This document shows positions 1 to 64,000 of a stretch of DNA of 64,000 bases, in pieces. Positions within the stretch are counted from its first letter, which is position 1; every line of letters begins with the position of its first letter. A model generated the notes under the pieces. That model did not search any database. It was not told the DNA's origin and was given only the letters and a program-made list of their open reading frames with translations. Source of the stretch: Lacibacter cauensis (lineage in GTDB: Bacteria; Bacteroidota; Bacteroidia; Chitinophagales; Chitinophagaceae); NCBI RefSeq assembly GCF_007830055.1, contig NZ_VLLE01000004.1, forward strand, positions 711,248 through 775,247, written 5' to 3'. The translations under genes were made by a program, and so were the position numbers.

Positions 1-569
1 GCAAACCGGTGCATGTAGCTGTACATGTGCAAAAAGAACGCTTGCGTATCTGGGTTAACGAAACAAAAGCATTTGATGTACCCAAAGCCGTTCCGCTGGA
101 ACATAAAATGAACCAACTGTTTTTTAAGATCAGCCATACCAATTATGCAGAAAACGATTATGGATTATTCATCAGCAATTTAAAAATTGCAACAGGCTTA
201 CCCGATACAAGACATAAACTGCTGGAAGAAGGCAAATTTTCAACCACAGGAATTTTATTTGATGTAAACGCTGCGGTCATCAAACCCGAATCCTTCGGCA
301 TGATAAAAGAAATCGCAACGGTATTAAAAGAAAACCCAACCGTTAAGATCAGGATCGTTGGCCACACCAGCAGCGATGGTGATGATGCCGCTAATCTCGA
401 GCTGTCGAAAAAACGTGCAGCAGCGGTAAAAGAATTACTCATAAAAGAATATGGCATTGATGCAGCGGTAATAGAAACCGATGGCAAAGGCGAAACACAA
501 CCTGTTGCCGATAATAAAACAAAAGAAGGTAAAGCGGCTAACCGCAGAGTGGAGTTTATAAAACTGTAA
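1..569 (+). CDS. OmpA-family protein, C-terminal part (5' partial)
   Basis: The reading frame is open from base 3 of the window, so the start lies upstream and only about the last 189 residues are present. The final 110 residues read as an OmpA/MotB-like peptidoglycan-binding domain, with the GHTSSDGDD loop, the following LSKKRA helix and the closing NRRVEF motif. By family knowledge these residues bind diaminopimelate of the cell wall, so the protein probably tethers the outer membrane to peptidoglycan. The upstream part resembles a concanavalin-like beta-sandwich segment, but too little is visible to be sure. The next gene begins 2 bp after the stop, so the two are probably co-transcribed. 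Confidence 0.85.
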   Translation, partial: KPVHVAVHVQKERLRIWVNETKAFDVPKAVPLEHKMNQLFFKISHTNYAENDYGLFISNLKIATGLPDTRHKLLEEGKFSTTGILFDVNAAVIKPESFGMIKEIATVLKENPTVKIRIVGHTSSDGDDAANLELSKKRAAAVKELLIKEYGIDAAVIETDGKGETQPVADNKTKEGKAANRRVEFIKL

Positions 570-571
570 CC

Positions 572-2596
572 ATGAACACAACCACCATGAAATACATCCT
601 GTTTGCTGTTCTGCTGCTGGTACACGCTTCCTCGTTTGCACAAACACAGGCCGACGTCAACAAAATGATGAAGATGACGCCTGCTGAACTGGAAGCGTAC
701 AAGAAAAAGATGATTCAGCAGCAAACAGCCAAGGCACAGCAAATGGCTGAGCAATACAATCTCAACATCAACACATCTATACTGCCAAACGTAGAAATAA
801 AACCACCGGTTAAAGATGTAAAGCGCCTGGCACTCATTCCCGTAAAACCACCTACACGAACCGAACTGGTTACAAGTTTACAGCAATCGGTTCAGCAAGT
901 GCAAAAAGGAATTCCTGCACCAACAGTAAAAGAAGTGGAGCAGTTTGTAGCATCGAAAAATATTGCACAAATACACGATGCAGCCATCTCTACTTTCTAC
1001 AACAACAACTCTACACAGGGAGTTTTGATGATGATGAAGGCGGTTGCTGCCAACCCCGATTCGTTGCAGATGATGAACAACCTTGCGGCCATGTACAACA
1101 TGATTGGTGTGCAGCAAAAAGCAGTGCCCCTTTTGCAATATTGTTTACAGCAATTACCCAACAGCAGTATTGTCTTAAATAATCTCGGGCAGAGTTATTA
1201 TGGGTTGGGAGATCTGTTTACGGCTGCTGCTTATTTGCGTAAATGTCTCGATATCGATTCGCTCAACATCGAAGCCAACCACAGCATGGGCATGCTGCAT
1301 TACTTCAAAAAAGAATACGATGCAGCCATGAAGTATTTCGAGCGGGAAATGAGTGTGGCTTATCGCCGCAGCACCATGGCCATGGCCTACAAAATGGGTA
1401 AGAAATTTAACCTGCGTGCATTGGCCCAACGCCGCAACCAGCGAAAAGGAGCAAAGCAGAAAGATGCGTTTGAAGAAATTACACTCGGCAAATTTTCGTT
1501 ACCGCAGTATCCGGGTTCAGCAAAAGAAATTACCGAAAACAAAAACGAATACCTGGCTTTTACACAAAGTGTACAAACAGAAATGCTATTCTGGCAACAG
1601 AACGCAAGCACTGTTTTAGCCAAAGCACCAAAGGGTGATGTGTATCCCGGTGTTTATCACGATTTGGTTGAAGCCATGCTGGAAGAGCTGGATGAAGAAT
1701 TTACACCTGAATATCTCAACCCGTATAGCAACGATGAAGCAGCCGTTGCGCAGGAAATTCTGCAGCGCAATGCCACAGCAATCATCTCCGTTAAATGTCC
1801 TGAAGCTCCGCCGGGCAGCAGCATACAGGTACAACAGGAGTTTATTATTGCCTGTTGCGAAAATCAAAAACGTCCGCTGGCCGATAAATTATTAACGGAG
1901 TTAGGTAACCATATCAAACCGTTGTTCGATCTGGGCTTGTTGCGCTGTAAAGCATACATCAACCAAATGGTAGCTATTGTACAATTAGATCCAAGCCCTG
2001 CCAACCAGGCCATGGTCTATAATGCAGTGTCGGGCTATTTTACGTATCTCAGCACAGCGTTGCTTTTTTATACGGGTGGTGAAGTAAATAATCTGCTGCC
2101 TGATTGTGTGCCGGATTACAAACAGGTTAACCTTGACAGTCTTGTACAATCAGAACGTGATTGGAAGATGGCTTGTCCATCGTGGATGAATATTGAAGTA
2201 GATCTCGGTGGCGCTGCTGTAAAAGCCGATTGTAACAAATACGCTATTGAAGCAGGCGAAGGTATTATGGCGGGTTTTGAACACGAATTTAAAAGCGGCA
2301 ATTCAACACTGCTGATTGGTGTTGGTGCAAAAGCAGAATTTTTGGGTATGGCAAAAGCCGAAGCTAAAAGCCAGTTCTATTTCACATTCGATAAGAACAA
2401 AACGTTTTCTGATTGGGGTGTAAAGAACACAGGTGAGTTGGGTATTTCCGGCACACCACTTCCCATAGGCGGCGTTGATGTAGGCGGTACTATTGCCGGT
2501 ATCGAAATAAGCAATACGCACAGTTTAATGAGTGGTGCGTACGAAGAAAGCTTTGAAACAAAAGGTGTCATTGCAGCCATCTTCAATAAAAATTAA
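572..2596 (+). CDS. secreted TPR-repeat protein of unknown function
   Basis: 674 residues. The N-terminus carries a signal peptide ending near SSFAQ; an internal ATG at 587 would also give a complete signal peptide. Residues about 165-265 hold three TPR-like helix pairs (NNLAAMY, NNLGQSYYGLGD, ANHSMGMLHYFKKEYDAA), known as protein-interaction scaffolds. The C-terminal 120 residues are glycine-rich with alternating hydrophobic residues and could be a beta-structured domain. It follows the OmpA-type gene by 2 bp, so the pair may be an envelope operon. I do not recognise a named family. Confidence 0.75.
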   Translation: MNTTTMKYILFAVLLLVHASSFAQTQADVNKMMKMTPAELEAYKKKMIQQQTAKAQQMAEQYNLNINTSILPNVEIKPPVKDVKRLALIPVKPPTRTELVTSLQQSVQQVQKGIPAPTVKEVEQFVASKNIAQIHDAAISTFYNNNSTQGVLMMMKAVAANPDSLQMMNNLAAMYNMIGVQQKAVPLLQYCLQQLPNSSIVLNNLGQSYYGLGDLFTAAAYLRKCLDIDSLNIEANHSMGMLHYFKKEYDAAMKYFEREMSVAYRRSTMAMAYKMGKKFNLRALAQRRNQRKGAKQKDAFEEITLGKFSLPQYPGSAKEITENKNEYLAFTQSVQTEMLFWQQNASTVLAKAPKGDVYPGVYHDLVEAMLEELDEEFTPEYLNPYSNDEAAVAQEILQRNATAIISVKCPEAPPGSSIQVQQEFIIACCENQKRPLADKLLTELGNHIKPLFDLGLLRCKAYINQMVAIVQLDPSPANQAMVYNAVSGYFTYLSTALLFYTGGEVNNLLPDCVPDYKQVNLDSLVQSERDWKMACPSWMNIEVDLGGAAVKADCNKYAIEAGEGIMAGFEHEFKSGNSTLLIGVGAKAEFLGMAKAEAKSQFYFTFDKNKTFSDWGVKNTGELGISGTPLPIGGVDVGGTIAGIEISNTHSLMSGAYEESFETKGVIAAIFNKN

Positions 2597-2801
2597 ACGG
2601 CAGCCAATCCCTTTTATATGAAACATACACACAGCCGTATTTTGCGTGTTGCCTGTTACCTGCTTGCCTATATTTTGTTTACAGCAAAGCAGCAACGCAA
2701 CCGAATTGTATAAATAGCTGTATCAACTGCGGTTTACACTGTACAAACGGGTTGTCCCCAACAAACGAATCGTTTACATTTGAGAAGCTAAAACTTCGCA
2801 C

Positions 2802-5800
2802 TTGTACAAACTCATCGTCACCTGCTTTCTTTGTTTTCTGCTGTTTACGGTAAAGGCACAAAAGCCCCTGCAGTTTTCGTTTACACATTACACAACAGAA
2901 ACAGGTTTAATTTCAAACCAGGTAAATACTGTTGTACAGGACGAGCAGGGTTATTTATGGATTGGTACAATGGAAGGGCTGCAGCGGTACGATGGTGTAC
3001 GTTACAAAGTGTTTAAACATACCGAAGGCGACAGCAACAGTATTCCTTCCAGCCATGTACAGCAACTCATCATCGATTCAAAAAAAAGAATCTGGTTACT
3101 TGCGGGCGATGGTACGGTGGGTATCTGGGATCATAAAAAACTGCGGTTTAAACAGGCAGCGGTACGTTACAAACATCCCAACATTCAATACGTACAGAAA
3201 AGCCTTCGTGTTGACGAATACGGGCATGTGTTCTATCATATGCCCTCCATTGTAACCCTCACCTTTCACGAGCGTCGCAACGAATTTTCAGAGAAACATA
3301 ATTTCTTCAAAACAAAACCGGGCACGCTGATAGCCGAGTTTGTACAACAACCGGGTACCAAGCGTTACTGGATCTCGATTCATGGTGGTGGCTTTGCTGT
3401 GTATAACGATGTGACTAAAACCATCAGCTATGCCGGGCGCAACGTAGAAAAAATTAAAGCCATCGATTTTTATGAAGGATCGATTCGCCCGTTCAATATT
3501 TTCTTCGACAAACACAACCGCATGTGGTTTCAAAGCTGGGGACCCGGCTTTCCTGAATTGTTTGCTTACGATCTGCAACAGGAAAAACCGTTGGTTGAAA
3601 AAATTAATTTTCACAGCAAAGAGCGTGGTTACTACGAAACAAGAGCGTTTTTCAACCAAAGCAACGGCAGCATTTGGGTAAGCGGTTTAAAAATACTTGC
3701 CCGCTATAACGAAACGCTCCGGCAATTTGAATTTGTACCACTCGGAAGTAATGCCATTCACGGTATTGATGCTATTGGTATAACCGGCATGTACGAAGAC
3801 CGTGAACACAACACCTGGGTTGCCACAGGTAATAACGGACTTTATCGTTTTAATCCCGAAGAAGAATATTTCACCAACATCAAACACATCAACCACGTTT
3901 CCGGTAAAGAAGGTGTTGGTTCTGCCATGTCGTTTACCGAACTGAACGATGGCACGGTGTTAATCGGTACCTGGGGCGATGGGTTGTACCGCTACGATAA
4001 ACAGTGGAACGAAATACCGTTGAATATTGCAGGTATCGACAATAAAAATTATTACTCTGCCTGGAGTATGTGTCGCTCAAAAGACAGCAATACCATCTGG
4101 CTTGGGATGCAGCCATCAGTAGCAAAAATCGATCAGAAAAATAATCGCTTCACCATATACAATCCTGCTTCGCTGCCACAGAAAACCATCCGCTCTATTT
4201 CGGAAGATGTATATGGTAACGTATGGATGGGACTAAACGGAAGCGGCCTTTACAAATGGAATGCACAAAAAGGAAAAAATGATTTTAATGCAGGTATTGA
4301 GAAAATTACTTTCATCCCCGACCGAAATGTGAACCACATCATTAACGACAGCAAGGGCAATGTATGGGTTGCCACTGCTACAGATGGTGTTTTTGTAATC
4401 GATCCCGCATCGAACAAGCAACTGCTTTTCTTTAATGCTACTGCACAAGGTGCTTACAAGTTACCCGAAGAAGCAGCTTCCTGCATATTGCAATACAACG
4501 ACACAGCGATGCTTATTTCGATGGGCAAACGTATTGTGTTATACAACACGGCAACCAAAACCTCACGGATTATTCTTAATCCTGCAAACATATCGGGCTA
4601 TATCGCTTCTATGGAAAAAGACAGCGATGGCTATTTATGGGTTACAACCACCAATGGATTGTACAGGGTTGATATGCAGACCAGAGTGGTTATCCGCTTC
4701 AATCGTTATGATGGTATGGATAACGATAATTTTGTACTGGCCTCGTCGTACAAGTTTAAAGACGGGCGTTTGTTATTTGGCTCACCCGGTAATGCCATTG
4801 TTTTTCAGCCTTCTGCCATGCGTTTATCGGAACCCACCTTACCAGCTGTAGTCATCAATGAGTTTAATGTATTAAACCGTCCGCTGCTGGTAGATTCATT
4901 ATTGCAGCAACCGCAAATTGTATTACAGTATCAGCAAAACTCTATCGAAATAGCGTTTGCCACTATGAATGTTACCAATCCTTATCTCATACGCTATAAA
5001 ATGGAAAAGCTGGATAAGGAATGGCGTGTGGCCGAACATGATTATACAGCGGTCTATTCTTACCTGCCGCCCGGCACCTACAGGTTTTTAATAAAGGCAG
5101 AAGATGCAAACATGAAAGCAGGTCCCGTAACAACGCTTACGATTGTAATAAAACCTCCTTTCTGGAAAAGCTGGTGGTTTTATGGCCTGTTAATACTACT
5201 GGGCGCTGGACTGTTGTATTGGATTGATAAGGAGCGTATGAAACGAAAAGAAGTGATGCTGCAAATGCGCACCTCTATTGCAAACAACCTGCACGAAGAA
5301 GTAAATATTGCGTTGAACAATATCAACATGCTCAGCGAAATGGCCCGTATTAAAGCCGATAAGGATGCAGAAAAATCGAAAGAGTTTATTGAGCAGATCC
5401 ACAGCAAAAGCCATAACATGATTATTGCTATGGACGATATGCTGTGGAGCATCGACCCGGAAAACGACAGCATGGAAAAAACCGTACTGCGGTTAAACGA
5501 ATACATTGCTGCGCAGAACAACCGTAACAACAGCTTATACGAGTTGCAGGTAGATGAGCGGATTCTTAAACTGAAGCTGAACATGCAACTGCGGCACGAA
5601 ACATTTTTACTGTTTAAAGAAACCATCAGCGCACTCATCAAAGCAAACGTGCAGCAATGCCGCATTTTTATTGGCCTGGAAAAAGGAAACATTATGTACA
5701 CCGCCGAGTTTAGTAACGAAGGGGGCGACATGCAGCAACTTACCAATGTGCTGCACAGCAATGAAATGACCAGGCGACACCACTCCCTTAAAGCTGCACT

Positions 5801-5870
5801 TGATACTAATTTTAATAAGAGCCATTCAATAGTAACCCTAAAAATTCCGATAGACAGACCGGAGCAATAG
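2802..5870 (+). CDS. beta-propeller sensor protein with degenerate histidine-kinase module
   Basis: 1022 residues, TTG start. No ATG or GTG lies between the in-frame stop at 2781 and this codon, and translation from it gives a signal peptide ending at VKAQ. Residues about 30-660 are periplasmic two-component-regulator propeller repeats (WIGTMEGLQRYDG, WVATGNNGLYRF, WMGLNGSGLYKW, WVTTTNGLYRV). A Y_Y_Y domain (about 690-780) and one membrane helix (about 787-810) follow. The cytoplasmic part has a dimerisation-like helix with NLHEEVN, His831 at the phospho-acceptor position. The ATPase part seems decayed: the N-box segment is KETISALIKANV without the usual Asn/His, and no DxGxG box is visible. 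It lies upstream of two LytS kinases and a LytTR regulator and may feed signals to them rather than act as a kinase. Confidence 0.88.
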   Translation: MYKLIVTCFLCFLLFTVKAQKPLQFSFTHYTTETGLISNQVNTVVQDEQGYLWIGTMEGLQRYDGVRYKVFKHTEGDSNSIPSSHVQQLIIDSKKRIWLLAGDGTVGIWDHKKLRFKQAAVRYKHPNIQYVQKSLRVDEYGHVFYHMPSIVTLTFHERRNEFSEKHNFFKTKPGTLIAEFVQQPGTKRYWISIHGGGFAVYNDVTKTISYAGRNVEKIKAIDFYEGSIRPFNIFFDKHNRMWFQSWGPGFPELFAYDLQQEKPLVEKINFHSKERGYYETRAFFNQSNGSIWVSGLKILARYNETLRQFEFVPLGSNAIHGIDAIGITGMYEDREHNTWVATGNNGLYRFNPEEEYFTNIKHINHVSGKEGVGSAMSFTELNDGTVLIGTWGDGLYRYDKQWNEIPLNIAGIDNKNYYSAWSMCRSKDSNTIWLGMQPSVAKIDQKNNRFTIYNPASLPQKTIRSISEDVYGNVWMGLNGSGLYKWNAQKGKNDFNAGIEKITFIPDRNVNHIINDSKGNVWVATATDGVFVIDPASNKQLLFFNATAQGAYKLPEEAASCILQYNDTAMLISMGKRIVLYNTATKTSRIILNPANISGYIASMEKDSDGYLWVTTTNGLYRVDMQTRVVIRFNRYDGMDNDNFVLASSYKFKDGRLLFGSPGNAIVFQPSAMRLSEPTLPAVVINEFNVLNRPLLVDSLLQQPQIVLQYQQNSIEIAFATMNVTNPYLIRYKMEKLDKEWRVAEHDYTAVYSYLPPGTYRFLIKAEDANMKAGPVTTLTIVIKPPFWKSWWFYGLLILLGAGLLYWIDKERMKRKEVMLQMRTSIANNLHEEVNIALNNINMLSEMARIKADKDAEKSKEFIEQIHSKSHNMIIAMDDMLWSIDPENDSMEKTVLRLNEYIAAQNNRNNSLYELQVDERILKLKLNMQLRHETFLLFKETISALIKANVQQCRIFIGLEKGNIMYTAEFSNEGGDMQQLTNVLHSNEMTRRHHSLKAALDTNFNKSHSIVTLKIPIDRPEQ

Positions 5871-6099
5871 CAGCAATTCATGCAGGTATTCGGTCAATTC
5901 ATAACGGATTACCCCCTGCCGACAGCAAGAATGATGGATTTTTGTACAGGTGTGAAAGCAAAAAAGAGCAAAAGCAAACTGTTTGCGGTCTATACAATGC
6001 AATTCATAACAACGTTGTACCGTTTAATGCTGCTGTTACTGCAGCTTGTTCGGTACACCCTGTAAAAAAACCGGAAAACGTATTAATTTGTAAAGGAAC

Positions 6100-7155
6100 A
6101 TGCAGTTTCGCTTACCGAAATATACCAGTAAAGATTATATGGTACTCGCCATTGTGATTGTGCCATTCAGCCTGTTCTATAACATAATGGCATTTCAATA
6201 CAACCTGCTCAGCAGTCTTCCGTTTTTCCTGGTTACATTGGTTTGCACCATGTTGGCCTTTTCAGTTTACTTTACCATTTGCGGGGCAGTAGCTGTGTTA
6301 ATGAAAAAACGTTTTCCCAAAGAAGAGCAGTTGAACGTAAGGCTTTCGCTTATGATTTCCACCTTTCTTATCATGTCGGGGCTGTTTCTTTTCCTGCTGT
6401 TCAATATTTATGCAGCAATCCCCTACTTTGGCTACAGCTTTAACGAAACCAGTTTCGTGTGGGCCTATTTCTCCATGGGCATCAGTAATATTTTCCTCAC
6501 CTTTCTGCACGAAGGCATCGACCGTTACGAAAACTGGACGAAGAGTATTGATGAAACCAACAAGCTGCGGGCCACGTATCAACGCAGCCGTTTACAAGGT
6601 TTACGCAGCCAGGTAAATCCGCATTTTCTGTTCAACAGTCTTAATTCGCTTTCCAGTTTAATAAGCGAAGAAGGCGATGATGCAGAAAAGTTTTTAGATG
6701 AAATGAGCAAGGTGTACCGCTACATGCTGCGCAGCGAATCGGATACCATGGTTACGCTCAACGAAGAATTAAAATTTTTAGACTCGTATTATTTTTTATT
6801 ATCGGCCCGCTATGGAAATGGTTTGCAAATGACCACGCACATACCCGACGAGCATCGTTACCTCTTGTTGCCGCCACTTTCGTTACAGGTAATTATTGAA
6901 AACATTATTACACAAAACAGCATCAGTAAAACAAGTCCGTTACGCATCAGTATTACAGCAATGGATGGCAGCCTGTTTATTTTAAACAATGTGCAGTTGA
7001 AAACCATTAAAGATGATTTTGAATCGGATGCAGCCCTCGATAACCTGTTAAGCAAATACCGTTTGCTCAATCACCAGGCACTTGTTACTGAAAAAGAAAA
7101 CGAACGCATCATCCGTTTACCATTGCTGCAACAACAAGAGGAGGTAGCGGTATGA
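6100..7155 (+). CDS. LytS-type sensor histidine kinase (first of two)
   Basis: 351 residues. Four membrane helices lie within residues 13-140. The cytoplasmic His_kinase domain (about 160-240) has the VNPHFLFNSLNSL motif with His175 as probable phosphorylation site. The ATP-binding part keeps LQVIIEN (Asn268), but the usual KHN of the N box reads TQN at 271-273, a departure from its neighbour. By family, such kinases phosphorylate LytTR response regulators. It overlaps the next kinase by 4 bp (ATGA), implying translational coupling. A 229-bp gap separates it from the propeller sensor, so it may have its own promoter. Confidence 0.9.
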   Translation: MQFRLPKYTSKDYMVLAIVIVPFSLFYNIMAFQYNLLSSLPFFLVTLVCTMLAFSVYFTICGAVAVLMKKRFPKEEQLNVRLSLMISTFLIMSGLFLFLLFNIYAAIPYFGYSFNETSFVWAYFSMGISNIFLTFLHEGIDRYENWTKSIDETNKLRATYQRSRLQGLRSQVNPHFLFNSLNSLSSLISEEGDDAEKFLDEMSKVYRYMLRSESDTMVTLNEELKFLDSYYFLLSARYGNGLQMTTHIPDEHRYLLLPPLSLQVIIENIITQNSISKTSPLRISITAMDGSLFILNNVQLKTIKDDFESDAALDNLLSKYRLLNHQALVTEKENERIIRLPLLQQQEEVAV

Positions 7156-8246
7156 AGCTGATAAAACCTCCAAAGCTTGAGCTGTACTCCTTTTTGTTTT
7201 CGATGCCACTGATTGATGTGGCTTTGAATGTTATTTTGTACAAGCAACGGCTGTGGAGCGAAAGCGCAATCTGGCTCATCTCTTTTCCGCTGATGTTTGT
7301 ATTTGGCACCATCAGCTGGTTTTTGCATATCCAATATGAAAACTGGGTAGAAACAAAATATCCGGAGCTGAACCAGACAAAACAGCGCATTGCATTAAAG
7401 GCCGCTGCGTTCCTGTTGATTATGCAGCCATCGGTATTGCTCATTTTTTATTTTTATGATCACTTTCATGTGTTGGGCTACAGTATGGAGAAAAGCGATC
7501 TGCTGCAAGGGATGATCATTGGCTTTTCGGTGAACCTTGTTTTTGAAACTTTATACGAAGGTGATTATGCCCTAACCAAATACAAAGAAACCTATGCCGA
7601 GAAAGAAACCTTGCAGGAACTGTCGCTGCAAACAGAATTTGATGCGCTGAAAAACCAGGTAAACCCGCATTTCCTGTTCAACTGTTTCAATACACTTTCA
7701 TCGTTGATTGCTGTAGACCGGCAACGGGCTGAAGAATTTTTAAACGAGCTGAGCATTGTATACCGTTACCTGTTACGCAACAACGAAGAAGGACTTAGTA
7801 CGTTAGCGAACGAAATCAATTTCATAAAATCGTACTACCGTTTACTGCAAACAAGACACGGCGAAGCCGTCGAAATTCATATTGAAATTGATAAACGTTA
7901 CGAGCCCTATCTGTTACCATCGCTTACCTTACAATTATTGGTTGAAAACGTGGTAAAACACAATGCGCTTTCGAAAAACAAACCGTTGGTGATCGATATT
8001 TTTACCATGGCAGGCAATAAGCTTGTAGTGAATAACAACCTGCAGCGGAGAACGGTAAAAGCACCCAGTAATAACGTTGGGCTTGAAAACATCAAAACCA
8101 AATACACGCTGTTGAAGCAACCCGGTTTCCAGGTAATGGAAAACGAAAAAAACTTTACGGTGGTGTTGCCGTTGATCTGGAAACCTGTTGAGAGCGAAAG
8201 CGATCGTTTAAAAAAAGAAAAGCTGTTTATTAACCATAACCATTAA
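7152..8246 (+). CDS. LytS-type sensor histidine kinase (second of two)
   Basis: 364 residues, a paralogue of the preceding gene with the same plan. Several hydrophobic helices fill residues 10-135, followed by a His_kinase domain with QVNPHFLFNCFNTLSSL (His173 as probable acceptor) and a canonical N box, QLLVENVVKHN at 261-271. Unlike its neighbour, the ATP-binding motif looks intact. It overlaps the previous gene by 4 bp and precedes the LytTR regulator by 10 bp, so the three form one transcription unit. The tandem suggests a heterodimeric sensor; that is inference. Confidence 0.92.
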   Translation: MKLIKPPKLELYSFLFSMPLIDVALNVILYKQRLWSESAIWLISFPLMFVFGTISWFLHIQYENWVETKYPELNQTKQRIALKAAAFLLIMQPSVLLIFYFYDHFHVLGYSMEKSDLLQGMIIGFSVNLVFETLYEGDYALTKYKETYAEKETLQELSLQTEFDALKNQVNPHFLFNCFNTLSSLIAVDRQRAEEFLNELSIVYRYLLRNNEEGLSTLANEINFIKSYYRLLQTRHGEAVEIHIEIDKRYEPYLLPSLTLQLLVENVVKHNALSKNKPLVIDIFTMAGNKLVVNNNLQRRTVKAPSNNVGLENIKTKYTLLKQPGFQVMENEKNFTVVLPLIWKPVESESDRLKKEKLFINHNH

Positions 8247-8256
8247 ACACTGTTGT

Positions 8257-9021
8257 ATGAATATTTTAATTGTTGAAGACGAAGATCTGGCCGTAAAAAA
8301 ATTACAGAAAACATTAGCGGCTGTAGACGATACAGCTGTAGTGCTCGCATCAACCGATAGTATTAAAAGTACAGTTGAGTGGTTGAACGATAACCCGCAG
8401 CCCGATCTGATACTGATGGATATTGAACTGGCCGACGGCCAGAGCTTTGAAATATTTAACCTGGTTGATGTAAAAAGTCCGGTGATATTCACCACTTCGT
8501 ACGACGAGTATGCATTAAAAGCGTTTAAAGTAAACAGTGTTGATTACTTGCTGAAGCCGATTCAGAAAGAAGAGTTGGCTGCTGCGTTAACCAAGTACAA
8601 AAAATTACAGAGCAATGCCAAGCCCGATATCAGCCTCGATAACCTCGTAAAAGAATTACAACAAAAACTGCAGCCGAAAGAATACCGCAAACGATTTTTG
8701 GTAAAGCATGGACAAAAGCTGGTAAGCGTGGAAGTGGAAGACATTGCCTACTTCTACAGCGATGGCCGGTTGAACTTCTTTAAAACAAAAGACAATAAAA
8801 AGTTTGTAGTGGACTATACCATGGACGAGCTGGAAGAGATGCTCGATCCGGAACGGTATTTCCGCATCAGCCGTTCATTTTATGTATCGGTAACCAGCAT
8901 CGACAAAATTGATGATTACTTTGGTAACCGTCTTGTGCTGGGTCTTATTCCGGAAGTAGACAAGGAAGCATTGGTAAGCCGGGAAAAAGTAACCGAGTTT
9001 AAAAAGTGGATGGGTAAATAA
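8257..9021 (+). CDS. LytTR-family response regulator
   Basis: 254 residues. The receiver domain (1-120) has the acidic pocket IVEDED, the phospho-acceptor Asp55 in LILMDIEL and the conserved Lys100 in YLLKPI. A linker leads to a LytTR DNA-binding domain (about 145-250), with FLVKHGQKLVSVEVEDI and the typical FRISRSFYV stretch. LytTR proteins bind direct repeats upstream of their targets. It is the last gene of the kinase operon and is followed at once by a strong terminator, so it is the likely output of both LytS kinases. Confidence 0.94.
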   Translation: MNILIVEDEDLAVKKLQKTLAAVDDTAVVLASTDSIKSTVEWLNDNPQPDLILMDIELADGQSFEIFNLVDVKSPVIFTTSYDEYALKAFKVNSVDYLLKPIQKEELAAALTKYKKLQSNAKPDISLDNLVKELQQKLQPKEYRKRFLVKHGQKLVSVEVEDIAYFYSDGRLNFFKTKDNKKFVVDYTMDELEEMLDPERYFRISRSFYVSVTSIDKIDDYFGNRLVLGLIPEVDKEALVSREKVTEFKKWMGK

Positions 9022-9038
9022 CAGCTTCATCCCATTGC

Positions 9039-9067
9039 AAAAGCTCCGCCATGGCGGAGCTTTTTTT
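9039..9067 (+). terminator. rho-independent terminator of the LytS/LytTR operon
   Basis: A perfect stem AAAGCTCCGCC / GGCGGAGCTTT with a 2-nt loop and a T run lies 18 bp after the response-regulator stop. Confidence 0.9.
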
Positions 9068-9172
9068 GTACAGTTCATCCCCTCTTTCTTACAACTCATT
9101 CATAATACTGGCAGTTTATTGTAAACACAGATTCATTTTTGCAGCTATTAATGATATTAAAACCTTTTCATC

Positions 9173-10018
9173 ATGTTAAAACATCTTTTCCGCAAACGTA
9201 ACTGGCATTTTTCAGCGGCTTCGGGTATGGTAGCCTGCTGCCTCGCCGTATTTTTTCTTTATTCTTTTACCAGCAAACAACTTGCTGCCGATTTTCTGCA
9301 GCAACTGGGTATAACCAAAACAACCGCCAACGAAAAAATCGGCAATGGATTTTTAGGTGGCTCTTTTGATGCCTATGGTATTAAAAATCTCAAAAACATT
9401 CCCGCTGCTGCAAGAGTTCCGCTTGCAAAAGAAATTGCTGCCTACAGTAAGCAGTATGTACAATCAGCTGCCTACCTGAAACAATACAACGAGCTGCGCA
9501 ACCAGCACAAGCCCGAGTTCAAAGCAATTCAAACGCCGGAAGAAATGCAGAAAGAGTCTGTTGCACAATACAAAAAAAGTGTAGCAGAAATGGAGCAATC
9601 GGTTAAAACAGCCGATGCAACCATGAAGCCGATATTTGAAAAAGTACTGGCCGATGCAAAAAAACAATTGAAAGAAGCAGAAGATCCCAACAACAAATAC
9701 GTAGCCAACTACCGTAAAAATTATGAAGCAGCTGTACCGCAAAACAAAGCCGGTTACGATCAGCAGGTTGCACGTTGGGAACAGGAATATCCTGCCAATC
9801 ATATGCTGTATGTAAAAAAGCGCTTGCAAAATTTTCTGGCCGAAACTGCCGATATTGATTTTGATGCACAAACAGTAGAGAAAAACGGAAAGAAATATTT
9901 TGTAAACCGTGCATACGAAAGCAAAGGTTCGCATTGGAAAATGGCCTACCGTGCAGGGAAAGAGGTGGTAACAACTGCAAGAGAATTTGTGGAGAGCTGG
10001 TTAAAAGAAATCAACTGA
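9173..10018 (+). CDS. hypothetical membrane-anchored coiled-coil protein
   Basis: 281 residues. A basic N-terminus is followed by one hydrophobic segment (about 17-33), which reads as a signal anchor. The rest is hydrophilic and strongly charged, rich in Lys, Glu, Gln and Ala, with probable coiled-coil stretches at about 90-180. I recognise no catalytic motif and no named family. It has its own terminator and no close partner gene. Confidence 0.6.
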   Translation: MLKHLFRKRNWHFSAASGMVACCLAVFFLYSFTSKQLAADFLQQLGITKTTANEKIGNGFLGGSFDAYGIKNLKNIPAAARVPLAKEIAAYSKQYVQSAAYLKQYNELRNQHKPEFKAIQTPEEMQKESVAQYKKSVAEMEQSVKTADATMKPIFEKVLADAKKQLKEAEDPNNKYVANYRKNYEAAVPQNKAGYDQQVARWEQEYPANHMLYVKKRLQNFLAETADIDFDAQTVEKNGKKYFVNRAYESKGSHWKMAYRAGKEVVTTAREFVESWLKEIN

Positions 10019-10040
10019 TGTACATCAAAATTACATGCAC

Positions 10041-10070
10041 AAAAACCTGTTTGTACAAACAGGTTTTTTT
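10041..10070 (+). terminator. rho-independent terminator
   Basis: The stem AAAAACCTGTTTG / CAAACAGGTTTTT with a T run sits 22 bp after the hypothetical gene ending at 10018. Confidence 0.88.
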
Positions 10071-10226
10071 ATGCCCTGTAACGGCTTCCTACATTTCATA
10101 CATACAAATTGTCAATTGAAACAACAGGAGGTTTTTCTGCGCCTGTAAGTGTAACATCTTTGCGCTGTTAACTTATAACACTGTAAAAAAAGAACAGTGT
10201 ATTCTTCATCATTAAACCTTTCATCA

Positions 10227-10991
10227 ATGAAAAAGTTATTGTTCGTTTTCACCGCAGCAGCACTTGTGCTCACATCATGTACAAAAGACAAAGACCAATC
10301 GAAGGCAGGTATTTTTAAAGGACCCGAAACCACGATGCACGAAGGCAAAGCCTGGACATGGGTACAGTTAGATAAAGATGGTAATCCGGTAAAAGTTGCC
10401 ATTACAGTTAATGAAGAAGCCTTGAACAGTATGCCTGCAGACGATGGCAGCGGTGGTGGACACGATCACAGCAACAACGTTGTGCTTTCTTTACCATCAC
10501 AAGCTGCAAACATTGCATTTAAACATGCATGGGTTAACTGGAATCCTGCAGGTCATCCACCGGCAAACATTTACACCAAGCCGCATTTCGATTTTCATTT
10601 TTACACCGTATCCTCTGCTGAAAGAGAAACCTTTGTTGATCCTGCAAAACTTGCTGCAAGTGTACCGGCCGAATATTTACCTGCTAACTATATAGGTATT
10701 GATCCTGTTCCAACAATGGGTAAACATTATGTGGATGTTACTTCTCCCGAACTAAACGGCCAGCCATTTACAGAAACATTCATTTTAGGTTCGTACGATG
10801 CGAAGATTAATTTTTACGAGCCAATGATTACGCTGGAGTTTTTAAAAGCAACAACAAATTACGAACGCACTATTCCGCAACCTGCTAAATACCAGCAAAG
10901 CGGTTATTACCCTACAAAAATGCGTATTCAGAAAGCAGGCCAGGCAACCAACATCATCCTCGAAGGTTTTGTGTATCGCACGGCTTCTTAA
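10227..10991 (+). CDS. DUF5602/TTHB210-like lipoprotein
   Basis: 254 residues from the ATG at 10227; the frame opens further upstream but only this start gives a lipoprotein signal peptide (LVLTSC, lipidated Cys near position 18). The mature part contains an HDH stretch (GGGHDHSN), KHAWVNWNPAGHPP and HFDFHFYTV, histidine-rich segments that could bind metal. The pattern resembles the DUF5602 (TTHB210-like) family as I recall it; its function is unknown. The segment CATCTTTGC about 70 bp upstream resembles the lineage's -7 element. It is monocistronic, with a GC-rich hairpin after the stop. Confidence 0.75.
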   Translation: MKKLLFVFTAAALVLTSCTKDKDQSKAGIFKGPETTMHEGKAWTWVQLDKDGNPVKVAITVNEEALNSMPADDGSGGGHDHSNNVVLSLPSQAANIAFKHAWVNWNPAGHPPANIYTKPHFDFHFYTVSSAERETFVDPAKLAASVPAEYLPANYIGIDPVPTMGKHYVDVTSPELNGQPFTETFILGSYDAKINFYEPMITLEFLKATTNYERTIPQPAKYQQSGYYPTKMRIQKAGQATNIILEGFVYRTAS

Positions 10992-11018
10992 GCAACAGCC
11001 CTTTTTCAACCGCTGATA

Positions 11019-11052
11019 AAACACCGGCGATCCCGTAAGAGCGCCGGTTTCT
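11019..11052 (+). terminator. terminator after the DUF5602-like gene
   Basis: The stem ACCGGCG / CGCCGGT spaces a 12-nt loop and is followed by TTTCTTTC. The T run is broken, so it is weaker than other terminators here. Confidence 0.6.
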
Positions 11053-11074
11053 TTCAATCAAAAAAAAAGAAACC

Positions 11075-11758
11075 ATGCAACGTTATAATATTTTTTACCA
11101 GGTGCACAAAGGACTGCGTGCACTGTTGTACGATACCATGATGAAACTGCAGCAAACCGATTTTACAAACGAAAGCGATGCCGCTGCTGTAACTGCGCAG
11201 GTGGCCACTGTGCTGGAGTTGTTTGATGCACATGCACATACCGAAGACAACTATATTTTACCCGAAATAACTGCTTACGAACCTTCTATTGTGGCTTTGT
11301 TTGAAAACGAGCATGTACTTGATCTGAAGTTGAGTACAGGTTTGGCAGACATGTTAAAAGCCTTTTCACTGTGCGAATCGGATGAAGCAAAAAAAGACAT
11401 CGGTCGTAAACTGGAACATGCAGTGGCAGCCTTTATGAACTTTAACCTGGCACATATGGCCAAGGAAGAAGAGGTGCTCAACAAAATTTTGTGGCGCTAT
11501 TATACCGATGAACAGCTGCACGAAGTAACCATGCGCATACTTGCACATGTAGATCCGAAGCTCATGCCCAGCTACAATAAATGGATGATGCACGGACTAT
11601 CGAACAGCGAAATAAAGCAATGGCTGCTCCAGGTTAAAAACAATGCGCCCGATTTTGTCTTTCAAGGCATGATGGATTTGGCTGCCGCCGAGTTACCAAT
11701 CGCAAGACTTTCGGCTATCCAAACAGAATTATCCGAAGGGGCTATGATCGCAGCCTGA
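11075..11758 (+). CDS. hemerythrin-domain protein
   Basis: 227 residues with no signal peptide. A hemerythrin-like four-helix pattern is visible: His11 in YQVHKG, His53 and His55 in AHAHTEDN, His80 with ENEH, and His127/Glu131 in LAHMAKEEE. In the family such residues bind a di-iron centre that carries oxygen or nitric oxide, or protects iron-sulfur repair. The last 80 residues (ILAHVDPKLMPSYNKWM) are also helical and are common in hemerythrin-like stress proteins of this phylum. It stands alone between two terminators. Confidence 0.85.
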   Translation: MQRYNIFYQVHKGLRALLYDTMMKLQQTDFTNESDAAAVTAQVATVLELFDAHAHTEDNYILPEITAYEPSIVALFENEHVLDLKLSTGLADMLKAFSLCESDEAKKDIGRKLEHAVAAFMNFNLAHMAKEEEVLNKILWRYYTDEQLHEVTMRILAHVDPKLMPSYNKWMMHGLSNSEIKQWLLQVKNNAPDFVFQGMMDLAAAELPIARLSAIQTELSEGAMIAA

Positions 11759-11790
11759 TATCAGGACAATTCTCCTCAAAAACGCTCACC

Positions 11791-11833
11791 AACAGGTTCC
11801 GTTCAGCTTCAAAAGTTGAACAGAACCTGTTTT
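11791..11833 (+). terminator. terminator after the hemerythrin gene
   Basis: A long stem-loop: AACAGGTTC and TTCAGCT pair with AGTTGAA and GAACCTGTT, followed by TTTTCGTT. Confidence 0.7.
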
Positions 11834-11954
11834 CGTTGCCGGTAGTTTTGCCTAAAAACCCATCGTTTCTCCCTTTTTTTCTTCTGTTTTGCCTGTTCAG
11901 ACATCGATTTTTCCCGTTTAAACACGAATCCGGTGTTTTAACATTTAAATTACA

Positions 11955-11968
11955 TGTATGTACATACA
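11955..11968. promoter_or_regulatory. 14-bp perfect palindrome upstream of the YceI gene
   Basis: TGTATGTACATACA is a perfect inverted repeat 35 bp before the YceI start, just upstream of the promoter-like segment CATCTTTGC. Position and symmetry fit a repressor operator. No regulator gene is adjacent, so the binding protein is unknown. Confidence 0.5.
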
Positions 11969-12003
11969 CTTTTCCCATCTTTGCAGTCTAAATCAATTGA
12001 ACA

Positions 12004-12636
12004 ATGAAGAAATTACTATTTGTGCTTGTTGCAGGTATTGGCGTGGTTAGCCTCTCTGCCTTTTTAAAGAAAGATGATGCTGCTGCGCAGTTGGCTCCTG
12101 CAGTACAAACGCCAACCAAATGGACACTCGACAAATCGCATTCAAATGTTAAGTTCTCTGTTACGCACATGGTGGTAGCAGAAACCGAAGGTGCATTCAA
12201 AATTTTTGACGGAACAGTGGAGCACAGCAAGGCCGACTGGAGCGATGCGAAAATCAATTTTTCGGTTGATATCAATTCAATCAACACCGACAACGAAAAC
12301 CGTGACAAGCATTTAAAGAGCGATGATTTCTTTAATGCGGAGAAATTTCCAAAAGCAACTTTCGTAGGCAAAACCTTCAAACCACTTGGCAACAACAAAT
12401 ACGAACTGGTGGGCGATTTAACCATTCGTGATGTGACCAAGCCCGTAAAGTTTGATGTGAAGTTCGGCGGTATTGCAACAAGCACCCGTGGCGATAAAGC
12501 CGGTTTTAAAGCTACAACAACCATCAACCGTTTCGATTACAACCTTAAGTGGGATCGTGCTACAGAAGCAGGTGGCCTGGTTGTAGGTAAAGATGTTGAA
12601 TTGACCGTATTGGTAGAGTTGAATAAAGCAAAATAA
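12004..12636 (+). CDS. YceI-family periplasmic lipid-binding protein
   Basis: 210 residues with a signal peptide (cleavage near VVSLSA). The YceI lipocalin-like barrel is visible from WTLDKSHSNVKFSVTHM through INSINTDNENRDKHLKSDDFF to FDYNLKWDRATEAGGLVVG, all conserved landmarks of the family. Members bind long polyisoprenoid or other amphiphiles in the periplasm; the ligand here is unknown. It is monocistronic, with a perfect palindrome just upstream and a strong terminator downstream. Confidence 0.93.
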   Translation: MKKLLFVLVAGIGVVSLSAFLKKDDAAAQLAPAVQTPTKWTLDKSHSNVKFSVTHMVVAETEGAFKIFDGTVEHSKADWSDAKINFSVDINSINTDNENRDKHLKSDDFFNAEKFPKATFVGKTFKPLGNNKYELVGDLTIRDVTKPVKFDVKFGGIATSTRGDKAGFKATTTINRFDYNLKWDRATEAGGLVVGKDVELTVLVELNKAK

Positions 12637-12661
12637 GCAGTGGTTAGTTTTGGGTTAATAA

Positions 12662-12690
12662 GTAACGCCTCACAATTGTGAGGCGTTTTA
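12662..12690 (+). terminator. terminator of the YceI gene
   Basis: AACGCCTCACAA / TTGTGAGGCGTT is a perfect palindrome followed by TTTACG, 27 bp after the stop. Confidence 0.85.
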
Positions 12691-12737
12691 CGTTTAAAAC
12701 AGTACACGAATTTGAAACACATCAACCGTCAACAATA

Positions 12738-12766
12738 AAAAAAGCCATCTCTTTCGGGATGGCTTT
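12738..12766 (-). terminator. terminator of the DUF4920 gene
   Basis: On the minus strand the stem AAAGCCATCC / GGATGGCTTT (one bulge) ends in a run of seven T, about 18 bp beyond the stop of the convergent gene. Confidence 0.85.
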
Positions 12767-12783
12767 GCTGTATAACAAGCTGT

Positions 12784-13254
12784 TTAAATTACCAATACAC
12801 CGGCGGCTACAAACTGCACTTCTTTCTTTGCTTCCTTAATTTGTTTAATTTCTTCTTTGCTTTTGCCTGCATCGCCTGCATAATGCTTTTGTTGTTTTAC
12901 ACTTACTTCCTTCACTTTTGCTTCACCTTCCAGCACTACTGTTTGGCCCACAATATTCTTTGGCATAAAGAAACCGTAATCTTTAAACTTTACCATTACT
13001 GTTTCGCCGTTTGCTTTTTCTACTTTCATCCAGCAGCCTTTTTCCTGGCATACTTCGGTAACCTTCCCGGTAATTCTTCCATTAAAACTTCCGCTTTTTT
13101 GTACCTGCTCGTCCATAGCAGCAACGGTAACCGCATCTTTGTTTTCGGTACCTGCACCATACGTAACGCCTTTCGCAGCAGGCTTCGGATCGTTTTGTGC
13201 CATAGCAGCAACGCTTATAAAAGCTGCCATCATCAGTAAAGACAGTTTTTTCAT
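12784..13254 (-). CDS. DUF4920 periplasmic protein
   Basis: 156 residues from the ATG whose codon occupies 13252-13254, which gives a signal peptide ending AAMAQ; the upstream frame extension (to 13386) lacks a leader. The mature protein has an OB-fold-like stretch, GRITGKVTEVCQEKGCWMKV with a CQEKGC pair, then KFKDYGFFMPKNIVGQ, as I know it from DUF4920 proteins. The two cysteines could bind metal or form a disulfide. Function is not established. It is single and divergent from the esterase gene. Confidence 0.85.
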   Translation of the reverse strand: MKKLSLLMMAAFISVAAMAQNDPKPAAKGVTYGAGTENKDAVTVAAMDEQVQKSGSFNGRITGKVTEVCQEKGCWMKVEKANGETVMVKFKDYGFFMPKNIVGQTVVLEGEAKVKEVSVKQQKHYAGDAGKSKEEIKQIKEAKKEVQFVAAGVLVI

Positions 13255-13423
13255 ACTTTTTAATTTAGGGAGTAAAGTTAACATCCTTGCGAAAGCAAAC
13301 AAACTACTGCTGTTAAAATCAATTGACCACAGCAAGATTCCTGCAGGCTGCTGTAAAATAATGTACAGGTTAAACCGTTTAAGCAATCGATCGTCCTATA
13401 CGTAAAACCAACCTGGAACCTCT

Positions 13424-14338
13424 ATGCATATCCGTTCAGCTTTCATGTACTGCTTCATGCTTGTTGCGCCTTTGTTGTTTTCCTGCAGGAAAGGAAAACC
13501 GTCAACGAAAACCTACCGTTTTACGGAAACAATGCAAGTCGATGGCTTAAGCAGAAAATATGTATTGAACCTGCCGCCCAACTATTACGAACAGTCTGGC
13601 TTTTCGCTGGTCATTGCCATGCATGGCGGCGGTGGAAGTGCTGCACAGTTCGAAAGCACCTCCTTGCTCACCCAAAAAGCAAACAGTGCAGGTTTTATTG
13701 TGGTTTATCCGGAAGGTACCGGTGTCATCAATACCTGGAATGCCGGCACCTGCTGCGGTCCGGCAGTTACCAATAACATCAACGATGTAAAATTCATCAG
13801 TATGCTTATTGATAAACTGATTGCGTCGTACAAGATCAATCCAAAGAAAGTATACGCTACCGGCCATTCCAACGGTGGCATGATGAGTTACCGCTTAGCC
13901 TGCGAACTGAGTACGAAGATTGCAGCCATTGCACCCAACGGTTCTACCATGGTGGTGACCCAGCCTTGCAATCCGGCGAGAGCAGTTCCGGTGTTGCACA
14001 TGCATTCCAAACTCGATCAGCATGTAGTGTACACCGGTGGATATGGTAACGGGGTAAGTGGTGTGTACTGTCCGCCACTCGATTCGGTGTTCAATGTATG
14101 GTCGCTGAAGAATAATTGCACAACGACTAAACAAACCATTTTCAGCAACAGCAATTACACGTTAACCCGCTGGCTTAACTGTACCAACAATGTGACCATC
14201 GATTATTATTTAACCAACGATGGCGGACATGGATGGCCCGGCGGCTTGCCCGGTGGACCAAACTCCGATATTCCCTCCACTTCCATCAACGCCAACGATC
14301 TGTTGTGGAGCTTTTTTCAGCAATACCAGTTGCCGTAG
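13424..14338 (+). CDS. PHB-depolymerase-like (LpqC/CE1) esterase lipoprotein
   Basis: 304 residues. A lipoprotein signal (LLFSC, Cys near position 21) starts an alpha/beta-hydrolase of the polyhydroxybutyrate depolymerase/feruloyl esterase type. Visible landmarks are the oxyanion HGGGG, the nucleophile elbow GHSNGG, the HSKLDQHV segment around the probable Asp, and GGHGWPGG holding the probable catalytic His. It probably hydrolyses ester bonds of a polymer or plant-derived substrate at the cell surface; the substrate cannot be told. It lies alone, with repeat-rich DNA directly after its stop. Confidence 0.88.
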   Translation: MHIRSAFMYCFMLVAPLLFSCRKGKPSTKTYRFTETMQVDGLSRKYVLNLPPNYYEQSGFSLVIAMHGGGGSAAQFESTSLLTQKANSAGFIVVYPEGTGVINTWNAGTCCGPAVTNNINDVKFISMLIDKLIASYKINPKKVYATGHSNGGMMSYRLACELSTKIAAIAPNGSTMVVTQPCNPARAVPVLHMHSKLDQHVVYTGGYGNGVSGVYCPPLDSVFNVWSLKNNCTTTKQTIFSNSNYTLTRWLNCTNNVTIDYYLTNDGGHGWPGGLPGGPNSDIPSTSINANDLLWSFFQQYQLP

Positions 14339-14480
14339 TTGCAAAGCTGTTTGATTGGGGGACAGGAAGAAGGAAAAAGACTGTTGTTGGCATCCTCGCC
14401 AACAAAGAATACGACCAGCATACACATAATTTTTGCACGTTGGCGAGGATGACAACAGGAGCAAAAGGCCGCTTTTTTCT

Positions 14481-14508
14481 CAGGCGAGTCTCCTGCAAGG
14501 GACTCGCC
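14481..14508. repeat. palindromic repeat GGCGAGTC...GACTCGCC, copy 1
   Basis: 8-bp perfect arms (14483-14490 and 14501-14508) around TCCTGCAAGG. Two further copies with near-identical loops lie at 14672-14697 and 16694-16719. It sits in the intergenic stretch after the esterase gene. Confidence 0.85.
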
Positions 14509-14528
14509 GCTTTCTTCGTAACACATCG

Positions 14529-14661
14529 CCCCAACCGGAGCGTCATTGCGAGGCACGAAGCAATCTGCTCTGCAACATGCATTCCTTCTTTTATGATTGC
14601 GATCTTCACCAACCAACAACAGCGGTTGGATGCATAAACAGATGAAGAGGTTATTAACAAT
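14529..14661. repeat. 133-bp dispersed repeat A (copy 1)
   Basis: Nearly identical to 16783-16915. It starts CCCCAACCGGAGCG, contains GTCATTGCGAGGCACGAAGC, and ends near GATGAAGAGGTTA. It has no coding signal of its own. Internal short hairpins are ATTGC/GCAAT and CCAAC/GTTGG. The GTCATTGCGAGG motif is, as I recall, widespread in intergenic DNA of several phyla. Confidence 0.9.
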
Positions 14662-14671
14662 TTTATTCTCA

Positions 14672-14697
14672 GGCGAGTCTCCTGTATGGGACTCGCC
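14672..14697. repeat. palindromic repeat GGCGAGTC...GACTCGCC, copy 2
   Basis: Same 8-bp arms as copies 1 and 3 with loop TCCTGTATGG; it directly abuts repeat C1. Confidence 0.85.
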
Positions 14698-14698
14698 G

Positions 14699-14863
14699 TT
14701 CTTCTCAGCAATTCCTCTCCCTGTACATAGTTACTGTTTCGCACAAAGCCTGTGGAGGACGTTGCGTACAAGAAAATTACTTTTATAAAACAAGCAACGT
14801 CCCCCGTTAAGCTCAGTACAAATAGTATACTTCAATTATTGGGAGACGTTGCTGGGAAAAAAG
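14699..14863. repeat. 165-bp dispersed repeat C (copy 1)
   Basis: About nine bases in ten match 18253-18416. Three internal arms can pair in two exclusive ways: ACGTTGC (near 14760), GCAACGT (near 14794) and GACGTTGC (near 14845). No protein is evident. With repeat A it fills the 585-bp gap between the esterase and T9SS genes; the remaining DNA up to 14923 shows nothing else. Confidence 0.88.
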
Positions 14864-14923
14864 CTTTCAACTGCTATCTTCTCCGGTTCGCTTACACTAG
14901 AAACAGTGCTTACGAATACTGTG

Positions 14924-16162
14924 CTATTTTTTAATTACAACTGTGCGTGAAACCTTGCCCGTTGTATGCCATTGCACAAAATAAACTGCACTCGGCAACT
15001 TTTCAGTAGCCAGCACAAAACCATTATGCAAATAGGTTACCGGTACAGCATACAATCTTCCCGCAACATCCATTACCTGTATACCCTCTGCCCTGTTACC
15101 ATTATTGCTTTTGGTTTCCACAAACAACCTGTTCACAAACGGGTTAGGGTATGCAACCGAATTATCTTGCCCTGTACGCTGCACAAGTACTACGGCCGAA
15201 TAACTGAAATACCCGTTTACATCAACCTGTTTCAATCGGTAATATGCACTTACAGGTAGTAAACCCTGTGCATCAACATAACTATATTCTTGCGGGCTGT
15301 TACTGTTTCCTTTACTGTTTACCACGCCGATTTTTTCAAAACGTATACCATCGGTACTACGCTCAACTTCAAAATGACTGTTATTGAATTCATCTGTACA
15401 AATCCAGTTAAGCCTGTTTAACCCCCCTTCTGCTTTTGCGTAAAAACCACCAAGCGTTACGGGCAACGTAGGTAAATTACCAAGCAGTCTGAAATTATCT
15501 GCGGCCATTTCTTCCGTACCACTACCGTTGGCAAAAACATTCAATCGTAAATCCAATAGGCTGCCCGTACCAGGAATATTTGCAGAAAACTCGGTAAAAG
15601 CATAAGTCAAATCGGCTCCGTCTCCAACCAAATCACCTGTAGTTTCTAATTTCAACGTTTGCGTTTGCCCGGTTGTGCCTGCATAAAAGGCAATAGCCTT
15701 GGTCCATGAGCCTCCATCAATGCGGTATTCCACTGCCATATAATCCTGGTTTGCGCCAAAGGAAGCTCCCTCCCAGTTAGAAGCGAATGAACCGTTTGCT
15801 GCAAACAAACCTCTGAACACTAAATTGGTACGGCCTGTAATGTTAATTCCGGACCAGGTTACTTGTTGATTGGCACTTGCTGATCCATTAACACATATTG
15901 GGCTGGCATCAACATCTTCGAAAGCCCAGAACTTACTTCCTTCCATACCGCTGTAGGTTCCGCTTATTAAATTGATGCCTGCTGTATTGGTTCTGAAAAA
16001 ATAGCTGGTGGCTGGTGGCCCTCCACACGAAAAGTTCGTACTGGGTGTTCTGCTTCCGCTTGAAGGTGCACCGCTGTCTTCAAACGTATCGTTCCAGAAA
16101 AGTGTTTGACTGTAAGTACTGCAGTAAAGAAAGAAAAAAGATGCTGCTAAAATAAAACGCAT
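14924..16162 (-). CDS. secreted protein with type IX secretion C-terminal sorting domain
   Basis: 412 residues from the start codon at 16160-16162, which yields a signal peptide ending STYSQ; the open frame further upstream has no leader character. The middle part is a beta-sandwich-like region with VEYRIDGGSW. The last 80 residues (AYPNPFVNRLFVET, then MDVAGRLY and a closing VSRTVVIKK) are a Por-secretion-type sorting domain. By family it is exported through T9SS and attached to or released from the surface. The N-terminal part (FWNDTFEDSG) resembles T9SS adhesin-like proteins; the ligand is unknown. Confidence 0.85.
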   Translation of the reverse strand: MRFILAASFFFLYCSTYSQTLFWNDTFEDSGAPSSGSRTPSTNFSCGGPPATSYFFRTNTAGINLISGTYSGMEGSKFWAFEDVDASPICVNGSASANQQVTWSGINITGRTNLVFRGLFAANGSFASNWEGASFGANQDYMAVEYRIDGGSWTKAIAFYAGTTGQTQTLKLETTGDLVGDGADLTYAFTEFSANIPGTGSLLDLRLNVFANGSGTEEMAADNFRLLGNLPTLPVTLGGFYAKAEGGLNRLNWICTDEFNNSHFEVERSTDGIRFEKIGVVNSKGNSNSPQEYSYVDAQGLLPVSAYYRLKQVDVNGYFSYSAVVLVQRTGQDNSVAYPNPFVNRLFVETKSNNGNRAEGIQVMDVAGRLYAVPVTYLHNGFVLATEKLPSAVYFVQWHTTGKVSRTVVIKK

Positions 16163-16782
16163 AACAGAGATGATTTTGGGTTTGTAAAATGAGAATAATG
16201 TGCTGCAACAATTCACCTCATCCAGCCACACGATCCCGTGTAGTTGACAATAGTTAAAAAAGATGGTGTAAAATTTAAAATGAAACAACCGGATGGTTCA
16301 TTTTACAGAACACAGGTAACAGGAAAAGAATAGGTACAAAGGAGGGTAAAGATCGATGCATGCAAAAGGATTTTATAGATTTTAAAACTCCCGCAAATAT
16401 ATTATAATTTTTTTACACTTAAGTAGTAGTTGCTACGAAACCAAATAAGAGTTTTTGCTTATTTATTCCTGTGTTTAATTGAAGTCTTAGGCATTGGTCT
16501 CTGAATATAAAAGCTATACTTTTTTAAACTTTCAATGGATGAGATCACGAAGCTGGTTAAACAAAACTCACTTTTCTTCGTACGAATTAGTGGCATTTGT
16601 GGCTTTCATCATATCTGTGTGCATCTGTGTTTATCCGTGGCCAATGCCCACCGGATGCTTTCGTAGTAAACTTGGGAATATATTTTCTTCTCAGGCGAGT
16701 CTCCTGTAAGGGACTCGCCGTTCTTAATTTATTCGTTCCAATACGACAAGTCAGTTTTACCAGACTCGCCTCCGAAACAAAA
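16163..16782. other. intergenic stretch with repeat remnants
   Basis: This 620-bp gap holds the upstream region of the T9SS gene, an AT-rich segment around 16390-16480, a remnant resembling one arm of the CTTTGTGG-type inverted repeats near 16601-16650, and the third GGCGAGTC palindrome. I see no convincing coding sequence. Confidence 0.6.
16694..16719. repeat. palindromic repeat GGCGAGTC...GACTCGCC, copy 3
   Basis: Perfect 8-bp arms around TCCTGTAAGG, matching the copies near 14.5 kb. Confidence 0.85.
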
Positions 16783-16915
16783 CCCCAACCGGAGCGTCAT
16801 TGCGAGGCACGAAGCAATCTGCTCTGCAACATACATTCCTTCTTTAACGGTTGCGATCTTCACCAACCAACAAAAGCGGTTGGATGCATAAACAGATGAA
16901 GAGGTTACTAACAAT
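16783..16915. repeat. 133-bp dispersed repeat A (copy 2)
   Basis: Same sequence as 14529-14661 apart from a few substitutions. Its last bases overlap the 3' end of the following minus-strand gene and contain that gene's TAG stop codon (16908-16910). Confidence 0.9.
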
Positions 16916-17483
16916 ATTCGTGTAACGCAAGCTTCTCCCGCAGTTCAACAATACCGGTACCAAGGTATCGTTTGGCAACTGCATTGGTTGCCCGGCATAT
17001 TTTTTCGGCTTGTACAAGTGCAGCAAAACCTTCAGGGCCTTCTTCTTCCAGTATTTCTTCTTTTTCTTCAGGATCAAACAAACTGTCTTCATCAATCGCA
17101 AGCTCTTCCGCTACCGGCTCACCTTCGTTGCATTCAATTTCGCCATCAACAACAAGTACTTTACGTACGGCCATCCCCTTGCGTATAATACTGAAGCCAA
17201 ATACAGCAGATGTTTCATCCCAGATGATGGCAGCAGCTTCAACGTCTTCTATATCCAAAAGAGGATTTTCCTCATCCAATGCACCATAGGCCAGGTTGCC
17301 ATTGCAACAGATCATATAATCAGCTATGCGGCCTATAAACACACGATCGTATTGTTTACTGGTTGCATAAAAATCAAATGCCTCGCCTTTTTTTAAATCA
17401 GACTTATCCATTAACTGCAACAATGCTTCAGGAGTATTGATTGTTTCACTTTTGATAAATACAGGATGTAAACGAAATGCCAT
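16908..17483 (-). CDS. hypothetical acidic protein
   Basis: 191 residues, no signal peptide. It opens MAFRLHPVFIKSE and contains the segment AAIIWDETSAVFGFSIIRKG. A very acidic stretch lies at about 125-150 (DPEEKEEILEEE). I do not recognise the family; the pattern suggests a cytoplasmic domain, but no motif supports a function. The stop codon lies inside repeat A copy 2, so the extreme C-terminus (HEYC) has probably been altered by the repeat. A 24-bp near-perfect palindrome lies 55 bp upstream of the start. Confidence 0.65.
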   Translation of the reverse strand: MAFRLHPVFIKSETINTPEALLQLMDKSDLKKGEAFDFYATSKQYDRVFIGRIADYMICCNGNLAYGALDEENPLLDIEDVEAAAIIWDETSAVFGFSIIRKGMAVRKVLVVDGEIECNEGEPVAEELAIDEDSLFDPEEKEEILEEEGPEGFAALVQAEKICRATNAVAKRYLGTGIVELREKLALHEYC

Positions 17484-17537
17484 AACAATTGTTTTTAATG
17501 GTTGCTGTGTTCACCAGCCACCTTTTATGAACCTATT

Positions 17538-17561
17538 TCGGTTGATGGCGCCACCAACCGA
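17538..17561. promoter_or_regulatory. 24-bp near-perfect palindrome upstream of the 16908-17483 gene
   Basis: Outer arms TCGGTTG / CAACCGA enclose TGGCGCCA, with one mismatched pair. It has no T run, so an operator is more likely than a terminator. Confidence 0.45.
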
Positions 17562-17685
17562 TAAGAAAGCTGTTATTCTTGCTTAACCCATTTTTATATA
17601 ACCTAATAACCAACTAAAGCTTAGCCCAACAAAAAACAGTCCTGCCAATATGAAAATTACGAAAACCACATAATTAAACCCCTTT

Positions 17686-18069
17686 TCATTTTTCAGAACA
17701 AATTTTTTTGGGGTTCTCTGGGTCATATAAAATGGGAACAGGTTGATTGATGAAATTAGTATACGACCTTAGTTTACTTAGGTCTGTCGAAGCATAAATA
17801 ATTGGCTTCGCTTTAATAATGTCTCCTGTAATAGTAGTAAACTCAATTAGTGGTGTTTTATGTCCGTCACTATCGGATTCATATGCTACGATGTTGCCTG
17901 TCCTAGCAATTCCTGTCTTAGAAATTTTCTTTAGAAATAGTACTGCTGCAAAACCGATATAAGATATAAGTATCCCGAGAATTAAAAAGCATAATGCTGG
18001 TTTGATAAATAGACATAGCCCAAACGTCACAACAAGAGCGATCCGATATTTTTTTATTAACTCCATCAT
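17686..18069 (-). CDS. DUF3592-like membrane protein
   Basis: 127 residues. Two hydrophobic segments (about 9-22 and 25-47) form a hairpin anchor. A soluble domain follows, with GNIVAYESDSDGHKTPLIEFTT and the ending VPILYDPENPKKI, which is characteristic of DUF3592-type proteins. Function is unknown; some relatives occur in accessory or toxin-immunity settings. It is monocistronic, with low GC like its neighbours in this island. Confidence 0.7.
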   Translation of the reverse strand: MMELIKKYRIALVVTFGLCLFIKPALCFLILGILISYIGFAAVLFLKKISKTGIARTGNIVAYESDSDGHKTPLIEFTTITGDIIKAKPIIYASTDLSKLRSYTNFINQPVPILYDPENPKKICSEK

Positions 18070-18474
18070 TTTAAGTCTGAGTATATAAGTTAGCAGGAAG
18101 TGTCTGTTTACAATAGCCGTTTACGGACAGGGCTTTCTGCTGTACTGATACTCTGTGATTCGTTAGCCTGGAACCGAAGCTGAGTAAAGTTAATGTGGTT
18201 GATCTTATATTCTATAGCTCGGCTTTAGTTGTTCGGCCCGAACCACAGCTCTTCTTCTCAGCAATGTCTCTCCCTGTACCTGGTTGCTGTTTCGCACAAA
18301 GCCTGTGGAGCACGTTGTGTATAAGAAAATTACTTTTCCATAACACGCAACGTCCCCGTTAAGCTTAGTACAAATAGTCTATTGCAATTATTGGGAGACG
18401 TTGCTTGGGAAAAAAGTCTTTGTTGAGTTTCCCTTCCCTAGTTTGTGTCGTGTCGGACTGTACGTTGGCTGTCT
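18070..18474. other. intergenic stretch containing repeat C copy 2
   Basis: This 405-bp gap lies between the DUF3592-like gene and hamB. Near the DUF3592 start an imperfect hairpin (AGCAGGAAG to CTTTCTGCT, about 18092-18145) is visible. The rest is mostly the repeat at 18253-18416. No gene is seen. Confidence 0.6.
18253..18416. repeat. 164-bp dispersed repeat C (copy 2)
   Basis: Matches 14699-14863 over its full length with scattered substitutions and a 1-nt indel. It retains the GCAACGT and GACGTTGC arms; the first arm reads ACGTTGT. It lies directly downstream of hamB. Confidence 0.88.
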
Positions 18475-20601
18475 TTATACTTGATTTTGTGCATCATTTA
18501 AAAGTTCTTTCTCGAATTGCGTTACTTCTAAACTTTCAATTGGAAGTTCTCGAATCTGTTCAAGTAAATCGTCAAAATTACCATTAGTGTACAATTTGTC
18601 TTTGATTTTATTACTTGTCTGAATTGGAATACCATATTCATCTAAGGCAACAAATAATGGGTCTGTAAATAAACATTCGATTTGTGAGGAGAAATAAGAA
18701 TAGTCACCAGTTTGAAAATCTATATCTTCATAAAGTTCTTTCTGAATTCTATTCAATGCCATCATGTATTTCGGAAAGTTGTATTGAGCCCAAAAACGAA
18801 TAAATTCTAAAATATTCTCTATAGCTTCATTTACCTTTTCGGGTTCTCCATCTTCATCAATCTCATTTGCAATTAGGTCTTTGATATTACCAACAGTCCT
18901 CAAATTATTTATTTTGAAAGCTAATTGGCTACCTGAACTAATGCCGCCAACTCTACCACCATCAACCAAAAATTTCCAAATTAACTCGCATGCAAACTTT
19001 AATTGGTCATAAGTGGGGAATCTGTTCCACTTCAATAGGTAGTGATAGCCTCTCAGATTACCTTTTAGAAAAGTTGCAAGGTCAATTTGGCTTTGTGGTT
19101 CAATATTCGAATTAGCTTTAATTGTCTTAATGCTTAAAATTCCATTGTTAGAAAGTGTTTGAATTCTATCTTTTGATTTTTGTGATAAATCATCATTGTC
19201 CATTTGCATCAATAGTTTCTCAGGTACTTCATCTGTTTGGCTGAATAAGGGAAAATCTACCAATGGCAGTTCTTCGGTTGGTGGTTCATGAAAAAGAAAT
19301 ACTCTGCCGATAAAATGCTGAAACATTCTGCCACTTCTACCACAAATATTGTTGAAGGTAAAGAAGTCAAATTTCTCATTGGCAACCTTGTTATCGTATA
19401 TGATTACATTCTTAGCTTTTGTATTTACGCCTTCAATGAGGGTGCTTGTGCAAACTAAAAACTGAAGTTTATCTTCATTAAAAGCTTTTACGGCAAACTG
19501 TGAAATAGCCCGTGGAATTTTACCGTGGTGAATTCCTATTCCGAATTTCAATGCCTTAGGAAGAAACCAAAGCGGATGATATTCTTCTTCTAACCATTCA
19601 ATTGCATTTGCGTTGTTTTGATTTTTTTTGAATTTTCCCGAATCAAAAAGCAGTTTTGCAACCTTGTTTGCACTTTTTGGTGACTTGCAATAAATTAAAG
19701 TTGGTTCTGTCAATTCAGCACATAAGTTCAAAAGGGCATCTTCATCATTTGTTGGAACAGCAACTTTAATCTTCTCTGTGATTACTGTTTTGTAGTCTGT
19801 CTTGATGAAGTTTATTTCAACATTTTCAGGAAATACTTTTGAGTTTATGTTTTCAATGTTTGGGCCTAACAAATAAAATTGACCGCCTTTTTTGAGTAGT
19901 TTGTAAAATGCCTGGTTTAATATAATGCTTCTTTCTTGGTCTTGAGGCGTGGGTTGAATTTTGTAGAATTCATCAATCACAAAAAAGTCAACATCAACTT
20001 CGTTTATAATTTCCATAACTCGTTCTTGAGTTAGAACGAAAATATTTCTATCACTTACAGACTGAGTGGAATGAGTTATGATTTTGTAAAGGTCTCTAAA
20101 GCGTGAAAGTCGCTTTCTTGTTTCATCAATCAAAGCAATGGTAGGTAATACAATTGCAATGTTTTTGAAGCGTTCAGTGGCAATTATTGTATCAATCACC
20201 AAACTTTTTCCAAAACTCGTTGGTGCACTAAGAATTACATTTTTCCCATCAAGTAATTCAAAATAAACTCTTGCTTGTGCCCTGTGAAAAACGATATTGT
20301 CTTGTTCAACACCGTCTGGACGGTGAAACTCATATGCAATTTTATCAGCAAGATTTAATTCTTTTGGGTCAAGGTATGGGAATAGGCCAATTTCTCTAGC
20401 AAAATCGTTAATTATTGATTGGTAGTTACCAAACATGTCACGCTGTTCAATAACCCGAAGAATTACTTCCTGTAAATAGACTTCATTCTTTTGATTAAGA
20501 TTATTGGCAATTGATTTTATCACAGAAAATGCATTCTGGGGATTGATAGCATTTTGCCTCAATAAATTGTTGATTTCAAGTAAGCTTAGATTTTCTGCCA
20601 T
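18475..20601 (-). CDS. hamB: Hachiman defence helicase HamB
   Basis: 708 residues of a superfamily 2 helicase. Visible motifs are Walker A APTSFGKS (126-133), the DExx box DEFY (210-213) inside FFVIDEFYKI, the TSTLIEGVNT stretch (385-394) and motif VI GRSGR (421-425). C-terminal to the motor is a helical region with no other recognised domain. In Hachiman, HamB is the helicase that senses or processes foreign DNA and unleashes the HamA nuclease. Here it overlaps hamA by 16 bp and follows it in the same minus-strand operon, the classical order. The AT-rich composition differs from neighbouring core genes. The helicase call is firm; the system call rests on the HamA partner. Confidence 0.9.
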   Translation of the reverse strand: MAENLSLLEINNLLRQNAINPQNAFSVIKSIANNLNQKNEVYLQEVILRVIEQRDMFGNYQSIINDFAREIGLFPYLDPKELNLADKIAYEFHRPDGVEQDNIVFHRAQARVYFELLDGKNVILSAPTSFGKSLVIDTIIATERFKNIAIVLPTIALIDETRKRLSRFRDLYKIITHSTQSVSDRNIFVLTQERVMEIINEVDVDFFVIDEFYKIQPTPQDQERSIILNQAFYKLLKKGGQFYLLGPNIENINSKVFPENVEINFIKTDYKTVITEKIKVAVPTNDEDALLNLCAELTEPTLIYCKSPKSANKVAKLLFDSGKFKKNQNNANAIEWLEEEYHPLWFLPKALKFGIGIHHGKIPRAISQFAVKAFNEDKLQFLVCTSTLIEGVNTKAKNVIIYDNKVANEKFDFFTFNNICGRSGRMFQHFIGRVFLFHEPPTEELPLVDFPLFSQTDEVPEKLLMQMDNDDLSQKSKDRIQTLSNNGILSIKTIKANSNIEPQSQIDLATFLKGNLRGYHYLLKWNRFPTYDQLKFACELIWKFLVDGGRVGGISSGSQLAFKINNLRTVGNIKDLIANEIDEDGEPEKVNEAIENILEFIRFWAQYNFPKYMMALNRIQKELYEDIDFQTGDYSYFSSQIECLFTDPLFVALDEYGIPIQTSNKIKDKLYTNGNFDDLLEQIRELPIESLEVTQFEKELLNDAQNQV

Positions 20602-21431
20602 GCTGCCAATTTATCTAAAAGTGTTTGAGATAATTTTGCCTTGTTTTCCAAAGGACATAAGAACAAATGAATTTTGACTGGGCATTTTACTTTTGCTAAA
20701 AATGCTTTGTGATTAACTTCAATTTCAGGTAATATTTCATTTAAATAAGCCTCATTAAATTCCCTGTGCTTTGCCACCAATGGTGAATCATATGTAAGCA
20801 AAACAGGAACACAAATTGCCTTGAACACATCATCTAATGAAGTATTTGGGTCAAGCAGTCTTACCAGTTTATCGTAATGCGGAAAGGACTTGTCAATTTT
20901 GTTGGTGATTGCTGCGAACTCATTTCTTAAGTAAACTTTATCAAAATGGGCTTCAATTTCGGGAACAACATCATAAACAGCATTGTAGAAAGTATTGTAA
21001 AACTTTACTTCTCCAAGCCAAAGTTCTAAACCATCTTCATCAGCTATAACATGAACAGCATCAAATCCTTTAACGGTTTCATTTGGGCCATCCTTAAAAT
21101 AAATTTTGCTAATGGCAGGAATGGTATCATAGGCTTCTTTCAAAATACCGTGAAGCAATAATTCACCAAACTCACCCCTCTTGATATTATCAGTCTGAAA
21201 AATATTTTTTGCTGCTTCTCTTAATTTTTTGGGTGCAGATTTGCCGTCAACTATTTTAAACTCTGAATACTTTAAGGCAAAGTCGAGTAAATGCTCATCA
21301 AATAACCAATCGGCAAACTGATTATATCTCCATTCTTTCAGCTCGTAACCACCGCATAAACCTGTTATGCCACACTCAGGAGGAGTTTCAGAATGAACAA
21401 GAAGTTTTAAAAATTTCAGTTTGTCTTTCAT
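20586..21431 (-). CDS. hamA: Hachiman defence nuclease HamA (DUF1837)
   Basis: 281 residues, similar in pattern to the DUF1837 family. A PD-(D/E)xK-like core is visible: RGEFGELLLHG (85-95), GFDAVHV with Asp124, and LGEVKFY with Glu141 and Lys143. In studied Hachiman HamA proteins an equivalent Glu-x-Lys pair is needed for nuclease activity and protection. HamA is thought to be held inactive by HamB and to degrade DNA on phage infection. Its stop lies inside hamB, so translation is coupled. All expected catalytic positions are present, so the system looks intact. Confidence 0.9.
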   Translation of the reverse strand: MKDKLKFLKLLVHSETPPECGITGLCGGYELKEWRYNQFADWLFDEHLLDFALKYSEFKIVDGKSAPKKLREAAKNIFQTDNIKRGEFGELLLHGILKEAYDTIPAISKIYFKDGPNETVKGFDAVHVIADEDGLELWLGEVKFYNTFYNAVYDVVPEIEAHFDKVYLRNEFAAITNKIDKSFPHYDKLVRLLDPNTSLDDVFKAICVPVLLTYDSPLVAKHREFNEAYLNEILPEIEVNHKAFLAKVKCPVKIHLFLCPLENKAKLSQTLLDKLAAWQKI

Positions 21432-21520
21432 TAACTCTGCTTTAGCGAATTATTTATAACTGGGTTCGTATGTCGAAAAGGTTTACTTTTTCTCATTTCG
21501 ATACTTTGTTGTCTACCGTA

Positions 21521-21654
21521 TCGTAACGGTTCGTGTATTGCCGAAGGCGGGGTGTTTTAGCACAAAAGTTCAATAGAAGAACGAATATTGAACCTTACAC
21601 AAATGCCCAATCGAAGCCATTCAGCCCCGCTTTTGGCAATACCTTGTTAGCGGT
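21521..21654. repeat. attC-like imperfect palindrome
   Basis: Outer arms 21535-21552 and 21625-21642 pair over 18 positions with two G-T wobbles. They are flanked by TAAC (21524-21527) and GTTA (21646-21649). Inside is a second hairpin GTTCAATA / TATTGAAC. Size and architecture resemble integron cassette attC sites, but the core sites deviate from the consensus and no integrase gene is visible. Confidence 0.55.
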
Positions 21655-21660
21655 AGTTTT
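21646..21660 (+). repeat. left 15-bp terminal inverted repeat
   Basis: GTTAGCGGTAGTTTT; its reverse complement occurs with two mismatches at 22571-22585, on the far side of the gene at 21662-22525. Confidence 0.55.
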
Positions 21661-21661
21661 T

Positions 21662-22525
21662 TTAGAGTTCATTATATTTTTTTAGTGTCATTGTCGGTTT
21701 TGCAATTTCTCTTAATGTCATTTTAAAGTCGTAGTGTCTGCCTGTCAAATCTATTGAATAGTATTTGCCTTTATATTCAAATTCTATAAAAGGTTCTTCT
21801 GTAATATCCATGCTAAAGAAGTTTTTCTCTTTGGTTATTTCAAGTGGTTCACTTGACGCCGTTCTTGCATTGATTTGAATGCTGTCAACATTTACACCAC
21901 CAAAAACAAGATTATTGTAGTAGTATTTTACATATAAACCTTTGTCAATTATGGGATAATTCTCTAAGTATGGTAGCTGTTTTACAATTGCTGTTGTGTC
22001 AATTGAGAGTATTGTTGATGTAGTGTCGTCAACTTGGTTTTGTTTTTCAGATGGTTTTGTTAGCCTGTCGTATAAGTTGTTGCCAAAAATTAGAACAACA
22101 ATTGCAACAACCAAGGAAGCTAAAGCAATTTTATGAGAACGTTCCCATTTATTTTTGTTTGTAGATTGTGAATTGGTTTGTGAGCTGTATAAATCGTTTG
22201 TTACATCTTTGATTATTGTTTTTAGTTTTTCTATGTCGCTATAAGTGCTTTGACTAAAAGCAGATACTTTGTCCTGAAAACTTTCATTAGGGTCAAATGA
22301 AATAAAGCCAACGTCCAAAAAATCCTTTGAAATTTCATCGTCACTAAACAATTGTTTTAAAAGATTTCCCGATGACTTCCACCAAATTTCGTGTTCATCA
22401 AGTAACTTTTCGTATTCGTTTTGATTACGTAGGTTGTGACATTTTGATAAAATTATCTGTCCGTCACGAACTTTGTCCTCTAAGTGTTTTATGGTATCAT
22501 TTTTTGTCTTAATCAGCGTTGCCAT
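21662..22525 (-). CDS. hypothetical single-pass membrane protein beside Hachiman
   Basis: 287 residues. Residues 1-125 are hydrophilic and helical (VRDGQIILSKCHN, LLDEHEIWWKS), without signal peptide. One membrane helix spans about 133-149, and 160-287 is a soluble, mostly beta-like domain (FIEFEYKGKYYSIDLTG). I recognise no family. It lies upstream of hamA on the same strand but 230 bp away, across the attC-like palindrome, so it is probably a separate unit. Both ends carry a 15-bp inverted repeat. Composition is AT-rich like hamAB, suggesting co-acquisition. It might be a defence accessory protein; that is only inferred from position. Confidence 0.65.
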   Translation of the reverse strand: MATLIKTKNDTIKHLEDKVRDGQIILSKCHNLRNQNEYEKLLDEHEIWWKSSGNLLKQLFSDDEISKDFLDVGFISFDPNESFQDKVSAFSQSTYSDIEKLKTIIKDVTNDLYSSQTNSQSTNKNKWERSHKIALASLVVAIVVLIFGNNLYDRLTKPSEKQNQVDDTTSTILSIDTTAIVKQLPYLENYPIIDKGLYVKYYYNNLVFGGVNVDSIQINARTASSEPLEITKEKNFFSMDITEEPFIEFEYKGKYYSIDLTGRHYDFKMTLREIAKPTMTLKKYNEL

Positions 22526-23156
22526 GTTCGTCTCTTGATGTTACAATTGTTGTCTGGGGTTGGTCGTCCTAAAATTACCGCTGACGCATAAATATGCGCA
22601 AGTCTTTCAGCCTCTCCACTTTCGCTTTTTTTACGAGTCGCTTCATTAATAATTGGTTCTAAAAATTGTTTATTCTTGTAACAGTTGCGCAAATACTATT
22701 CTGTTTATACCTGTGCAAACGTTGCTAAACGTTTGTACACAACTATAAAGCACATCCTCCTGCTTCAACTTTACAAAACAAATCACTATTGTAACGGTTA
22801 CCTGCGCAGCAATCAAAACAAATTATCCGGGAGTAAGCGTGGAGTTTGGGTTAGCTCTGGCTGTTCCGGTGGATCACGGTAGCGGCTGTCACATGCTGGC
22901 GCAATGGAAAAATAAAACAAAATAAGCATATAGAAATAAGTTCATATCAAAACACTTCCGGCTTCTCTCTGCCTTCCGCATTAAGCATTCCGCATTCAGC
23001 CTTCAGCTCTCCCCGTACATACCCCGTAGATGCACCGTAGATAGTTCGACGAAACGATCCCTTTTGATCCTTTTTGATCCCTTCCGTTCCCTTTTGTGCC
23101 CAAACGGGAAGTTTCAGCCTTAAAACCCGCTTGCAAAAAACAATTTTGCTAAAACA
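22526..23156. other. intergenic stretch upstream of recA
   Basis: This long gap contains the right terminal repeat, a palindrome CGCATA/TATGCG (about 22584-22597), a perfect hairpin CAAACGTT / AACGTTTG (22716-22735) and short direct repeats of the GATCCCTTTT type around 23056-23085. No convincing gene is seen. Confidence 0.55.
22571..22585 (-). repeat. right 15-bp terminal inverted repeat
   Basis: Reads GTCAGCGGTAATTTT on the minus strand, 13 of 15 bases matching the left repeat at 21646-21660. Confidence 0.55.
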
Positions 23157-23188
23157 TTTGGTTTCCAAAAAATTTAGTTTTAGTATTG
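23157..23188 (+). promoter_or_regulatory. recA promoter, Bacteroidota type
   Basis: A -33-like TTTG (23157-23160) and a -7-like TAGTATTG (23181-23188, one mismatch to TAnnTTTG) are spaced by 20 bp, just upstream of recA. I see no LexA-like box. Confidence 0.55.
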
Positions 23189-23268
23189 CTAAATAAATTA
23201 GTGTGTACAAACAAAACAAACCCGTTATGGAAGAGACTTTAATTTTGGAGAAACCAAAAAAGGAAAAA

Positions 23269-24297
23269 ATGAGTAAAGAGAGCAACATCAACAATGAAAA
23301 GCTCAAGGCATTAAAGCTCACCATCGACAAAATTGATAAGGACTTTGGCAAGGGCAGTGTAATGATGATGAATGAAAAAGGCGTACATGAAATGGAAGTG
23401 GTATCAACCGGTTCTATCGGTTTAGATACAGCTTTAGGCGTTGGCGGTGTACCCAAAGGTCGTATTGTAGAAATTTATGGTCCTGAAAGCTCCGGTAAAA
23501 CAACCATTGCAACCCATATTATTGCAGAAGCACAAAAGAAAGGCGGTATCTGTGCCATCATTGATGCGGAACATGCATTCGACAGTTTATATGCGCAAAA
23601 GCTCGGTGTAGATGTAGACAACCTGCTCATCTCCCAACCCGATTATGGCGAACAGGCATTGGAAATTGCCGATCGCTTAATTCTTTCCGGAGCATTGGAT
23701 GTAGTGGTAATCGACTCGGTGGCAGCGTTGGTACCAAAAGGTGAACTGGAAGGCGAAATGGGCGACAGCAAAATGGGTTTACAAGCCCGTTTAATGAGCC
23801 AGGCCTTGCGTAAACTCACAGCTACCATCAATAAAACAAATACCATCTGCATTTTCATTAACCAGCTGCGTGAAAAGATCGGTGTCATGTTCGGTAACCC
23901 CGAAACAACAACCGGTGGTAATGCCTTAAAATTCTATGCATCGGTTCGTTTAGATATTCGTCGTATGAGCCAGATCAAAGATGGCGATGAAGCAATTGGT
24001 AACCGTGTAAAAGTAAAAGTGGTAAAAAACAAAGTAGCACCTCCGTTCAAAGCAGCGGAATTCGATATCATCTTCGGAGAAGGTATCAGCAAAACAGGCG
24101 AAATCATTGACATGGGTGTTGATTTAGCGATCATCCAGAAAAGCGGTAGCTGGTACAGCTACAATGGCGATAAGTTAGGACAAGGTCGTGATGCAGTAAA
24201 ACAACTCATCATGGACAACCCCGAAATGTCGGCAGAAATTGAAGCAAAAATTCGTGAAAAGATAAAAGAAATTCAAAGCGGCGCAGCTGCTTCGTAA
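23269..24297 (+). CDS. recA: recombinase RecA
   Basis: 342 residues from the ATG at 23269, preceded by AGGAAAAA; an in-frame ATG at 23227 would add 14 residues. RecA carries out homologous strand exchange and DNA repair. Visible are the Walker A loop GPESSGKTT, the [13 protein letters not shown] Walker B region, the [10 protein letters not shown] and [19 protein letters not shown] loops, and the usual C-terminal domain. The acidic tail typical of proteobacterial RecA is short. It stands alone between its promoter and a terminator and marks the right border of the accessory region. Confidence 0.98.
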
Positions 24298-24320
24298 ACT
24301 TCGGGTTTGTTTGTAAGTAC

Positions 24321-24363
24321 AGGTCTTTCGTTAGCAGCAATGCAAAGCGAAGGACCTTTTTCT
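24321..24363 (+). terminator. recA terminator
   Basis: Stem AGGTCTTTCG / CGAAGGACCT (one wobble) with a T-rich tail. Confidence 0.75.
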
Positions 24364-24536
24364 TTTTCAGCACTTCGGTAATACGCTTGTCTGTTATTTG
24401 TTCGCCCACTTTCTTCTTTCAACACAGCATCAGCAATACATGCTTATGACCGCTTATCGTTTAACCGGTGCAAACGTATAAGCAGCTGTTGTTTCTGCCG
24501 GTTCTTTTAGTAGCTTTCCTTTCTAAACCAACACAA

Positions 24537-26195
24537 ATGCTTACCAAAATAAAGTGGCTGCTTGTAGCTGCCTTCCCGTTTTGTGCAAAGGCACAGCAAA
24601 CAGATACCATTTCAAAACAGGATATTCAAACAGCTGCACGTGTAATCGCACTCGATTTTACCGAACCCGAACTCGATAGCATGTTGCGGGATGTAAGAGA
24701 CAACCGCAGGGAGTACAGCAAAATGCAGAGCCTTCCGCTCAACAACAGTGTACCCATGAGCCTTTGGCAAAGTCCCGTGTTGCCGGGCATGCAATTTAAC
24801 AGCAAACAATTACCGGTACAGTGGAACATTCCGGCTAATGTAACAATGCCAAAGAACAAAGCTGATCTGGCTTTTTATAGTTTGCTGCAACTGGCATCTC
24901 TCATCAAAAACAAAAAAATATCATCGGTAGAACTCACAACGTTTTTTATTGAACGTATTCGCAAGTATGGCGATACACTGCAATGTGTAATCACAGTAAC
25001 GGAAGAAATTGCTATGCAGCAGGCAAAAGCTGCCGATGCCGAACTTGCAAAAGGAAAATACAGAGGGCCGCTGCATGGTATTCCTTATGGACTAAAAGAT
25101 TTGTTTGCGGTAAAAGGTACTAAAACAACCTGGGGTGCAACGCCCTACAAGGAGCAGACAATTGACGAAGACAGTTATGTATATCTGAAACTGAAAGAAG
25201 CCGGTGCAGTATTAGCTGCCAAGTTTACGCTGGGCGCATTAGCCATGGGCGATTGGTGGTATGGCGGTCGTACTAAAAACCCCTGGAACCTCAACTTCGG
25301 TTCTTCCGGATCTTCTGCCGGCTCAGCATCGGCTACAGTTGCAGGCTTGGTACCCTTTGCTATCGGTACCGAAACATTGGGCTCTATTGTGTCGCCTTCT
25401 ACTGCCTGTGGCGCCACGGGCTTACGCCCAACATTTGGCAGCATCAGCCGCAGCGGTGGCATGACGCTTTCCTGGAGCCTCGATAAAGTTGGACCCATTT
25501 GTCGCAGCGCAGAAGATGCTGCCGTTGTGTTCAATTACATCCACGGTACCGATGGAAAAGATGCAAGTGCAGTCAACATGCCTTTCAACTACAGCATCAA
25601 AAAAGACATCAAAAAATTGCGCATCGGCTATGCCAAAAACTATTTCGATCGTATAAAAGATACCAGTGCCAACGAATGGAAAGCACTCAAGGCATTTGAA
25701 AAAATGGGCATCCAGCTGATACCGGTTATCTTCCCCGATAGTGCTGTATACAACTTCGATATGGTGGGTATCATCATTGGTGCCGAAAGTGCTGCAGCAT
25801 TTGATCAGCTTACCGTTACCGGTCTTGATGATCAATTGACCCGTCAAAATAAAAACGACTGGCCTAATTCATTCCGCACATCCCGCCTCATTCCTGCTGT
25901 TGAATACATCAATGCCAACCGGCATCGTTATCTACTCATGCAGAAAATGCAAACCTTTTTTGAAACAGTAGATGTGGTTATTACACCAACCTTTGGCGGC
26001 AGTCAGCTGGCAGTTACAAACCTTACTGGCCATCCTGCACTTTGCATGCCTACCGGTTTTAACCAGCGTAAGCTGCCAACCAGCATCAGCTTTATTGGTA
26101 AACTGTACGATGAAGCTACTTTGTTACAGGTGGGTGCGTTGTTTCAACAGGCTACACAATGGCATGAAGTACATCCGCCAATGTTCATGCAGTAA
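24537..26195 (+). CDS. amidase-signature hydrolase, exported
   Basis: 552 residues from the ATG at 24537, which opens a signal peptide ending AKAQ. The amidase signature domain is complete: catalytic Lys in PYGLKDLF, the cis-Ser in GSSGSSAGSA, and the nucleophile Ser in IGTETLGSIV. Family members hydrolyse amides, including aryl amides and peptide amides; the exported form may process cell-wall or peptide amides. It is not GatA: it has no gatB or gatC neighbours and carries a leader. The N-terminal 100 residues upstream of the domain are not recognised. Confidence 0.9.
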   Translation: MLTKIKWLLVAAFPFCAKAQQTDTISKQDIQTAARVIALDFTEPELDSMLRDVRDNRREYSKMQSLPLNNSVPMSLWQSPVLPGMQFNSKQLPVQWNIPANVTMPKNKADLAFYSLLQLASLIKNKKISSVELTTFFIERIRKYGDTLQCVITVTEEIAMQQAKAADAELAKGKYRGPLHGIPYGLKDLFAVKGTKTTWGATPYKEQTIDEDSYVYLKLKEAGAVLAAKFTLGALAMGDWWYGGRTKNPWNLNFGSSGSSAGSASATVAGLVPFAIGTETLGSIVSPSTACGATGLRPTFGSISRSGGMTLSWSLDKVGPICRSAEDAAVVFNYIHGTDGKDASAVNMPFNYSIKKDIKKLRIGYAKNYFDRIKDTSANEWKALKAFEKMGIQLIPVIFPDSAVYNFDMVGIIIGAESAAAFDQLTVTGLDDQLTRQNKNDWPNSFRTSRLIPAVEYINANRHRYLLMQKMQTFFETVDVVITPTFGGSQLAVTNLTGHPALCMPTGFNQRKLPTSISFIGKLYDEATLLQVGALFQQATQWHEVHPPMFMQ

Positions 26196-26289
26196 AAATG
26201 CCAACAAGCATGCGCTGATCTGTCTTTTTCGAAAAGGAAAAGGACTTGTAACTGCAGTACAGAAAGAATGAATAGAGAACTGTTCAGCC

Positions 26290-26598
26290 TTATTTAGCAG
26301 AGAGCAGTTCTTCTTCTTTCTTCAACTGCCTGTCGTACACAAATGTTCCGAGCGGCAACCATGCAGCAACAAAAGCATAGATGAATTTTTTAAACGGCCA
26401 GTTGTACACTTCTTTTACATAATAAGCTTGTGCCACATACAGCACAAACAATAAGCCATGCGCCCAACCGGTATACTTCACTGCCAATGGCAAATCGAAG
26501 ATGTACTTCAACGGCATGGCAATAAGCAACAGTACCAAAAACGAAATACCTTCTGCAATACCTGTTTTGCGTAAGAGCTGTAATGGCTTTTTATTCAT
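26290..26598 (-). CDS. DUF3817 membrane protein
   Basis: 102 residues with three hydrophobic segments. The pattern AEGISFLVLLLIAMPLKY, then VKYTGWAHGLLFVLYV and AFVAAWLPLGTFVYD, is characteristic of DUF3817. The role is unknown; it is sometimes linked to integral membrane transport genes. It starts 21 bp after the MerC-like gene on the same strand and is probably its operon partner. Confidence 0.85.
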   Translation of the reverse strand: MNKKPLQLLRKTGIAEGISFLVLLLIAMPLKYIFDLPLAVKYTGWAHGLLFVLYVAQAYYVKEVYNWPFKKFIYAFVAAWLPLGTFVYDRQLKKEEELLSAK

Positions 26599-26619
26599 GA
26601 TGGGAATAACGTGGAGAAA

Positions 26620-27018
26620 TCAATGATTACAATCGGTGCTGTGGCAATGATTTGCTTGGCGGCAAAACCGGTGATTGAGCATGTGTGCTGTAATAATCAA
26701 CGCAACCGCAGGCACTACAAATACAAAAGAAGAATAAGGGAATTTTACAAACTGGTTGGCCGTAAACAAGCCCATGGCAACGGTAAACGGCACTAATGTT
26801 CCCCAATGATGATGGTGCTTTTTATAGCCATGCCAAAGAGTACTGAAGCCAATAACAAATGCTGCACCTAAGAGCAATATTTCCACAAATACATTGTGGA
26901 TGATGTTGACTCCGAATAGAGGAAGGCTGGTAATAAACAAGGGCACCACAGCACAGTGGATGGCACAGGCTACAGATGCGGCGATTCCTAAGGCTTCCCA
27001 GTTAATGCGAAAATTCAT
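26620..27018 (-). CDS. MerC-like membrane protein
   Basis: 132 residues from the start codon at 27016-27018; the frame continues upstream without support. Four membrane helices are apparent. Cys18 and Cys22 lie in ACAIHCAVVPL, as in MerC domains, and His-rich tracts sit in the loop (KKHHHH) and at the C-terminus (HCHSTDCNH). MerC-type proteins are tied to metal uptake or handling. It is divergent from SCO1 and the Fur-family gene, with a shared palindrome between them, which suggests metal-controlled expression. Confidence 0.85.
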   Translation of the reverse strand: MNFRINWEALGIAASVACAIHCAVVPLFITSLPLFGVNIIHNVFVEILLLGAAFVIGFSTLWHGYKKHHHHWGTLVPFTVAMGLFTANQFVKFPYSSFVFVVPAVALIITAHMLNHRFCRQANHCHSTDCNH

Positions 27019-27038
27019 AAAGGACAGCAAAAATACAT

Positions 27039-27059
27039 ATTTGCAATTGTGTTGCAAAT
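27039..27059. promoter_or_regulatory. operator candidate for the Fur-family regulator
   Basis: ATTTGCAA and TTGCAAAT form perfect 8-bp arms separated by 5 bp, in the divergent promoter between merC-like (start 27018) and SCO1 (start 27120). Fur-type repressors bind such inverted repeats; the exact specificity is not known to me. Confidence 0.55.
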
Positions 27060-27094
27060 TTTATTTTCAAAGAACAATGCCTCTCTCCCGTTCG

Positions 27095-27102
27095 TACCTT
27101 TG
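27095..27102 (+). promoter_or_regulatory. -7 element of SCO1-fur operon
   Basis: TACCTTTG matches TAnnTTTG exactly, 17 bp before the SCO1 start codon. No clear -33 element is visible. Confidence 0.5.
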
Positions 27103-27119
27103 CACTTTATTTTAAGCGT

Positions 27120-27776
27120 ATGTCGAAAAAATTGTGGTTCTACCTTGGCTTCTTTGTTTTGCTGTTAGGCGTTTTTTATCTGGCTATTTTCTGGGGTACC
27201 GACTTATGGCGAAAGAAATTACCGGTTATGAACGAGGTGAAAGAGTTTGCATTTGTGAATCAGCTGGGCGATACGGTCACCAATCAACAGGTTACGGGTA
27301 AAGTACAGGTGGTTGAATTTTTCTTTACAACCTGCACCGGTATTTGTCCAAAGATGAATACCAACATGAAAGACATTGTAAAAAACTTTGCTGAAGAGGA
27401 AGACTTTATTGTGTTGAGTCATACAGTTGATCCCGATAAAGATTCTGTTGCCCGGTTGAAGCATTATGCCGACTCCATGAAAATTGATCCGGCCAAATGG
27501 ATGCTGCTCACCGGTACAAAAGAAAAACTGTACGAAGCTGCCCGCAAGAGTTATTTGTTAGATGATCAAAAAAACGGGCTCGACCCGATTGCCGATCAGT
27601 TTATTCATACACAGTTGTTTGCATTGGTAGATAAAAGTGGTCGTGTGCGTGGCATTTACGACGGACTGGATAAAAAGGAGCTGGCGAAACTAAACGACGA
27701 TATCAGCCTTATTTTAAAAGAGCGTTACGATGGGCCACGTTTTGTAAACGGTATTTTTCAGAATAATCCTAATTAA
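27120..27776 (+). CDS. SCO1/SenC family protein
   Basis: 218 residues. An N-terminal membrane anchor (about 6-24) is followed by a thioredoxin-like domain with Cys72 and Cys76 in CTGICP and His163 in QFIHTQ, the copper ligands of SCO proteins. The family helps assemble the CuA centre of cytochrome oxidase. It is followed after 13 bp by the Fur-type gene, and the divergent MerC-like gene is 101 bp away. The locus looks metal-related. Confidence 0.92.
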   Translation: MSKKLWFYLGFFVLLLGVFYLAIFWGTDLWRKKLPVMNEVKEFAFVNQLGDTVTNQQVTGKVQVVEFFFTTCTGICPKMNTNMKDIVKNFAEEEDFIVLSHTVDPDKDSVARLKHYADSMKIDPAKWMLLTGTKEKLYEAARKSYLLDDQKNGLDPIADQFIHTQLFALVDKSGRVRGIYDGLDKKELAKLNDDISLILKERYDGPRFVNGIFQNNPN

Positions 27777-27789
27777 TTAATTTTCGGGT

Positions 27790-28209
27790 ATGAGCGAAGC
27801 AATTAAAGATCTCCTGAAAAAAAATCATATGAGTGTAACCGACAGCAGGTTACAGATACTGGACATGTTCTACCATGCACCAGGTGCTCTTGCTCATGCT
27901 GATATTGAGAAAAAAGCAAGTGATAAAATTGATCGTGTTACCATTTACCGCACGCTTCAAACATTCGAAGAAAAAGGAATCATCCACACGATACCTACGG
28001 CGGACAACTCGGTGAAATATGCGTTGTGTAAAGATCAATGTGCCGAGGGTCACCACCACGATAACCATGTGCATTTTGTTTGCGACAAATGCAGTAAAAC
28101 AATCTGCTTAGATGATGTGCATGTACCGGAAGTAAAACTGCCCAAAGGTTTTCAGCCACACCAAAGCAATATGGTGGTGAACGGTTTTTGCAGCGATTGC
28201 AGAAGTTAA
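27790..28209 (+). CDS. Fur-family metal-responsive repressor
   Basis: 139 residues, a full-length Fur fold. The winged helix (1-75) includes IDRVTIYRTLQTFEEKGIIH. A metal-binding part carries the CDKC (98-101) and CSDC (134-137) structural zinc pairs and the His cluster GHHHDNHVH (88-95). Which metal it senses (iron, zinc or peroxide type) cannot be told; the MerC-like neighbour fits a zinc or mercury-type role. It is in an operon with SCO1 and may bind the palindrome at 27039-27059, giving autoregulation. Confidence 0.93.
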   Translation: MSEAIKDLLKKNHMSVTDSRLQILDMFYHAPGALAHADIEKKASDKIDRVTIYRTLQTFEEKGIIHTIPTADNSVKYALCKDQCAEGHHHDNHVHFVCDKCSKTICLDDVHVPEVKLPKGFQPHQSNMVVNGFCSDCRS

Positions 28210-28257
28210 CGCTAAGACCTGCCTGGCTGCAGACAGGGTTAAAAAAGAAAAAGAGTT

Positions 28258-28289
28258 GAAAGAGAAGCGTTGATGCGCTTCTCTTTTTT
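28258..28289 (+). terminator. terminator of the SCO1-fur operon
   Basis: AAAGAGAAGCG / CGCTTCTCTTT with a 5-nt loop and a run of T. Confidence 0.85.
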
Positions 28290-28415
28290 ATTGATAGCGC
28301 CAGATCTTAGTCCTGTTTCCAAACAACTTCCTCATTTCCTCCTTCCACTCTTTCATCCTCCTGGCAAATTGTTGCTTCCTCTTTTACTTCTTCTCTCTTT
28401 TAATCTCTTAGAAAC

Positions 28416-28446
28416 AAAAATGCCCTGCCGTAGAAACGGCAGAGCA
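28416..28446 (-). terminator. terminator of the M3 oligopeptidase gene
   Basis: On the minus strand ATGCTCTGCCGT pairs with ACGGCAGGGCAT and TTTTTG follows, 38 bp beyond the stop. Confidence 0.8.
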
Positions 28447-28483
28447 TGATTAATGTTCTGATTTAGCAGTGCAAATATCGGTA

Positions 28484-30202
28484 TTAATTAAGATTATCCA
28501 TTTCTGTTTTTACAAAATCCATCAGGGTTTTAATATGACCGGGCGAAAAATCGAATTTCAGCCCCGCAGTTTCGTAGAGCTGGGGCAGTGTTTTGGTGCC
28601 GCCAAGACTCAACGCATTCATGTAATGCTGTAACGCCTGCTGCTGGTTTTGCTTAAACTGCATCCACAAACCAATTGCACCTAACTGCGCAATGCCGTAT
28701 TCGATGTAGTAAAAGGGCACTTCAAACAAATGCAATTGGCGCTGCCATTCGTACGGACGGAACTGCTCCAATCCGGTGTAATCAATCAGCCCTGTGCTGT
28801 ATTCATTCGCCAACTCCATCCACTTTGCACCACGCTCTTCGGCAGTATGGGTTGGGTTTTCGTAAATCCAGTGCTGGAACGCATCAATGCGGGCAATCCA
28901 AGGCAAAATTGTCAATACACGTTCCAGTTGTTTGAATTTTGCACGGCGTAACTCTTCTTTGTCTTTAAAGAAAATGGTCCAATGCTCCATGCTGAACAGC
29001 TCCATGGCCATACTGGCCACCTCTGCAATTTCAGCTCCGTATTCTTTAAAACCGGTAAGCTCAAGATTGTGTGTAAGGAACGAATGAATAGCATGACCGC
29101 CTTCGTGTACCATGGTGGTAACATCATCCAACGTACCTGCTGCATTCATAAAAATAAACGGAGCGCCTGTTTCTGCTAACGGCATATTGTAACCACCGGG
29201 AGCCTTGCCTTTACGGCTGTCGAGATCAAAACGCTTCAGCTCATTCATTTTGCGTAAGCAATCGGCGAAGAACGGGTTGAGTTGCTCAAAGCATTCAATC
29301 GTTTTTTCCGTCAACTCTGTTCCGTTAACGAAGGGTTGCAATGGCTCAATACCTGCAGGTTCAGCATCCATATCCCACGGACGCAACTGCTCAACACCAA
29401 TTGCTTTGCGTTGTTCTTCGTAAATAATTTTCACCAGCGGTACTACGTGTTGTTTAACAGCTTCATGAAAGTTGAAACAATCCTGCGGCGTATAATCGAA
29501 ACGGCCGAGTTCTTTAAACTTATAATCACGGTAATTCTTAAAATCTGCATTCAGTGCAAGCTGATGACGTTTGGCAACCAGTTGATCAAACAGCTTATTC
29601 AGGGTTTCACGATCCTGGTAGCGACGGTTCTGCACTTTCATGTACACTTCTTCACGCAGCTTACGATCGGAACTTTCTAAAAATTTCGCTGCCTGTTGCA
29701 GTGTATATTCTTTGCCATTTACTTCTACGGTCATCTTACCTGCAATCTGGCCAAACTGTTGCTGCATTACACTCAGCTCAGACATGATGGGAATATTTGC
29801 CTCCCGAAACAGCTCAATGCTTTTTTTAATGGAGCGGATATAGGTGAAATATTTTTCCGCATCCAGCTCTTTTGTAAAGGCACAATCAATCAGTTTACGG
29901 TTCAGCTTATCTGCATAAGGCTGCATCTTAGGCGCAATCTCTACATAGAAATAGTTGAAGGCTTCTTCGAGCGCTTTATTTTCGGTATCGCAGGTCATGC
30001 GTACCTGGCGCCAGCAGGCATCTTCACTAATCACAGCTTCCAGTTCGCTGCTGTCTTTTAACCATTGCTCCAGATCGGCTTTGCTGTTAATTGCACGGTC
30101 GAGCAATTGTGTAAAGTAGGGCTCCAGCGCATCCCAGGTGGTAATGGTAAAATCAGCGGGTAAAAACTTCCTTTCAATCGGTTTAATATCGGCACTATAC
30201 AT
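28484..30202 (-). CDS. M3 family oligoendopeptidase
   Basis: 572 residues, no leader, so probably cytoplasmic. The zinc motif HEGGH (366-370) sits in VHEGGHAIHSFLTHN, with downstream Glu in EIAEVASMAMELF. These are typical of the PepF/M3 clan, which degrades short peptides. The ending (LGAIGLWMQF, LSLGGTKTLPQLYE) is the usual C-terminal helical domain. It is single-gene with a terminator, convergent with the SCO1-fur operon. Confidence 0.93.
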   Translation of the reverse strand: MYSADIKPIERKFLPADFTITTWDALEPYFTQLLDRAINSKADLEQWLKDSSELEAVISEDACWRQVRMTCDTENKALEEAFNYFYVEIAPKMQPYADKLNRKLIDCAFTKELDAEKYFTYIRSIKKSIELFREANIPIMSELSVMQQQFGQIAGKMTVEVNGKEYTLQQAAKFLESSDRKLREEVYMKVQNRRYQDRETLNKLFDQLVAKRHQLALNADFKNYRDYKFKELGRFDYTPQDCFNFHEAVKQHVVPLVKIIYEEQRKAIGVEQLRPWDMDAEPAGIEPLQPFVNGTELTEKTIECFEQLNPFFADCLRKMNELKRFDLDSRKGKAPGGYNMPLAETGAPFIFMNAAGTLDDVTTMVHEGGHAIHSFLTHNLELTGFKEYGAEIAEVASMAMELFSMEHWTIFFKDKEELRRAKFKQLERVLTILPWIARIDAFQHWIYENPTHTAEERGAKWMELANEYSTGLIDYTGLEQFRPYEWQRQLHLFEVPFYYIEYGIAQLGAIGLWMQFKQNQQQALQHYMNALSLGGTKTLPQLYETAGLKFDFSPGHIKTLMDFVKTEMDNLN

Positions 30203-30228
30203 AACAGGAATTTAAAATGATACAATAA

Positions 30229-30311
30229 AAAACGTCATTCCGGTTAAACGAGATAACTCAACTGCTTTTTGGAAAAAGATGAGCACGCTCAAAAGCCCGG
30301 CATGACGTTCT
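30229..30311 (-). terminator. large terminator hairpin after the DUF5606 gene
   Basis: Outer arms AACGTCATGCCGGG and CCGGAATGACGTT pair on the minus strand and are followed by a T run; inner TGAGC/GCTCA also pairs. The arms resemble the GTCATTCCG repeats seen elsewhere in the window. Confidence 0.6.
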
Positions 30312-30338
30312 AAATTAAGACAGGATTTATAAGAAGTA

Positions 30339-30887
30339 TTAATCTTCTTTCTTCTTCTTGGCAGCCTTTTTCTTTGGCGCTTCTTCACCTGCTTCTTCTG
30401 CAGGAGCTTCTGCTTTTTTCTTCGCTGCTTTTTTTGCCGGCTTTGGTTCTTCTGCTTCAGCAACTACCTCTTCTTCAACGGGAGCTTCTTCTTCCAGCAG
30501 CTGCTCGCTTAACTTCAACTCAATACCTTTTGCGGTAATAACGCCAAACCACTTCACCATCTTCTTCATATCGCTGGCATACACACGCTCAAAATCAAGA
30601 TCGGGATATACTTTTTCAAAATAAGCTTTTACGGCCTTTGCATCTTTCTCATCCGGTAATTTTCCACCATCGGCGTGCATTGCTTTAAAAATATCAATGA
30701 GGTTTACGTTTTCACGAATGGTATATACTTCAATACTTTCCAGGTGCGAAAACTGGTGTTGACGGGTTGAAGCAAACTTGGTTGAATTATCTTCGAGTGA
30801 ACGTACGATAGCACCATCGTTTTTGCTGCTAACAAGTTCAAACAAGCCGGGTAAGCCGGTAACTGCAATTAATTTTCCGTATTCCAT
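30339..30887 (-). CDS. DUF5606 protein with Lys/Ala-rich tail
   Basis: 182 residues. Residues 1-135 match the DUF5606 pattern (LIAVTGLPGLFELVS, HLESIEVYTIRENVNL), a domain I know from Bacteroidota and whose function is unknown. The last 45 residues are a low-complexity, alternating acidic and basic tail (KKAAKKK, EEAPKKKAAKKK) like histone-H1-type tails. The tail could bind DNA or RNA, but that is a guess. It has no obvious operon partner. Confidence 0.85.
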   Translation of the reverse strand: MEYGKLIAVTGLPGLFELVSSKNDGAIVRSLEDNSTKFASTRQHQFSHLESIEVYTIRENVNLIDIFKAMHADGGKLPDEKDAKAVKAYFEKVYPDLDFERVYASDMKKMVKWFGVITAKGIELKLSEQLLEEEAPVEEEVVAEAEEPKPAKKAAKKKAEAPAEEAGEEAPKKKAAKKKKED

Positions 30888-31126
30888 AATTTTAAATTCA
30901 AGGGGTGCAAGTTAACGGATTTCGCTTAACCCGTTTTTAATTTTAGCTGTTAAAGCTTTATCAACAAATAAGTACCTATTTAGCTGTAAACCAGCTGTTC
31001 TTACAATATTGGCCTCATTTTACCGTTAATTATCTGTCGTACAAACTATGAAAGCGGCTGCTACCTGTTTAGAATATTCCGAAACTCTTTATATTCGTTA
31101 AAATCAAGTAACCCAAACTCCAGCGC

Positions 31127-31756
31127 TTGCAACAGACAATATCCGAAGTAAATTTCAACCGCATCAGTAACGAACAGGTTGTTTCTTTCATTCACGATAA
31201 TGAATTATATAAGCTGAACGATTTTGCAGCATTGGAATCGTTTTGTCCGAAAACAAATTGCACCAAGCAGTTTTACAAGCATCACAAAACATTTTTTATT
31301 GAAGAGCCGATTGAAAAAGTTTGGGATGCTTACAAAAATATTCATCCTAAAAAAGCCTGGTGTGGATCGATGCTGCAGTTTGGTTTACAATACTGCCGCA
31401 ACAATAACCAGCTTTCGTACATTGATGATGAATATACCGGGGCAAAAGCCGGGCAAATTGTGTTGATTCGTGTAAAGGCATTAGGTGGTTTGGCTAAAGT
31501 TGCTGTTGGGCACGAAATAACTTCCATTAACGACGAGCAACATACATTAGAAACAAGTTACCTCGTAAAAGGAAAATCGCTGGGCAGCCAACGCATACAA
31601 CTCAGCACCTGTAACAAAGGATTCACCAAAATTTCGCATCACACTATTTACAAAAGTGGCTCCTGGCTGCGGGATAAACTTATTTATCCGTTCTTTCATA
31701 CCAAAGCCATTCGTGAGTTTCACGATAATATCCGCAAATCACTTTCTAACCAGTAA
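31127..31756 (+). CDS. hypothetical START-like protein
   Basis: 209 residues, TTG start. The upstream in-frame stop at 31109 leaves no ATG before residue 82. A central region with FFIEEPIEKVWDAYKNI, YIDDEYTGAKAGQIVLI and LKALGGLAK-like strands fits a START/SRPBCC-type cavity. The closing RDKLIYPFFHTKAIREFHDNI is helical. The family assignment is weak and the ligand unknown. It lies just upstream of an SDR gene with 60 bp between. Confidence 0.55.
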   Translation: MQQTISEVNFNRISNEQVVSFIHDNELYKLNDFAALESFCPKTNCTKQFYKHHKTFFIEEPIEKVWDAYKNIHPKKAWCGSMLQFGLQYCRNNNQLSYIDDEYTGAKAGQIVLIRVKALGGLAKVAVGHEITSINDEQHTLETSYLVKGKSLGSQRIQLSTCNKGFTKISHHTIYKSGSWLRDKLIYPFFHTKAIREFHDNIRKSLSNQ

Positions 31757-31771
31757 GTCACATAGGGATTG

Positions 31772-31804
31772 TTTGATGTTTATTTCTGGTTTCGTTTATC
31801 TTTA
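31772..31804 (+). promoter_or_regulatory. possible promoter of the SDR gene
   Basis: TTTG (31772-31775), 21 bp spacer, then TATCTTTA (31797-31804, one mismatch), ending 15 bp before the start codon. Confidence 0.4.
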
Positions 31805-31818
31805 AACAAACACTTAAA

Positions 31819-32565
31819 ATGAACTGGAACAAGCGCATTGCAATTATCACGGGTGCCGGAAGTGGAATTGGTAAAGCCACCAAAAATTTACTACGTTCTA
31901 AAGGCTGTGTTGTGTACAACCTGGATGTGAATGATCTGGATGAAACAGACGGCAGTTATTTTATCGCCTGCAATGTGCGCAACCGACACGAAGTAAACGA
32001 TGCTGTAGATAAAGTAGTAGCTGCCGAACAAAAAATCGATTTCCTGTTTTCCAATGCAGGCGTTCATTTGTTTGCCACATTGGAGCAAACAAGCGACGAG
32101 GAGTTGCAGCATGTGCTTGGTGTAAATGTGCTTGGCACCTATTACCTGTTACAAAAAGTAATTCCGGTCATGAAAGCACAAAACAAAGGCAGCATTGTGT
32201 TAATGGGTTCCGATCAGTCATTTGTAGGAAAAGCAGCCAGCTCGGTATATGGCATGACCAAAGGAGCAATTGCACAATTAACCAAAAGCACGGCTATTGA
32301 TTACGCCGCATTTAATATTCGAGTTAACTGCATTTGCCCCGGCACCATTAATACACCGTTGCTGCACAAAGCGGTAGAGCATTACTCCAACATCAGCCAT
32401 ACTGCTAAAGATGAAATATATAAAAGCTTAGATACGGTACAACCCATGGGCCGCATTGGTAAGCCCGAAGAAATTGCTGCAACCGTTGCTTTTTTATTGT
32501 CTGATGAAAGCAGTTTTACCACCGGTAGTCTTATTGCTGTAGATGGCGGTTATGTTTGCCAATAA
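31819..32565 (+). CDS. SDR-family oxidoreductase
   Basis: 248 residues. The Rossmann motif TGAGSGIGKA, NAG in LFSNAGVHLF, catalytic Tyr and Lys in YGMTKGAI, and NCICPGTINTP are all in order, so the fold and catalysis are classical SDR with NAD(P). The sequence ends GSLIAVDGGYVCQ. Substrate is unknown. It precedes gmk by 56 bp. Confidence 0.92.
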   Translation: MNWNKRIAIITGAGSGIGKATKNLLRSKGCVVYNLDVNDLDETDGSYFIACNVRNRHEVNDAVDKVVAAEQKIDFLFSNAGVHLFATLEQTSDEELQHVLGVNVLGTYYLLQKVIPVMKAQNKGSIVLMGSDQSFVGKAASSVYGMTKGAIAQLTKSTAIDYAAFNIRVNCICPGTINTPLLHKAVEHYSNISHTAKDEIYKSLDTVQPMGRIGKPEEIAATVAFLLSDESSFTTGSLIAVDGGYVCQ

Positions 32566-32621
32566 AGCTTAACAGTTGTGTTACAGTTAACATTGCTGCT
32601 ATTCATTTAATTTTGGGGCTT

Positions 32622-33200
32622 ATGGAACAGGCGCACCAGAAGATTATTATCATAACCGCACCATCCGGTGCAGGTAAAACTTCTATTACCAAAGAGCTGA
32701 TGAAACGTTTTCCGCAGCTTTCATTTTCTATTTCAGCTGCAACACGTAAACCAAGAGCACACGAAACAGATGGTAAGGATTATTATTTTTTGAGTGTTGA
32801 AGGTTTTCAGCAAAAAATACAGGAAGAAGCGTTTGTTGAATGGGAAATGGTGTATGAAGGAAATTACTACGGTACCTTAAAAAGCGAAATGCAGCGCATC
32901 TGGAACAACAAGCAGGTGCCTGTGCTCGATATTGATGTGAAAGGTGCCATTCACGTGCAGGATTTATATCCCAAACAAACATTATCGATTTTTATTGAAC
33001 CGCCTTCTGTTGAAGAGCTTCGCCGCAGGCTGGAAAGCCGTGGCACCGAAACTGCCGACTCACTGGAAGCAAGGGTAAATAAAGCCGCTTACGAAATTTC
33101 ATTCAAGCATTCATTTCAACATGTGATTTTAAACGATAACCTTGAAAGGGCTATTGCAGAAGCCATCAGCATTGTAGGTAATTTCATCGGCGCTGCTTAA
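32622..33200 (+). CDS. gmk: guanylate kinase
   Basis: 192 residues from the ATG at 32622; the frame opens upstream at 32556 but overlaps the SDR gene. It converts GMP to GDP with ATP. The P-loop TAPSGAGKTS, the GMP-binding RKPRAHETDGKDYYF and the ending VNKAAYEISF are as in the family. A -7-like TAATTTTG (32608-32615) lies almost at the start codon, so the leader may be very short. The transporter gene follows after 42 bp. Confidence 0.94.
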   Translation: MEQAHQKIIIITAPSGAGKTSITKELMKRFPQLSFSISAATRKPRAHETDGKDYYFLSVEGFQQKIQEEAFVEWEMVYEGNYYGTLKSEMQRIWNNKQVPVLDIDVKGAIHVQDLYPKQTLSIFIEPPSVEELRRRLESRGTETADSLEARVNKAAYEISFKHSFQHVILNDNLERAIAEAISIVGNFIGAA

Positions 33201-33242
33201 TTCCATTGTATTCTTTTGTAAAAACATTATTTTTAAAGTACT

Positions 33243-34505
33243 ATGAATTGGTACATGTTGATATGGATTGGAGTGAGTATGCTGCTGATGGGTTTCTTTG
33301 CAGGTGTACAATCGGCCTTTGGCTCCCTGAATCGCTTTTCGGTAGAACTGAAAAAGAAACAAGGTGCCGCAAGTGGACGTATTCTCAGTTTCTTTATCGA
33401 CAACCAGAGTAAGTTTATTGGCGCAACACTGGTGTGCTCAACACTTACATTGGTCATATTTGCATTACTGGTCAACCGTTTTTTTCAACCGGTATGGCAG
33501 GAAATGCCTTCTTCTATTAAAAATTCGGCGCTGCTGCGTTTAGGGCTCGATTTTCTTACAGGCGGCATTATTGCCTTGTTGGTGTACACCGTGTTTAAAG
33601 CCTATTTCCGCAAAAAGAGCAATGCCGTCCTTTCGTTCTTTGCACGTGTTGTAAGCTTTTTCTACAGTGCTTTTTCCCCTGTTGCATCCATTTTTGTTGG
33701 CCTTGCCGAATGGATTTTAAAGTACCTGTTCGATGTTCGTGTAAACGATAAAAAAGAAACGTTTATTCGTGTAGATCTTGAACATTTTGTTCAGCAAAGC
33801 AAAGACAACGACGACGAAACACAGGATATCAATACCGAGTTATTTGAGAACGCATTATCGCTCCCCAGTGTAAAAGTGCGGGAGTGTTTAATTCCCCGTA
33901 AAGAAATTGTAGGTGTAGAAGCCAATGCAGATATTGATGAACTGAAACAAAAGTTCATTGAAACCAAACTGAGTAAGCTCATTGTGTACGAAGGCAATAT
34001 TGATAACATTATGGGCTATGCACACCAGCTGGATATGTTCCGCAAACCGGCCGATATTAAATCGATTTTATTACCCATACCTGCCGTTCCTGAAAGCATG
34101 GGTATTACCGATTTAATTAATCAGTTTACACGTGAGCGTAAAAGTATTGCCTGGGTAGTAGATGAGTTTGGTGGTACCAGCGGCATTGTAACCATGGAAG
34201 ATTTGCTGGAAGAAATTTTTGGCGAAATACAAGATGAGTACGATACCGAAGAGTTTGTTGAAAAACAACTGGCCGAAAACGAATTTATCTTCAGCGGAAG
34301 ACTTGAGCTCGATTACATTAACGAAAAATACAACCTCGATTTTAAAGAAGAAAGCGATGCTGAAACCTTATCGGGTTACATTGTAGAACATCATGAAACA
34401 ATACCTGTTGCAAAAGACCGCATTATTATTGACGATTACGAGTTTGATATTCTGTCAGTAAGCGAAACAAGAATTGAAACAGTTAAAATGAAAGTACTTC
34501 GCTAA
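33243..34505 (+). CDS. CNNM/CorC-type transporter with CBS domains
   Basis: 420 residues. A DUF21 membrane domain (1-165, about four helices) is followed by two CBS domains (about 210-340) with VRECLIPRKEIVGV and SIAWVVDEFGGTSGIVTMEDLLEEIFGEI, a family hallmark, then the small CorC_HlyC domain (360-420). The class is thought to export or import magnesium or related divalent ions; old annotations call it hemolysin. It may be co-transcribed with gmk. Confidence 0.9.
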   Translation: MNWYMLIWIGVSMLLMGFFAGVQSAFGSLNRFSVELKKKQGAASGRILSFFIDNQSKFIGATLVCSTLTLVIFALLVNRFFQPVWQEMPSSIKNSALLRLGLDFLTGGIIALLVYTVFKAYFRKKSNAVLSFFARVVSFFYSAFSPVASIFVGLAEWILKYLFDVRVNDKKETFIRVDLEHFVQQSKDNDDETQDINTELFENALSLPSVKVRECLIPRKEIVGVEANADIDELKQKFIETKLSKLIVYEGNIDNIMGYAHQLDMFRKPADIKSILLPIPAVPESMGITDLINQFTRERKSIAWVVDEFGGTSGIVTMEDLLEEIFGEIQDEYDTEEFVEKQLAENEFIFSGRLELDYINEKYNLDFKEESDAETLSGYIVEHHETIPVAKDRIIIDDYEFDILSVSETRIETVKMKVLR

Positions 34506-34618
34506 AGTGTTTTCTGTAACCAGCTACAATTCACCGTATCCGTTTATATAATGCGTACGCACCCTCCGAAACTTTAGTTTATCTTTTCATCCATCAGTTA
34601 ATCATTAAACCACGAATT

Positions 34619-37216
34619 ATGAAGAAGCAATTTGCAGTGGCACTATCTGCATTGTGCCTGTTGCTCGGCAACGAAGCATCCTCGCAGGCAAAACCAGCAG
34701 CCACTCCTGCGCCGGCCGACACAACAAAAAAGGCGCCGCCCAAACCAAGCATCAACGACAAAGTAAAATCGAGTAAGAAACACGCAGGTCTGTTTACTGT
34801 GTACCAGGATACAGCTACCGGCAGTGTGCAAATGTTTATTCGAAAAGATCAATTGGAAAAAGAGTTCATCTACCAGAGCTTTTCATTGAGTGGACCAACC
34901 TCACTCTTTCTGAATCAAAGCATGCACCGCTCTACCCTGTTGTTTAAAATCCGCAAGTCGTTCGATAAGCTGGAGTTTTCATTGGTCAACACCAATTTTT
35001 ACTACGATCCGAATAATGCTGTAAGCAAATCGGCAAACGTAGACGTTGCTGAGTCGGTTTTCTTTGCCGATAAAGTTTCGTTCGAAGATTCTACTGGTTA
35101 CTTAATTACAGCCGATGCATTATTTGTAAGCGAAAAGCTCGATCCTGTAAAACCGTTACCCAACCCAACCGTTCCATCGTTCATGTTCTTTAACCTGGGC
35201 GGTTATAACCCAACCAAGAGTAAGGTGAGTGGTTTACGATCTTACCCCAACAATACCGATGTAATTGTTGATCTGGCGTATGATAATCCTGCTCCGTTTA
35301 ACCAGGGCGGAAAAGACATTACAGATGCCCGTTACATCCGCATTAAACTGCAGCATTCATTTATTGAAGTGCCAAAGAACGATTACAAACCACGTAAAGA
35401 CGATCCACGCATTGGTTATTTTAGCCAGGAAGTAGATGATCTTACAGCAAACACCTACACTCCCTACAAAGACGTTATCAACCGCTGGCATTTAAAGAAA
35501 AAAGATCCATCGGCTGCAGTAAGTGAACCTGTTGAACCGATTACCTACTGGGTTGAAAACACAACACCGGTTGAATATCGCCAAACCATTGTTGAAGCAG
35601 GTTTAAAATGGAATGAAGCATTTGAAAAAGCAGGTTACAAAAATGCTGTTCAAATGAAAATTATGCCTGATGATGCAACATGGGATCCGGCTGATATCCG
35701 TTACAATGTGATCCGTTGGGTATCGTCGATGTATCCTTCGTATGGTGCCATCGGACCCAGCTTTGTAAACCCCAAAACCGGACAAATTCTTGGTGCAGAT
35801 ATTACCATTGAGTGGAAACCTGCAGCCTTGTTCCCCGGTGATGCTGTATATACCGACCGTACAGCTCTTTCAATTACACCTGCAGAAGATGCAACTGCTG
35901 CATTTGAAAAAATGCTGCCTGCCAACCTGCACAATCATTGGAAAAACTGCAATATTGGTAAATATGTAATGCAACAATACGCTGCAGGTTTTGCCATGGC
36001 ACAACTTGCAGGTGCAACCAGCGAAGAGGAAAAAGAATTCCACAAACAATTCCTGTATTACCTGGTAATGCACGAAATGGGACACACGCTTGGTCTTAAC
36101 CACAACATGAAAGCCAGTTCCATTCTTTCGCCAAGTGAAGTACACAACAAAGCCATTACATCGAAAGTTGGTTTAATGGGCAGTGTTATGGACTATCCTT
36201 CTGTAAACGTTGCACTTGATAAAACAAAACAGGGCGATTATTACACGACCAAAGTTGGTCCTTACGATGTTTGGGCTATTGAATATGGTTACAGCGAATT
36301 TGCTGCAAATGAAGAAGACGCTAAACTCAGCGCTATTGCAAGCCGCAGCAACGAACCGTACTTAACATTTGGTAATGATGCAGATGATATGCGCAGCCCC
36401 GGTAACGGTATCGACCCTCGTGTAATGGTGAACGATATGAGCAGCGATATGGTTGCTTATGCCGAAGACCGTTTCAAATTTGTAAATGCAACCATGCCCA
36501 AACTCCTCAGCAAGTTTGGTAAAACAGGCGAATCGTATGCAGGCATCCGTGGCCGCTACAACTTACTCAACTTCGAACGCCGCAGTATGGCACAGGCGGT
36601 TGCCAATTATATTGGCGGTGTGTATGTAGACAGAAGTTTCATTGGCCAGAACGGCGATAGCAAACCTTACACCGTTGTACCGGCCGCTTACCAGAAAAAA
36701 GCAATGGACCTGTTGGTGAAATATGTTTTTGCACCGAATGCATTTGATGCTGATGCACAACTGTTCCGCTACCTGCAATTGCAGCGTCGTGGTTACAATT
36801 TCTTTGGCGCAACAGAAGATCCGAAGCTCCAAAACAACCTGTTCTCGAACCAGGTGGTGGCATTACAGACCATGCTGAACCCAGTTACGCTTAGCCGTAT
36901 CAGCAACAGCAGCCTGTACGGTAATACCTACAGCGTTGCCGATGTAATGACCGATTTGGCAAATGGTATTTTTAAAGCAGATATTGCCGGTGCTGTAAAC
37001 CTGTACCGCCAGAACCTGCAAACCGAATTTGTAAAAGGTGCTATTGGCATTATTGAATCGAAAACCGGTTACGACAATGCAGCACGCAGTGCGGCTTACA
37101 ATACATTGCGTAAAATAAAAACTATGCTGGGTACAGCGGTTTCTCCAAACGAGCAAACCAAAGCCCACCGCAGCATGCTTGTTTTTCTTATTGATAAAGC
37201 TCTGGCTGTAAAATAA
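34619..37216 (+). CDS. exported zinc-dependent metalloprotease (DUF5117/DUF5118 type)
   Basis: 865 residues with signal peptide ending ASSQA and an alanine/proline-rich linker. The metzincin motif HEMGHTLGLNH (485-495) binds the catalytic zinc, and GLMGSVMDYPS follows as a Met-turn. The N-terminal half is the long DUF5117-like region, and the C-terminal helices (RSMAQAVANYIGG) complete the typical large Bacteroidota protease. It is probably periplasmic or outer-membrane. Upstream TATCTTTT about 45 bp before the start may be a -7 element. Confidence 0.93.
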   Translation: MKKQFAVALSALCLLLGNEASSQAKPAATPAPADTTKKAPPKPSINDKVKSSKKHAGLFTVYQDTATGSVQMFIRKDQLEKEFIYQSFSLSGPTSLFLNQSMHRSTLLFKIRKSFDKLEFSLVNTNFYYDPNNAVSKSANVDVAESVFFADKVSFEDSTGYLITADALFVSEKLDPVKPLPNPTVPSFMFFNLGGYNPTKSKVSGLRSYPNNTDVIVDLAYDNPAPFNQGGKDITDARYIRIKLQHSFIEVPKNDYKPRKDDPRIGYFSQEVDDLTANTYTPYKDVINRWHLKKKDPSAAVSEPVEPITYWVENTTPVEYRQTIVEAGLKWNEAFEKAGYKNAVQMKIMPDDATWDPADIRYNVIRWVSSMYPSYGAIGPSFVNPKTGQILGADITIEWKPAALFPGDAVYTDRTALSITPAEDATAAFEKMLPANLHNHWKNCNIGKYVMQQYAAGFAMAQLAGATSEEEKEFHKQFLYYLVMHEMGHTLGLNHNMKASSILSPSEVHNKAITSKVGLMGSVMDYPSVNVALDKTKQGDYYTTKVGPYDVWAIEYGYSEFAANEEDAKLSAIASRSNEPYLTFGNDADDMRSPGNGIDPRVMVNDMSSDMVAYAEDRFKFVNATMPKLLSKFGKTGESYAGIRGRYNLLNFERRSMAQAVANYIGGVYVDRSFIGQNGDSKPYTVVPAAYQKKAMDLLVKYVFAPNAFDADAQLFRYLQLQRRGYNFFGATEDPKLQNNLFSNQVVALQTMLNPVTLSRISNSSLYGNTYSVADVMTDLANGIFKADIAGAVNLYRQNLQTEFVKGAIGIIESKTGYDNAARSAAYNTLRKIKTMLGTAVSPNEQTKAHRSMLVFLIDKALAVK

Positions 37217-37235
37217 ACTACGACCGATGATTTAC

Positions 37236-37265
37236 AGAAAGCGGCCCTTGCGGGCCGCTTTTTCT
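37236..37265 (+). terminator. terminator of the metalloprotease gene
   Basis: AAAGCGGCCC / GGGCCGCTTT with a 4-nt loop and TTTT. It falls in the frame upstream of the tatC start, which argues against any earlier tatC start. Confidence 0.92.
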
Positions 37266-37274
37266 TTGCCCATG

Positions 37275-37304
37275 TTTGGCTCATTGGTTTTCGGGTTACA
37301 TTTG
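37275..37304 (+). promoter_or_regulatory. tatC promoter
   Basis: TTTG (37275-37278), 18-bp spacer and TACATTTG (37297-37304), an exact TAnnTTTG, ending 18 bp before the tatC GTG start. Confidence 0.6.
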
Positions 37305-37322
37305 CAACTGAAATCATTAACC

Positions 37323-38204
37323 GTGGCCGAAGCAACTTCTGAACGCAGATCATTAATTCAACGCATACGTGGTAAAAAGGGTGAAGAAAAAGCCGAGATG
37401 AGCTTTATCGATCACCTGGAAGAATTACGCTGGCACGTAATCCGTGCTGTACTCGCTGTAATTTTTGCATCGATCCTCGTTTTTTTTAAGATCGACTTTG
37501 TGGTAGATAAAATCTTGATGGGCCCTGCACATAAAGATTTTATTACGTACCAATGGTTGTGCAAGCTGGGTGAGTTGCTGCATGTGAATGCGCTTTGCCT
37601 CGCCGATTTCAGCGTAAAGTTTCAGAGTAATGCCATGACGGAACAGTTTCTGACCACTTTTACCGTTGGTTTTACAGTTGGGTTCATTCTTGCATTTCCG
37701 TATGTATTCTGGGAAATCTGGAAATTCATTCGTCCTGCCTTGAGCGATAAAGAACGTAAAGGAACTACCGGTGCTATTTTCTGGATTTCTGCACTCTTTT
37801 TCATTGGTGTTGCATTTGGTTACCTGATTCTTACGCCCTTCATGGTTAACTTTTATTCAACTTACTCGCTCAGCCCGTTAATTGAATTTAAACCAACTAT
37901 CAGCGATTATTTTGAAAACCTCATTTACTTAACAGTAGGTATTGGTTTGCTGTTTCAGCTGCCCGTAGTTATTATGCTGCTCACCAAAGTGGGTATGCTT
38001 ACACCCATTACACTTCGCCGCATCCGCAAATATGCGTTTGTGGTTATTCTTATTTTGGCAGCCATCATTACGCCATCTACCGATCCGTTTAGTTTGGCCT
38101 TGGTAACTATTCCGCTTTATGGTTTATACGAATTAAGTATTGCCATGAGTATGCGTATTTACAAACGCCAGATCAAGCAGGAAGATATTGAAGAGTGGAG
38201 TTAA
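37323..38204 (+). CDS. tatC: Sec-independent protein translocase TatC
   Basis: 293 residues from a GTG start at 37323. The longer open frame is ruled out by the intervening terminator and promoter; an ATG at 37398 is possible but would trim the N-terminus. TatC forms the twin-arginine signal receptor. The N-terminal MSFIDHLEELRWHVIRAV and six membrane helices are visible, with the conserved FPYVFWEIWKFIRPAL and the Pro/Asp-containing ITPSTDPFSL loop. No tatA or tatB is in the window. Confidence 0.93.
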   Translation: MAEATSERRSLIQRIRGKKGEEKAEMSFIDHLEELRWHVIRAVLAVIFASILVFFKIDFVVDKILMGPAHKDFITYQWLCKLGELLHVNALCLADFSVKFQSNAMTEQFLTTFTVGFTVGFILAFPYVFWEIWKFIRPALSDKERKGTTGAIFWISALFFIGVAFGYLILTPFMVNFYSTYSLSPLIEFKPTISDYFENLIYLTVGIGLLFQLPVVIMLLTKVGMLTPITLRRIRKYAFVVILILAAIITPSTDPFSLALVTIPLYGLYELSIAMSMRIYKRQIKQEDIEEWS

Positions 38205-38246
38205 GTGTGAAGCCGGTAGCCAATAGTATTTAGTTATTAGCCTTCT

Positions 38247-38609
38247 TTACATGAATTTTTCGGGATGATTGATCATGTATTGCAGCAGTTTTGCTACTTC
38301 TTCGTTTACTGAATTTGCTTTTTGGTAGGTATCCTTATTTAGATAATTATATTCATAAGCAAAATCCAGCCATACTTCTGTTTCGGCATTTTCCATATCG
38401 GCATCTGTAAGCTTACTTACAAAATGAGCCGGGTATTTTCGCTTTCGATATGATTCAGCAATACAGGCGCAAACTGATCTTGAACTTCTTCTTACTTGAT
38501 CCGTCAAACTATAACGTTCTTCCACCGGAAAACTCTTTGATACAATAAAAATCAAATTTGCTACCTCTTTAGCTTTCTGAAATGCTTTTAGTGTTTTATA
38601 GCCAGGCAT
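38247..38609 (-). CDS. four-helix-bundle protein (23S rRNA intervening-sequence type)
   Basis: 120 residues from the ATG at 38607-38609; an upstream ATG at 38669 is possible. The pattern LKAFQKAKEVANLIF, SLTDQVRRSSRSVCACIAESY and ENAETEVWLDFA is that of the IVP-type four-helix bundle. Such genes are often solitary and are found in intergenic or rRNA positions. Its role is unknown. It is inserted on the opposite strand between tatC and rpiB, and AGCCGGTAG (38211-38219) and CTACCGGCT (38694-38702) flank it as inverted repeats. Confidence 0.85.
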   Translation of the reverse strand: MPGYKTLKAFQKAKEVANLIFIVSKSFPVEERYSLTDQVRRSSRSVCACIAESYRKRKYPAHFVSKLTDADMENAETEVWLDFAYEYNYLNKDTYQKANSVNEEVAKLLQYMINHPEKFM

Positions 38610-38716
38610 AGGTGATGTTTTAAATTCAAAATAGAAAAACTTATTCTTTACTGCAACTGGTAACTTCATCGCCTTACGACTTTCGACTAACGACTACCGG
38701 CTATCGGCTATTTTCC

Positions 38717-38724
38717 TACCTTTG
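38717..38724 (+). promoter_or_regulatory. -7 element of rpiB
   Basis: TACCTTTG is an exact TAnnTTTG, 18 bp before the rpiB ATG. Confidence 0.55.
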
Positions 38725-38742
38725 AATTCTAATTCATCAACT

Positions 38743-39195
38743 ATGCAAATTTTTGATTTAACTAAACCCGTTGCCATTGGTTGCGACCATGCAGGGTTCG
38801 ATTATAAAGAAGACCTGATCTCCTTCCTCGAAGGAAAAGGAATTGCGTTTAAAGATTTTGGTACACATTCAAAAGACAGTGTAGACTATCCCGATTTTGC
38901 GCATCCGGTTGCATCGGCTGTTGAAAACGGCGAAGCTGCTTTTGGTATTTTACTTTGCGGCAGTGCAAATGGTGTAGCCATAACTGCCAACAAACACCAG
39001 GGTGTTCGTGCCGGCCTTTGCTGGGGCGAAGAAATTGCTCAGCTTGTTCGTGCACACAACAATGCCAACATTATTTGCATTCCTGCCCGCTTTGTACGTG
39101 AAGGCGATGCAGAGAAAATGGTGCACACGTTTATGACAACCGAGTTTGAAGGCGGCCGCCACGGTTTGCGTGTAAATAAGATTGCCTGCAGTTAG
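38743..39195 (+). CDS. rpiB: ribose 5-phosphate isomerase B
   Basis: 150 residues from ATG 38743. It interconverts ribose 5-phosphate and ribulose 5-phosphate, or a related aldose. GCDHAG (13-18), catalytic Cys72 in LCGSANG, and RAHNNANI are the family landmarks; the Thr/Gly-rich loop here reads CGSANG. Its promoter and terminator make it a single-gene unit. Confidence 0.93.
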   Translation: MQIFDLTKPVAIGCDHAGFDYKEDLISFLEGKGIAFKDFGTHSKDSVDYPDFAHPVASAVENGEAAFGILLCGSANGVAITANKHQGVRAGLCWGEEIAQLVRAHNNANIICIPARFVREGDAEKMVHTFMTTEFEGGRHGLRVNKIACS

Positions 39196-39227
39196 TTTAG
39201 AAACACGAATTAACCATTCATACAACT

Positions 39228-39250
39228 ATCCCGCCAATGGCGGGATTTTC
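39228..39250 (+). terminator. terminator of rpiB
   Basis: ATCCCGCC / GGCGGGAT around a 3-nt loop with TTTT, 32 bp past the stop. Confidence 0.88.
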
Positions 39251-39282
39251 GTTTATATTCGACCTTCTAAAAAATTTAATGC

Positions 39283-40746
39283 ATGAGGACTTACTTCCTT
39301 GCCGCACTTAGTTTGCTGGCACTCACTGCATCGGCACAAAAGAAAAACAAAACAGCCGAGCAGTTTTCAAAAACAATCACTGCTGATGATCTGAAAACAC
39401 ATCTGTACATTCTGGCCGGTCCGGAAATGGAAGGTCGTGAAACTGGTACTGCAGGTCAACGTAAAGCTGCCGACTATCTGAAACAACAGTTTCAGCGCAT
39501 TGGTATTGCGCCGGCAAACAATGGTAATTACGAGCAGTTTTATCCCTTGTACAAAGACACGTTGAAAGAAGCTGCTGTAACTGTTAACAGCAAAAGCTTT
39601 GAGTTTGGTAAAGATTTTTCTGCTGCACTCAACAACATCATTACAACGCAACAGTTTTTTAGCGAGGTAGTGTACATGAGTAAGATCGATACCACAACTG
39701 ATATTCGTGGTAAAGCGGTAGTGATCGTTGCAAAGAACGGTACACAGTTGCCTGCGTTTAACGACATCAACAAACTCTACAGTCGCCAGCCTGCAGCTGT
39801 TTTGTTTGTGGTAAACAATGTAGACAAAACACCGTCGCCACGTGCAGGACGTTTAAGCATGAGCTTATACCGCAACCGCCAAACACCGCTTGTAGTTCGT
39901 ATTTCGGAGGCAATGGGTGAAGCTTTGTTGAAAAACGATTTTGCAAATGCGAAAGCACAAACACTCGAAACAAAAACAGTTGCCACAGAGTTAATGCTCC
40001 ACTTCAAAAAAGATTTTGATGTTACACAGGCTTCGAACGTGTTAGGCTTTATTGAAGGAACAGATAAGAAAGATGAGTGGGTGATCATTTCTGCACACTA
40101 CGATCACGTGGGTGTTATTGGTGGTAAAATTCACCCCGGTGCCGATGATGATGGAAGTGGCACCGTTGGTGTATTGGAAATTGCCGAAGCATTTGCAAAA
40201 GCAAAAGCAGCAGGCAAAGGTCCACGTCGCAGCATTTTATTCTTAGCTGTGAGTGGCGAAGAAAAAGGTTTGTGGGGAAGTGCCTACTATGCTGAGCATC
40301 CTGTTTATCCGTTGGAGAAAACCAGCATTGATATCAACATCGATATGATCGGTCGTAAAGACGATAACCTGAAGTCGCTCGACAGCAACAATCATGTGTA
40401 CTTAATTGGTGATGATAAGCTGAGCAGCCAATTAACACCGTTTGTTGACAGCATCAATAAAATGTACATCAACATTATTACCGATCGTAAATACAACGAT
40501 CCGAAAGATCCGAACCGTTTATACTACCGCAGCGACCATTACAATTTCGCAGCGAAAGGAGTTCCGATTGTGTTCTTCTTTGATGGTATTCATAAAGATT
40601 ACCACAAGCCAAGCGATACGCCTGATAAGATCAACTATGATCTGCACGAGAAACGCAGCCGTTTGGTGTTCCTGTTAGCATGGGAAGCTGCCAACCGTAA
40701 CAACATGTTTGTGCGTGATATTCCGTTAAACGTTCCTCCAAGATAG
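39283..40746 (+). CDS. M28 family exported aminopeptidase
   Basis: 487 residues with signal peptide ending ASAQ. An inserted PA-like domain (about 110-215) precedes the zinc peptidase core: AHYDHVGV (first His and Asp), PGADDDGSGTVGVLE, the SGEEKGLWGS Glu pair and YRSDHYNF with the final His. M28 enzymes cleave N-terminal residues of peptides in the periplasm or outside. It is monocistronic between two terminators. Confidence 0.93.
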   Translation: MRTYFLAALSLLALTASAQKKNKTAEQFSKTITADDLKTHLYILAGPEMEGRETGTAGQRKAADYLKQQFQRIGIAPANNGNYEQFYPLYKDTLKEAAVTVNSKSFEFGKDFSAALNNIITTQQFFSEVVYMSKIDTTTDIRGKAVVIVAKNGTQLPAFNDINKLYSRQPAAVLFVVNNVDKTPSPRAGRLSMSLYRNRQTPLVVRISEAMGEALLKNDFANAKAQTLETKTVATELMLHFKKDFDVTQASNVLGFIEGTDKKDEWVIISAHYDHVGVIGGKIHPGADDDGSGTVGVLEIAEAFAKAKAAGKGPRRSILFLAVSGEEKGLWGSAYYAEHPVYPLEKTSIDINIDMIGRKDDNLKSLDSNNHVYLIGDDKLSSQLTPFVDSINKMYINIITDRKYNDPKDPNRLYYRSDHYNFAAKGVPIVFFFDGIHKDYHKPSDTPDKINYDLHEKRSRLVFLLAWEAANRNNMFVRDIPLNVPPR

Positions 40747-40763
40747 TTGAGAAGAACAACGCA

Positions 40764-40796
40764 TAAAAAACCCCGGCACATGTGCCGGGGTTTTTA
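40764..40796 (+). terminator. terminator of the M28 peptidase gene
   Basis: AAAAACCCCGGCACA / TGTGCCGGGGTTTTT, a long perfect stem with a T tail. Confidence 0.93.
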
Positions 40797-40850
40797 TTTT
40801 TTGTCTTTTCGGGACAATTTATCGGTAGAGAAATTTTTAAAAGTTATTAC

Positions 40851-40913
40851 ACGTTCCGTAGGAACGTTTGATGAACATTATCTTTCTTTTTTCAAGCGTT
40901 CCTAACGGAACGC
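40851..40913. repeat. paired GTTCC palindromes
   Basis: CGTTCCGTAGGAACG (40852-40866) and GCGTTCC/GGAACGC (40896-40913) are two hairpins in inverted relation between the M28 and YidE-type genes. A degenerate third half-site (TGTTCCTACAG) follows near 40948. As I recall, such GTTCC-type palindromes recur in this phylum. Confidence 0.7.
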
Positions 40914-40992
40914 AACCCAACTCCTTGTTTTCTGCTACCAAGCAACTGTTCCTACAGAATAAAATACACAGTAAGAATCTTTACTGTTGCTT

Positions 40993-42660
40993 TTACGATA
41001 AGAACAAAATCAATAGTTGAGCGGCAATAATGCGTAAGATCATTGTCAAGGGATATACAGTTGCGTAGGTAACAGAAGCTACTTCATTTTTGGCCAGTTG
41101 TGTAGAGAATGCCAATGCCGGCGGATCGGTGCTTGCACCGGAAAGCAAACCACATACTTCGAAAAATGTTTTACGAAATACATAGTGTGCAACCAATCCA
41201 ACAATCAACAATGGAACAATGGTAACGGCTAATCCCATCACAATCCATAACCAGGCATTGCCCCCACTCAATGCGGCCTGCAAATTGGCACCACTGCTTA
41301 ACCCAACACTGGCAAGGAACAAACTGATGCCCAACTCACGCAACATTAAATTAGCACTGTAAGTAGTGTATTGATTCAAATAAAACTTACCGCCGTAACG
41401 GCTCAACAGCAAAGCAATAATGAGCGGACCGCCAGCCAATCCAATTTTCACCGGCACCGGCATATTAAAAAAGTACATGGGAATACTGCCGAGCACAACA
41501 CCTGCAACAATACCAATAAAGATAGGTGCCAGATCGGGCACATCCAAACGCTTCAGCTGATTACCTACAGTTTTTGTAACAAGATCAATACCTTCTTCGG
41601 TACCAACAACTTTCACCTGGTCGCCAAGTTGTAAAATAATATCGCCATGTGGTACCATTTCCACACCGGCACGGCTTAAACGTGTTAAGGTAAAATCGTG
41701 TTGGTGCAGTGCAGCAATATCGCCCAGTCGTTTATGCGTTACCTCGGGTTGCGAAACAATGATGATGCGTGAGATCAGTTCACTCTTCGGCAGTTCTTTC
41801 AAATTCATCTCACTCTCTTCGCCAATAATCGTCTTTAATACCTGCAGCTGATCTTTGTGTGCAACAATCAGCAATACATCGCCCTCTGCCAAATGCGTTT
41901 GCGGTGTAGGTGTCATTACTTTTCCATCGTGAAATAAACGGGATACAACAACCGGTTCTTTCAACAGTTCAAAAACATTACGCAGCGGTTTGCCGATCAG
42001 TTGCTTATTCTGCATCACCAAATGAATGGAAACTGGTTTGTTTGATTTGATGACATCGAGCTTGCGGTGCAGCTCCCGTTCTTTATCAAGGTTCACACGA
42101 AAAACAGCTTTCAAAATTAAGATGGCAGCGATGATGCCAAACACACCAAACGGGTAAACCACTGCATACGCCAGTGTAATGAATGAAATATCATCGGCCG
42201 GCAAATGCAGATCTTTTGCAGCTGCCTGTGCAGCACCAAGGCCGGGTGTATTTGTTACAGCACCACTCATAACACCTGTAAGCGTGGTAATGGGCTGACC
42301 CAGAAAAAAATAAAAAGCAACAACAGTTAACACACCAAGCAGTACCACCAGTGCTGCTAGCCCGTTTGTAACAGCTGCATTTTTTTTAAGTGATGAAAAG
42401 AAACCCGGGCCTACCTGTAAGCCGATGGAGTATACAAAAAGAATTAAACCGAACTCTTTTAAAAAGTGTTCGGTTTCTTTATTTACATGAATGCCTGCAT
42501 AAGAAATAGCAAGACCCATAAATAAAATCCATGTTACACCGAGAGAGATGCCGAAAATTTTTACTCTGCCCAACCAGGTGCCGATTGCGATAACAACACC
42601 AAAAATGATGACTGTTTGCGGAATACTTTCTTCGAGCAGTAGTTTGAGAAACCAGTTCAT
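40993..42660 (-). CDS. YidE/AspT-type transporter with TrkA_C domains
   Basis: 555 residues. Two sets of five to six membrane helices (1-185 and about 380-555) flank two soluble TrkA_C (RCK_C-like) domains at about 200-375 (LIGKPLRNVFELLKEP, HGDIILQLGDQVKVVG). This duplicated layout is that of the aspartate-alanine exchanger relatives YidE/YbjL. Each half carries the repeated AVTNTPGLGAAQ / GASTDPPALAF motif. Substrate is unknown. Confidence 0.88.
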   Translation of the reverse strand: MNWFLKLLLEESIPQTVIIFGVVIAIGTWLGRVKIFGISLGVTWILFMGLAISYAGIHVNKETEHFLKEFGLILFVYSIGLQVGPGFFSSLKKNAAVTNGLAALVVLLGVLTVVAFYFFLGQPITTLTGVMSGAVTNTPGLGAAQAAAKDLHLPADDISFITLAYAVVYPFGVFGIIAAILILKAVFRVNLDKERELHRKLDVIKSNKPVSIHLVMQNKQLIGKPLRNVFELLKEPVVVSRLFHDGKVMTPTPQTHLAEGDVLLIVAHKDQLQVLKTIIGEESEMNLKELPKSELISRIIIVSQPEVTHKRLGDIAALHQHDFTLTRLSRAGVEMVPHGDIILQLGDQVKVVGTEEGIDLVTKTVGNQLKRLDVPDLAPIFIGIVAGVVLGSIPMYFFNMPVPVKIGLAGGPLIIALLLSRYGGKFYLNQYTTYSANLMLRELGISLFLASVGLSSGANLQAALSGGNAWLWIVMGLAVTIVPLLIVGLVAHYVFRKTFFEVCGLLSGASTDPPALAFSTQLAKNEVASVTYATVYPLTMILRIIAAQLLILFLS

Positions 42661-42852
42661 GAGATTATGTTTTGGTATCTGCCAATGGCAGACGATGTTT
42701 TGCTAAGTAGTATGCTCATTGTTATTGTGGTTGGCTTTGAGCATTTCATTTATATAAAATAAGATGCGTAAAACTAAGTTGCTGATACGAAACAGGTACT
42801 AATCAAAATCACGGTTGATGCTTTTTTTAAACATGTTCTGTTGAAAATGCGG

Positions 42853-43305
42853 CTATGCATCCTGCACTGTCATGGTATACGTTAAGCTGTCGTGCCACAT
42901 TAAACCGCCAAAAAACACACTAAACAATTCAAACGGAATAAGACGGCAAAGTGTCCGCAGAAACGCTTTCTTATAACCAAGAGGAGAACCGTCAACCTGT
43001 ATGGCTTTTGTTTTCGTAAGCAGTTTGCCCAATGTTTTTCCCTTTGCGCCTTCTAGCAACGTATAGTACAAAAAATAAGAAGCAACAAATGCGATCAAAA
43101 AAAGCAGTTGTATCGATCCGCCCGGATAGCCATCTCCATCAAACCTCAGTGCAAATGCTAACAAGCCCGTTATTAATCCTAAAAGGAAATTGAGTACATA
43201 AAAAGCAACTGTGTCAACGATAAAATTTAACAGGCGTTGACCAGTACTTGCAAATTTGAACTGTGGTTCGGTAAAATCGGAAAGTACATTTGTTTGTTCT
43301 TCCAT
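42853..43305 (-). CDS. RDD family membrane protein
   Basis: 150 residues with three or four membrane helices. The RDD pattern appears in FASTGQRLLNFIVDTVAFYV (Arg and Asp) and GKTLGKLLTKTKAIQVDGSPLG. The family's role is uncertain and includes ion transport. A single gene, downstream of nothing obvious on the same strand. Confidence 0.88.
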   Translation of the reverse strand: MEEQTNVLSDFTEPQFKFASTGQRLLNFIVDTVAFYVLNFLLGLITGLLAFALRFDGDGYPGGSIQLLFLIAFVASYFLYYTLLEGAKGKTLGKLLTKTKAIQVDGSPLGYKKAFLRTLCRLIPFELFSVFFGGLMWHDSLTYTMTVQDA

Positions 43306-43359
43306 AAGTTTTGGTTGTGATGAAGGCTTTAAATTAATTCTTTCTTTTTGCTTACAAAT

Positions 43360-43387
43360 AAAAAAGCCGCAGCAGTTGCTGCGGCTT
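43360..43387 (-). terminator. terminator of the deoxyhypusine-synthase-like gene
   Basis: AAGCCGCAGCAAC / TGCTGCGGCTT followed by TTTTTATTT on the minus strand. Confidence 0.9.
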
Positions 43388-43410
43388 GTAAATAAAAGTT
43401 CGGTTTATTA

Positions 43411-44385
43411 TTACCAACCAAGAATCCATGCAAACATCAGCGGCGCTACAATGGTAGCATCACTTTCTACAATGAATTTTGGTGTATTGATGTCGAGCTT
43501 ACCCCAGGTAATTTTTTCGTTGGGCACTGCACCACTGTACGAACCGTACGATGTTGTTGAATCGCTGATCTGGCAGAAATAACTCCAGAACGGAACATCG
43601 TGCCATTCAAGATCCTGGTACATCATGGGCACCACACAAATCGGGAAATCGCCTGCAATACCACCACCAATCTGGAAGAAGCCCACACCTTTTCCATCGC
43701 TGTTCTGGCGGTACCAATCGGCTAACCACACCATATATTCAATACCACTCTTCACGGTACTTGCTTTCAGTTCGTTTTTAATTACGTAGCTGGCGAAGAT
43801 GTTACCGGTTGTGCTGTCTTCCCAACCCGGCACTACGATCGGAATATTTTTTTCTGCAGCAGCAACGATCCAACTGTTCTTTGGATCGATTTCGTAATAC
43901 TGTTCCAGGTCGCCGCTTAATACTGTTTTGTATAAGAACTCATGCGGGAAATAGCGTTCGCCTTTTGCTTCTGCTTCCACCCACTGGCGGTGCAGATGTT
44001 TTTGCAAACGACGGAACGCTTCTTCTTCCGGAATACAGGTATCGGTTACACGGTTGTAGTGGTTTTCTAACAAATCCCACTCATCCTGTGGTGTAAGATC
44101 ACGATAGTTGGGCACACGCTTGTAGTGGCTGTGTGCTACCAGGTTCATTACATCTTCTTCGAGGTTGGCACCTGTACAGCTGATGATCTGTACTTTATCC
44201 TGGCGAATCATTTCTGCCAGGCTTAAGCCTAACTCTGCAGTACTCATGGCACCAGCCAATGTAATCATCATTTTACCACCTTCGTTCAGGTGTGCTTCAT
44301 AACCTTTAGCGGCATCCATTAAAGCTGCTGCGTTAAAGTGACGGTAATGATGCTGGATGAATTGAGAAACGGGTCCTTTGTTCAT
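43411..44385 (-). CDS. deoxyhypusine synthase-family protein
   Basis: 324 residues from the ATG at 44383-44385; the longer frame upstream has no homologous character. MITLAGAMSTAELGLSLAEMI, SCTGANLEEDVMNL, VPGWEDSTTGNIFA and GVGFFQIGGGIAGDFP are NAD- and spermidine-site motifs of the family. In eukaryotes and archaea it modifies eIF5A; bacterial members are thought to make polyamines such as homospermidine or related compounds, since bacteria lack eIF5A. The product here is not known. Confidence 0.9.
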   Translation of the reverse strand: MNKGPVSQFIQHHYRHFNAAALMDAAKGYEAHLNEGGKMMITLAGAMSTAELGLSLAEMIRQDKVQIISCTGANLEEDVMNLVAHSHYKRVPNYRDLTPQDEWDLLENHYNRVTDTCIPEEEAFRRLQKHLHRQWVEAEAKGERYFPHEFLYKTVLSGDLEQYYEIDPKNSWIVAAAEKNIPIVVPGWEDSTTGNIFASYVIKNELKASTVKSGIEYMVWLADWYRQNSDGKGVGFFQIGGGIAGDFPICVVPMMYQDLEWHDVPFWSYFCQISDSTTSYGSYSGAVPNEKITWGKLDINTPKFIVESDATIVAPLMFAWILGW

Positions 44386-44528
44386 TTGTTGAATTTTAAA
44401 AGTGACCGCCTTCAGACCCCGGCTGTAAGCGTCGGGGGACTTTGCGAAAGAGTTGCAAAAGTAACGGATTGTGCGAAAAAAGGAGAGCGTTTTATTCGTT
44501 GCCGTAGTATTGCCCATAGGGAAAATAA

Positions 44529-44552
44529 AAAGCCCTCTTTTGTAAGAGGGCT
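44529..44552 (-). terminator. terminator of the small exported protein gene
   Basis: AAGCCCTCTT / AAGAGGGCTT with TTTTATTTT on the minus strand, about 32 bp beyond the stop. Confidence 0.88.
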
Positions 44553-44583
44553 TATCCAAAACAACAAGCAAACTACTGCTTTG

Positions 44584-45030
44584 TTATACACTTTTTTTCT
44601 TGGTTTTGCTAATACGTGTATAGTCGCCGGAAGCAAAAATTTTATACACACTTACGCATTTGTCATCGTCGATTTTTACAAGGTAAAACTGTTCACCTTC
44701 TTTGCTGATTTCGGCTACATTCAACAAGGTTTTATTCGCTGCTAATTCTTCAACTGTTTTTGCACTGAGGTAAGTCATTTGCGAAGGTTGGATAGAACGT
44801 TGCATTGCCTGCAGGTCACCGTTATCGGAGTACCAGGCCAGCATCCAGTCGTTATTCAGCTTAAACGATACGAGATAGTAACCATCTTTTTGTGTCCAGG
44901 AAACTTCTTTGGCTTCGCTGAATTCTTTTTTAAACGCTTCCTGTGCCTTTTCATTTTCAATTGGAGAAGGAGAAGCCCAGGCTGAGGCAGTGATGAAAGC
45001 TGCCGCCAGCATTACGAAGATCTTTTTCAT
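44584..45030 (-). CDS. small exported PepSY-like protein
   Basis: 148 residues from the ATG at 45028-45030 (three codons after an earlier in-frame ATG). The signal peptide ends SAWAS. The mature part (AFKKEFSEAKEVSWTQKDGYYLVSF) resembles PepSY-like domains, with a probable two-repeat beta layout; the ending is lysine-rich. Function is unknown. A well-spaced promoter precedes it. Confidence 0.7.
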   Translation of the reverse strand: MKKIFVMLAAAFITASAWASPSPIENEKAQEAFKKEFSEAKEVSWTQKDGYYLVSFKLNNDWMLAWYSDNGDLQAMQRSIQPSQMTYLSAKTVEELAANKTLLNVAEISKEGEQFYLVKIDDDKCVSVYKIFASGDYTRISKTKKKSV

Positions 45031-45092
45031 ACAGAACATATTTTTAAGGTTTAATGATTAATGACTCTTTACAGAAATCATTTTTGATGATG

Positions 45093-45123
45093 CAAACATA
45101 TTTTTATGCTTGTTGTAGTGCAA
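45093..45123 (-). promoter_or_regulatory. promoter of the PepSY-like gene
   Basis: On the minus strand TTG (45121-45123), a 20-bp spacer and TATGTTTG (45093-45100), an exact TAnnTTTG, 60 bp before the start. Confidence 0.6.
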
Positions 45124-45203
45124 GTGAATCGTGACAAAAGGCTGTTAACAGTACGTTCATAGTGATGAGCGGATGCAACAGGTGTAACACGGACATTCAG
45201 AAA

Positions 45204-45231
45204 AACAAAAACCCTTTACAGCAAAGGGTTT
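45204..45231 (-). terminator. terminator of the murein amidase gene
   Basis: AAACCCTTTGC / AAAGGGTTT stem on the minus strand followed by TTGTTTTT, 80 bp beyond the stop. Confidence 0.7.
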
Positions 45232-45310
45232 CAGCTACTCTTAAAGAAATGATAAATGCCGATTGGCTTCACGAACGGCAAAACCTGTAATGGTTGAACG
45301 GAAAATACTT

Positions 45311-47047
45311 TTACTGTTTTTTACATTGTTCCAGCCAATCGTTAATGCCTTGCACAATTGTTTGCGCCATCTGTTTACGGTAAGCAGGGTTGAGTACATT
45401 CATTTCATCTTCCGGATTACTGATGAACAATGTTTCGATTAAAACATTGGGGAACTCTGTAAAACCATTGAGCATAAAATTGAAATTGCCCACATTACCA
45501 TACTCGCCCAAACCCATTGCCAGCATACGTTGTAAAATTGTTTGTGTTAACGACCGGTAGCCAATGTGTTTATAATACGTGCTGACGCCTTTGGTTGTAA
45601 GCGGATCGGCACTGCTGTTCAAATGAATACTCAACAGTAAATCAGGATCTTTTTCCTGGTAGTAGGTATAGCGATCGTGATTATCGTACGTTGTATCTTT
45701 TAACCTTGTGGTAAGTACGGTTGCTCCTTCTGCTTCCAATACAAGCTGCAGTTCTTTTGCAATGGCCAGCGTCATATCTTTTTCCGCTACACCGGTTAAA
45801 CCAAACGCACCTTTGTTGCTGCCACCATGCCCTGCATCAACTGCAATTACAAGATCTTTTAACAACAAACTCTTTGGTTGCCGTTTTACTCTAACAACAA
45901 GTGTATTGCCATTATAGTAGATGCGATGGCCCCAAGGCTGCGGATGTTTTAACTGAATGTTGATGCGGAAAATGTCTTCTTCAAGTTGGTTATAGGTTAC
46001 GTTTGCAATTTCGTTGCTGCTGCTCATTTGCGTAATCCAATTAGTGTTGGATATTGCACCAAACACATCAACCGTTATGGTAGACGGATTCACTTGCTGA
46101 AATGTTTGATAAGCCAAACGCTCTGTCAATGCAAGCGAAACATAATCAAAACTGCTGTCGCCCCATACACGCATGTTACCGGTGAGTGATGAAGGTGTAT
46201 AATTTTGAGCTAACACATTTACATGCTCAGCTTCGATATACGCCTGCCGGTTTTTACTCAGCTGCACACAATACTTATCGCCTACTTTGTTTACTGCTTT
46301 CAACTTTACCAGCGAGTCAACATAACCCATCTTTGTTCCACCTAATCGATCTTCACCCAAGCCTAGTAAAATGTACGGGATCTTCCCTTTAGTTTGCAGC
46401 AGCAACCCATTCTCCGGCATTGTTGCAAAACTGCTTCTGCTCGTTGCTTCAACAGGATCGTTGCCATCGGCCCAAACCATCAGTTTCAATTTCGATGGTT
46501 TGGATGTAAACAATTCATCATTCGGTTTTACAACATACTCCAGCTGATAAATTCCTTTTACGCCGTTTGAATCTTTAACCGGCAGTTCGGTAAACTTTGT
46601 TCCGTTCTCCAGTTGTACCACAGCACCTGGTAATGCTTTTGCTGTCATCTTTAATCTATCGCCCGGCTTTACCAGTACATCACCTTGCGGTTCAATACGC
46701 CAATAAGCCACGGTATTTGTTGTAAGCGATTTTTCTTTTTCGGGTAACTGATACTTGTAAAAGATTCGCTGCGTTTCTTTTGTGCCTTTTTCGTTTACAG
46801 CCTTTAGCAAAAAACTGGTATCACCCAACTGCAGTTTCAGTTCAACAGCAAATGCACCTGTTGGCCACACTTTCACATCTGCACCGTTTATTGTTACCGT
46901 ACAGGTTTTGCAGGTAAGGCCTGCTATATATTGTTTCGATGCAGTAACGGTATTTTGATTTTTTATGGGCGTACTTAACCGCAAAAACACCTGTTGGGCT
47001 GTTGCTGTTTGTAAAAAAAAGACCGATGCAAAAAAAAGGAGCCTCAT
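45311..47047 (-). CDS. N-acetylmuramoyl-L-alanine amidase (Amidase_3)
   Basis: 578 residues from the ATG at 47045-47047, giving a signal peptide ending ATAQQ. Residues about 25-380 are a long N-terminal region of beta-sandwich-like segments. The C-terminal Amidase_3 domain (about 400-578) has AVDAGHGGSNKG, LLLSIHLNSSAD and VLIETLFISNPED, the zinc ligands and catalytic Glu. It cleaves the amide between muramic acid and the stem peptide, in cell separation or wall turnover. Confidence 0.93.
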   Translation of the reverse strand: MRLLFFASVFFLQTATAQQVFLRLSTPIKNQNTVTASKQYIAGLTCKTCTVTINGADVKVWPTGAFAVELKLQLGDTSFLLKAVNEKGTKETQRIFYKYQLPEKEKSLTTNTVAYWRIEPQGDVLVKPGDRLKMTAKALPGAVVQLENGTKFTELPVKDSNGVKGIYQLEYVVKPNDELFTSKPSKLKLMVWADGNDPVEATSRSSFATMPENGLLLQTKGKIPYILLGLGEDRLGGTKMGYVDSLVKLKAVNKVGDKYCVQLSKNRQAYIEAEHVNVLAQNYTPSSLTGNMRVWGDSSFDYVSLALTERLAYQTFQQVNPSTITVDVFGAISNTNWITQMSSSNEIANVTYNQLEEDIFRINIQLKHPQPWGHRIYYNGNTLVVRVKRQPKSLLLKDLVIAVDAGHGGSNKGAFGLTGVAEKDMTLAIAKELQLVLEAEGATVLTTRLKDTTYDNHDRYTYYQEKDPDLLLSIHLNSSADPLTTKGVSTYYKHIGYRSLTQTILQRMLAMGLGEYGNVGNFNFMLNGFTEFPNVLIETLFISNPEDEMNVLNPAYRKQMAQTIVQGINDWLEQCKKQ

Positions 47048-47127
47048 ATAGTAAGTTAAAAAGGAGAAAAGCATGCCATACTTACAGGAACAACGAAATA
47101 CAAGTAAGGCTTGCTGATTCTTGAAAT

Positions 47128-47161
47128 AAAAAATCCTTTGCAAATTAGGCAAAGGATTTTT
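47128..47161 (-). terminator. terminator of the acyl-CoA dehydrogenase gene
   Basis: AAAAATCCTTTGC / GCAAAGGATTTTT with a 7-nt loop, directly downstream of the stop at 47191. Confidence 0.85.
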
Positions 47162-47190
47162 AAACGGGTGTAGCCGCAGGCTCACCATAC

Positions 47191-48981
47191 TTATAACGGA
47201 TACTTTCCGTCGTTTCTCAGCTTCGCTACGATGCGTCTTCTTGCTTCTTTTGTATTGAAAGGATCAACTTTTGTAAATCGTTTCAGACCGAGCAACATCA
47301 TGCGGTGTTCGTCGCCTTCTGCAAATGCATTGATGGCATCTTTACCGAATTTGTTAATACGGTCTGCAGCATCGTACAAATAAGTACGCATGATATCCAG
47401 TTCAAACGCACAAGCTGCTTCGCCTTTTTCTTCCACGAGTTTTGCTGCACGCAGTAAAGCACTTTCTGCATTAAAGGTTTGGATAGCCATATCGGCAATA
47501 TTCATCAGCACTTCCTGCTCGTGCTCAATCTTCATCATAAACTTTTGCACTGCAGCGCCTGCCGTTAACATAATGGCTTTTTTGAAATTGGCAATCGCCT
47601 TGTATTCTTTTGCAAACGCTGTTTCGTCTTCACTGCCAAAATCAGGAATGCTCATCAGTTCTTTCTGCACATTCATGGCGGCATTCATAATATCCAGTCG
47701 GCCTTTCATGGCACGCTTCAACACCATATCAACGGTTAACAAGCGATTGATTTCATTGGTGCCTTCGTAAATACGGTTGATGCGGCTGTCACGGTATGCA
47801 CGTGAAATATCATACTCATCACTAAAGCCATTCCCGCCATGTATCTGCACACCTTCATCTACCACATAATCCAGCACTTCACTACCATCTACTTTCAGCA
47901 TTGCACATTCAATAGCGTACTCTTCGGCTGCACCAAGCAATGCTTCGTTAAATGGTTTACCCGCAGCCAGCAACTGGTGCTCCATATCATCGATCCATTT
48001 ACTGGTACGATACAGCGCACTTTCGCACACCCAAATGCGGATGGCCATTTCTGCAAGCTTATGTTGAATAGCCCCGAAGTTGAGAATAGGTTGTTTAAAC
48101 TGCTCACGTGTTGCTGCATACGTTAATGCAATGTTGAGCGAACGTTTAGAACCACCCAATGCAGCAGCAGCTAATTTCAAACGACCAATGTTGAGAATGT
48201 TGAAGGCGATAACATGACCTTTACCAATTTCGCCCAGCAAATTTTCTACAGGCACTTTACAATCCTGGAAATAGAGTTGCACTGTAGAGGAACCTTTAAT
48301 CCCCATCTTGTGTTCTTCCGATCCTTGTGTAAACCCTTCCATACCACGCTCTACAATAAAGCCGGTAAACTCTTTTCCATCAATCTTTGCAAACACGGTG
48401 TACACATCTGCAAAGCCTCCATTGGTGATCCAGCATTTCTGTCCGTTGAGGATATAATACTTACCATCATCACTAAGCTTGGCTGTTGTTTTAGCACCTA
48501 ATGCATCGCTTCCGCTGTTTGGTTCGGTTAGACCATAAGCACCTTTCCACTCACCACTTGCGAGCTTGGGAATGTATTTTGCTTTTTGCTCGGGTGTACC
48601 AAAGTACAGAATGGGCAATGTACCGATGCCCGTATGCGCAGCTACGGCAACAGAAAATGAATAACCGCCGCCAAGCGCTTCGTTAACCAAGGTTGATGTA
48701 ATGAAATCTTTACCGAGGCCACCATATTCTTCCGGTGCGGATGTGCCCAGCAAACCCTGTTCGCCGGCCTTATCCATCAGCGAAGGCATAAGGCCTTCTT
48801 CCATTTTGTCGAGACGCTGAACAACAGGCAACACTTCGGTATCAAGAAACGTCGCACACATTTCTTTTACCATTACCTGTTCTTCATTAAAATTTTCGGG
48901 AATAAATGTTTCCTGCGGAGTACTTGTTTTAATCAGCCACTCGCCACCTTTTAAGGTTGTTGCAATCGTTGGGGTGCTCAT
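47191..48981 (-). CDS. acyl-CoA dehydrogenase
   Basis: 596 residues, longer than the usual 380 because of a C-terminal helical extension of about 170 residues, as in very-long-chain type enzymes. FAD and substrate motifs are visible: GAYGLTEPNSGSDA, ILNGQKCWITNGGFAD and the catalytic-Glu segment RINRIYEGTNEINR. It oxidises acyl-CoA at the alpha-beta carbons in fatty-acid breakdown. It lies 48 bp downstream of the marR gene on the same strand, so it is probably under MarR control. Confidence 0.93.
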   Translation of the reverse strand: MSTPTIATTLKGGEWLIKTSTPQETFIPENFNEEQVMVKEMCATFLDTEVLPVVQRLDKMEEGLMPSLMDKAGEQGLLGTSAPEEYGGLGKDFITSTLVNEALGGGYSFSVAVAAHTGIGTLPILYFGTPEQKAKYIPKLASGEWKGAYGLTEPNSGSDALGAKTTAKLSDDGKYYILNGQKCWITNGGFADVYTVFAKIDGKEFTGFIVERGMEGFTQGSEEHKMGIKGSSTVQLYFQDCKVPVENLLGEIGKGHVIAFNILNIGRLKLAAAALGGSKRSLNIALTYAATREQFKQPILNFGAIQHKLAEMAIRIWVCESALYRTSKWIDDMEHQLLAAGKPFNEALLGAAEEYAIECAMLKVDGSEVLDYVVDEGVQIHGGNGFSDEYDISRAYRDSRINRIYEGTNEINRLLTVDMVLKRAMKGRLDIMNAAMNVQKELMSIPDFGSEDETAFAKEYKAIANFKKAIMLTAGAAVQKFMMKIEHEQEVLMNIADMAIQTFNAESALLRAAKLVEEKGEAACAFELDIMRTYLYDAADRINKFGKDAINAFAEGDEHRMMLLGLKRFTKVDPFNTKEARRRIVAKLRNDGKYPL

Positions 48982-49029
48982 ATCAATAGTATTTAAAGTT
49001 TAGAGATTCGTTGTTTCAGAAAACAGCCG

Positions 49030-49470
49030 TTACTTGAGATTATCGTATACAATCTGCAATACTTCTTTACAGATCTCGATCTTATCGGCAGGTACACTTT
49101 CCAAAGCTTCGTTTAATGTGTTGTTGGCTACGTTCATGGTTTCTTCTTCCAGCTTGCGGCCCTGCTCGGTTAAAAACACCTGGTTAATTCGGCGGTCGTT
49201 TTTACTTGCCACCCGCTTAACGAGTTTCAGCTTTTCAAGATTATCGACCAGCCGTGTAATACTGGGTTTATCACGAAAAGTTGCGTTGCACAAATCCTGC
49301 TGGCTCAATCCATCGCTTTTCCACAAATGATAGAGCACACTCCATTGTTCAACGGTAATTTCAATACCGCCCTGCTTCATATTTTTCTGCAAACGCCGTG
49401 CTATAGCCGTGCTGGCTTTGCCCGTCATGAAGCTGTATAACTCGCCTTTTTTAAATTGGTTGTTTGGCAT
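49030..49470 (-). CDS. MarR-family transcriptional regulator
   Basis: 146 residues from the ATG at 49468-49470. The winged helix-turn-helix is visible in LSQQDLCNATFRDKPSITRLVDNLEKLKLVKR and DRRINQVFLTEQGRKL. MarR proteins repress nearby genes and release DNA on binding small ligands; with an acyl-CoA dehydrogenase as operon partner, an acyl-CoA or fatty-acid ligand is plausible. A 6-bp-armed palindrome sits right before its start. Confidence 0.93.
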   Translation of the reverse strand: MPNNQFKKGELYSFMTGKASTAIARRLQKNMKQGGIEITVEQWSVLYHLWKSDGLSQQDLCNATFRDKPSITRLVDNLEKLKLVKRVASKNDRRINQVFLTEQGRKLEEETMNVANNTLNEALESVPADKIEICKEVLQIVYDNLK

Positions 49471-49471
49471 A

Positions 49472-49489
49472 TAGTTGTTTATGCAACTA
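49472..49489. promoter_or_regulatory. MarR operator candidate
   Basis: TAGTTG (49472-49477) and CAACTA (49484-49489) are perfect arms separated by 6 bp. They lie 1 bp upstream of marR and in the divergent region to the DUF418 gene. Confidence 0.5.
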
Positions 49490-49609
49490 CTCAAATATAA
49501 TAATACTTCCCGAAAGCTGGCAAATTTTTTCTTAAAAGAGTATCTTAAAGTTCACTCCGCCTCCCTCCGCAAAGCAAAACCTGCATTTTCACTTTTAAAC
49601 CAACCAAAC

Positions 49610-50920
49610 ATGACCATCAATGAAGCTGCTCCTGTATCGCAGGGAGAACGTATTGTACTCATCGACTCACTCAGGGGTATTGCCATACTTGGCATTTTAC
49701 TCATGAACATTCCGGGGTTTGCTTTGCCCGATCCGGTTTACCACGATCCATCTGTTTTAAACGAATGGGGTACCCTCAGTTACAAAGCCTGGTATTACAT
49801 CGACTGGATATTTGAAGGCAGCCAACGTGCCTTGTTTTCGATGCTGTTTGGCGCCGGCATTATTTTATTTATCAGCAGGCAGGAGCGAAAAACAGAAGGA
49901 CTCTGGCCAGCCGATTATTTTTTCCGCAGACAATTATGGCTGCTTGTATTTGGTTTATTTAATGCATTTGTATTGCTGTGGTTCTGGGATATTCTTTTCC
50001 AGTACGCCTGTTTTGGAATGGTTGCATTTACATTTAGAAGATTAACAACGAAGGGGTTGCTGATAGCAGCTTTTGTTTCGCTTCTATTAATGACGGCAAG
50101 GGAAAACATTGATGCCTACCGTGACTATAAAACCATTGCAAAAGGAGAAGCCATTGCAAAAATTGATACCACTGTTACAAAGCTTACTGATAAACAAAAA
50201 GAAGAACTGAGTGCAATGACGGAGATGAAGGAACGATCATCAATGACAGCGAAGAAAAAGAAAATGGAAAAAAGTCTTGCCTTGGTTCGTGGAAACTATA
50301 GTGAGTTTTACCGCTACCAAAGCAACCGCAGTTTTGAAGGTGAAGTATTTTTTACCTACTTCGCTATTTGGGATATTCTGGTGTTTCTTTTTCTTGGGAT
50401 GGCTTTTTATAAGTCGGGTGTGTTAACAGGGCAGGCTCCTGTGCGTACTTATCTTATTCTTTGCATTACGGGGCTGGGGTTGGGTTTGTTTCTTTCTTAT
50501 CTCCGCTTACAACCTTTAATTGTACATAAGTTTAATGGTTTTGAAATTATGCGGCGTTTGCATTTTGAGTTTTATGAAATCTCCAGAACGTTTCGCTCCA
50601 TTGGTATTTTCGGATTAATCATGTTGTTGTATAAATCCGGTTGGTTTAAGTGGTTGTTTGCTTTGTTACGTCCGGTTGGGCAAATGGCTTTTACCAATTA
50701 CCTGATGCAATCGTTCCTCGTTGGTTTATTCTTTTATGGCGTTGGATTTGGCATGTACGGAAAGCTGAGCCGTTTTGAAATGTATTATGTTGTTGGCGGT
50801 ACATGGTTGTTACAAATTATCTGGAGCCACATTTGGCTACGGTTCTTTCGCTTCGGGCCGCTTGAATGGTGTTGGCGCAGTTTAACGTATTGGAAGAGGC
50901 AACCGTTTGTGAAATTGTAA
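49610..50920 (+). CDS. DUF418 membrane protein
   Basis: 436 residues from the ATG at 49610; the upstream open frame overlaps the marR operator and looks non-coding. About ten membrane helices are visible, with the opening RIVLIDSLRGIAILGILLMN and the C-terminal DUF418 part RPVGQMAFTNYLMQSF. A cytoplasmic or periplasmic loop at about 175-235 is highly charged. Related proteins include acyltransferase-3-like transporters; the function is unknown. Confidence 0.88.
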   Translation: MTINEAAPVSQGERIVLIDSLRGIAILGILLMNIPGFALPDPVYHDPSVLNEWGTLSYKAWYYIDWIFEGSQRALFSMLFGAGIILFISRQERKTEGLWPADYFFRRQLWLLVFGLFNAFVLLWFWDILFQYACFGMVAFTFRRLTTKGLLIAAFVSLLLMTARENIDAYRDYKTIAKGEAIAKIDTTVTKLTDKQKEELSAMTEMKERSSMTAKKKKMEKSLALVRGNYSEFYRYQSNRSFEGEVFFTYFAIWDILVFLFLGMAFYKSGVLTGQAPVRTYLILCITGLGLGLFLSYLRLQPLIVHKFNGFEIMRRLHFEFYEISRTFRSIGIFGLIMLLYKSGWFKWLFALLRPVGQMAFTNYLMQSFLVGLFFYGVGFGMYGKLSRFEMYYVVGGTWLLQIIWSHIWLRFFRFGPLEWCWRSLTYWKRQPFVKL

Positions 50921-50921
50921 T

Positions 50922-50957
50922 GAAAGCCTGTTGTTTAATTTGAGCAACAGGCTTTCT
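50922..50957 (+). terminator. terminator of the DUF418 gene
   Basis: AAAGCCTGTTGTT / AGCAACAGGCTTT stem right after the stop, followed by CTTCTTT. Confidence 0.8.
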
Positions 50958-50996
50958 TCTTTGTTGAACAACTTCTTCTGTTACTCTAATTGCAAT

Positions 50997-51004
50997 TATC
51001 TTTG
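50997..51004 (+). promoter_or_regulatory. -7 element of the radical SAM gene
   Basis: TATCTTTG matches TAnnTTTG exactly and lies only 8 bp before the start codon, so the transcript would be nearly leaderless. Confidence 0.5.
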
Positions 51005-51012
51005 CCCCTTCA

Positions 51013-52044
51013 ATGCCGCAATTACACCGCAACGATATACTCAACCTGTTTTCGAAAATTACGCCACGCCGTGCATGGAATATGACGAAAGTGTGGAGCA
51101 GTTATCAACTGAGCAGGCTGTTGAACAAACCCATTCAATGGGGTTATCCCGTTTCTATTTCGTTTGAGCCAACTACCAGTTGTAACCTGCGTTGCCCCGA
51201 ATGCCCCAGCGGCTTACGTGAGTTTACCCGACCCACCGGCATGTTGCAGAAAAGTTTTTTTGAACAAACCATTGATGATATTCATAAAGACTTACTCTAT
51301 CTCATCTTCTATTTCCAGGGTGAGCCATTTTTGAATCCGGAATTTCTGCCGATGGTGAAGTATGCAGCACAAAAAAAAATTTACACCGCTACATCAACCA
51401 ACGCACATTACTTAACCGATGAAAAAGCAAAGCAAACAGTTGAGAGTGGATTGGACCGTTTGATCATTTCCATCGACGGTACTACACAGGATGTGTATCA
51501 ACAGTACCGAGTAGGTGGCAATCTGGAAAAAGTAATTGCAGGTGCAAAGAATATTGTGAAGTGGAAGAAAGAACTCAACAGTAAAAAACCGTTTGTGGTG
51601 TTTCAGTTTCTGGTGGTGAAGCCCAACGAACATCAACTGGAAGAGGTAAAGCAACTGGCGAAAGAAGTAGGTGTAGATGATGTGTGGTTTAAAACTGCGC
51701 AGGTATACGATTATGAGAACGATCCTAATCAACTGATACCTACACTCAACAAATACAGCCGCTATAAAAAGAACGCCGACGGTTCTTACGCTCCCAAAAA
51801 CAAATTACAAAACCATTGCTGGAAGCTGTGGCACGCCAACGTTATTACCTGGGATGGTTTGGTAGTACCTTGTTGTTTCGATAAGGATGCCATGCATCAA
51901 CTGGGTAATTTAAAAATGCAATCCTTTAAACAGGTGTGGCAAAACGATAACTACAAACAGTTTCGCCGTGAACTCATGACCAGCCGCAAAAACATCGATA
52001 TCTGTGCCAACTGCAGCGAAGGGTTAAAAGTGTGGGAAGAATAA
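51013..52044 (+). CDS. radical SAM/SPASM protein
   Basis: 343 residues. The CNLRCPEC motif (residues about 56-63) binds the SAM-cleaving 4Fe-4S cluster, followed by FYFQGEPFLNPEF. The C-terminal SPASM region is cysteine-rich (NHCWKLW, VVPCCFDKDA, ICANCSEG) and should bind one or two further clusters. The family modifies peptides or carries out other radical reactions. No precursor peptide gene is visible nearby, so the substrate is unknown. Confidence 0.93.
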   Translation: MPQLHRNDILNLFSKITPRRAWNMTKVWSSYQLSRLLNKPIQWGYPVSISFEPTTSCNLRCPECPSGLREFTRPTGMLQKSFFEQTIDDIHKDLLYLIFYFQGEPFLNPEFLPMVKYAAQKKIYTATSTNAHYLTDEKAKQTVESGLDRLIISIDGTTQDVYQQYRVGGNLEKVIAGAKNIVKWKKELNSKKPFVVFQFLVVKPNEHQLEEVKQLAKEVGVDDVWFKTAQVYDYENDPNQLIPTLNKYSRYKKNADGSYAPKNKLQNHCWKLWHANVITWDGLVVPCCFDKDAMHQLGNLKMQSFKQVWQNDNYKQFRRELMTSRKNIDICANCSEGLKVWEE

Positions 52045-52136
52045 AATAATTTGCCGGTTCAACCTTTAATAGTACCCGTTCAGGAGTTTTTCTTCCTGTT
52101 CGGCTGTTGTTGTTTCTATCTTTCAAAAAAATAATT

Positions 52137-52955
52137 ATGAAACAACTATTGCTTTTCATTTGTGGCTCTGTGCTGTTTTTCTCCTGTAAAAAAAATAATT
52201 CTGTAACGCAACAGCCAACAGTTATAAAAGAGTTTACATTAAACTTAAGTGCCAAAAACGAAAACCCTGCACCGGCAGGCAGAAATGAAACAGGTGTTTT
52301 TGTTTTAAAAATTATGAGCGATAACTCTGTTCAATACAATATTACCGTTTCGGGCCTGTCTTCTACCGATGCATTAACATCTGCACACATTCATACAGGT
52401 AACCCGGTTGTAAACGGTGGTGTAATTTTAAATTTTACCCCAACTTTTACCGGAGGTGCAGCAAGCGGAACTGTAAAAGATGTTCGTACTACCTTATTAG
52501 ACAGTATGAAAAACGAAGCGGTTGACCTTTACGTAAACGTGCATTCGTCTCAAGTTGGCAGTGGTTTGGTAAGAGCACAATTAAACAAAACAGTTGAATG
52601 GACACAGGATGTTGCATTAGCCGGCAGCAATGAAGTACCTGCTGTTACAACAACAGCAAACGGTACAGCAAGGTTTCGTTTAACAAGTGATGGGACTATC
52701 TATTATCTTGTGAATGTTACCGGCTTAACTGCAGGTGATGGTACCCTAACTGCTGCACATATACACAATGGTGCAGCCGGCACAAACGGCTCTGTATTGC
52801 TTGCCTTAGCTTCGGGTGCAGCCGATTTTGGTGTAGATAAAAAAGTAGTACTTACCGATGTGCAAAAAACAGCTATTACCGGCACCTCTGCTATTTATGT
52901 TAATGCTCATTCAAGTACATTTCCCGGAGGGCTTCTTCGTGGACAGATAAGATAG
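52137..52955 (+). CDS. lipoprotein with two CHRD domains
   Basis: 272 residues from ATG 52137. A lipoprotein signal (VLFFSC) precedes two CHRD domains (about 35-150 and 155-270), each with ALTSAHIHTG or LTAAHIHNG and VNVHSSQVGSG or VNAHSSTFPGG motifs. CHRD domains are found in chordin and bacterial surface proteins; the ligand is unknown. TATCTTTC at 52117 may be its -7 element. Confidence 0.9.
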   Translation: MKQLLLFICGSVLFFSCKKNNSVTQQPTVIKEFTLNLSAKNENPAPAGRNETGVFVLKIMSDNSVQYNITVSGLSSTDALTSAHIHTGNPVVNGGVILNFTPTFTGGAASGTVKDVRTTLLDSMKNEAVDLYVNVHSSQVGSGLVRAQLNKTVEWTQDVALAGSNEVPAVTTTANGTARFRLTSDGTIYYLVNVTGLTAGDGTLTAAHIHNGAAGTNGSVLLALASGAADFGVDKKVVLTDVQKTAITGTSAIYVNAHSSTFPGGLLRGQIR

Positions 52956-52973
52956 TTTGCGCCTCCTCATTAT

Positions 52974-52998
52974 AACCGGGCTTGTGCCCGGTTTTTTT
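52974..52998 (+). terminator. terminator of the CHRD gene
   Basis: AACCGGGC / GCCCGGTT with a 4-nt loop and a run of T. Confidence 0.92.
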
Positions 52999-53039
52999 AT
53001 GGCTGAACCTGTTGCAGTTTTTCTTTGTAATTTCATTTC

Positions 53040-54080
53040 ATGGCATCATTCAGCAGCCGCTTACGGCAAATTATTCTCTTGGTTGTTTTAATTGCGCTGG
53101 GCTTTTTATTGGTAAAGGAGCTGTATATTTTTCTGCCCGGCTTTTTAGGTGCAGTTACATTATACATTCTCAGCAGAGGATGGTACCGGTATCTAACCAT
53201 CAATCGTAAATGGAACAAAAACGCAACAGCCACTTTGTTCATGTTTGGCTTTCTCATTATGATTGGTTTTCCGGTGTATTACATCATCAGTTTACTATCA
53301 CCCAAAGTAACCGAAGTATTTAAGCATTCAGATGAAGTGCTACTTGGCTTAAAATCTGTTTCTGCGCAAATAAAAGAATGGACCGGACAGGAGTTGTTTA
53401 CCGATGCCAATGTTGCTGAGTTGCAAAAACGTATTGCAAACTTCTTCCCCGCTTTTCTCAACAGCACAGCCATGATTCTGTCGAACCTGGCGATGATGCT
53501 GTTTGTATATTTCTTTATGCTTACCAATGGCAAAGCCATGGAAGCTTCGTTCGATTACTTTTTACCGTTACACGAAAAAAATATTGATATACTCGGCAAA
53601 GAAACCATCAGTGTTGTGCGTGCAAACGCCATTGGTATCCCACTGATCTCTTTTATACAGGGTGTTTTTGCCATGATCGGTTACTGGATCTTTGGCATAA
53701 AAGAACCGGTCTTATGGGGTTTTATTACCGGTGTGTTTGCGTTCTTTCCTATTGTTGGTACAACGCTCATCTGGGCTCCACTGGTTGTGTATTTGTTTTC
53801 GCTAGGGAACACAGGCCAGGGAATTGGTTTGCTCATTTACAGTTTACTGATAACCGGCAACGTTGATTACCTCGCCCGTATTACATTGATGAAACGTTTG
53901 GGCGACGTGCATCCGATGGTAACAGTATTGGGCGTCATTGTGGGATTAAGTTTGTTTGGCTTCTGGGGTTTTATTTTTGGTCCCTTACTCATCAGTTACT
54001 TTATGTTGCTGTTTAAAATTTACACCAACGAGTTTGGACCAATGCATGCTACGGATAATGTGCATGAGCACGGATCTTAG
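53040..54080 (+). CDS. AI-2E family (PerM/YdiK-like) permease
   Basis: 346 residues with seven to eight membrane helices. Typical landmarks are the opening double hairpin, RANAIGIPLISFIQGVFAMIGYWIFG, and VLGVIVGLSLFGFWGFIFGPLLI near the C-terminus. The family has been linked to export of autoinducer-2, sodium/proton exchange and other roles. The substrate is not predictable. It ends directly at a dispersed inverted repeat. Confidence 0.9.
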   Translation: MASFSSRLRQIILLVVLIALGFLLVKELYIFLPGFLGAVTLYILSRGWYRYLTINRKWNKNATATLFMFGFLIMIGFPVYYIISLLSPKVTEVFKHSDEVLLGLKSVSAQIKEWTGQELFTDANVAELQKRIANFFPAFLNSTAMILSNLAMMLFVYFFMLTNGKAMEASFDYFLPLHEKNIDILGKETISVVRANAIGIPLISFIQGVFAMIGYWIFGIKEPVLWGFITGVFAFFPIVGTTLIWAPLVVYLFSLGNTGQGIGLLIYSLLITGNVDYLARITLMKRLGDVHPMVTVLGVIVGLSLFGFWGFIFGPLLISYFMLLFKIYTNEFGPMHATDNVHEHGS

Positions 54081-54171
54081 GAACCACGAAGACTCAAAGA
54101 ACAGAGAGGAACACAAAGAATACAATTAACGATTGCTTCGTGAAGCTTTGTGACTTCTGTCTTTGTGGTTC
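54081..54171. repeat. intergenic inverted repeat, CACGAAG/CTTTGTG type
   Basis: Left arm GAACCACGAAGACTCAAAGA..., right arm ending CTTTGTGGTTC; imperfect arms flank about 25 bp. The right end overlaps the stop codon of the cytochrome gene. Similar arms recur at 57427-57531 and 58575-58661. Confidence 0.7.
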
Positions 54172-55219
54172 AATTCTTTTCAAGTTCCTTTATCCACTTA
54201 CTAATCAACGCCACTCCTTCTTTATGAATGCGTGTTCTTACCAACTCCGGCATGGCAATTCCTACATCGGTACTGTTCATCCGATATACTAAAAACGATT
54301 GATTGGGTTTGCCTGGTTCAATCGCATATTTGAGATTGCCACTTCCTCTGCCTGCAGCAACAGGTGTTTTAAAAATACCAAGTGCTGTTGGGTTGCTTGT
54401 ATGAATATCTAACAACAAACCCGATGTACTTGCCGGACCATAGGCATTATGGCAATGACCGCAATTAATATCAAGATAAGCTCTTGCCCGATCGTTGAGG
54501 CTACCACTTTGCTCATCGTTCCATTTGGCATTGGCAGGAATAGTGGTTGATGGAAGAACGATGAGCCCACGCTGTTGCCAATACTGTAATTGATTTTGTT
54601 TACCTGTTGCATAAGCATAGTCACCATTAAGGTGACGGGCTGCCATACCAATGGGCACAATCGTATCTCTGCGACTATGACAACCTTTGCATTGCGGTTG
54701 ACTAGGCACTACATATTCTGCTTTTATTTTCTTCCCTGCTGCATCAATGTATTCAGCCGTTGTTACATCACCAATGGGTTCAAACACCGCATCGGTTTGT
54801 TCTTCGTTCCAGATGTATTGATAGGTATGCCAGCCATCCTGCATATGCGCCAGTAAACGTGTTTCAATAATTCGTCGGCCCAGTTCCGGTTTGCGTACAT
54901 CGTTGTAGAAATAAAAGTTTTTGATGAGCACTGTGCCCAATGGCATATCAAATAAATGGTCGGCGTTGTAGCTGATCTTTTTTCCTGCCGGTACTTTTAT
55001 GAAGCGTGCCTTTTCTGCATAATCGGTAAACAAAGGCGTGTTCAGGTCGTAAGGAATAATATCGTCAGCAGGCTGCAGTTTGTTCAGTTCACCTTTAAAG
55101 AAGTTGTATTCGCTGAGGTTTTCGTGAAATTGAAAATAAGGATCGGTCTGTTTGTTACTGAATGATAAAACAACAAACATGCAGCTTAGCACAATAACTG
55201 TAATAACAATTTTCTTCAT
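54170..55219 (-). CDS. SO2930-type diheme c-type cytochrome
   Basis: 349 residues from the ATG at 55217-55219, which opens a signal peptide. The longer open frame up to 55315 encodes only a translation of the dispersed repeat and is not a real start. Two heme motifs are visible, CKGCH and CGHCH, the latter in DINCGHCHNAYGP. The phrase DIIPYDLNTPLFTDYAEKARFI and this architecture match the TIGR03806 family as I recall it. The family is said to pair with a parallel beta-helix protein of TIGR03805 type, and that partner is the next gene upstream on the same strand. Function of the pair is unknown. Confidence 0.87.
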   Translation of the reverse strand: MKKIVITVIVLSCMFVVLSFSNKQTDPYFQFHENLSEYNFFKGELNKLQPADDIIPYDLNTPLFTDYAEKARFIKVPAGKKISYNADHLFDMPLGTVLIKNFYFYNDVRKPELGRRIIETRLLAHMQDGWHTYQYIWNEEQTDAVFEPIGDVTTAEYIDAAGKKIKAEYVVPSQPQCKGCHSRRDTIVPIGMAARHLNGDYAYATGKQNQLQYWQQRGLIVLPSTTIPANAKWNDEQSGSLNDRARAYLDINCGHCHNAYGPASTSGLLLDIHTSNPTALGIFKTPVAAGRGSGNLKYAIEPGKPNQSFLVYRMNSTDVGIAMPELVRTRIHKEGVALISKWIKELEKN

Positions 55220-55240
55220 GATTCGAAAGTAAATTTTTCT

Positions 55241-55313
55241 GTCATACCGACGAAGGAGGTATCTGCCCGGCTTTGTACAAATGCCTAACAGATTCCTCGT
55301 GCCTCGGAATGAC
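55241..55313. repeat. GTCATACCGACGAAGG inverted repeat
   Basis: Left arm 55241-55265 and right arm 55289-55313 pair over 25 positions with 5 mismatches. It belongs to the same GTCATTGCGAGG/GTCATTCCGAGG-like family as the motif inside repeat A. It interrupts the gap between the cytochrome and beta-helix genes. Confidence 0.75.
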
Positions 55314-55325
55314 AATTGCTATTCC

Positions 55326-56516
55326 TCAATTCTTCAACTCTACATTTGGTATCGGCTGTAACGTACAATCATGTTTCAATGCATCACGACTGATCTTTTT
55401 AAATCCATTCTCCGCATCCAGATTGGCAAAGCTTTGGTTCGTGTTATTGCGGATGCAGATCTCTGCCGGGTTCTTTGCATCCACAATACCATCGTATTGA
55501 ATGTGCGGTACATTTTTTCCAAAGCGTAGTTTAAAGCGATACATCTTTCCCATTCTTCCTTTACCGGTTGCCCTCACGTTTTCACGTTCGTAATTGTTGT
55601 TATAAACATTGATCTGTGTTGGAAACGGATAGTACGATGAATCTTTAATCGGGTTTTCAGTAATATAATAACTCACAATAGCGGTGCTGGCGGTGATGTT
55701 GTTGACGATCTTATTCTCAAACACATCCACATGGTTGGTGGCAAGGATCATTACTCCGGTTCCCTGCGGAACTTTTCCAACAATATTTCCTTTGGGTGCA
55801 AAGTTGATATGATTGTTGTGATGCACATTGTTCCGGTATACCCGAACATAACCACCTTTCTTCTGCACGAGATCGGGCAGATCGAAAATTAAAATACCAC
55901 CAGTGTTGTTGGTTGTTTCGTTATCATACACATCTGCATACAACGAGTTTTCAATTTCAATACCGGCTACATTTTCGGTTGCCTTTGAATTACGCACAAT
56001 AATGTATTTGCTTTGTCCCACATAAATCCCGGCATCGCTGGCGCCTCGTGCTTCGCATCCATCAATCAATACATTCGTGCATTGCACCGGGTATAAACCG
56101 TATCCGCCATTATTACTGTTTGCTCCTCTTGTCCATTCAGCTTTCACCTGTTTAAACGTCATACCATCAACATACTGCGTTTTTACGGCATCGCCTTTTG
56201 TATCCTGTACGGTTACATCCTGCAGTGTAATGTTTTTTCCGTTGGTAATTTTTATCCCTTCTGCACCACTTACCTGGTTGGTAAAATTGAGAATGGTTTT
56301 ATCCATTCCCTTTCCTTTAATAATGACGTTTTTCTTTCCGTCGAGCCACAAACTCATGTTGAGTTGAAACGTCCCTTCCGGTAATTCAATGGTTGAGTTG
56401 TCGGTTGCTGTTACAAACAGACGCTGCAGTTTCTTCTGCTCTGCATCCTGTGCGTTAACAGTTGCAAATGAAACCAACAAAACAAAGCTGATACAAAGAC
56501 GAAAGAAGCAAAGCAT
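55326..56516 (-). CDS. exported parallel beta-helix protein paired with the diheme cytochrome
   Basis: 396 residues from the ATG at 56514-56516, which gives a signal peptide ending TVNAQ. Residues about 60-300 are right-handed beta-helix turns (NVIIKGKGMDKTILNF, IKITNGKNITLQDVTVQDT, NVLIDGCEARGASDAGIYV, YIIVRNSKATENVAGIEI). The C-terminal PAEICIRNNTNQSFANL is conserved-looking. The pattern is that of the TIGR03805 family. Such proteins could bind or cleave sugars, but no catalytic residues are evident. The cytochrome gene follows at 106 bp. Confidence 0.85.
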   Translation of the reverse strand: MLCFFRLCISFVLLVSFATVNAQDAEQKKLQRLFVTATDNSTIELPEGTFQLNMSLWLDGKKNVIIKGKGMDKTILNFTNQVSGAEGIKITNGKNITLQDVTVQDTKGDAVKTQYVDGMTFKQVKAEWTRGANSNNGGYGLYPVQCTNVLIDGCEARGASDAGIYVGQSKYIIVRNSKATENVAGIEIENSLYADVYDNETTNNTGGILIFDLPDLVQKKGGYVRVYRNNVHHNNHINFAPKGNIVGKVPQGTGVMILATNHVDVFENKIVNNITASTAIVSYYITENPIKDSSYYPFPTQINVYNNNYERENVRATGKGRMGKMYRFKLRFGKNVPHIQYDGIVDAKNPAEICIRNNTNQSFANLDAENGFKKISRDALKHDCTLQPIPNVELKN

Positions 56517-56602
56517 AATAGTGGAATAAGGTTGCAACAAATTACAAATTCTTTTCTACGCTTGCAGTGCTTTCGCTAACTTTCAATCTTAAAACATTTG
56601 TT

Positions 56603-57424
56603 ATGTCATTCAACGGAAAAACAGTTTTCATTACCGGTGCATCAAGAGGTATAGGTAAAGCAATGGGTTTAAAATTAGCGAAGGAAGGTGCCAATGTAGT
56701 AGTGGCAGCAAAAAGTGTAGAAGAAAATCCAAAGCTCGGCGGTACTATTTTTTCTGCAGCGGAAGAAATGACAGCTGCTGGCGGTAAAGGATTAGCTATT
56801 CAGTTAGATATTCGTTTTGAAGACCAGATACAGGCGGCTGTTGATAAAACAGTTGAAACATTTGGCGGTATTGATATTCTCATCAACAATGCATCGGCTA
56901 TTTCACTTACGCCAACCGAACAAACAGAGGCCAAACGTTTTGATTTGATGCACAGCATTAATGTACGTGGTACATTCTTCATGACGAAGGCTTGTATTCC
57001 GCATTTACGCAGAGGAAAAAATCCGCATATACTTACGCTTTCACCGCCTGTTCATTTAAAACCAAAGTGGCTGGCGGGACATATTGCCTACACGCTCACC
57101 AAATTCAACATGAGTATGATGACGCTGGGCTGGGCCGAAGAGTTGAAGAAAGATGGCATTGCTGCGAATGCGCTCTGGCCACGTACAACAATTGACACGG
57201 CTGCTGTGCGGAATTTATTGGGTGGTGAAGCACTTGCAAACATGAGTCGTACGGTTGATGTACTGGCTGATGCTGCTCATATAATTTTAAGCAAGCCATC
57301 GAACGCATGCACAGGTAATTTATTTATTGATGAAGACGTGTTTGCAGCAGAAGGTATTACCGATTTAAGCAAATACAGTGTAGTGCCTGGTGGCAAGTTG
57401 TTTACAGATTTATTTGTGGATTAA
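56603..57424 (+). CDS. SDR-family oxidoreductase (HSDL2-like)
   Basis: 273 residues from ATG 56603. The Rossmann motif TGASRGIGKAM, NNAS, and the catalytic region HIAYTLTKFNMS are present, but the family SPP motif at LTLSPPVHLKPKW replaces the usual Ser stretch, as in hydroxysteroid-dehydrogenase-like 2 relatives. NAD(P)-dependent; substrate unknown. It is divergent from the beta-helix gene and is followed by a long inverted repeat. Confidence 0.88.
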   Translation: MSFNGKTVFITGASRGIGKAMGLKLAKEGANVVVAAKSVEENPKLGGTIFSAAEEMTAAGGKGLAIQLDIRFEDQIQAAVDKTVETFGGIDILINNASAISLTPTEQTEAKRFDLMHSINVRGTFFMTKACIPHLRRGKNPHILTLSPPVHLKPKWLAGHIAYTLTKFNMSMMTLGWAEELKKDGIAANALWPRTTIDTAAVRNLLGGEALANMSRTVDVLADAAHIILSKPSNACTGNLFIDEDVFAAEGITDLSKYSVVPGGKLFTDLFVD

Positions 57425-57426
57425 TT

Positions 57427-57531
57427 GGCCGCAAAGGCACGAAGAAAGGAAGAAGCACAAAGAGAACCGAACCTGAATTTTGGCTTTACTTTTTTTCTTT
57501 GTGCATCTTAAAGCATTTACGCCTTCGTGGC
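57427..57531. repeat. intergenic inverted repeat, second copy
   Basis: Left arm GGCCGCAAAGGCACGAAG, right arm CTTTGTGC ... GCCTTCGTGGC; the inner GCACAAAG/CTTTGTGC arms are perfect. Confidence 0.6.
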
Positions 57532-57605
57532 AAAAAAATGTAGGCATAGCTTACAATTCACAACACAGAGAAATAGAGGTGCAGAGAACCCAGAGATTGA
57601 GTCAG

Positions 57606-57622
57606 GCCGCTCAAAGCGGCCA
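57606..57622. repeat. GGCCGCT / AGCGGCC hairpin
   Basis: Perfect 7-bp arms around CAA, in the leader of the PPC-type gene. No T run follows. Confidence 0.5.
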
Positions 57623-57701
57623 GACAATGAAACTACCAAACTTATTTTTTCTTTTTCTTCTTTGTGCATCTTTCAGCCTTAGCGCCTTTGTGGCAAAAAA
57701 C

Positions 57702-58169
57702 ATGAAATACTTATTTATACTTTTTCTATTCGCAGCATGTAAAACAAAACCGGCCATGCAAAACGACGAAGTAAAAATTCACGCCTTCCGTTTAAAACCG
57801 GGGCAGGATCTGAAACAGGAAATCACATCATACGTGCAGCAGCACAAGATTGAAGCTGGTTGGATCATGACCTGCTTAGGCAGTGTTACACAATACAACC
57901 TTCGTTTTGCCAACCAGCCCGAAGGCAATAAAGCAACCGGTCATTTTGAAATTGTAAGTTTGGTAGGTACTGTCAGCATCAACGGTTCGCATTTGCACAT
58001 GAGTGTAAGCGACAGCACGGGCAAAACCATCGGTGGACATTTGCTCGACAGCAATCTTGTTTACACCACTGCCGAAATTGTAATCGGCGAAGGCAAACAA
58101 CTGGTCTTTACAAGAGAAAAAGACGGCACAACGCCTTGGGAAGAATTACAGGTAAAACCAAAGCAGTAA
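57702..58169 (+). CDS. PPC/DUF296-domain lipoprotein
   Basis: 155 residues from ATG 57702; the open frame to 57480 is repeat-derived and not a real start. A lipoprotein signal (LFAAC) is followed by a complete PPC domain: VKIHAFRLKPGQDL, WIMTCLGSVTQYNLRFA, GSHLHMSVSDSTGKTIGGHLL. This domain occurs in plant AT-hook proteins and in bacterial proteins of unknown role, where His residues may bind metal. A lipid-anchored form is unusual. The small membrane gene starts 2 bp after its stop, so they are an operon. Confidence 0.8.
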   Translation: MKYLFILFLFAACKTKPAMQNDEVKIHAFRLKPGQDLKQEITSYVQQHKIEAGWIMTCLGSVTQYNLRFANQPEGNKATGHFEIVSLVGTVSINGSHLHMSVSDSTGKTIGGHLLDSNLVYTTAEIVIGEGKQLVFTREKDGTTPWEELQVKPKQ

Positions 58170-58171
58170 GC

Positions 58172-58543
58172 ATGCTTAGCCGTTTACAATTCATCAGTAT
58201 TTTTTATATAGCAGCTCTGTTGCTCTTTACGGTTTACTGGGCCAACTATTATCCAACTTACAGCGGACATACGAAAGGTGAGGAACTCTTTACTGCATTG
58301 GAAGTATTTTTGTTACTCAGCTTTTTCTATTTTGTTGTGTTGCAACTTTCCGTGACCCGTAACAACTGGGTGCTTGCTTTGTTCCTGCCCATCATCAATG
58401 CCATTGTTACTTTCTTGATTACGGTTGTTGTATTATGGCTGGGTTCTTTTGATGGCAACCCGGTAGAAGATATTTTAATTTTCGGAGTAACCTATACGTT
58501 GCTTTCTGCAACAGTGGGATTGGTGTTGTGGAGGAAAATCTAA
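58172..58543 (+). CDS. small four-helix membrane protein, unknown
   Basis: 123 residues with four hydrophobic helices (about 7-22, 40-58, 66-88, 99-119). No recognised motif. Its start codon lies 2 bp after the PPC gene's stop, so it is probably translated from the same message. Confidence 0.7.
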   Translation: MLSRLQFISIFYIAALLLFTVYWANYYPTYSGHTKGEELFTALEVFLLLSFFYFVVLQLSVTRNNWVLALFLPIINAIVTFLITVVVLWLGSFDGNPVEDILIFGVTYTLLSATVGLVLWRKI

Positions 58544-58574
58544 GGGAAAGAATTAATTTAGATATTTTCGAAGC

Positions 58575-58661
58575 CTTTGGCGCAAAGAAAAGAGAACGCA
58601 AATGCAATCGCAGAGTGTAATCTCTGCGTTTTACTCTTTTACTTCTTTCTCTGCGCCAAAG
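58575..58661. repeat. intergenic inverted repeat, third copy
   Basis: Outer arms CTTTGGCGCAAAG and CTCTGCGCCAAAG; inner hairpin CGCAGAG/CTCTGCG perfect. Confidence 0.65.
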
Positions 58662-58679
58662 TTTTAATAACAAGCAAAA

Positions 58680-58711
58680 TAAAAACCGGAGCTCATCACT
58701 CCGGTTTTCTT
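58680..58711 (-). terminator. terminator of the DPP4-like gene
   Basis: AAAACCGGAGT / GCTCCGGTTTTT on the minus strand, 18 bp beyond the stop. Confidence 0.85.
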
Positions 58712-58729
58712 TTATCGAAATCATTCATT

Positions 58730-60856
58730 TTACTTTATCACTTCCTTCGGCACTTCTCTTTCTAATAAATTCTTGTAAATAAACAGTGCAATTTCGTTTT
58801 GCGAATGCAGCTGTTGGTTACCTCCCCAGCCGTGTCGGCCACCGGGGTACAGCATAAACTCAAAATGTTTTTTCTTCTCCTGTAATTTTTTAATCAGCTG
58901 AATGCTGTTCTGCATGTGTACATTGTCATCCATTGTTCCATGATAAATACGCAGTAAACCTTTGTACTGATCGATATAAGTATAAACAGAAGATGATTTA
59001 TAACCTTCCGGATTTTCTTTCGGTGTATCCATAAAACGTTCGGTGTAATGACTGTCGTACAAACTCCAATCAGTAACACTGCCACCCGCTAAACCATGTG
59101 TAAAATAATCAGCACCATAAGTCAGCGCATAACAAGTCATGTAACCGCCATAGCTGAAACCGCTGATGGCCACTTTGTTTTTATCTACGCCTGCATTTTC
59201 AATGAGCCACTTTACAATCGTAATCCAGTCTTTCATTTCCCAGTAACCCAGGTTGCGGTGCATATAGTTCACCCCTTCTTTACCAAAGTGGCCGCTTGCA
59301 CGATGATCCATTGCTACCTGTATCATGCCTTCTTTGGCCCACCATTGCTGCTGCATGTTTAACTGCCAGCCATCATAAACAGTACCTGCGTTAGGACCAC
59401 CATAAATGCTGATCATCACCGGGTACTTTTTATTCTTATCGTAATTAGCAGGCCACACAATACGCAAAGGCAAATCGTATTTACCATCTTCACTCTTTAC
59501 ACGCAGCAATTCTGTTTTAGCCAATGCCGTTGTTGCAAACGCTTCGCCTTTTGCATTACCTAATTCACGCAACTGTTTTCCTTTCGTATCAACCAATGCC
59601 ATTACATCGGGCGTAGATACATTGGAATAAGAAGTAACAAAGTAAGTTCCGTTGGGCGATACACGGATATTGCGATGTGTAAACTCGCCAAAGGTTAAAC
59701 GCATTAAACCGGTACCGTCCATTTTTACTTTGTAGAGATCGTAACGGGCACTGTTGTCTTTACGGCAGGTGAAGTAAACGAGTTTGTTTTTTTCATCCAC
59801 GAGGTTTACATCCGTAACGGTAAAGCTGCCACTGGTAATAGCGTTGATGCGTTTGCCTGTTATATCGTGCAGGTACAAATGATTCCATCCTGTTGCATCG
59901 CTTTGCAGAATAAACTGCTTACCGTTTTTCAAAAACGTAATGCGGTTTGCATCATCAAGATCAATCCATGTTTTTTGTGTTTCATCGTAGATTACTTTTT
60001 TGCTGCCATCCGCCAAATTCATTTCATACACTTTCAGATTATCCTGTGTACGAGGCATCCACTGAATCCACAAGGCACTGCCATCGGGTTTCCACATCGG
60101 CATACCAAAATACTGATCGTCTTTCTGGTTAAAATCGGCCCACACCGTTGAACCTCCATCAGCAGCAACAACACCCACTTTTACTTCCGGATTTTTATCG
60201 CCTGCTTTGGGGTAACGGGTGCGTTCAATAAAGCCATGCTGTCCTTCTTCGCTGTAAATGGGGAACATCGGCACTTCACTTTCATCCATGCGCATGTAAG
60301 CAATCTTCTTGCTGTCAGGACTCCACCAAAAACTTTTGTAACGGGTGGCACGACCCAGGATTTCTTCAAAATACACCCAGCTTGCGTAACCGTTTAAGAT
60401 CACATCAGTACCATCGTTGGTGAGCTGTGTTTCTTTTTTTGTATTGAGGTTGATTGTGTACAGGTTGTTGTTACGTGTAAACGCCACGTATTGCTTATCG
60501 GGCGACAGAACAGGGTTCTTCTCTTCGTCTTTATTGTTGGTGAGACGGGTTTCTTCGTTCGCCATTTTCAAATACAGATCGTTGCCCTTGTTGATGATTT
60601 CGGGAACAACCACTGTAGTTGTCATCACGGAACCTGCATAATCTGTTTCCTTACCTGTTTTCACATCGTGCAGGTATTGCTTTCCTTCTCTGCGGATGAC
60701 AAAGCTGTTATCGCCCACCCACTCTACAAATTGCGGTAAAGGTTTGGTTACTTTCTGTGCAGCTCCTTTGAGCATTTGTTCGGTAGTCAATGCTGTTTGT
60801 GCCGATGCGCCAAATGCAGCAGCAATAAACAACAGCAAGAATCCATTTTTTCGCAT
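58730..60856 (-). CDS. dipeptidyl peptidase IV-like S9 serine peptidase
   Basis: 708 residues with signal peptide ending GASAQ. An eight-bladed-type propeller (about 50-470) contains the EE pair in YFEEILGR, the substrate N-terminus-binding site of DPP4. The catalytic domain has GFSYGGYMT with Ser568 as nucleophile, HGTMDDNVH with the Asp, and PGGRHGWGG with the His. It removes Xaa-Pro dipeptides from exported or environmental peptides, and a periplasmic place is likely. Confidence 0.94.
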   Translation of the reverse strand: MRKNGFLLLFIAAAFGASAQTALTTEQMLKGAAQKVTKPLPQFVEWVGDNSFVIRREGKQYLHDVKTGKETDYAGSVMTTTVVVPEIINKGNDLYLKMANEETRLTNNKDEEKNPVLSPDKQYVAFTRNNNLYTINLNTKKETQLTNDGTDVILNGYASWVYFEEILGRATRYKSFWWSPDSKKIAYMRMDESEVPMFPIYSEEGQHGFIERTRYPKAGDKNPEVKVGVVAADGGSTVWADFNQKDDQYFGMPMWKPDGSALWIQWMPRTQDNLKVYEMNLADGSKKVIYDETQKTWIDLDDANRITFLKNGKQFILQSDATGWNHLYLHDITGKRINAITSGSFTVTDVNLVDEKNKLVYFTCRKDNSARYDLYKVKMDGTGLMRLTFGEFTHRNIRVSPNGTYFVTSYSNVSTPDVMALVDTKGKQLRELGNAKGEAFATTALAKTELLRVKSEDGKYDLPLRIVWPANYDKNKKYPVMISIYGGPNAGTVYDGWQLNMQQQWWAKEGMIQVAMDHRASGHFGKEGVNYMHRNLGYWEMKDWITIVKWLIENAGVDKNKVAISGFSYGGYMTCYALTYGADYFTHGLAGGSVTDWSLYDSHYTERFMDTPKENPEGYKSSSVYTYIDQYKGLLRIYHGTMDDNVHMQNSIQLIKKLQEKKKHFEFMLYPGGRHGWGGNQQLHSQNEIALFIYKNLLEREVPKEVIK

Positions 60857-60927
60857 GCTTGATTTTTTTAAGGGGATGAAGATAATTTTTTTGTTGAAAG
60901 ATGCAGTGGCATTTGGATGAATGGAAT

Positions 60928-60956
60928 AAAAAAGCCGCAGCTGTTTTGCTGCGGCC
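60928..60956 (-). terminator. terminator of the beta-barrel protein gene
   Basis: GGCCGCAGC / GCTGCGGCTTTTTTATT on the minus strand, 21 bp beyond the stop. Confidence 0.85.
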
Positions 60957-60976
60957 CGAACAGATAGAAGAATTCT

Positions 60977-61561
60977 TTATTTCTTACCTAAATTGATCTG
61001 CACACCAAAGTTGAGATTGAGTGCGCCCTGATCCATCATATCGCTGTACAATCGGTCGTAGGTAAGCTGTGTAAACAGGCCCACTTTCTTTGAAGGAAAC
61101 CATGCCAGACCGGCTCCACCACCATAGTTCAAATAATTTAACCGGCCTTTGGTTGTTACTCCGTTGTAAGTAGTTCGATCGAACTGCCAGTTGTACCCTG
61201 TTGAAATGACGGCAAACGGTTTCAGTTGCTTTGTTCCAAAATAATATTTGCTGTAGAGTTGTGGCGCAAAGGTGATTGAACGGGATTTGTCTAAATTAAA
61301 CAGATCGTTGAACGGCGCTTTCTGTTTTAGTGTATTAAAACCGGTTTGTATGCCTGCACCTATTTCCCAATTGTTCTTTACAAAGTAGCCCACGTTTGCG
61401 CCTACATTTAATTTAAACCGGTTAAAGGCATCAGTGCTTTGAAACTGTCCACCGCTATTGCTTCCAAATAAACCATTGATGTTGATTGTTCCCTGTTCGG
61501 TTTGTGCAGTTGCAGCAAAGGTGCTCAGCAGCATAGCAGTAGCTAAGTAAAATGTTTTCAT
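60977..61561 (-). CDS. outer-membrane beta-barrel protein
   Basis: 194 residues with signal peptide ending ATAQ. Alternating hydrophobic strands and the terminal NLNFGVQINLGKK fit a small eight-stranded barrel of the porin/OmpX-like superfamily. The C-terminus lacks the terminal aromatic seen in some barrels. Function is unknown. Confidence 0.8.
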   Translation of the reverse strand: MKTFYLATAMLLSTFAATAQTEQGTININGLFGSNSGGQFQSTDAFNRFKLNVGANVGYFVKNNWEIGAGIQTGFNTLKQKAPFNDLFNLDKSRSITFAPQLYSKYYFGTKQLKPFAVISTGYNWQFDRTTYNGVTTKGRLNYLNYGGGAGLAWFPSKKVGLFTQLTYDRLYSDMMDQGALNLNFGVQINLGKK

Positions 61562-61656
61562 GTGTTATAAATTTTGAGCAAAGAAACAGGCAGCACCTGT
61601 TATAAAAAACAAAAGAAACAGATGCTGTTTTATTTTAACATAACTGTAAGTGCAAG

Positions 61657-61686
61657 AAAAAACCGCAGCTGTTTTCAACTGCGGTT
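61657..61686 (-). terminator. terminator after hepT, identical to the lysS terminator
   Basis: On the minus strand AACCGCAGTTG ... CAGCTGCGGTT and T run; the same 30 nt occur at 62359-62388. The hepT stop codon touches the stem. Confidence 0.85.
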
Positions 61687-62033
61687 TACTTTCTTTCTGC
61701 ATCAAGAAACATTTTTATCAACTCAATATTTCGTGGTAAATGATTTTGTACAACATCCCACACAATCTCAACTTCTACTCCAAAATAATCGTGGATCAAT
61801 ACATCTCTGAACTGCGCCATTCTTCTCCATTCAACGGCTGCATTTATTTGTTTTGTTGAAGTACTGATGAGTTTCGATGCTTCGCCGATAATTTCCAGAT
61901 TACGAACAACTGCATCAATCATCATGTCGTTTTTTACAAACTCAGCAAAAACAATATTTTTCGTGTAAGCCGCAATCTTATCGCCCGATTGCAAAATGTC
62001 GATGAGAAGTAATTTGTCTTCCCGTTTAGGCAT
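61686..62033 (-). CDS. hepT: HepT-type toxin (DUF86)
   Basis: 115 residues. The HEPN signature RDVLIHDYFG shows the R-x4-H-x-Y motif (Arg76, His81, Tyr83) of HepT RNase toxins. In known MntA/HepT systems the antitoxin MntA adenylylates this Tyr and silences the RNase. It overlaps the antitoxin gene by 8 bp. The motif is intact. Confidence 0.9.
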   Translation of the reverse strand: MPKREDKLLLIDILQSGDKIAAYTKNIVFAEFVKNDMMIDAVVRNLEIIGEASKLISTSTKQINAAVEWRRMAQFRDVLIHDYFGVEVEIVWDVVQNHLPRNIELIKMFLDAERK

Positions 62034-62316
62034 AAATCAGTTCGTCTTTTATTGCCTGAAAATACAAAGGCTTGATTGCTTTACGGGTAACCACCTGTAC
62101 AGATACTGTGGCGAAAGTTTGTTGAAGTAAATCGTAGGTTTCAAATAGAGCAGCGGCAGAAGAATGTTTAAAATCAAGAAGCAGATCAAGATCACTTTCA
62201 GGCTTTGCTTCATTACGGCTGTAGGAGCCAAACAATGCAAGCTCCGTAAGTCCATACTTTTCTGCAAGTACCGGCTTAATTGCTTTTAGTTGTTGTATGA
62301 TCTGCTCTTTGGTCAC
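62026..62316 (-). CDS. mntA: MntA-type nucleotidyltransferase antitoxin
   Basis: 96 residues. The minimal nucleotidyltransferase motif LFGSYSRNEAKPESDLDLLL is complete: Gly30, Ser31, and Asp42/Asp44 of the DLD pair. It probably adenylylates the HepT Tyr. It is the first gene of the two-gene unit, which sits between the beta-barrel gene and lysS. Confidence 0.9.
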   Translation of the reverse strand: MTKEQIIQQLKAIKPVLAEKYGLTELALFGSYSRNEAKPESDLDLLLDFKHSSAAALFETYDLLQQTFATVSVQVVTRKAIKPLYFQAIKDELIYA

Positions 62317-62358
62317 GCTGAATAAAAGTACAACTAATTTTTTTGAATGATAAGTAAC

Positions 62359-62388
62359 AAAAAACCGCAGCTGTTTTCAACTGCGGTT
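62359..62388 (-). terminator. terminator of lysS
   Basis: Identical 30-nt sequence to 61657-61686, here about 53 bp beyond the lysS stop. Confidence 0.85.
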
Positions 62389-62441
62389 CATTTATTTTAA
62401 TGTAGCTCACAACTATAAACTACAAACCATAAACTTTAAAC

Positions 62442-63962
62442 TTACTCAACTGTTTTCTCGGGACGCATCATCGGAAACAACAGCACATCTTGTATGCTTG
62501 GTTGATTGGTCATCAACATCACCAAACGATCGATACCAATGCCAATACCACTTGTTGGCGGCATACCGTATTCCAATGCACGGAGGAAATCATAATCAAT
62601 AAACATCGCTTCATCATCGCCACGTTCTTTCAGCTTCACCTGATCTTCAAAACGCTCACGCTGATCGATCGGATCGTTCAACTCGCTGTATGCATTGGCA
62701 ACTTCCTTCCCATTCACCATTAACTCAAAGCGCTCTACCAATCCTTCTTTGCTGCGGTGCTTCTTGGTAAGCGGACTCATTTCAATCGGATAGTCAATGA
62801 TAAATGTTGGCTGTATACATTTTGCTTCGCTTGTTTCGCCAAATAATTCATCAATCAGTTTGCCTTTACCCATCGATGCATCTACATGGATGTTGAGTTG
62901 TTTGCACACACTGCGTAATCCTTCTTCATCCAAACCGCTTACATCAATACCGGTATTTTCTTTAATGGCTTCGAAAATAGACAAGCGTTTGAACGGCGCT
63001 TTAAAGCTGATGGTTTTATCGCCCACCTGTACATCGGTTGTACCATGCAGCGCAATAGCAATACGCTCCAGCAGATTTTCTGTAACATTCATCATCCAGA
63101 AATAATCTTTGTACGCCGTGTACCATTCCAATACGGTAAACTCAGGGTTGTGTGTGCGATCCATACCCTCGTTACGGAAGTTGCGGCTGAACTCATACAC
63201 CCAATCGAACCCACCAACGATCAAACGTTTTAAATACAACTCGTTTGCAATACGCATGTACATCGGTACATCCAAGGCGTTGTGATGCGTGGTGAACGGA
63301 CGGGCAGCAGCGCCACCGGGGATGGTTTGCAGTACCGGCGTATCTACTTCCAATGCACCATGCTCATTCAAGTATTCACGAATGGTATTGATAAGGATGG
63401 TACGTTTAACAAACACATCTTTCACCTGTGGGTTAATGATGAGATCGGCATAACGCTGACGGTATTTGAATTCCGGATCGGTCACTGCATCGAAGGTTTG
63501 TCCTTCTGCTTCCTTCACCACCGGTAATGGCTTTAATGACTTGGTAAGAACGGTGAGTTCTTTTACGTGTAAACTTGTTTCACCTGTTTTGGTGGTGAAC
63601 ACATAGCCCTTCACACCAATAATGTCGCCAATGTCTAATAACTTTTTAAACACCACATCATACAAGGTCTTGTCTTCGCCGGGACAAATATCATCTCTAC
63701 GCACATATACCTGCAAACGGCCATGGCTATCCTGCAACACGGCAAAGCAGGCTTTACCCATATCACGCACACTCATAATACGGCCGGCAATACAAACATC
63801 TTTGTACTCGTCTTTGGTTTCTTCGTTAAACCCTGCCTTTACAGCAGTTGAATAATGGGTAACAGGGTACAACGGTGCGGGGTATGCATCGATGCCCAGT
63901 TTGTTTAACTCAGCTAATTTCTCTCTACGGATAAGTTCCTGTTCGCTCAAATGTGTACTCAT
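62442..63962 (-). CDS. lysS: lysyl-tRNA synthetase, class II
   Basis: 506 residues. The anticodon-binding OB domain (about 55-165, IAGRIMSVRDMGKACFAVLQD) is followed by the class II core: motif 2 NFRNEGMDRTHNPEFTVLEWY and motif 3 GIGIGIDRLVMLMTN. It charges tRNA-Lys and looks complete in size and motifs. The start is the ATG at 63960-63962. The last 38 bp of the window hold only its upstream region. Confidence 0.97.
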   Translation of the reverse strand: MSTHLSEQELIRREKLAELNKLGIDAYPAPLYPVTHYSTAVKAGFNEETKDEYKDVCIAGRIMSVRDMGKACFAVLQDSHGRLQVYVRRDDICPGEDKTLYDVVFKKLLDIGDIIGVKGYVFTTKTGETSLHVKELTVLTKSLKPLPVVKEAEGQTFDAVTDPEFKYRQRYADLIINPQVKDVFVKRTILINTIREYLNEHGALEVDTPVLQTIPGGAAARPFTTHHNALDVPMYMRIANELYLKRLIVGGFDWVYEFSRNFRNEGMDRTHNPEFTVLEWYTAYKDYFWMMNVTENLLERIAIALHGTTDVQVGDKTISFKAPFKRLSIFEAIKENTGIDVSGLDEEGLRSVCKQLNIHVDASMGKGKLIDELFGETSEAKCIQPTFIIDYPIEMSPLTKKHRSKEGLVERFELMVNGKEVANAYSELNDPIDQRERFEDQVKLKERGDDEAMFIDYDFLRALEYGMPPTSGIGIGIDRLVMLMTNQPSIQDVLLFPMMRPEKTVE

Positions 63963-64000
63963 AACATGGGGTTGATGTGAAGCCGCTGCATGTTTGGCTT

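Follow-up and report, generated by a model that had tools for sequence, protein, structure and literature searches.

The locus considered here raises two questions: whether a pair of overlapping genes near recA in Lacibacter cauensis forms a complete Hachiman anti-phage system, and how these genes came to lie there. The window, a stretch of 64,000 nucleotides, had been described in a sequence-only reading as carrying such a system, intact and acquired, in an AT-rich, repeat-flanked island. From the analysis presented below we conclude that HamAB is very probably an intact two-gene Hachiman anti-phage system that was acquired horizontally. As a system it is ordinary and of a kind already known. 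What may surprise a specialist is the family of cassette sites represented beside HamAB.

Identity of the hamA and hamB genes

The gene pair comprises the following features.

18475..20601, minus strand: hamB, an SF2 helicase of 708 aa (PADLOC HamB1, AbpB match, motifs)
20586..20601, minus strand: overlap of 16 bp between the hamA end and the hamB start (ORF coordinates; also 16 bp in the related loci L005, L006 and L007)
20586..21431, minus strand: hamA, a predicted nuclease of 281 aa with D124, E141 and K143 (Pfam HamA, PADLOC HamA1, residues, fold)

The 281-aa ORF matched the Pfam family HamA, as DUF1837 is currently called, with an E-value of 5.4e-54 and 183.9 bits, far above the curated cut-off of 25, and the PADLOC model HamA1 with 1.1e-105. 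The earlier assignment of a DUF1837-like gene with a D-x16-E-x-K pattern was therefore correct; the pattern corresponds exactly to D124, E141 and K143. These residues and E90 were invariant in an alignment of 14 homologues. A search of solved structures with the single HamA sequence found no relative. A profile of 14 HamA proteins retrieved the C-termini of AbpA proteins (9wh1_A, 1.7e-11; 8zue_A, 4.1e-9). The AlphaFold model of HamA (mean pLDDT 81.3, pTM 0.85) was aligned by VIA-align to residues 256-537 of AbpA (8zue_A; Z 19.1, 255 aligned, rmsd 4.0), to HamA of ECOR31 (8vx9_A; Z 14.9, 219 aligned, rmsd 4.1) and to 8vxy_A (Z 12.3); the best unrelated row was a restriction endonuclease with Z 5.3. 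The nuclease residues and the modeled fold of HamA are intact, and on this basis activity is predicted.

HamB matched the PADLOC model HamB1 with an E-value of 6.6e-253, and the SF2 helicase motifs read from its sequence are intact (APTSFGKS with K132, DEFY at 210, GRSGR at 421). The nearest solved helicase was AbpB (8zue_B; residues 43-685, 1.4e-105), whereas the match to HamB of ECOR31 (8vx9_B) was weak (1.5e-6). Judged by homology, the helicase is of the compact AbpB type. Since HamB is closer to AbpB than to the ECOR31 protein, details of activation may differ. In the ORF list hamA directly precedes hamB on the same strand, and the coordinates agree with the claimed 16-bp overlap of the nuclease and SF2 helicase genes. 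A PADLOC check had been suggested and was run; with both protein matches, the gene order and the intact motifs and residues, the description as a complete Hachiman system held.

Seventeen HamA loci, including that of the window, were compared. A HamB match lay beside HamA in 16 of them, the exception being L047. In L043, L045 and L046 this match was weak (E 1e-6 to 5e-9) and may reflect helicase similarity in general; the HamA match of L043, a weak one from the phylum sample, was not relocated by BLAST. At L047 (G345:C48) the HamA-like stretch lies inside an open frame of 889 aa, and the fetched stretch gave no HamB match.

Insertion beside recA and origin of HamAB

The surroundings of the gene pair contain the following features.

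14339..23137, no strand: inserted block of ~8.8 kb between esterase and recA, missing at the junction in three same-genus genomes
14471-16725, no strand: 44-nt repeat in three copies (repeat search)
14529-14677 / 16783-16931, no strand: 149-nt repeat pair, 91%, around the 454-aa ORF (region 14529..16931)
14699-14862 / 18252-18414, no strand: dispersed repeat of 106+61 nt, 89-90%, its second copy just past the hamB end
14924-16288, minus strand: ORF of 454 aa (ORF list)
21432..21455, minus strand: 24 nt before hamA, 20/24 positions as in L005 (hsdS end there), a possible scrap of an earlier neighbor
21514..21655, minus strand: attC-like palindromic site following the 287-aa gene (fold, family alignment, model R1 130.9 bits)
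21662..22525, minus strand: ORF of 287 aa, probable cassette gene of no clear family (ORF list, Pfam, PADLOC)
22578..22585, minus strand: GTCAGCGG, where the 287-aa cassette may begin (one mismatch to the R'' complement)

For 10 of the 13 genomes of the same genus, the recA region was examined in a total of 11 stretches, and the esterase-recA junction was visible in three of the ten. The matches to esterase and recA lie 82, 100 and 103 nt apart in G004, G007 and G013, respectively, and the similarity of their DNA to the window breaks off at 14334-14340 and picks up again at 23138-23144. The window thus carries an insertion of ~8.8 kb, which contains HamAB, ORFs of 454, 191, 127 and 287 aa, and repeats. 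A search for an empty site between esterase and recA had been proposed earlier, and the short junction is such a site. In G001 (RecA 98%) another gene lies directly before recA and the stretch holds no esterase match; none was found in the stretches of the remaining six same-genus genomes either.

The term repeat-flanked proved half right: the dispersed repeats are real, but every copy is on the HamB side of the gene pair, leaving the recA side free of them. The segment 18240-18420 had five matches in the genome including itself and the copy at 14.7 kb, the other three being partial (72-80%). Folding of 18240-18474 was little better than that of shuffled sequences (z -1.19, 27/200 shuffles as stable).

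A search of 58 relatives, 13 belonging to the same genus, detected HamA in none, and the 191-aa neighbor was likewise missing from all 58. Within a sample of 395 genomes from the phylum, HamA matches came from 14, including the present one, and the best of the others had 47% identity. A GTDB scan for HamA yielded 42 pattern stretches, of which three relatives were confirmed: Flammeovirgaceae UBA2366 (L005, HamA 95% identical), UBA5008 of the Flammeovirgaceae (L006, 93% in the best segment, with Ns inside) and Xanthocytophaga flavus (L007, 64%). None of five pattern stretches for HamA in IMG/VR was confirmed. The 83 plasmid records for HamB all had <60% identity, and none of them therefore represents a close plasmid carrier.

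The loci of UBA2366 and UBA5008 resemble that of the window in HamA identity and in the 16-bp overlap. In UBA2366 HamAB follows a type I restriction operon, with hamA starting 3 bp after hsdS. In UBA5008 HamAB is accompanied by an AIPR/AbiU-type protein (8e-107) and a PLD-domain protein (L006:3044-5041 and 13-1872), so this copy may also sit among defense genes. The UBA2366 HamB gene (L005:6831-8951) is a mosaic: DNA identity to the window is 87-96% up to about residue 450, 50-52% at 501-600 and 90% in the last 14 columns. The break lies near residue 473 (maximum chi-square 135, reached by 0/2000 permutations). HamB of UBA5008 shows 75-85% DNA identity to the window up to column 700.

The genomes of the window and of UBA2366 share 95% identity in HamA and 73% in RecA, with RecA identity within the genus being 91-98%. 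DNA similarity to UBA2366 spans 18458-21455 except 18788-19083, and that to UBA5008 spans 18476-21432. Because the similarity stops near the ends of HamAB, what the genomes share is HamAB plus about 20 bp per side. The GC content of HamAB is 0.338 vs 0.423 for the window outside the island; the copies in UBA2366 and UBA5008 have 0.339 and 0.346. GC3 is 0.28 in both hamA and hamB, below the values of recA (0.42) and the amidase gene (0.45). The absence of HamA from the 58 relatives, the HamA and RecA identities with UBA2366 and the low GC and GC3 bear out the claims that the genes are AT-richer than their neighbors and were acquired. Acquisition is well supported by these comparisons, and the locus clearly exemplifies a complete defense module that distant genomes have in common along with hardly any flanking sequence. 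Among the 63,976 24-mers on the plus strand of the window, not one matches the 24 nt preceding the UBA2366 hamA as closely as does the segment at 21432..21455, and by eye the sequences upstream of hamA in UBA5008 and X. flavus have no likeness to it. On the simplest reading, the window copy would have come from an hsdS-like setting and kept a scrap of it.

The attC-like palindrome noted earlier is real, as indicated by its family members and its fold (21500-21661, z -3.55, 0/200 shuffles as stable), but it follows the 287-aa gene, and HamAB has no site of its own. Rfam gave nothing for 14000-23500 to an E-value of 0.1, and the palindrome DNA as BLAST query matched only itself in its own genome. 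The putative start of the 287-aa cassette has one mismatch to the R'' complement, a level also reached in 97/392 and 52/618 controls. The only PADLOC hit of the 287-aa gene was weak (PDC-M05B, E 0.0014). A role of this gene as third Hachiman component was rejected, as the ORF lists of L005, L006 and L007 show no such ORF beside HamAB. The 9-mer ACAGCCAAC just past hamB, identical to two R'' of the array in G002 and shared with L005, was considered as a cassette end and dropped because its complement was found neither on that strand in 14000-23500 nor in L005. A second attC-like site of the own genome (L123:5427-6632 in G000:C4; 92.3 bits) has an R'' that shares bases with the stop codon of a 357-aa ORF.

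Two other histories of the gene pair were considered. HamAB could have been inserted as an integron gene cassette, as the attC-like site directly upstream of hamA and the defense genes carried by arrays of the same site family elsewhere might suggest. With filters off, however, only a single R1 site was found in 14000-23500, upstream of hamA with none downstream of hamB; the complement of the palindrome R' was not found downstream of hamB, and the UBA2366 copy sits behind hsdS instead. We consider insertion as a cassette very unlikely. That HamAB is an old locus inherited vertically and lost elsewhere in the genus appears extremely improbable. Defense genes are often lost, which would make such a pattern conceivable, but HamA is missing in 13/13 same-genus genomes searched and three of these keep the short esterase-recA junction. 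The near identity of HamA with that of a genome so distant in RecA and the GC and GC3 values unlike those of the neighbors also argue against inheritance. Horizontal acquisition of HamAB is the reading that we retain.

The family of attC-like sites

A pattern of the two palindrome arms was found in 10 of 395 phylum-sample genomes, in one place each, whereas the reversed pattern gave no hit in the same genomes. It also occurred in 14 IMG/VR stretches, two of which look like chance. After L072 and L075, which share no inner sequence, were left out, 22 of 24 family members aligned, inner sequence included. Integron cassettes carry the complement of their own R'' at their start. An exact complement was found at the cassette start for 10 of 21 sites, L073 being omitted for lack of AAC at R''; controls gave 8/392 with the R'' of other sites, 0/618 with shuffled sequences and 1/21 without complementing. 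The contrast was weaker with one mismatch allowed (13/21 vs 97/392 and 52/618).

The same test was done with arrays of other genomes. Of 75 R1 matches 56 were entered, leaving out 15 weaker matches, two cut by a stretch end, one own-genome match and L115:4451; removal of four without AAC left 52. Two of the array sites (L110:17559 and L118:14824) are the same as L051 and L053 of the 21-site test. The exact complement was present in 23/52 vs 12/2588 and 4/1028 in controls, and with one mismatch in 31/52 vs 350/2588 and 92/1028. In view of this excess over controls we read the sites as cassette-end sites, about half of which show no exact start. They share with integron attC sites the AAC/GTT ends, the paired inner arms and the upstream R'' complement. 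They differ in R'' itself: the textbook consensus is RYYYAAC, which fits only 3 of the 52 array sites.

Model R1 matched 22 of 22 genomes at E<=0.1, with best values per genome from 4e-31 to 5e-5; these E-values are rough. Six of the 22, including the own genome, which has five matches, had been picked for an arm-pattern match and the other 16 had not. The sites form cassette arrays elsewhere, and three arrays adjoin an Xer-like recombinase (G002, G010 and G430). In G002 a tyrosine recombinase of 393 aa lies upstream of the array on the same strand. Those of G010 (43% over 384 residues to the G002 protein) and G430 (48% over 167, split between two frames) are placed likewise. The G002 recombinase does not reach either integron-integrase cut-off (TIGR02249, 183 of 265; NF040815, 208 of 220). 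At 94, the spacing between its first Arg box and HxLR lies close to that in Xer proteins and is shorter than in IntI1. No such recombinase was found in the site stretches of G035, G190, G195, G398, G059, G008, G013 and G007, so that the link between array and recombinase comes from three genomes. In the own genome the best TIGR02249 match for an integron integrase had 80.2 bits vs the cut-off of 265, and matches short of the cut-off were likewise obtained in each of the 14 control genomes.

The arrays themselves vary in extent. In the same-genus genome G002 (L121-L122, C62:12000-40000) a one-strand array lies behind the 393-aa recombinase. Ten of 21 listed ORFs of L121 were scanned with PADLOC and five, situated between array sites, matched defense models: a CBASS-type cyclase (2e-146), a 4TM effector (1e-81), a TIR-effector model (4e-9), PycC (6e-21) and PycTM (7e-11). 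The other five matched nothing in these models. In G010, also of the same genus (L120, C4:415000-435000), the recombinase is followed by four same-strand sites at 8309, 9745, 11283 and 12408. In G430 (L110-L112, C2:140000-200000) a long array covers ~152.7-182.4 kb with the split-frame recombinase just before it.

The palindrome may belong to an integron-like system found across the Bacteroidota, in which an Xer-like recombinase that has an N-terminal extension but lacks the integron-integrase insert would collect and shuffle anti-phage genes through arrays of divergent attC-type sites, with Hachiman at one of its landing places. We propose this tentatively and with less than even confidence. 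Parts of integrons in this phylum are already in print: Bacteroidota are named among the phyla with integrons (PMC8618304, PMC9668308) and attC clusters are described in phages, including a Polaribacter phage (PMC9892861). The accessible integron literature, which excludes most subscription papers, gave no account of the present site family. If the cassette result holds, it would provide a route for shuffling defense genes in a phylum for which one survey reports few integrons (PMC9024848).

Proposed mechanism and comparison with known systems

By homology to the E. coli complexes, the Ski2-like helicase HamB would hold the restriction-endonuclease-like HamA bound and inactive. During phage replication, an encounter of HamB with damaged DNA or with a free single-stranded end would lead to ATP-driven movement that releases HamA, which would then degrade phage and host DNA, so that the infection ends with the cell. 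Sensing, complex formation and killing by the window pair are proposed by analogy with published work. According to PMC12278908, HamA is kept in check by Ski2-like HamB on intact DNA; HamB responds to a free single-stranded end, and active HamA degrades phage and host DNA, giving cells without DNA; DNA-damaging drugs are another trigger.

HamAB of ECOR31 (8VX9, 8VXA, 8VXC, 8VXY; PMC12278908) resembles the window system in its two-gene locus, helicase partner and HamA fold. The ECOR31 residues E138 and K140, which were mutated in that study, form an E-x-K pair like E141 and K143 of the window protein. Its HamB chain has 1174 residues vs 708 in the window. AbpAB of E. coli (8ZUE, 9WH1; PMC10732053) shares the compact helicase, with AbpB matching residues 43-685 of HamB, and the C-terminus of AbpA matches HamA in profile and fold. 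According to PMC10732053, AbpAB responds to a phage single-strand-binding protein or DNA damage and can be aligned with Hachiman in limited regions only, with ~16% identity.

This likeness could mean that the window system is of the AbpAB type, with the HamA-like protein serving only as a non-cutting structural adaptor. The much stronger match of HamB to AbpB than to ECOR31 HamB and the position of AbpA as best fold match of HamA would agree with such an arrangement. However, the defense activity of AbpA is attributed to an N-terminal nuclease domain (PMC10732053), which the 281-aa protein lacks. In addition, PMC12278908 assigns to AbpA an inactive HamA site and a fusion at the N-terminus, whereas the window protein keeps D124, E141 and K143. 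A purely structural role of HamA is highly improbable in our view, and we regard the pair as Hachiman. With an AbpB-type helicase present, the extra AbpA domain absent and the catalytic residues of HamA kept, the window system is a form that links AbpAB to Hachiman.
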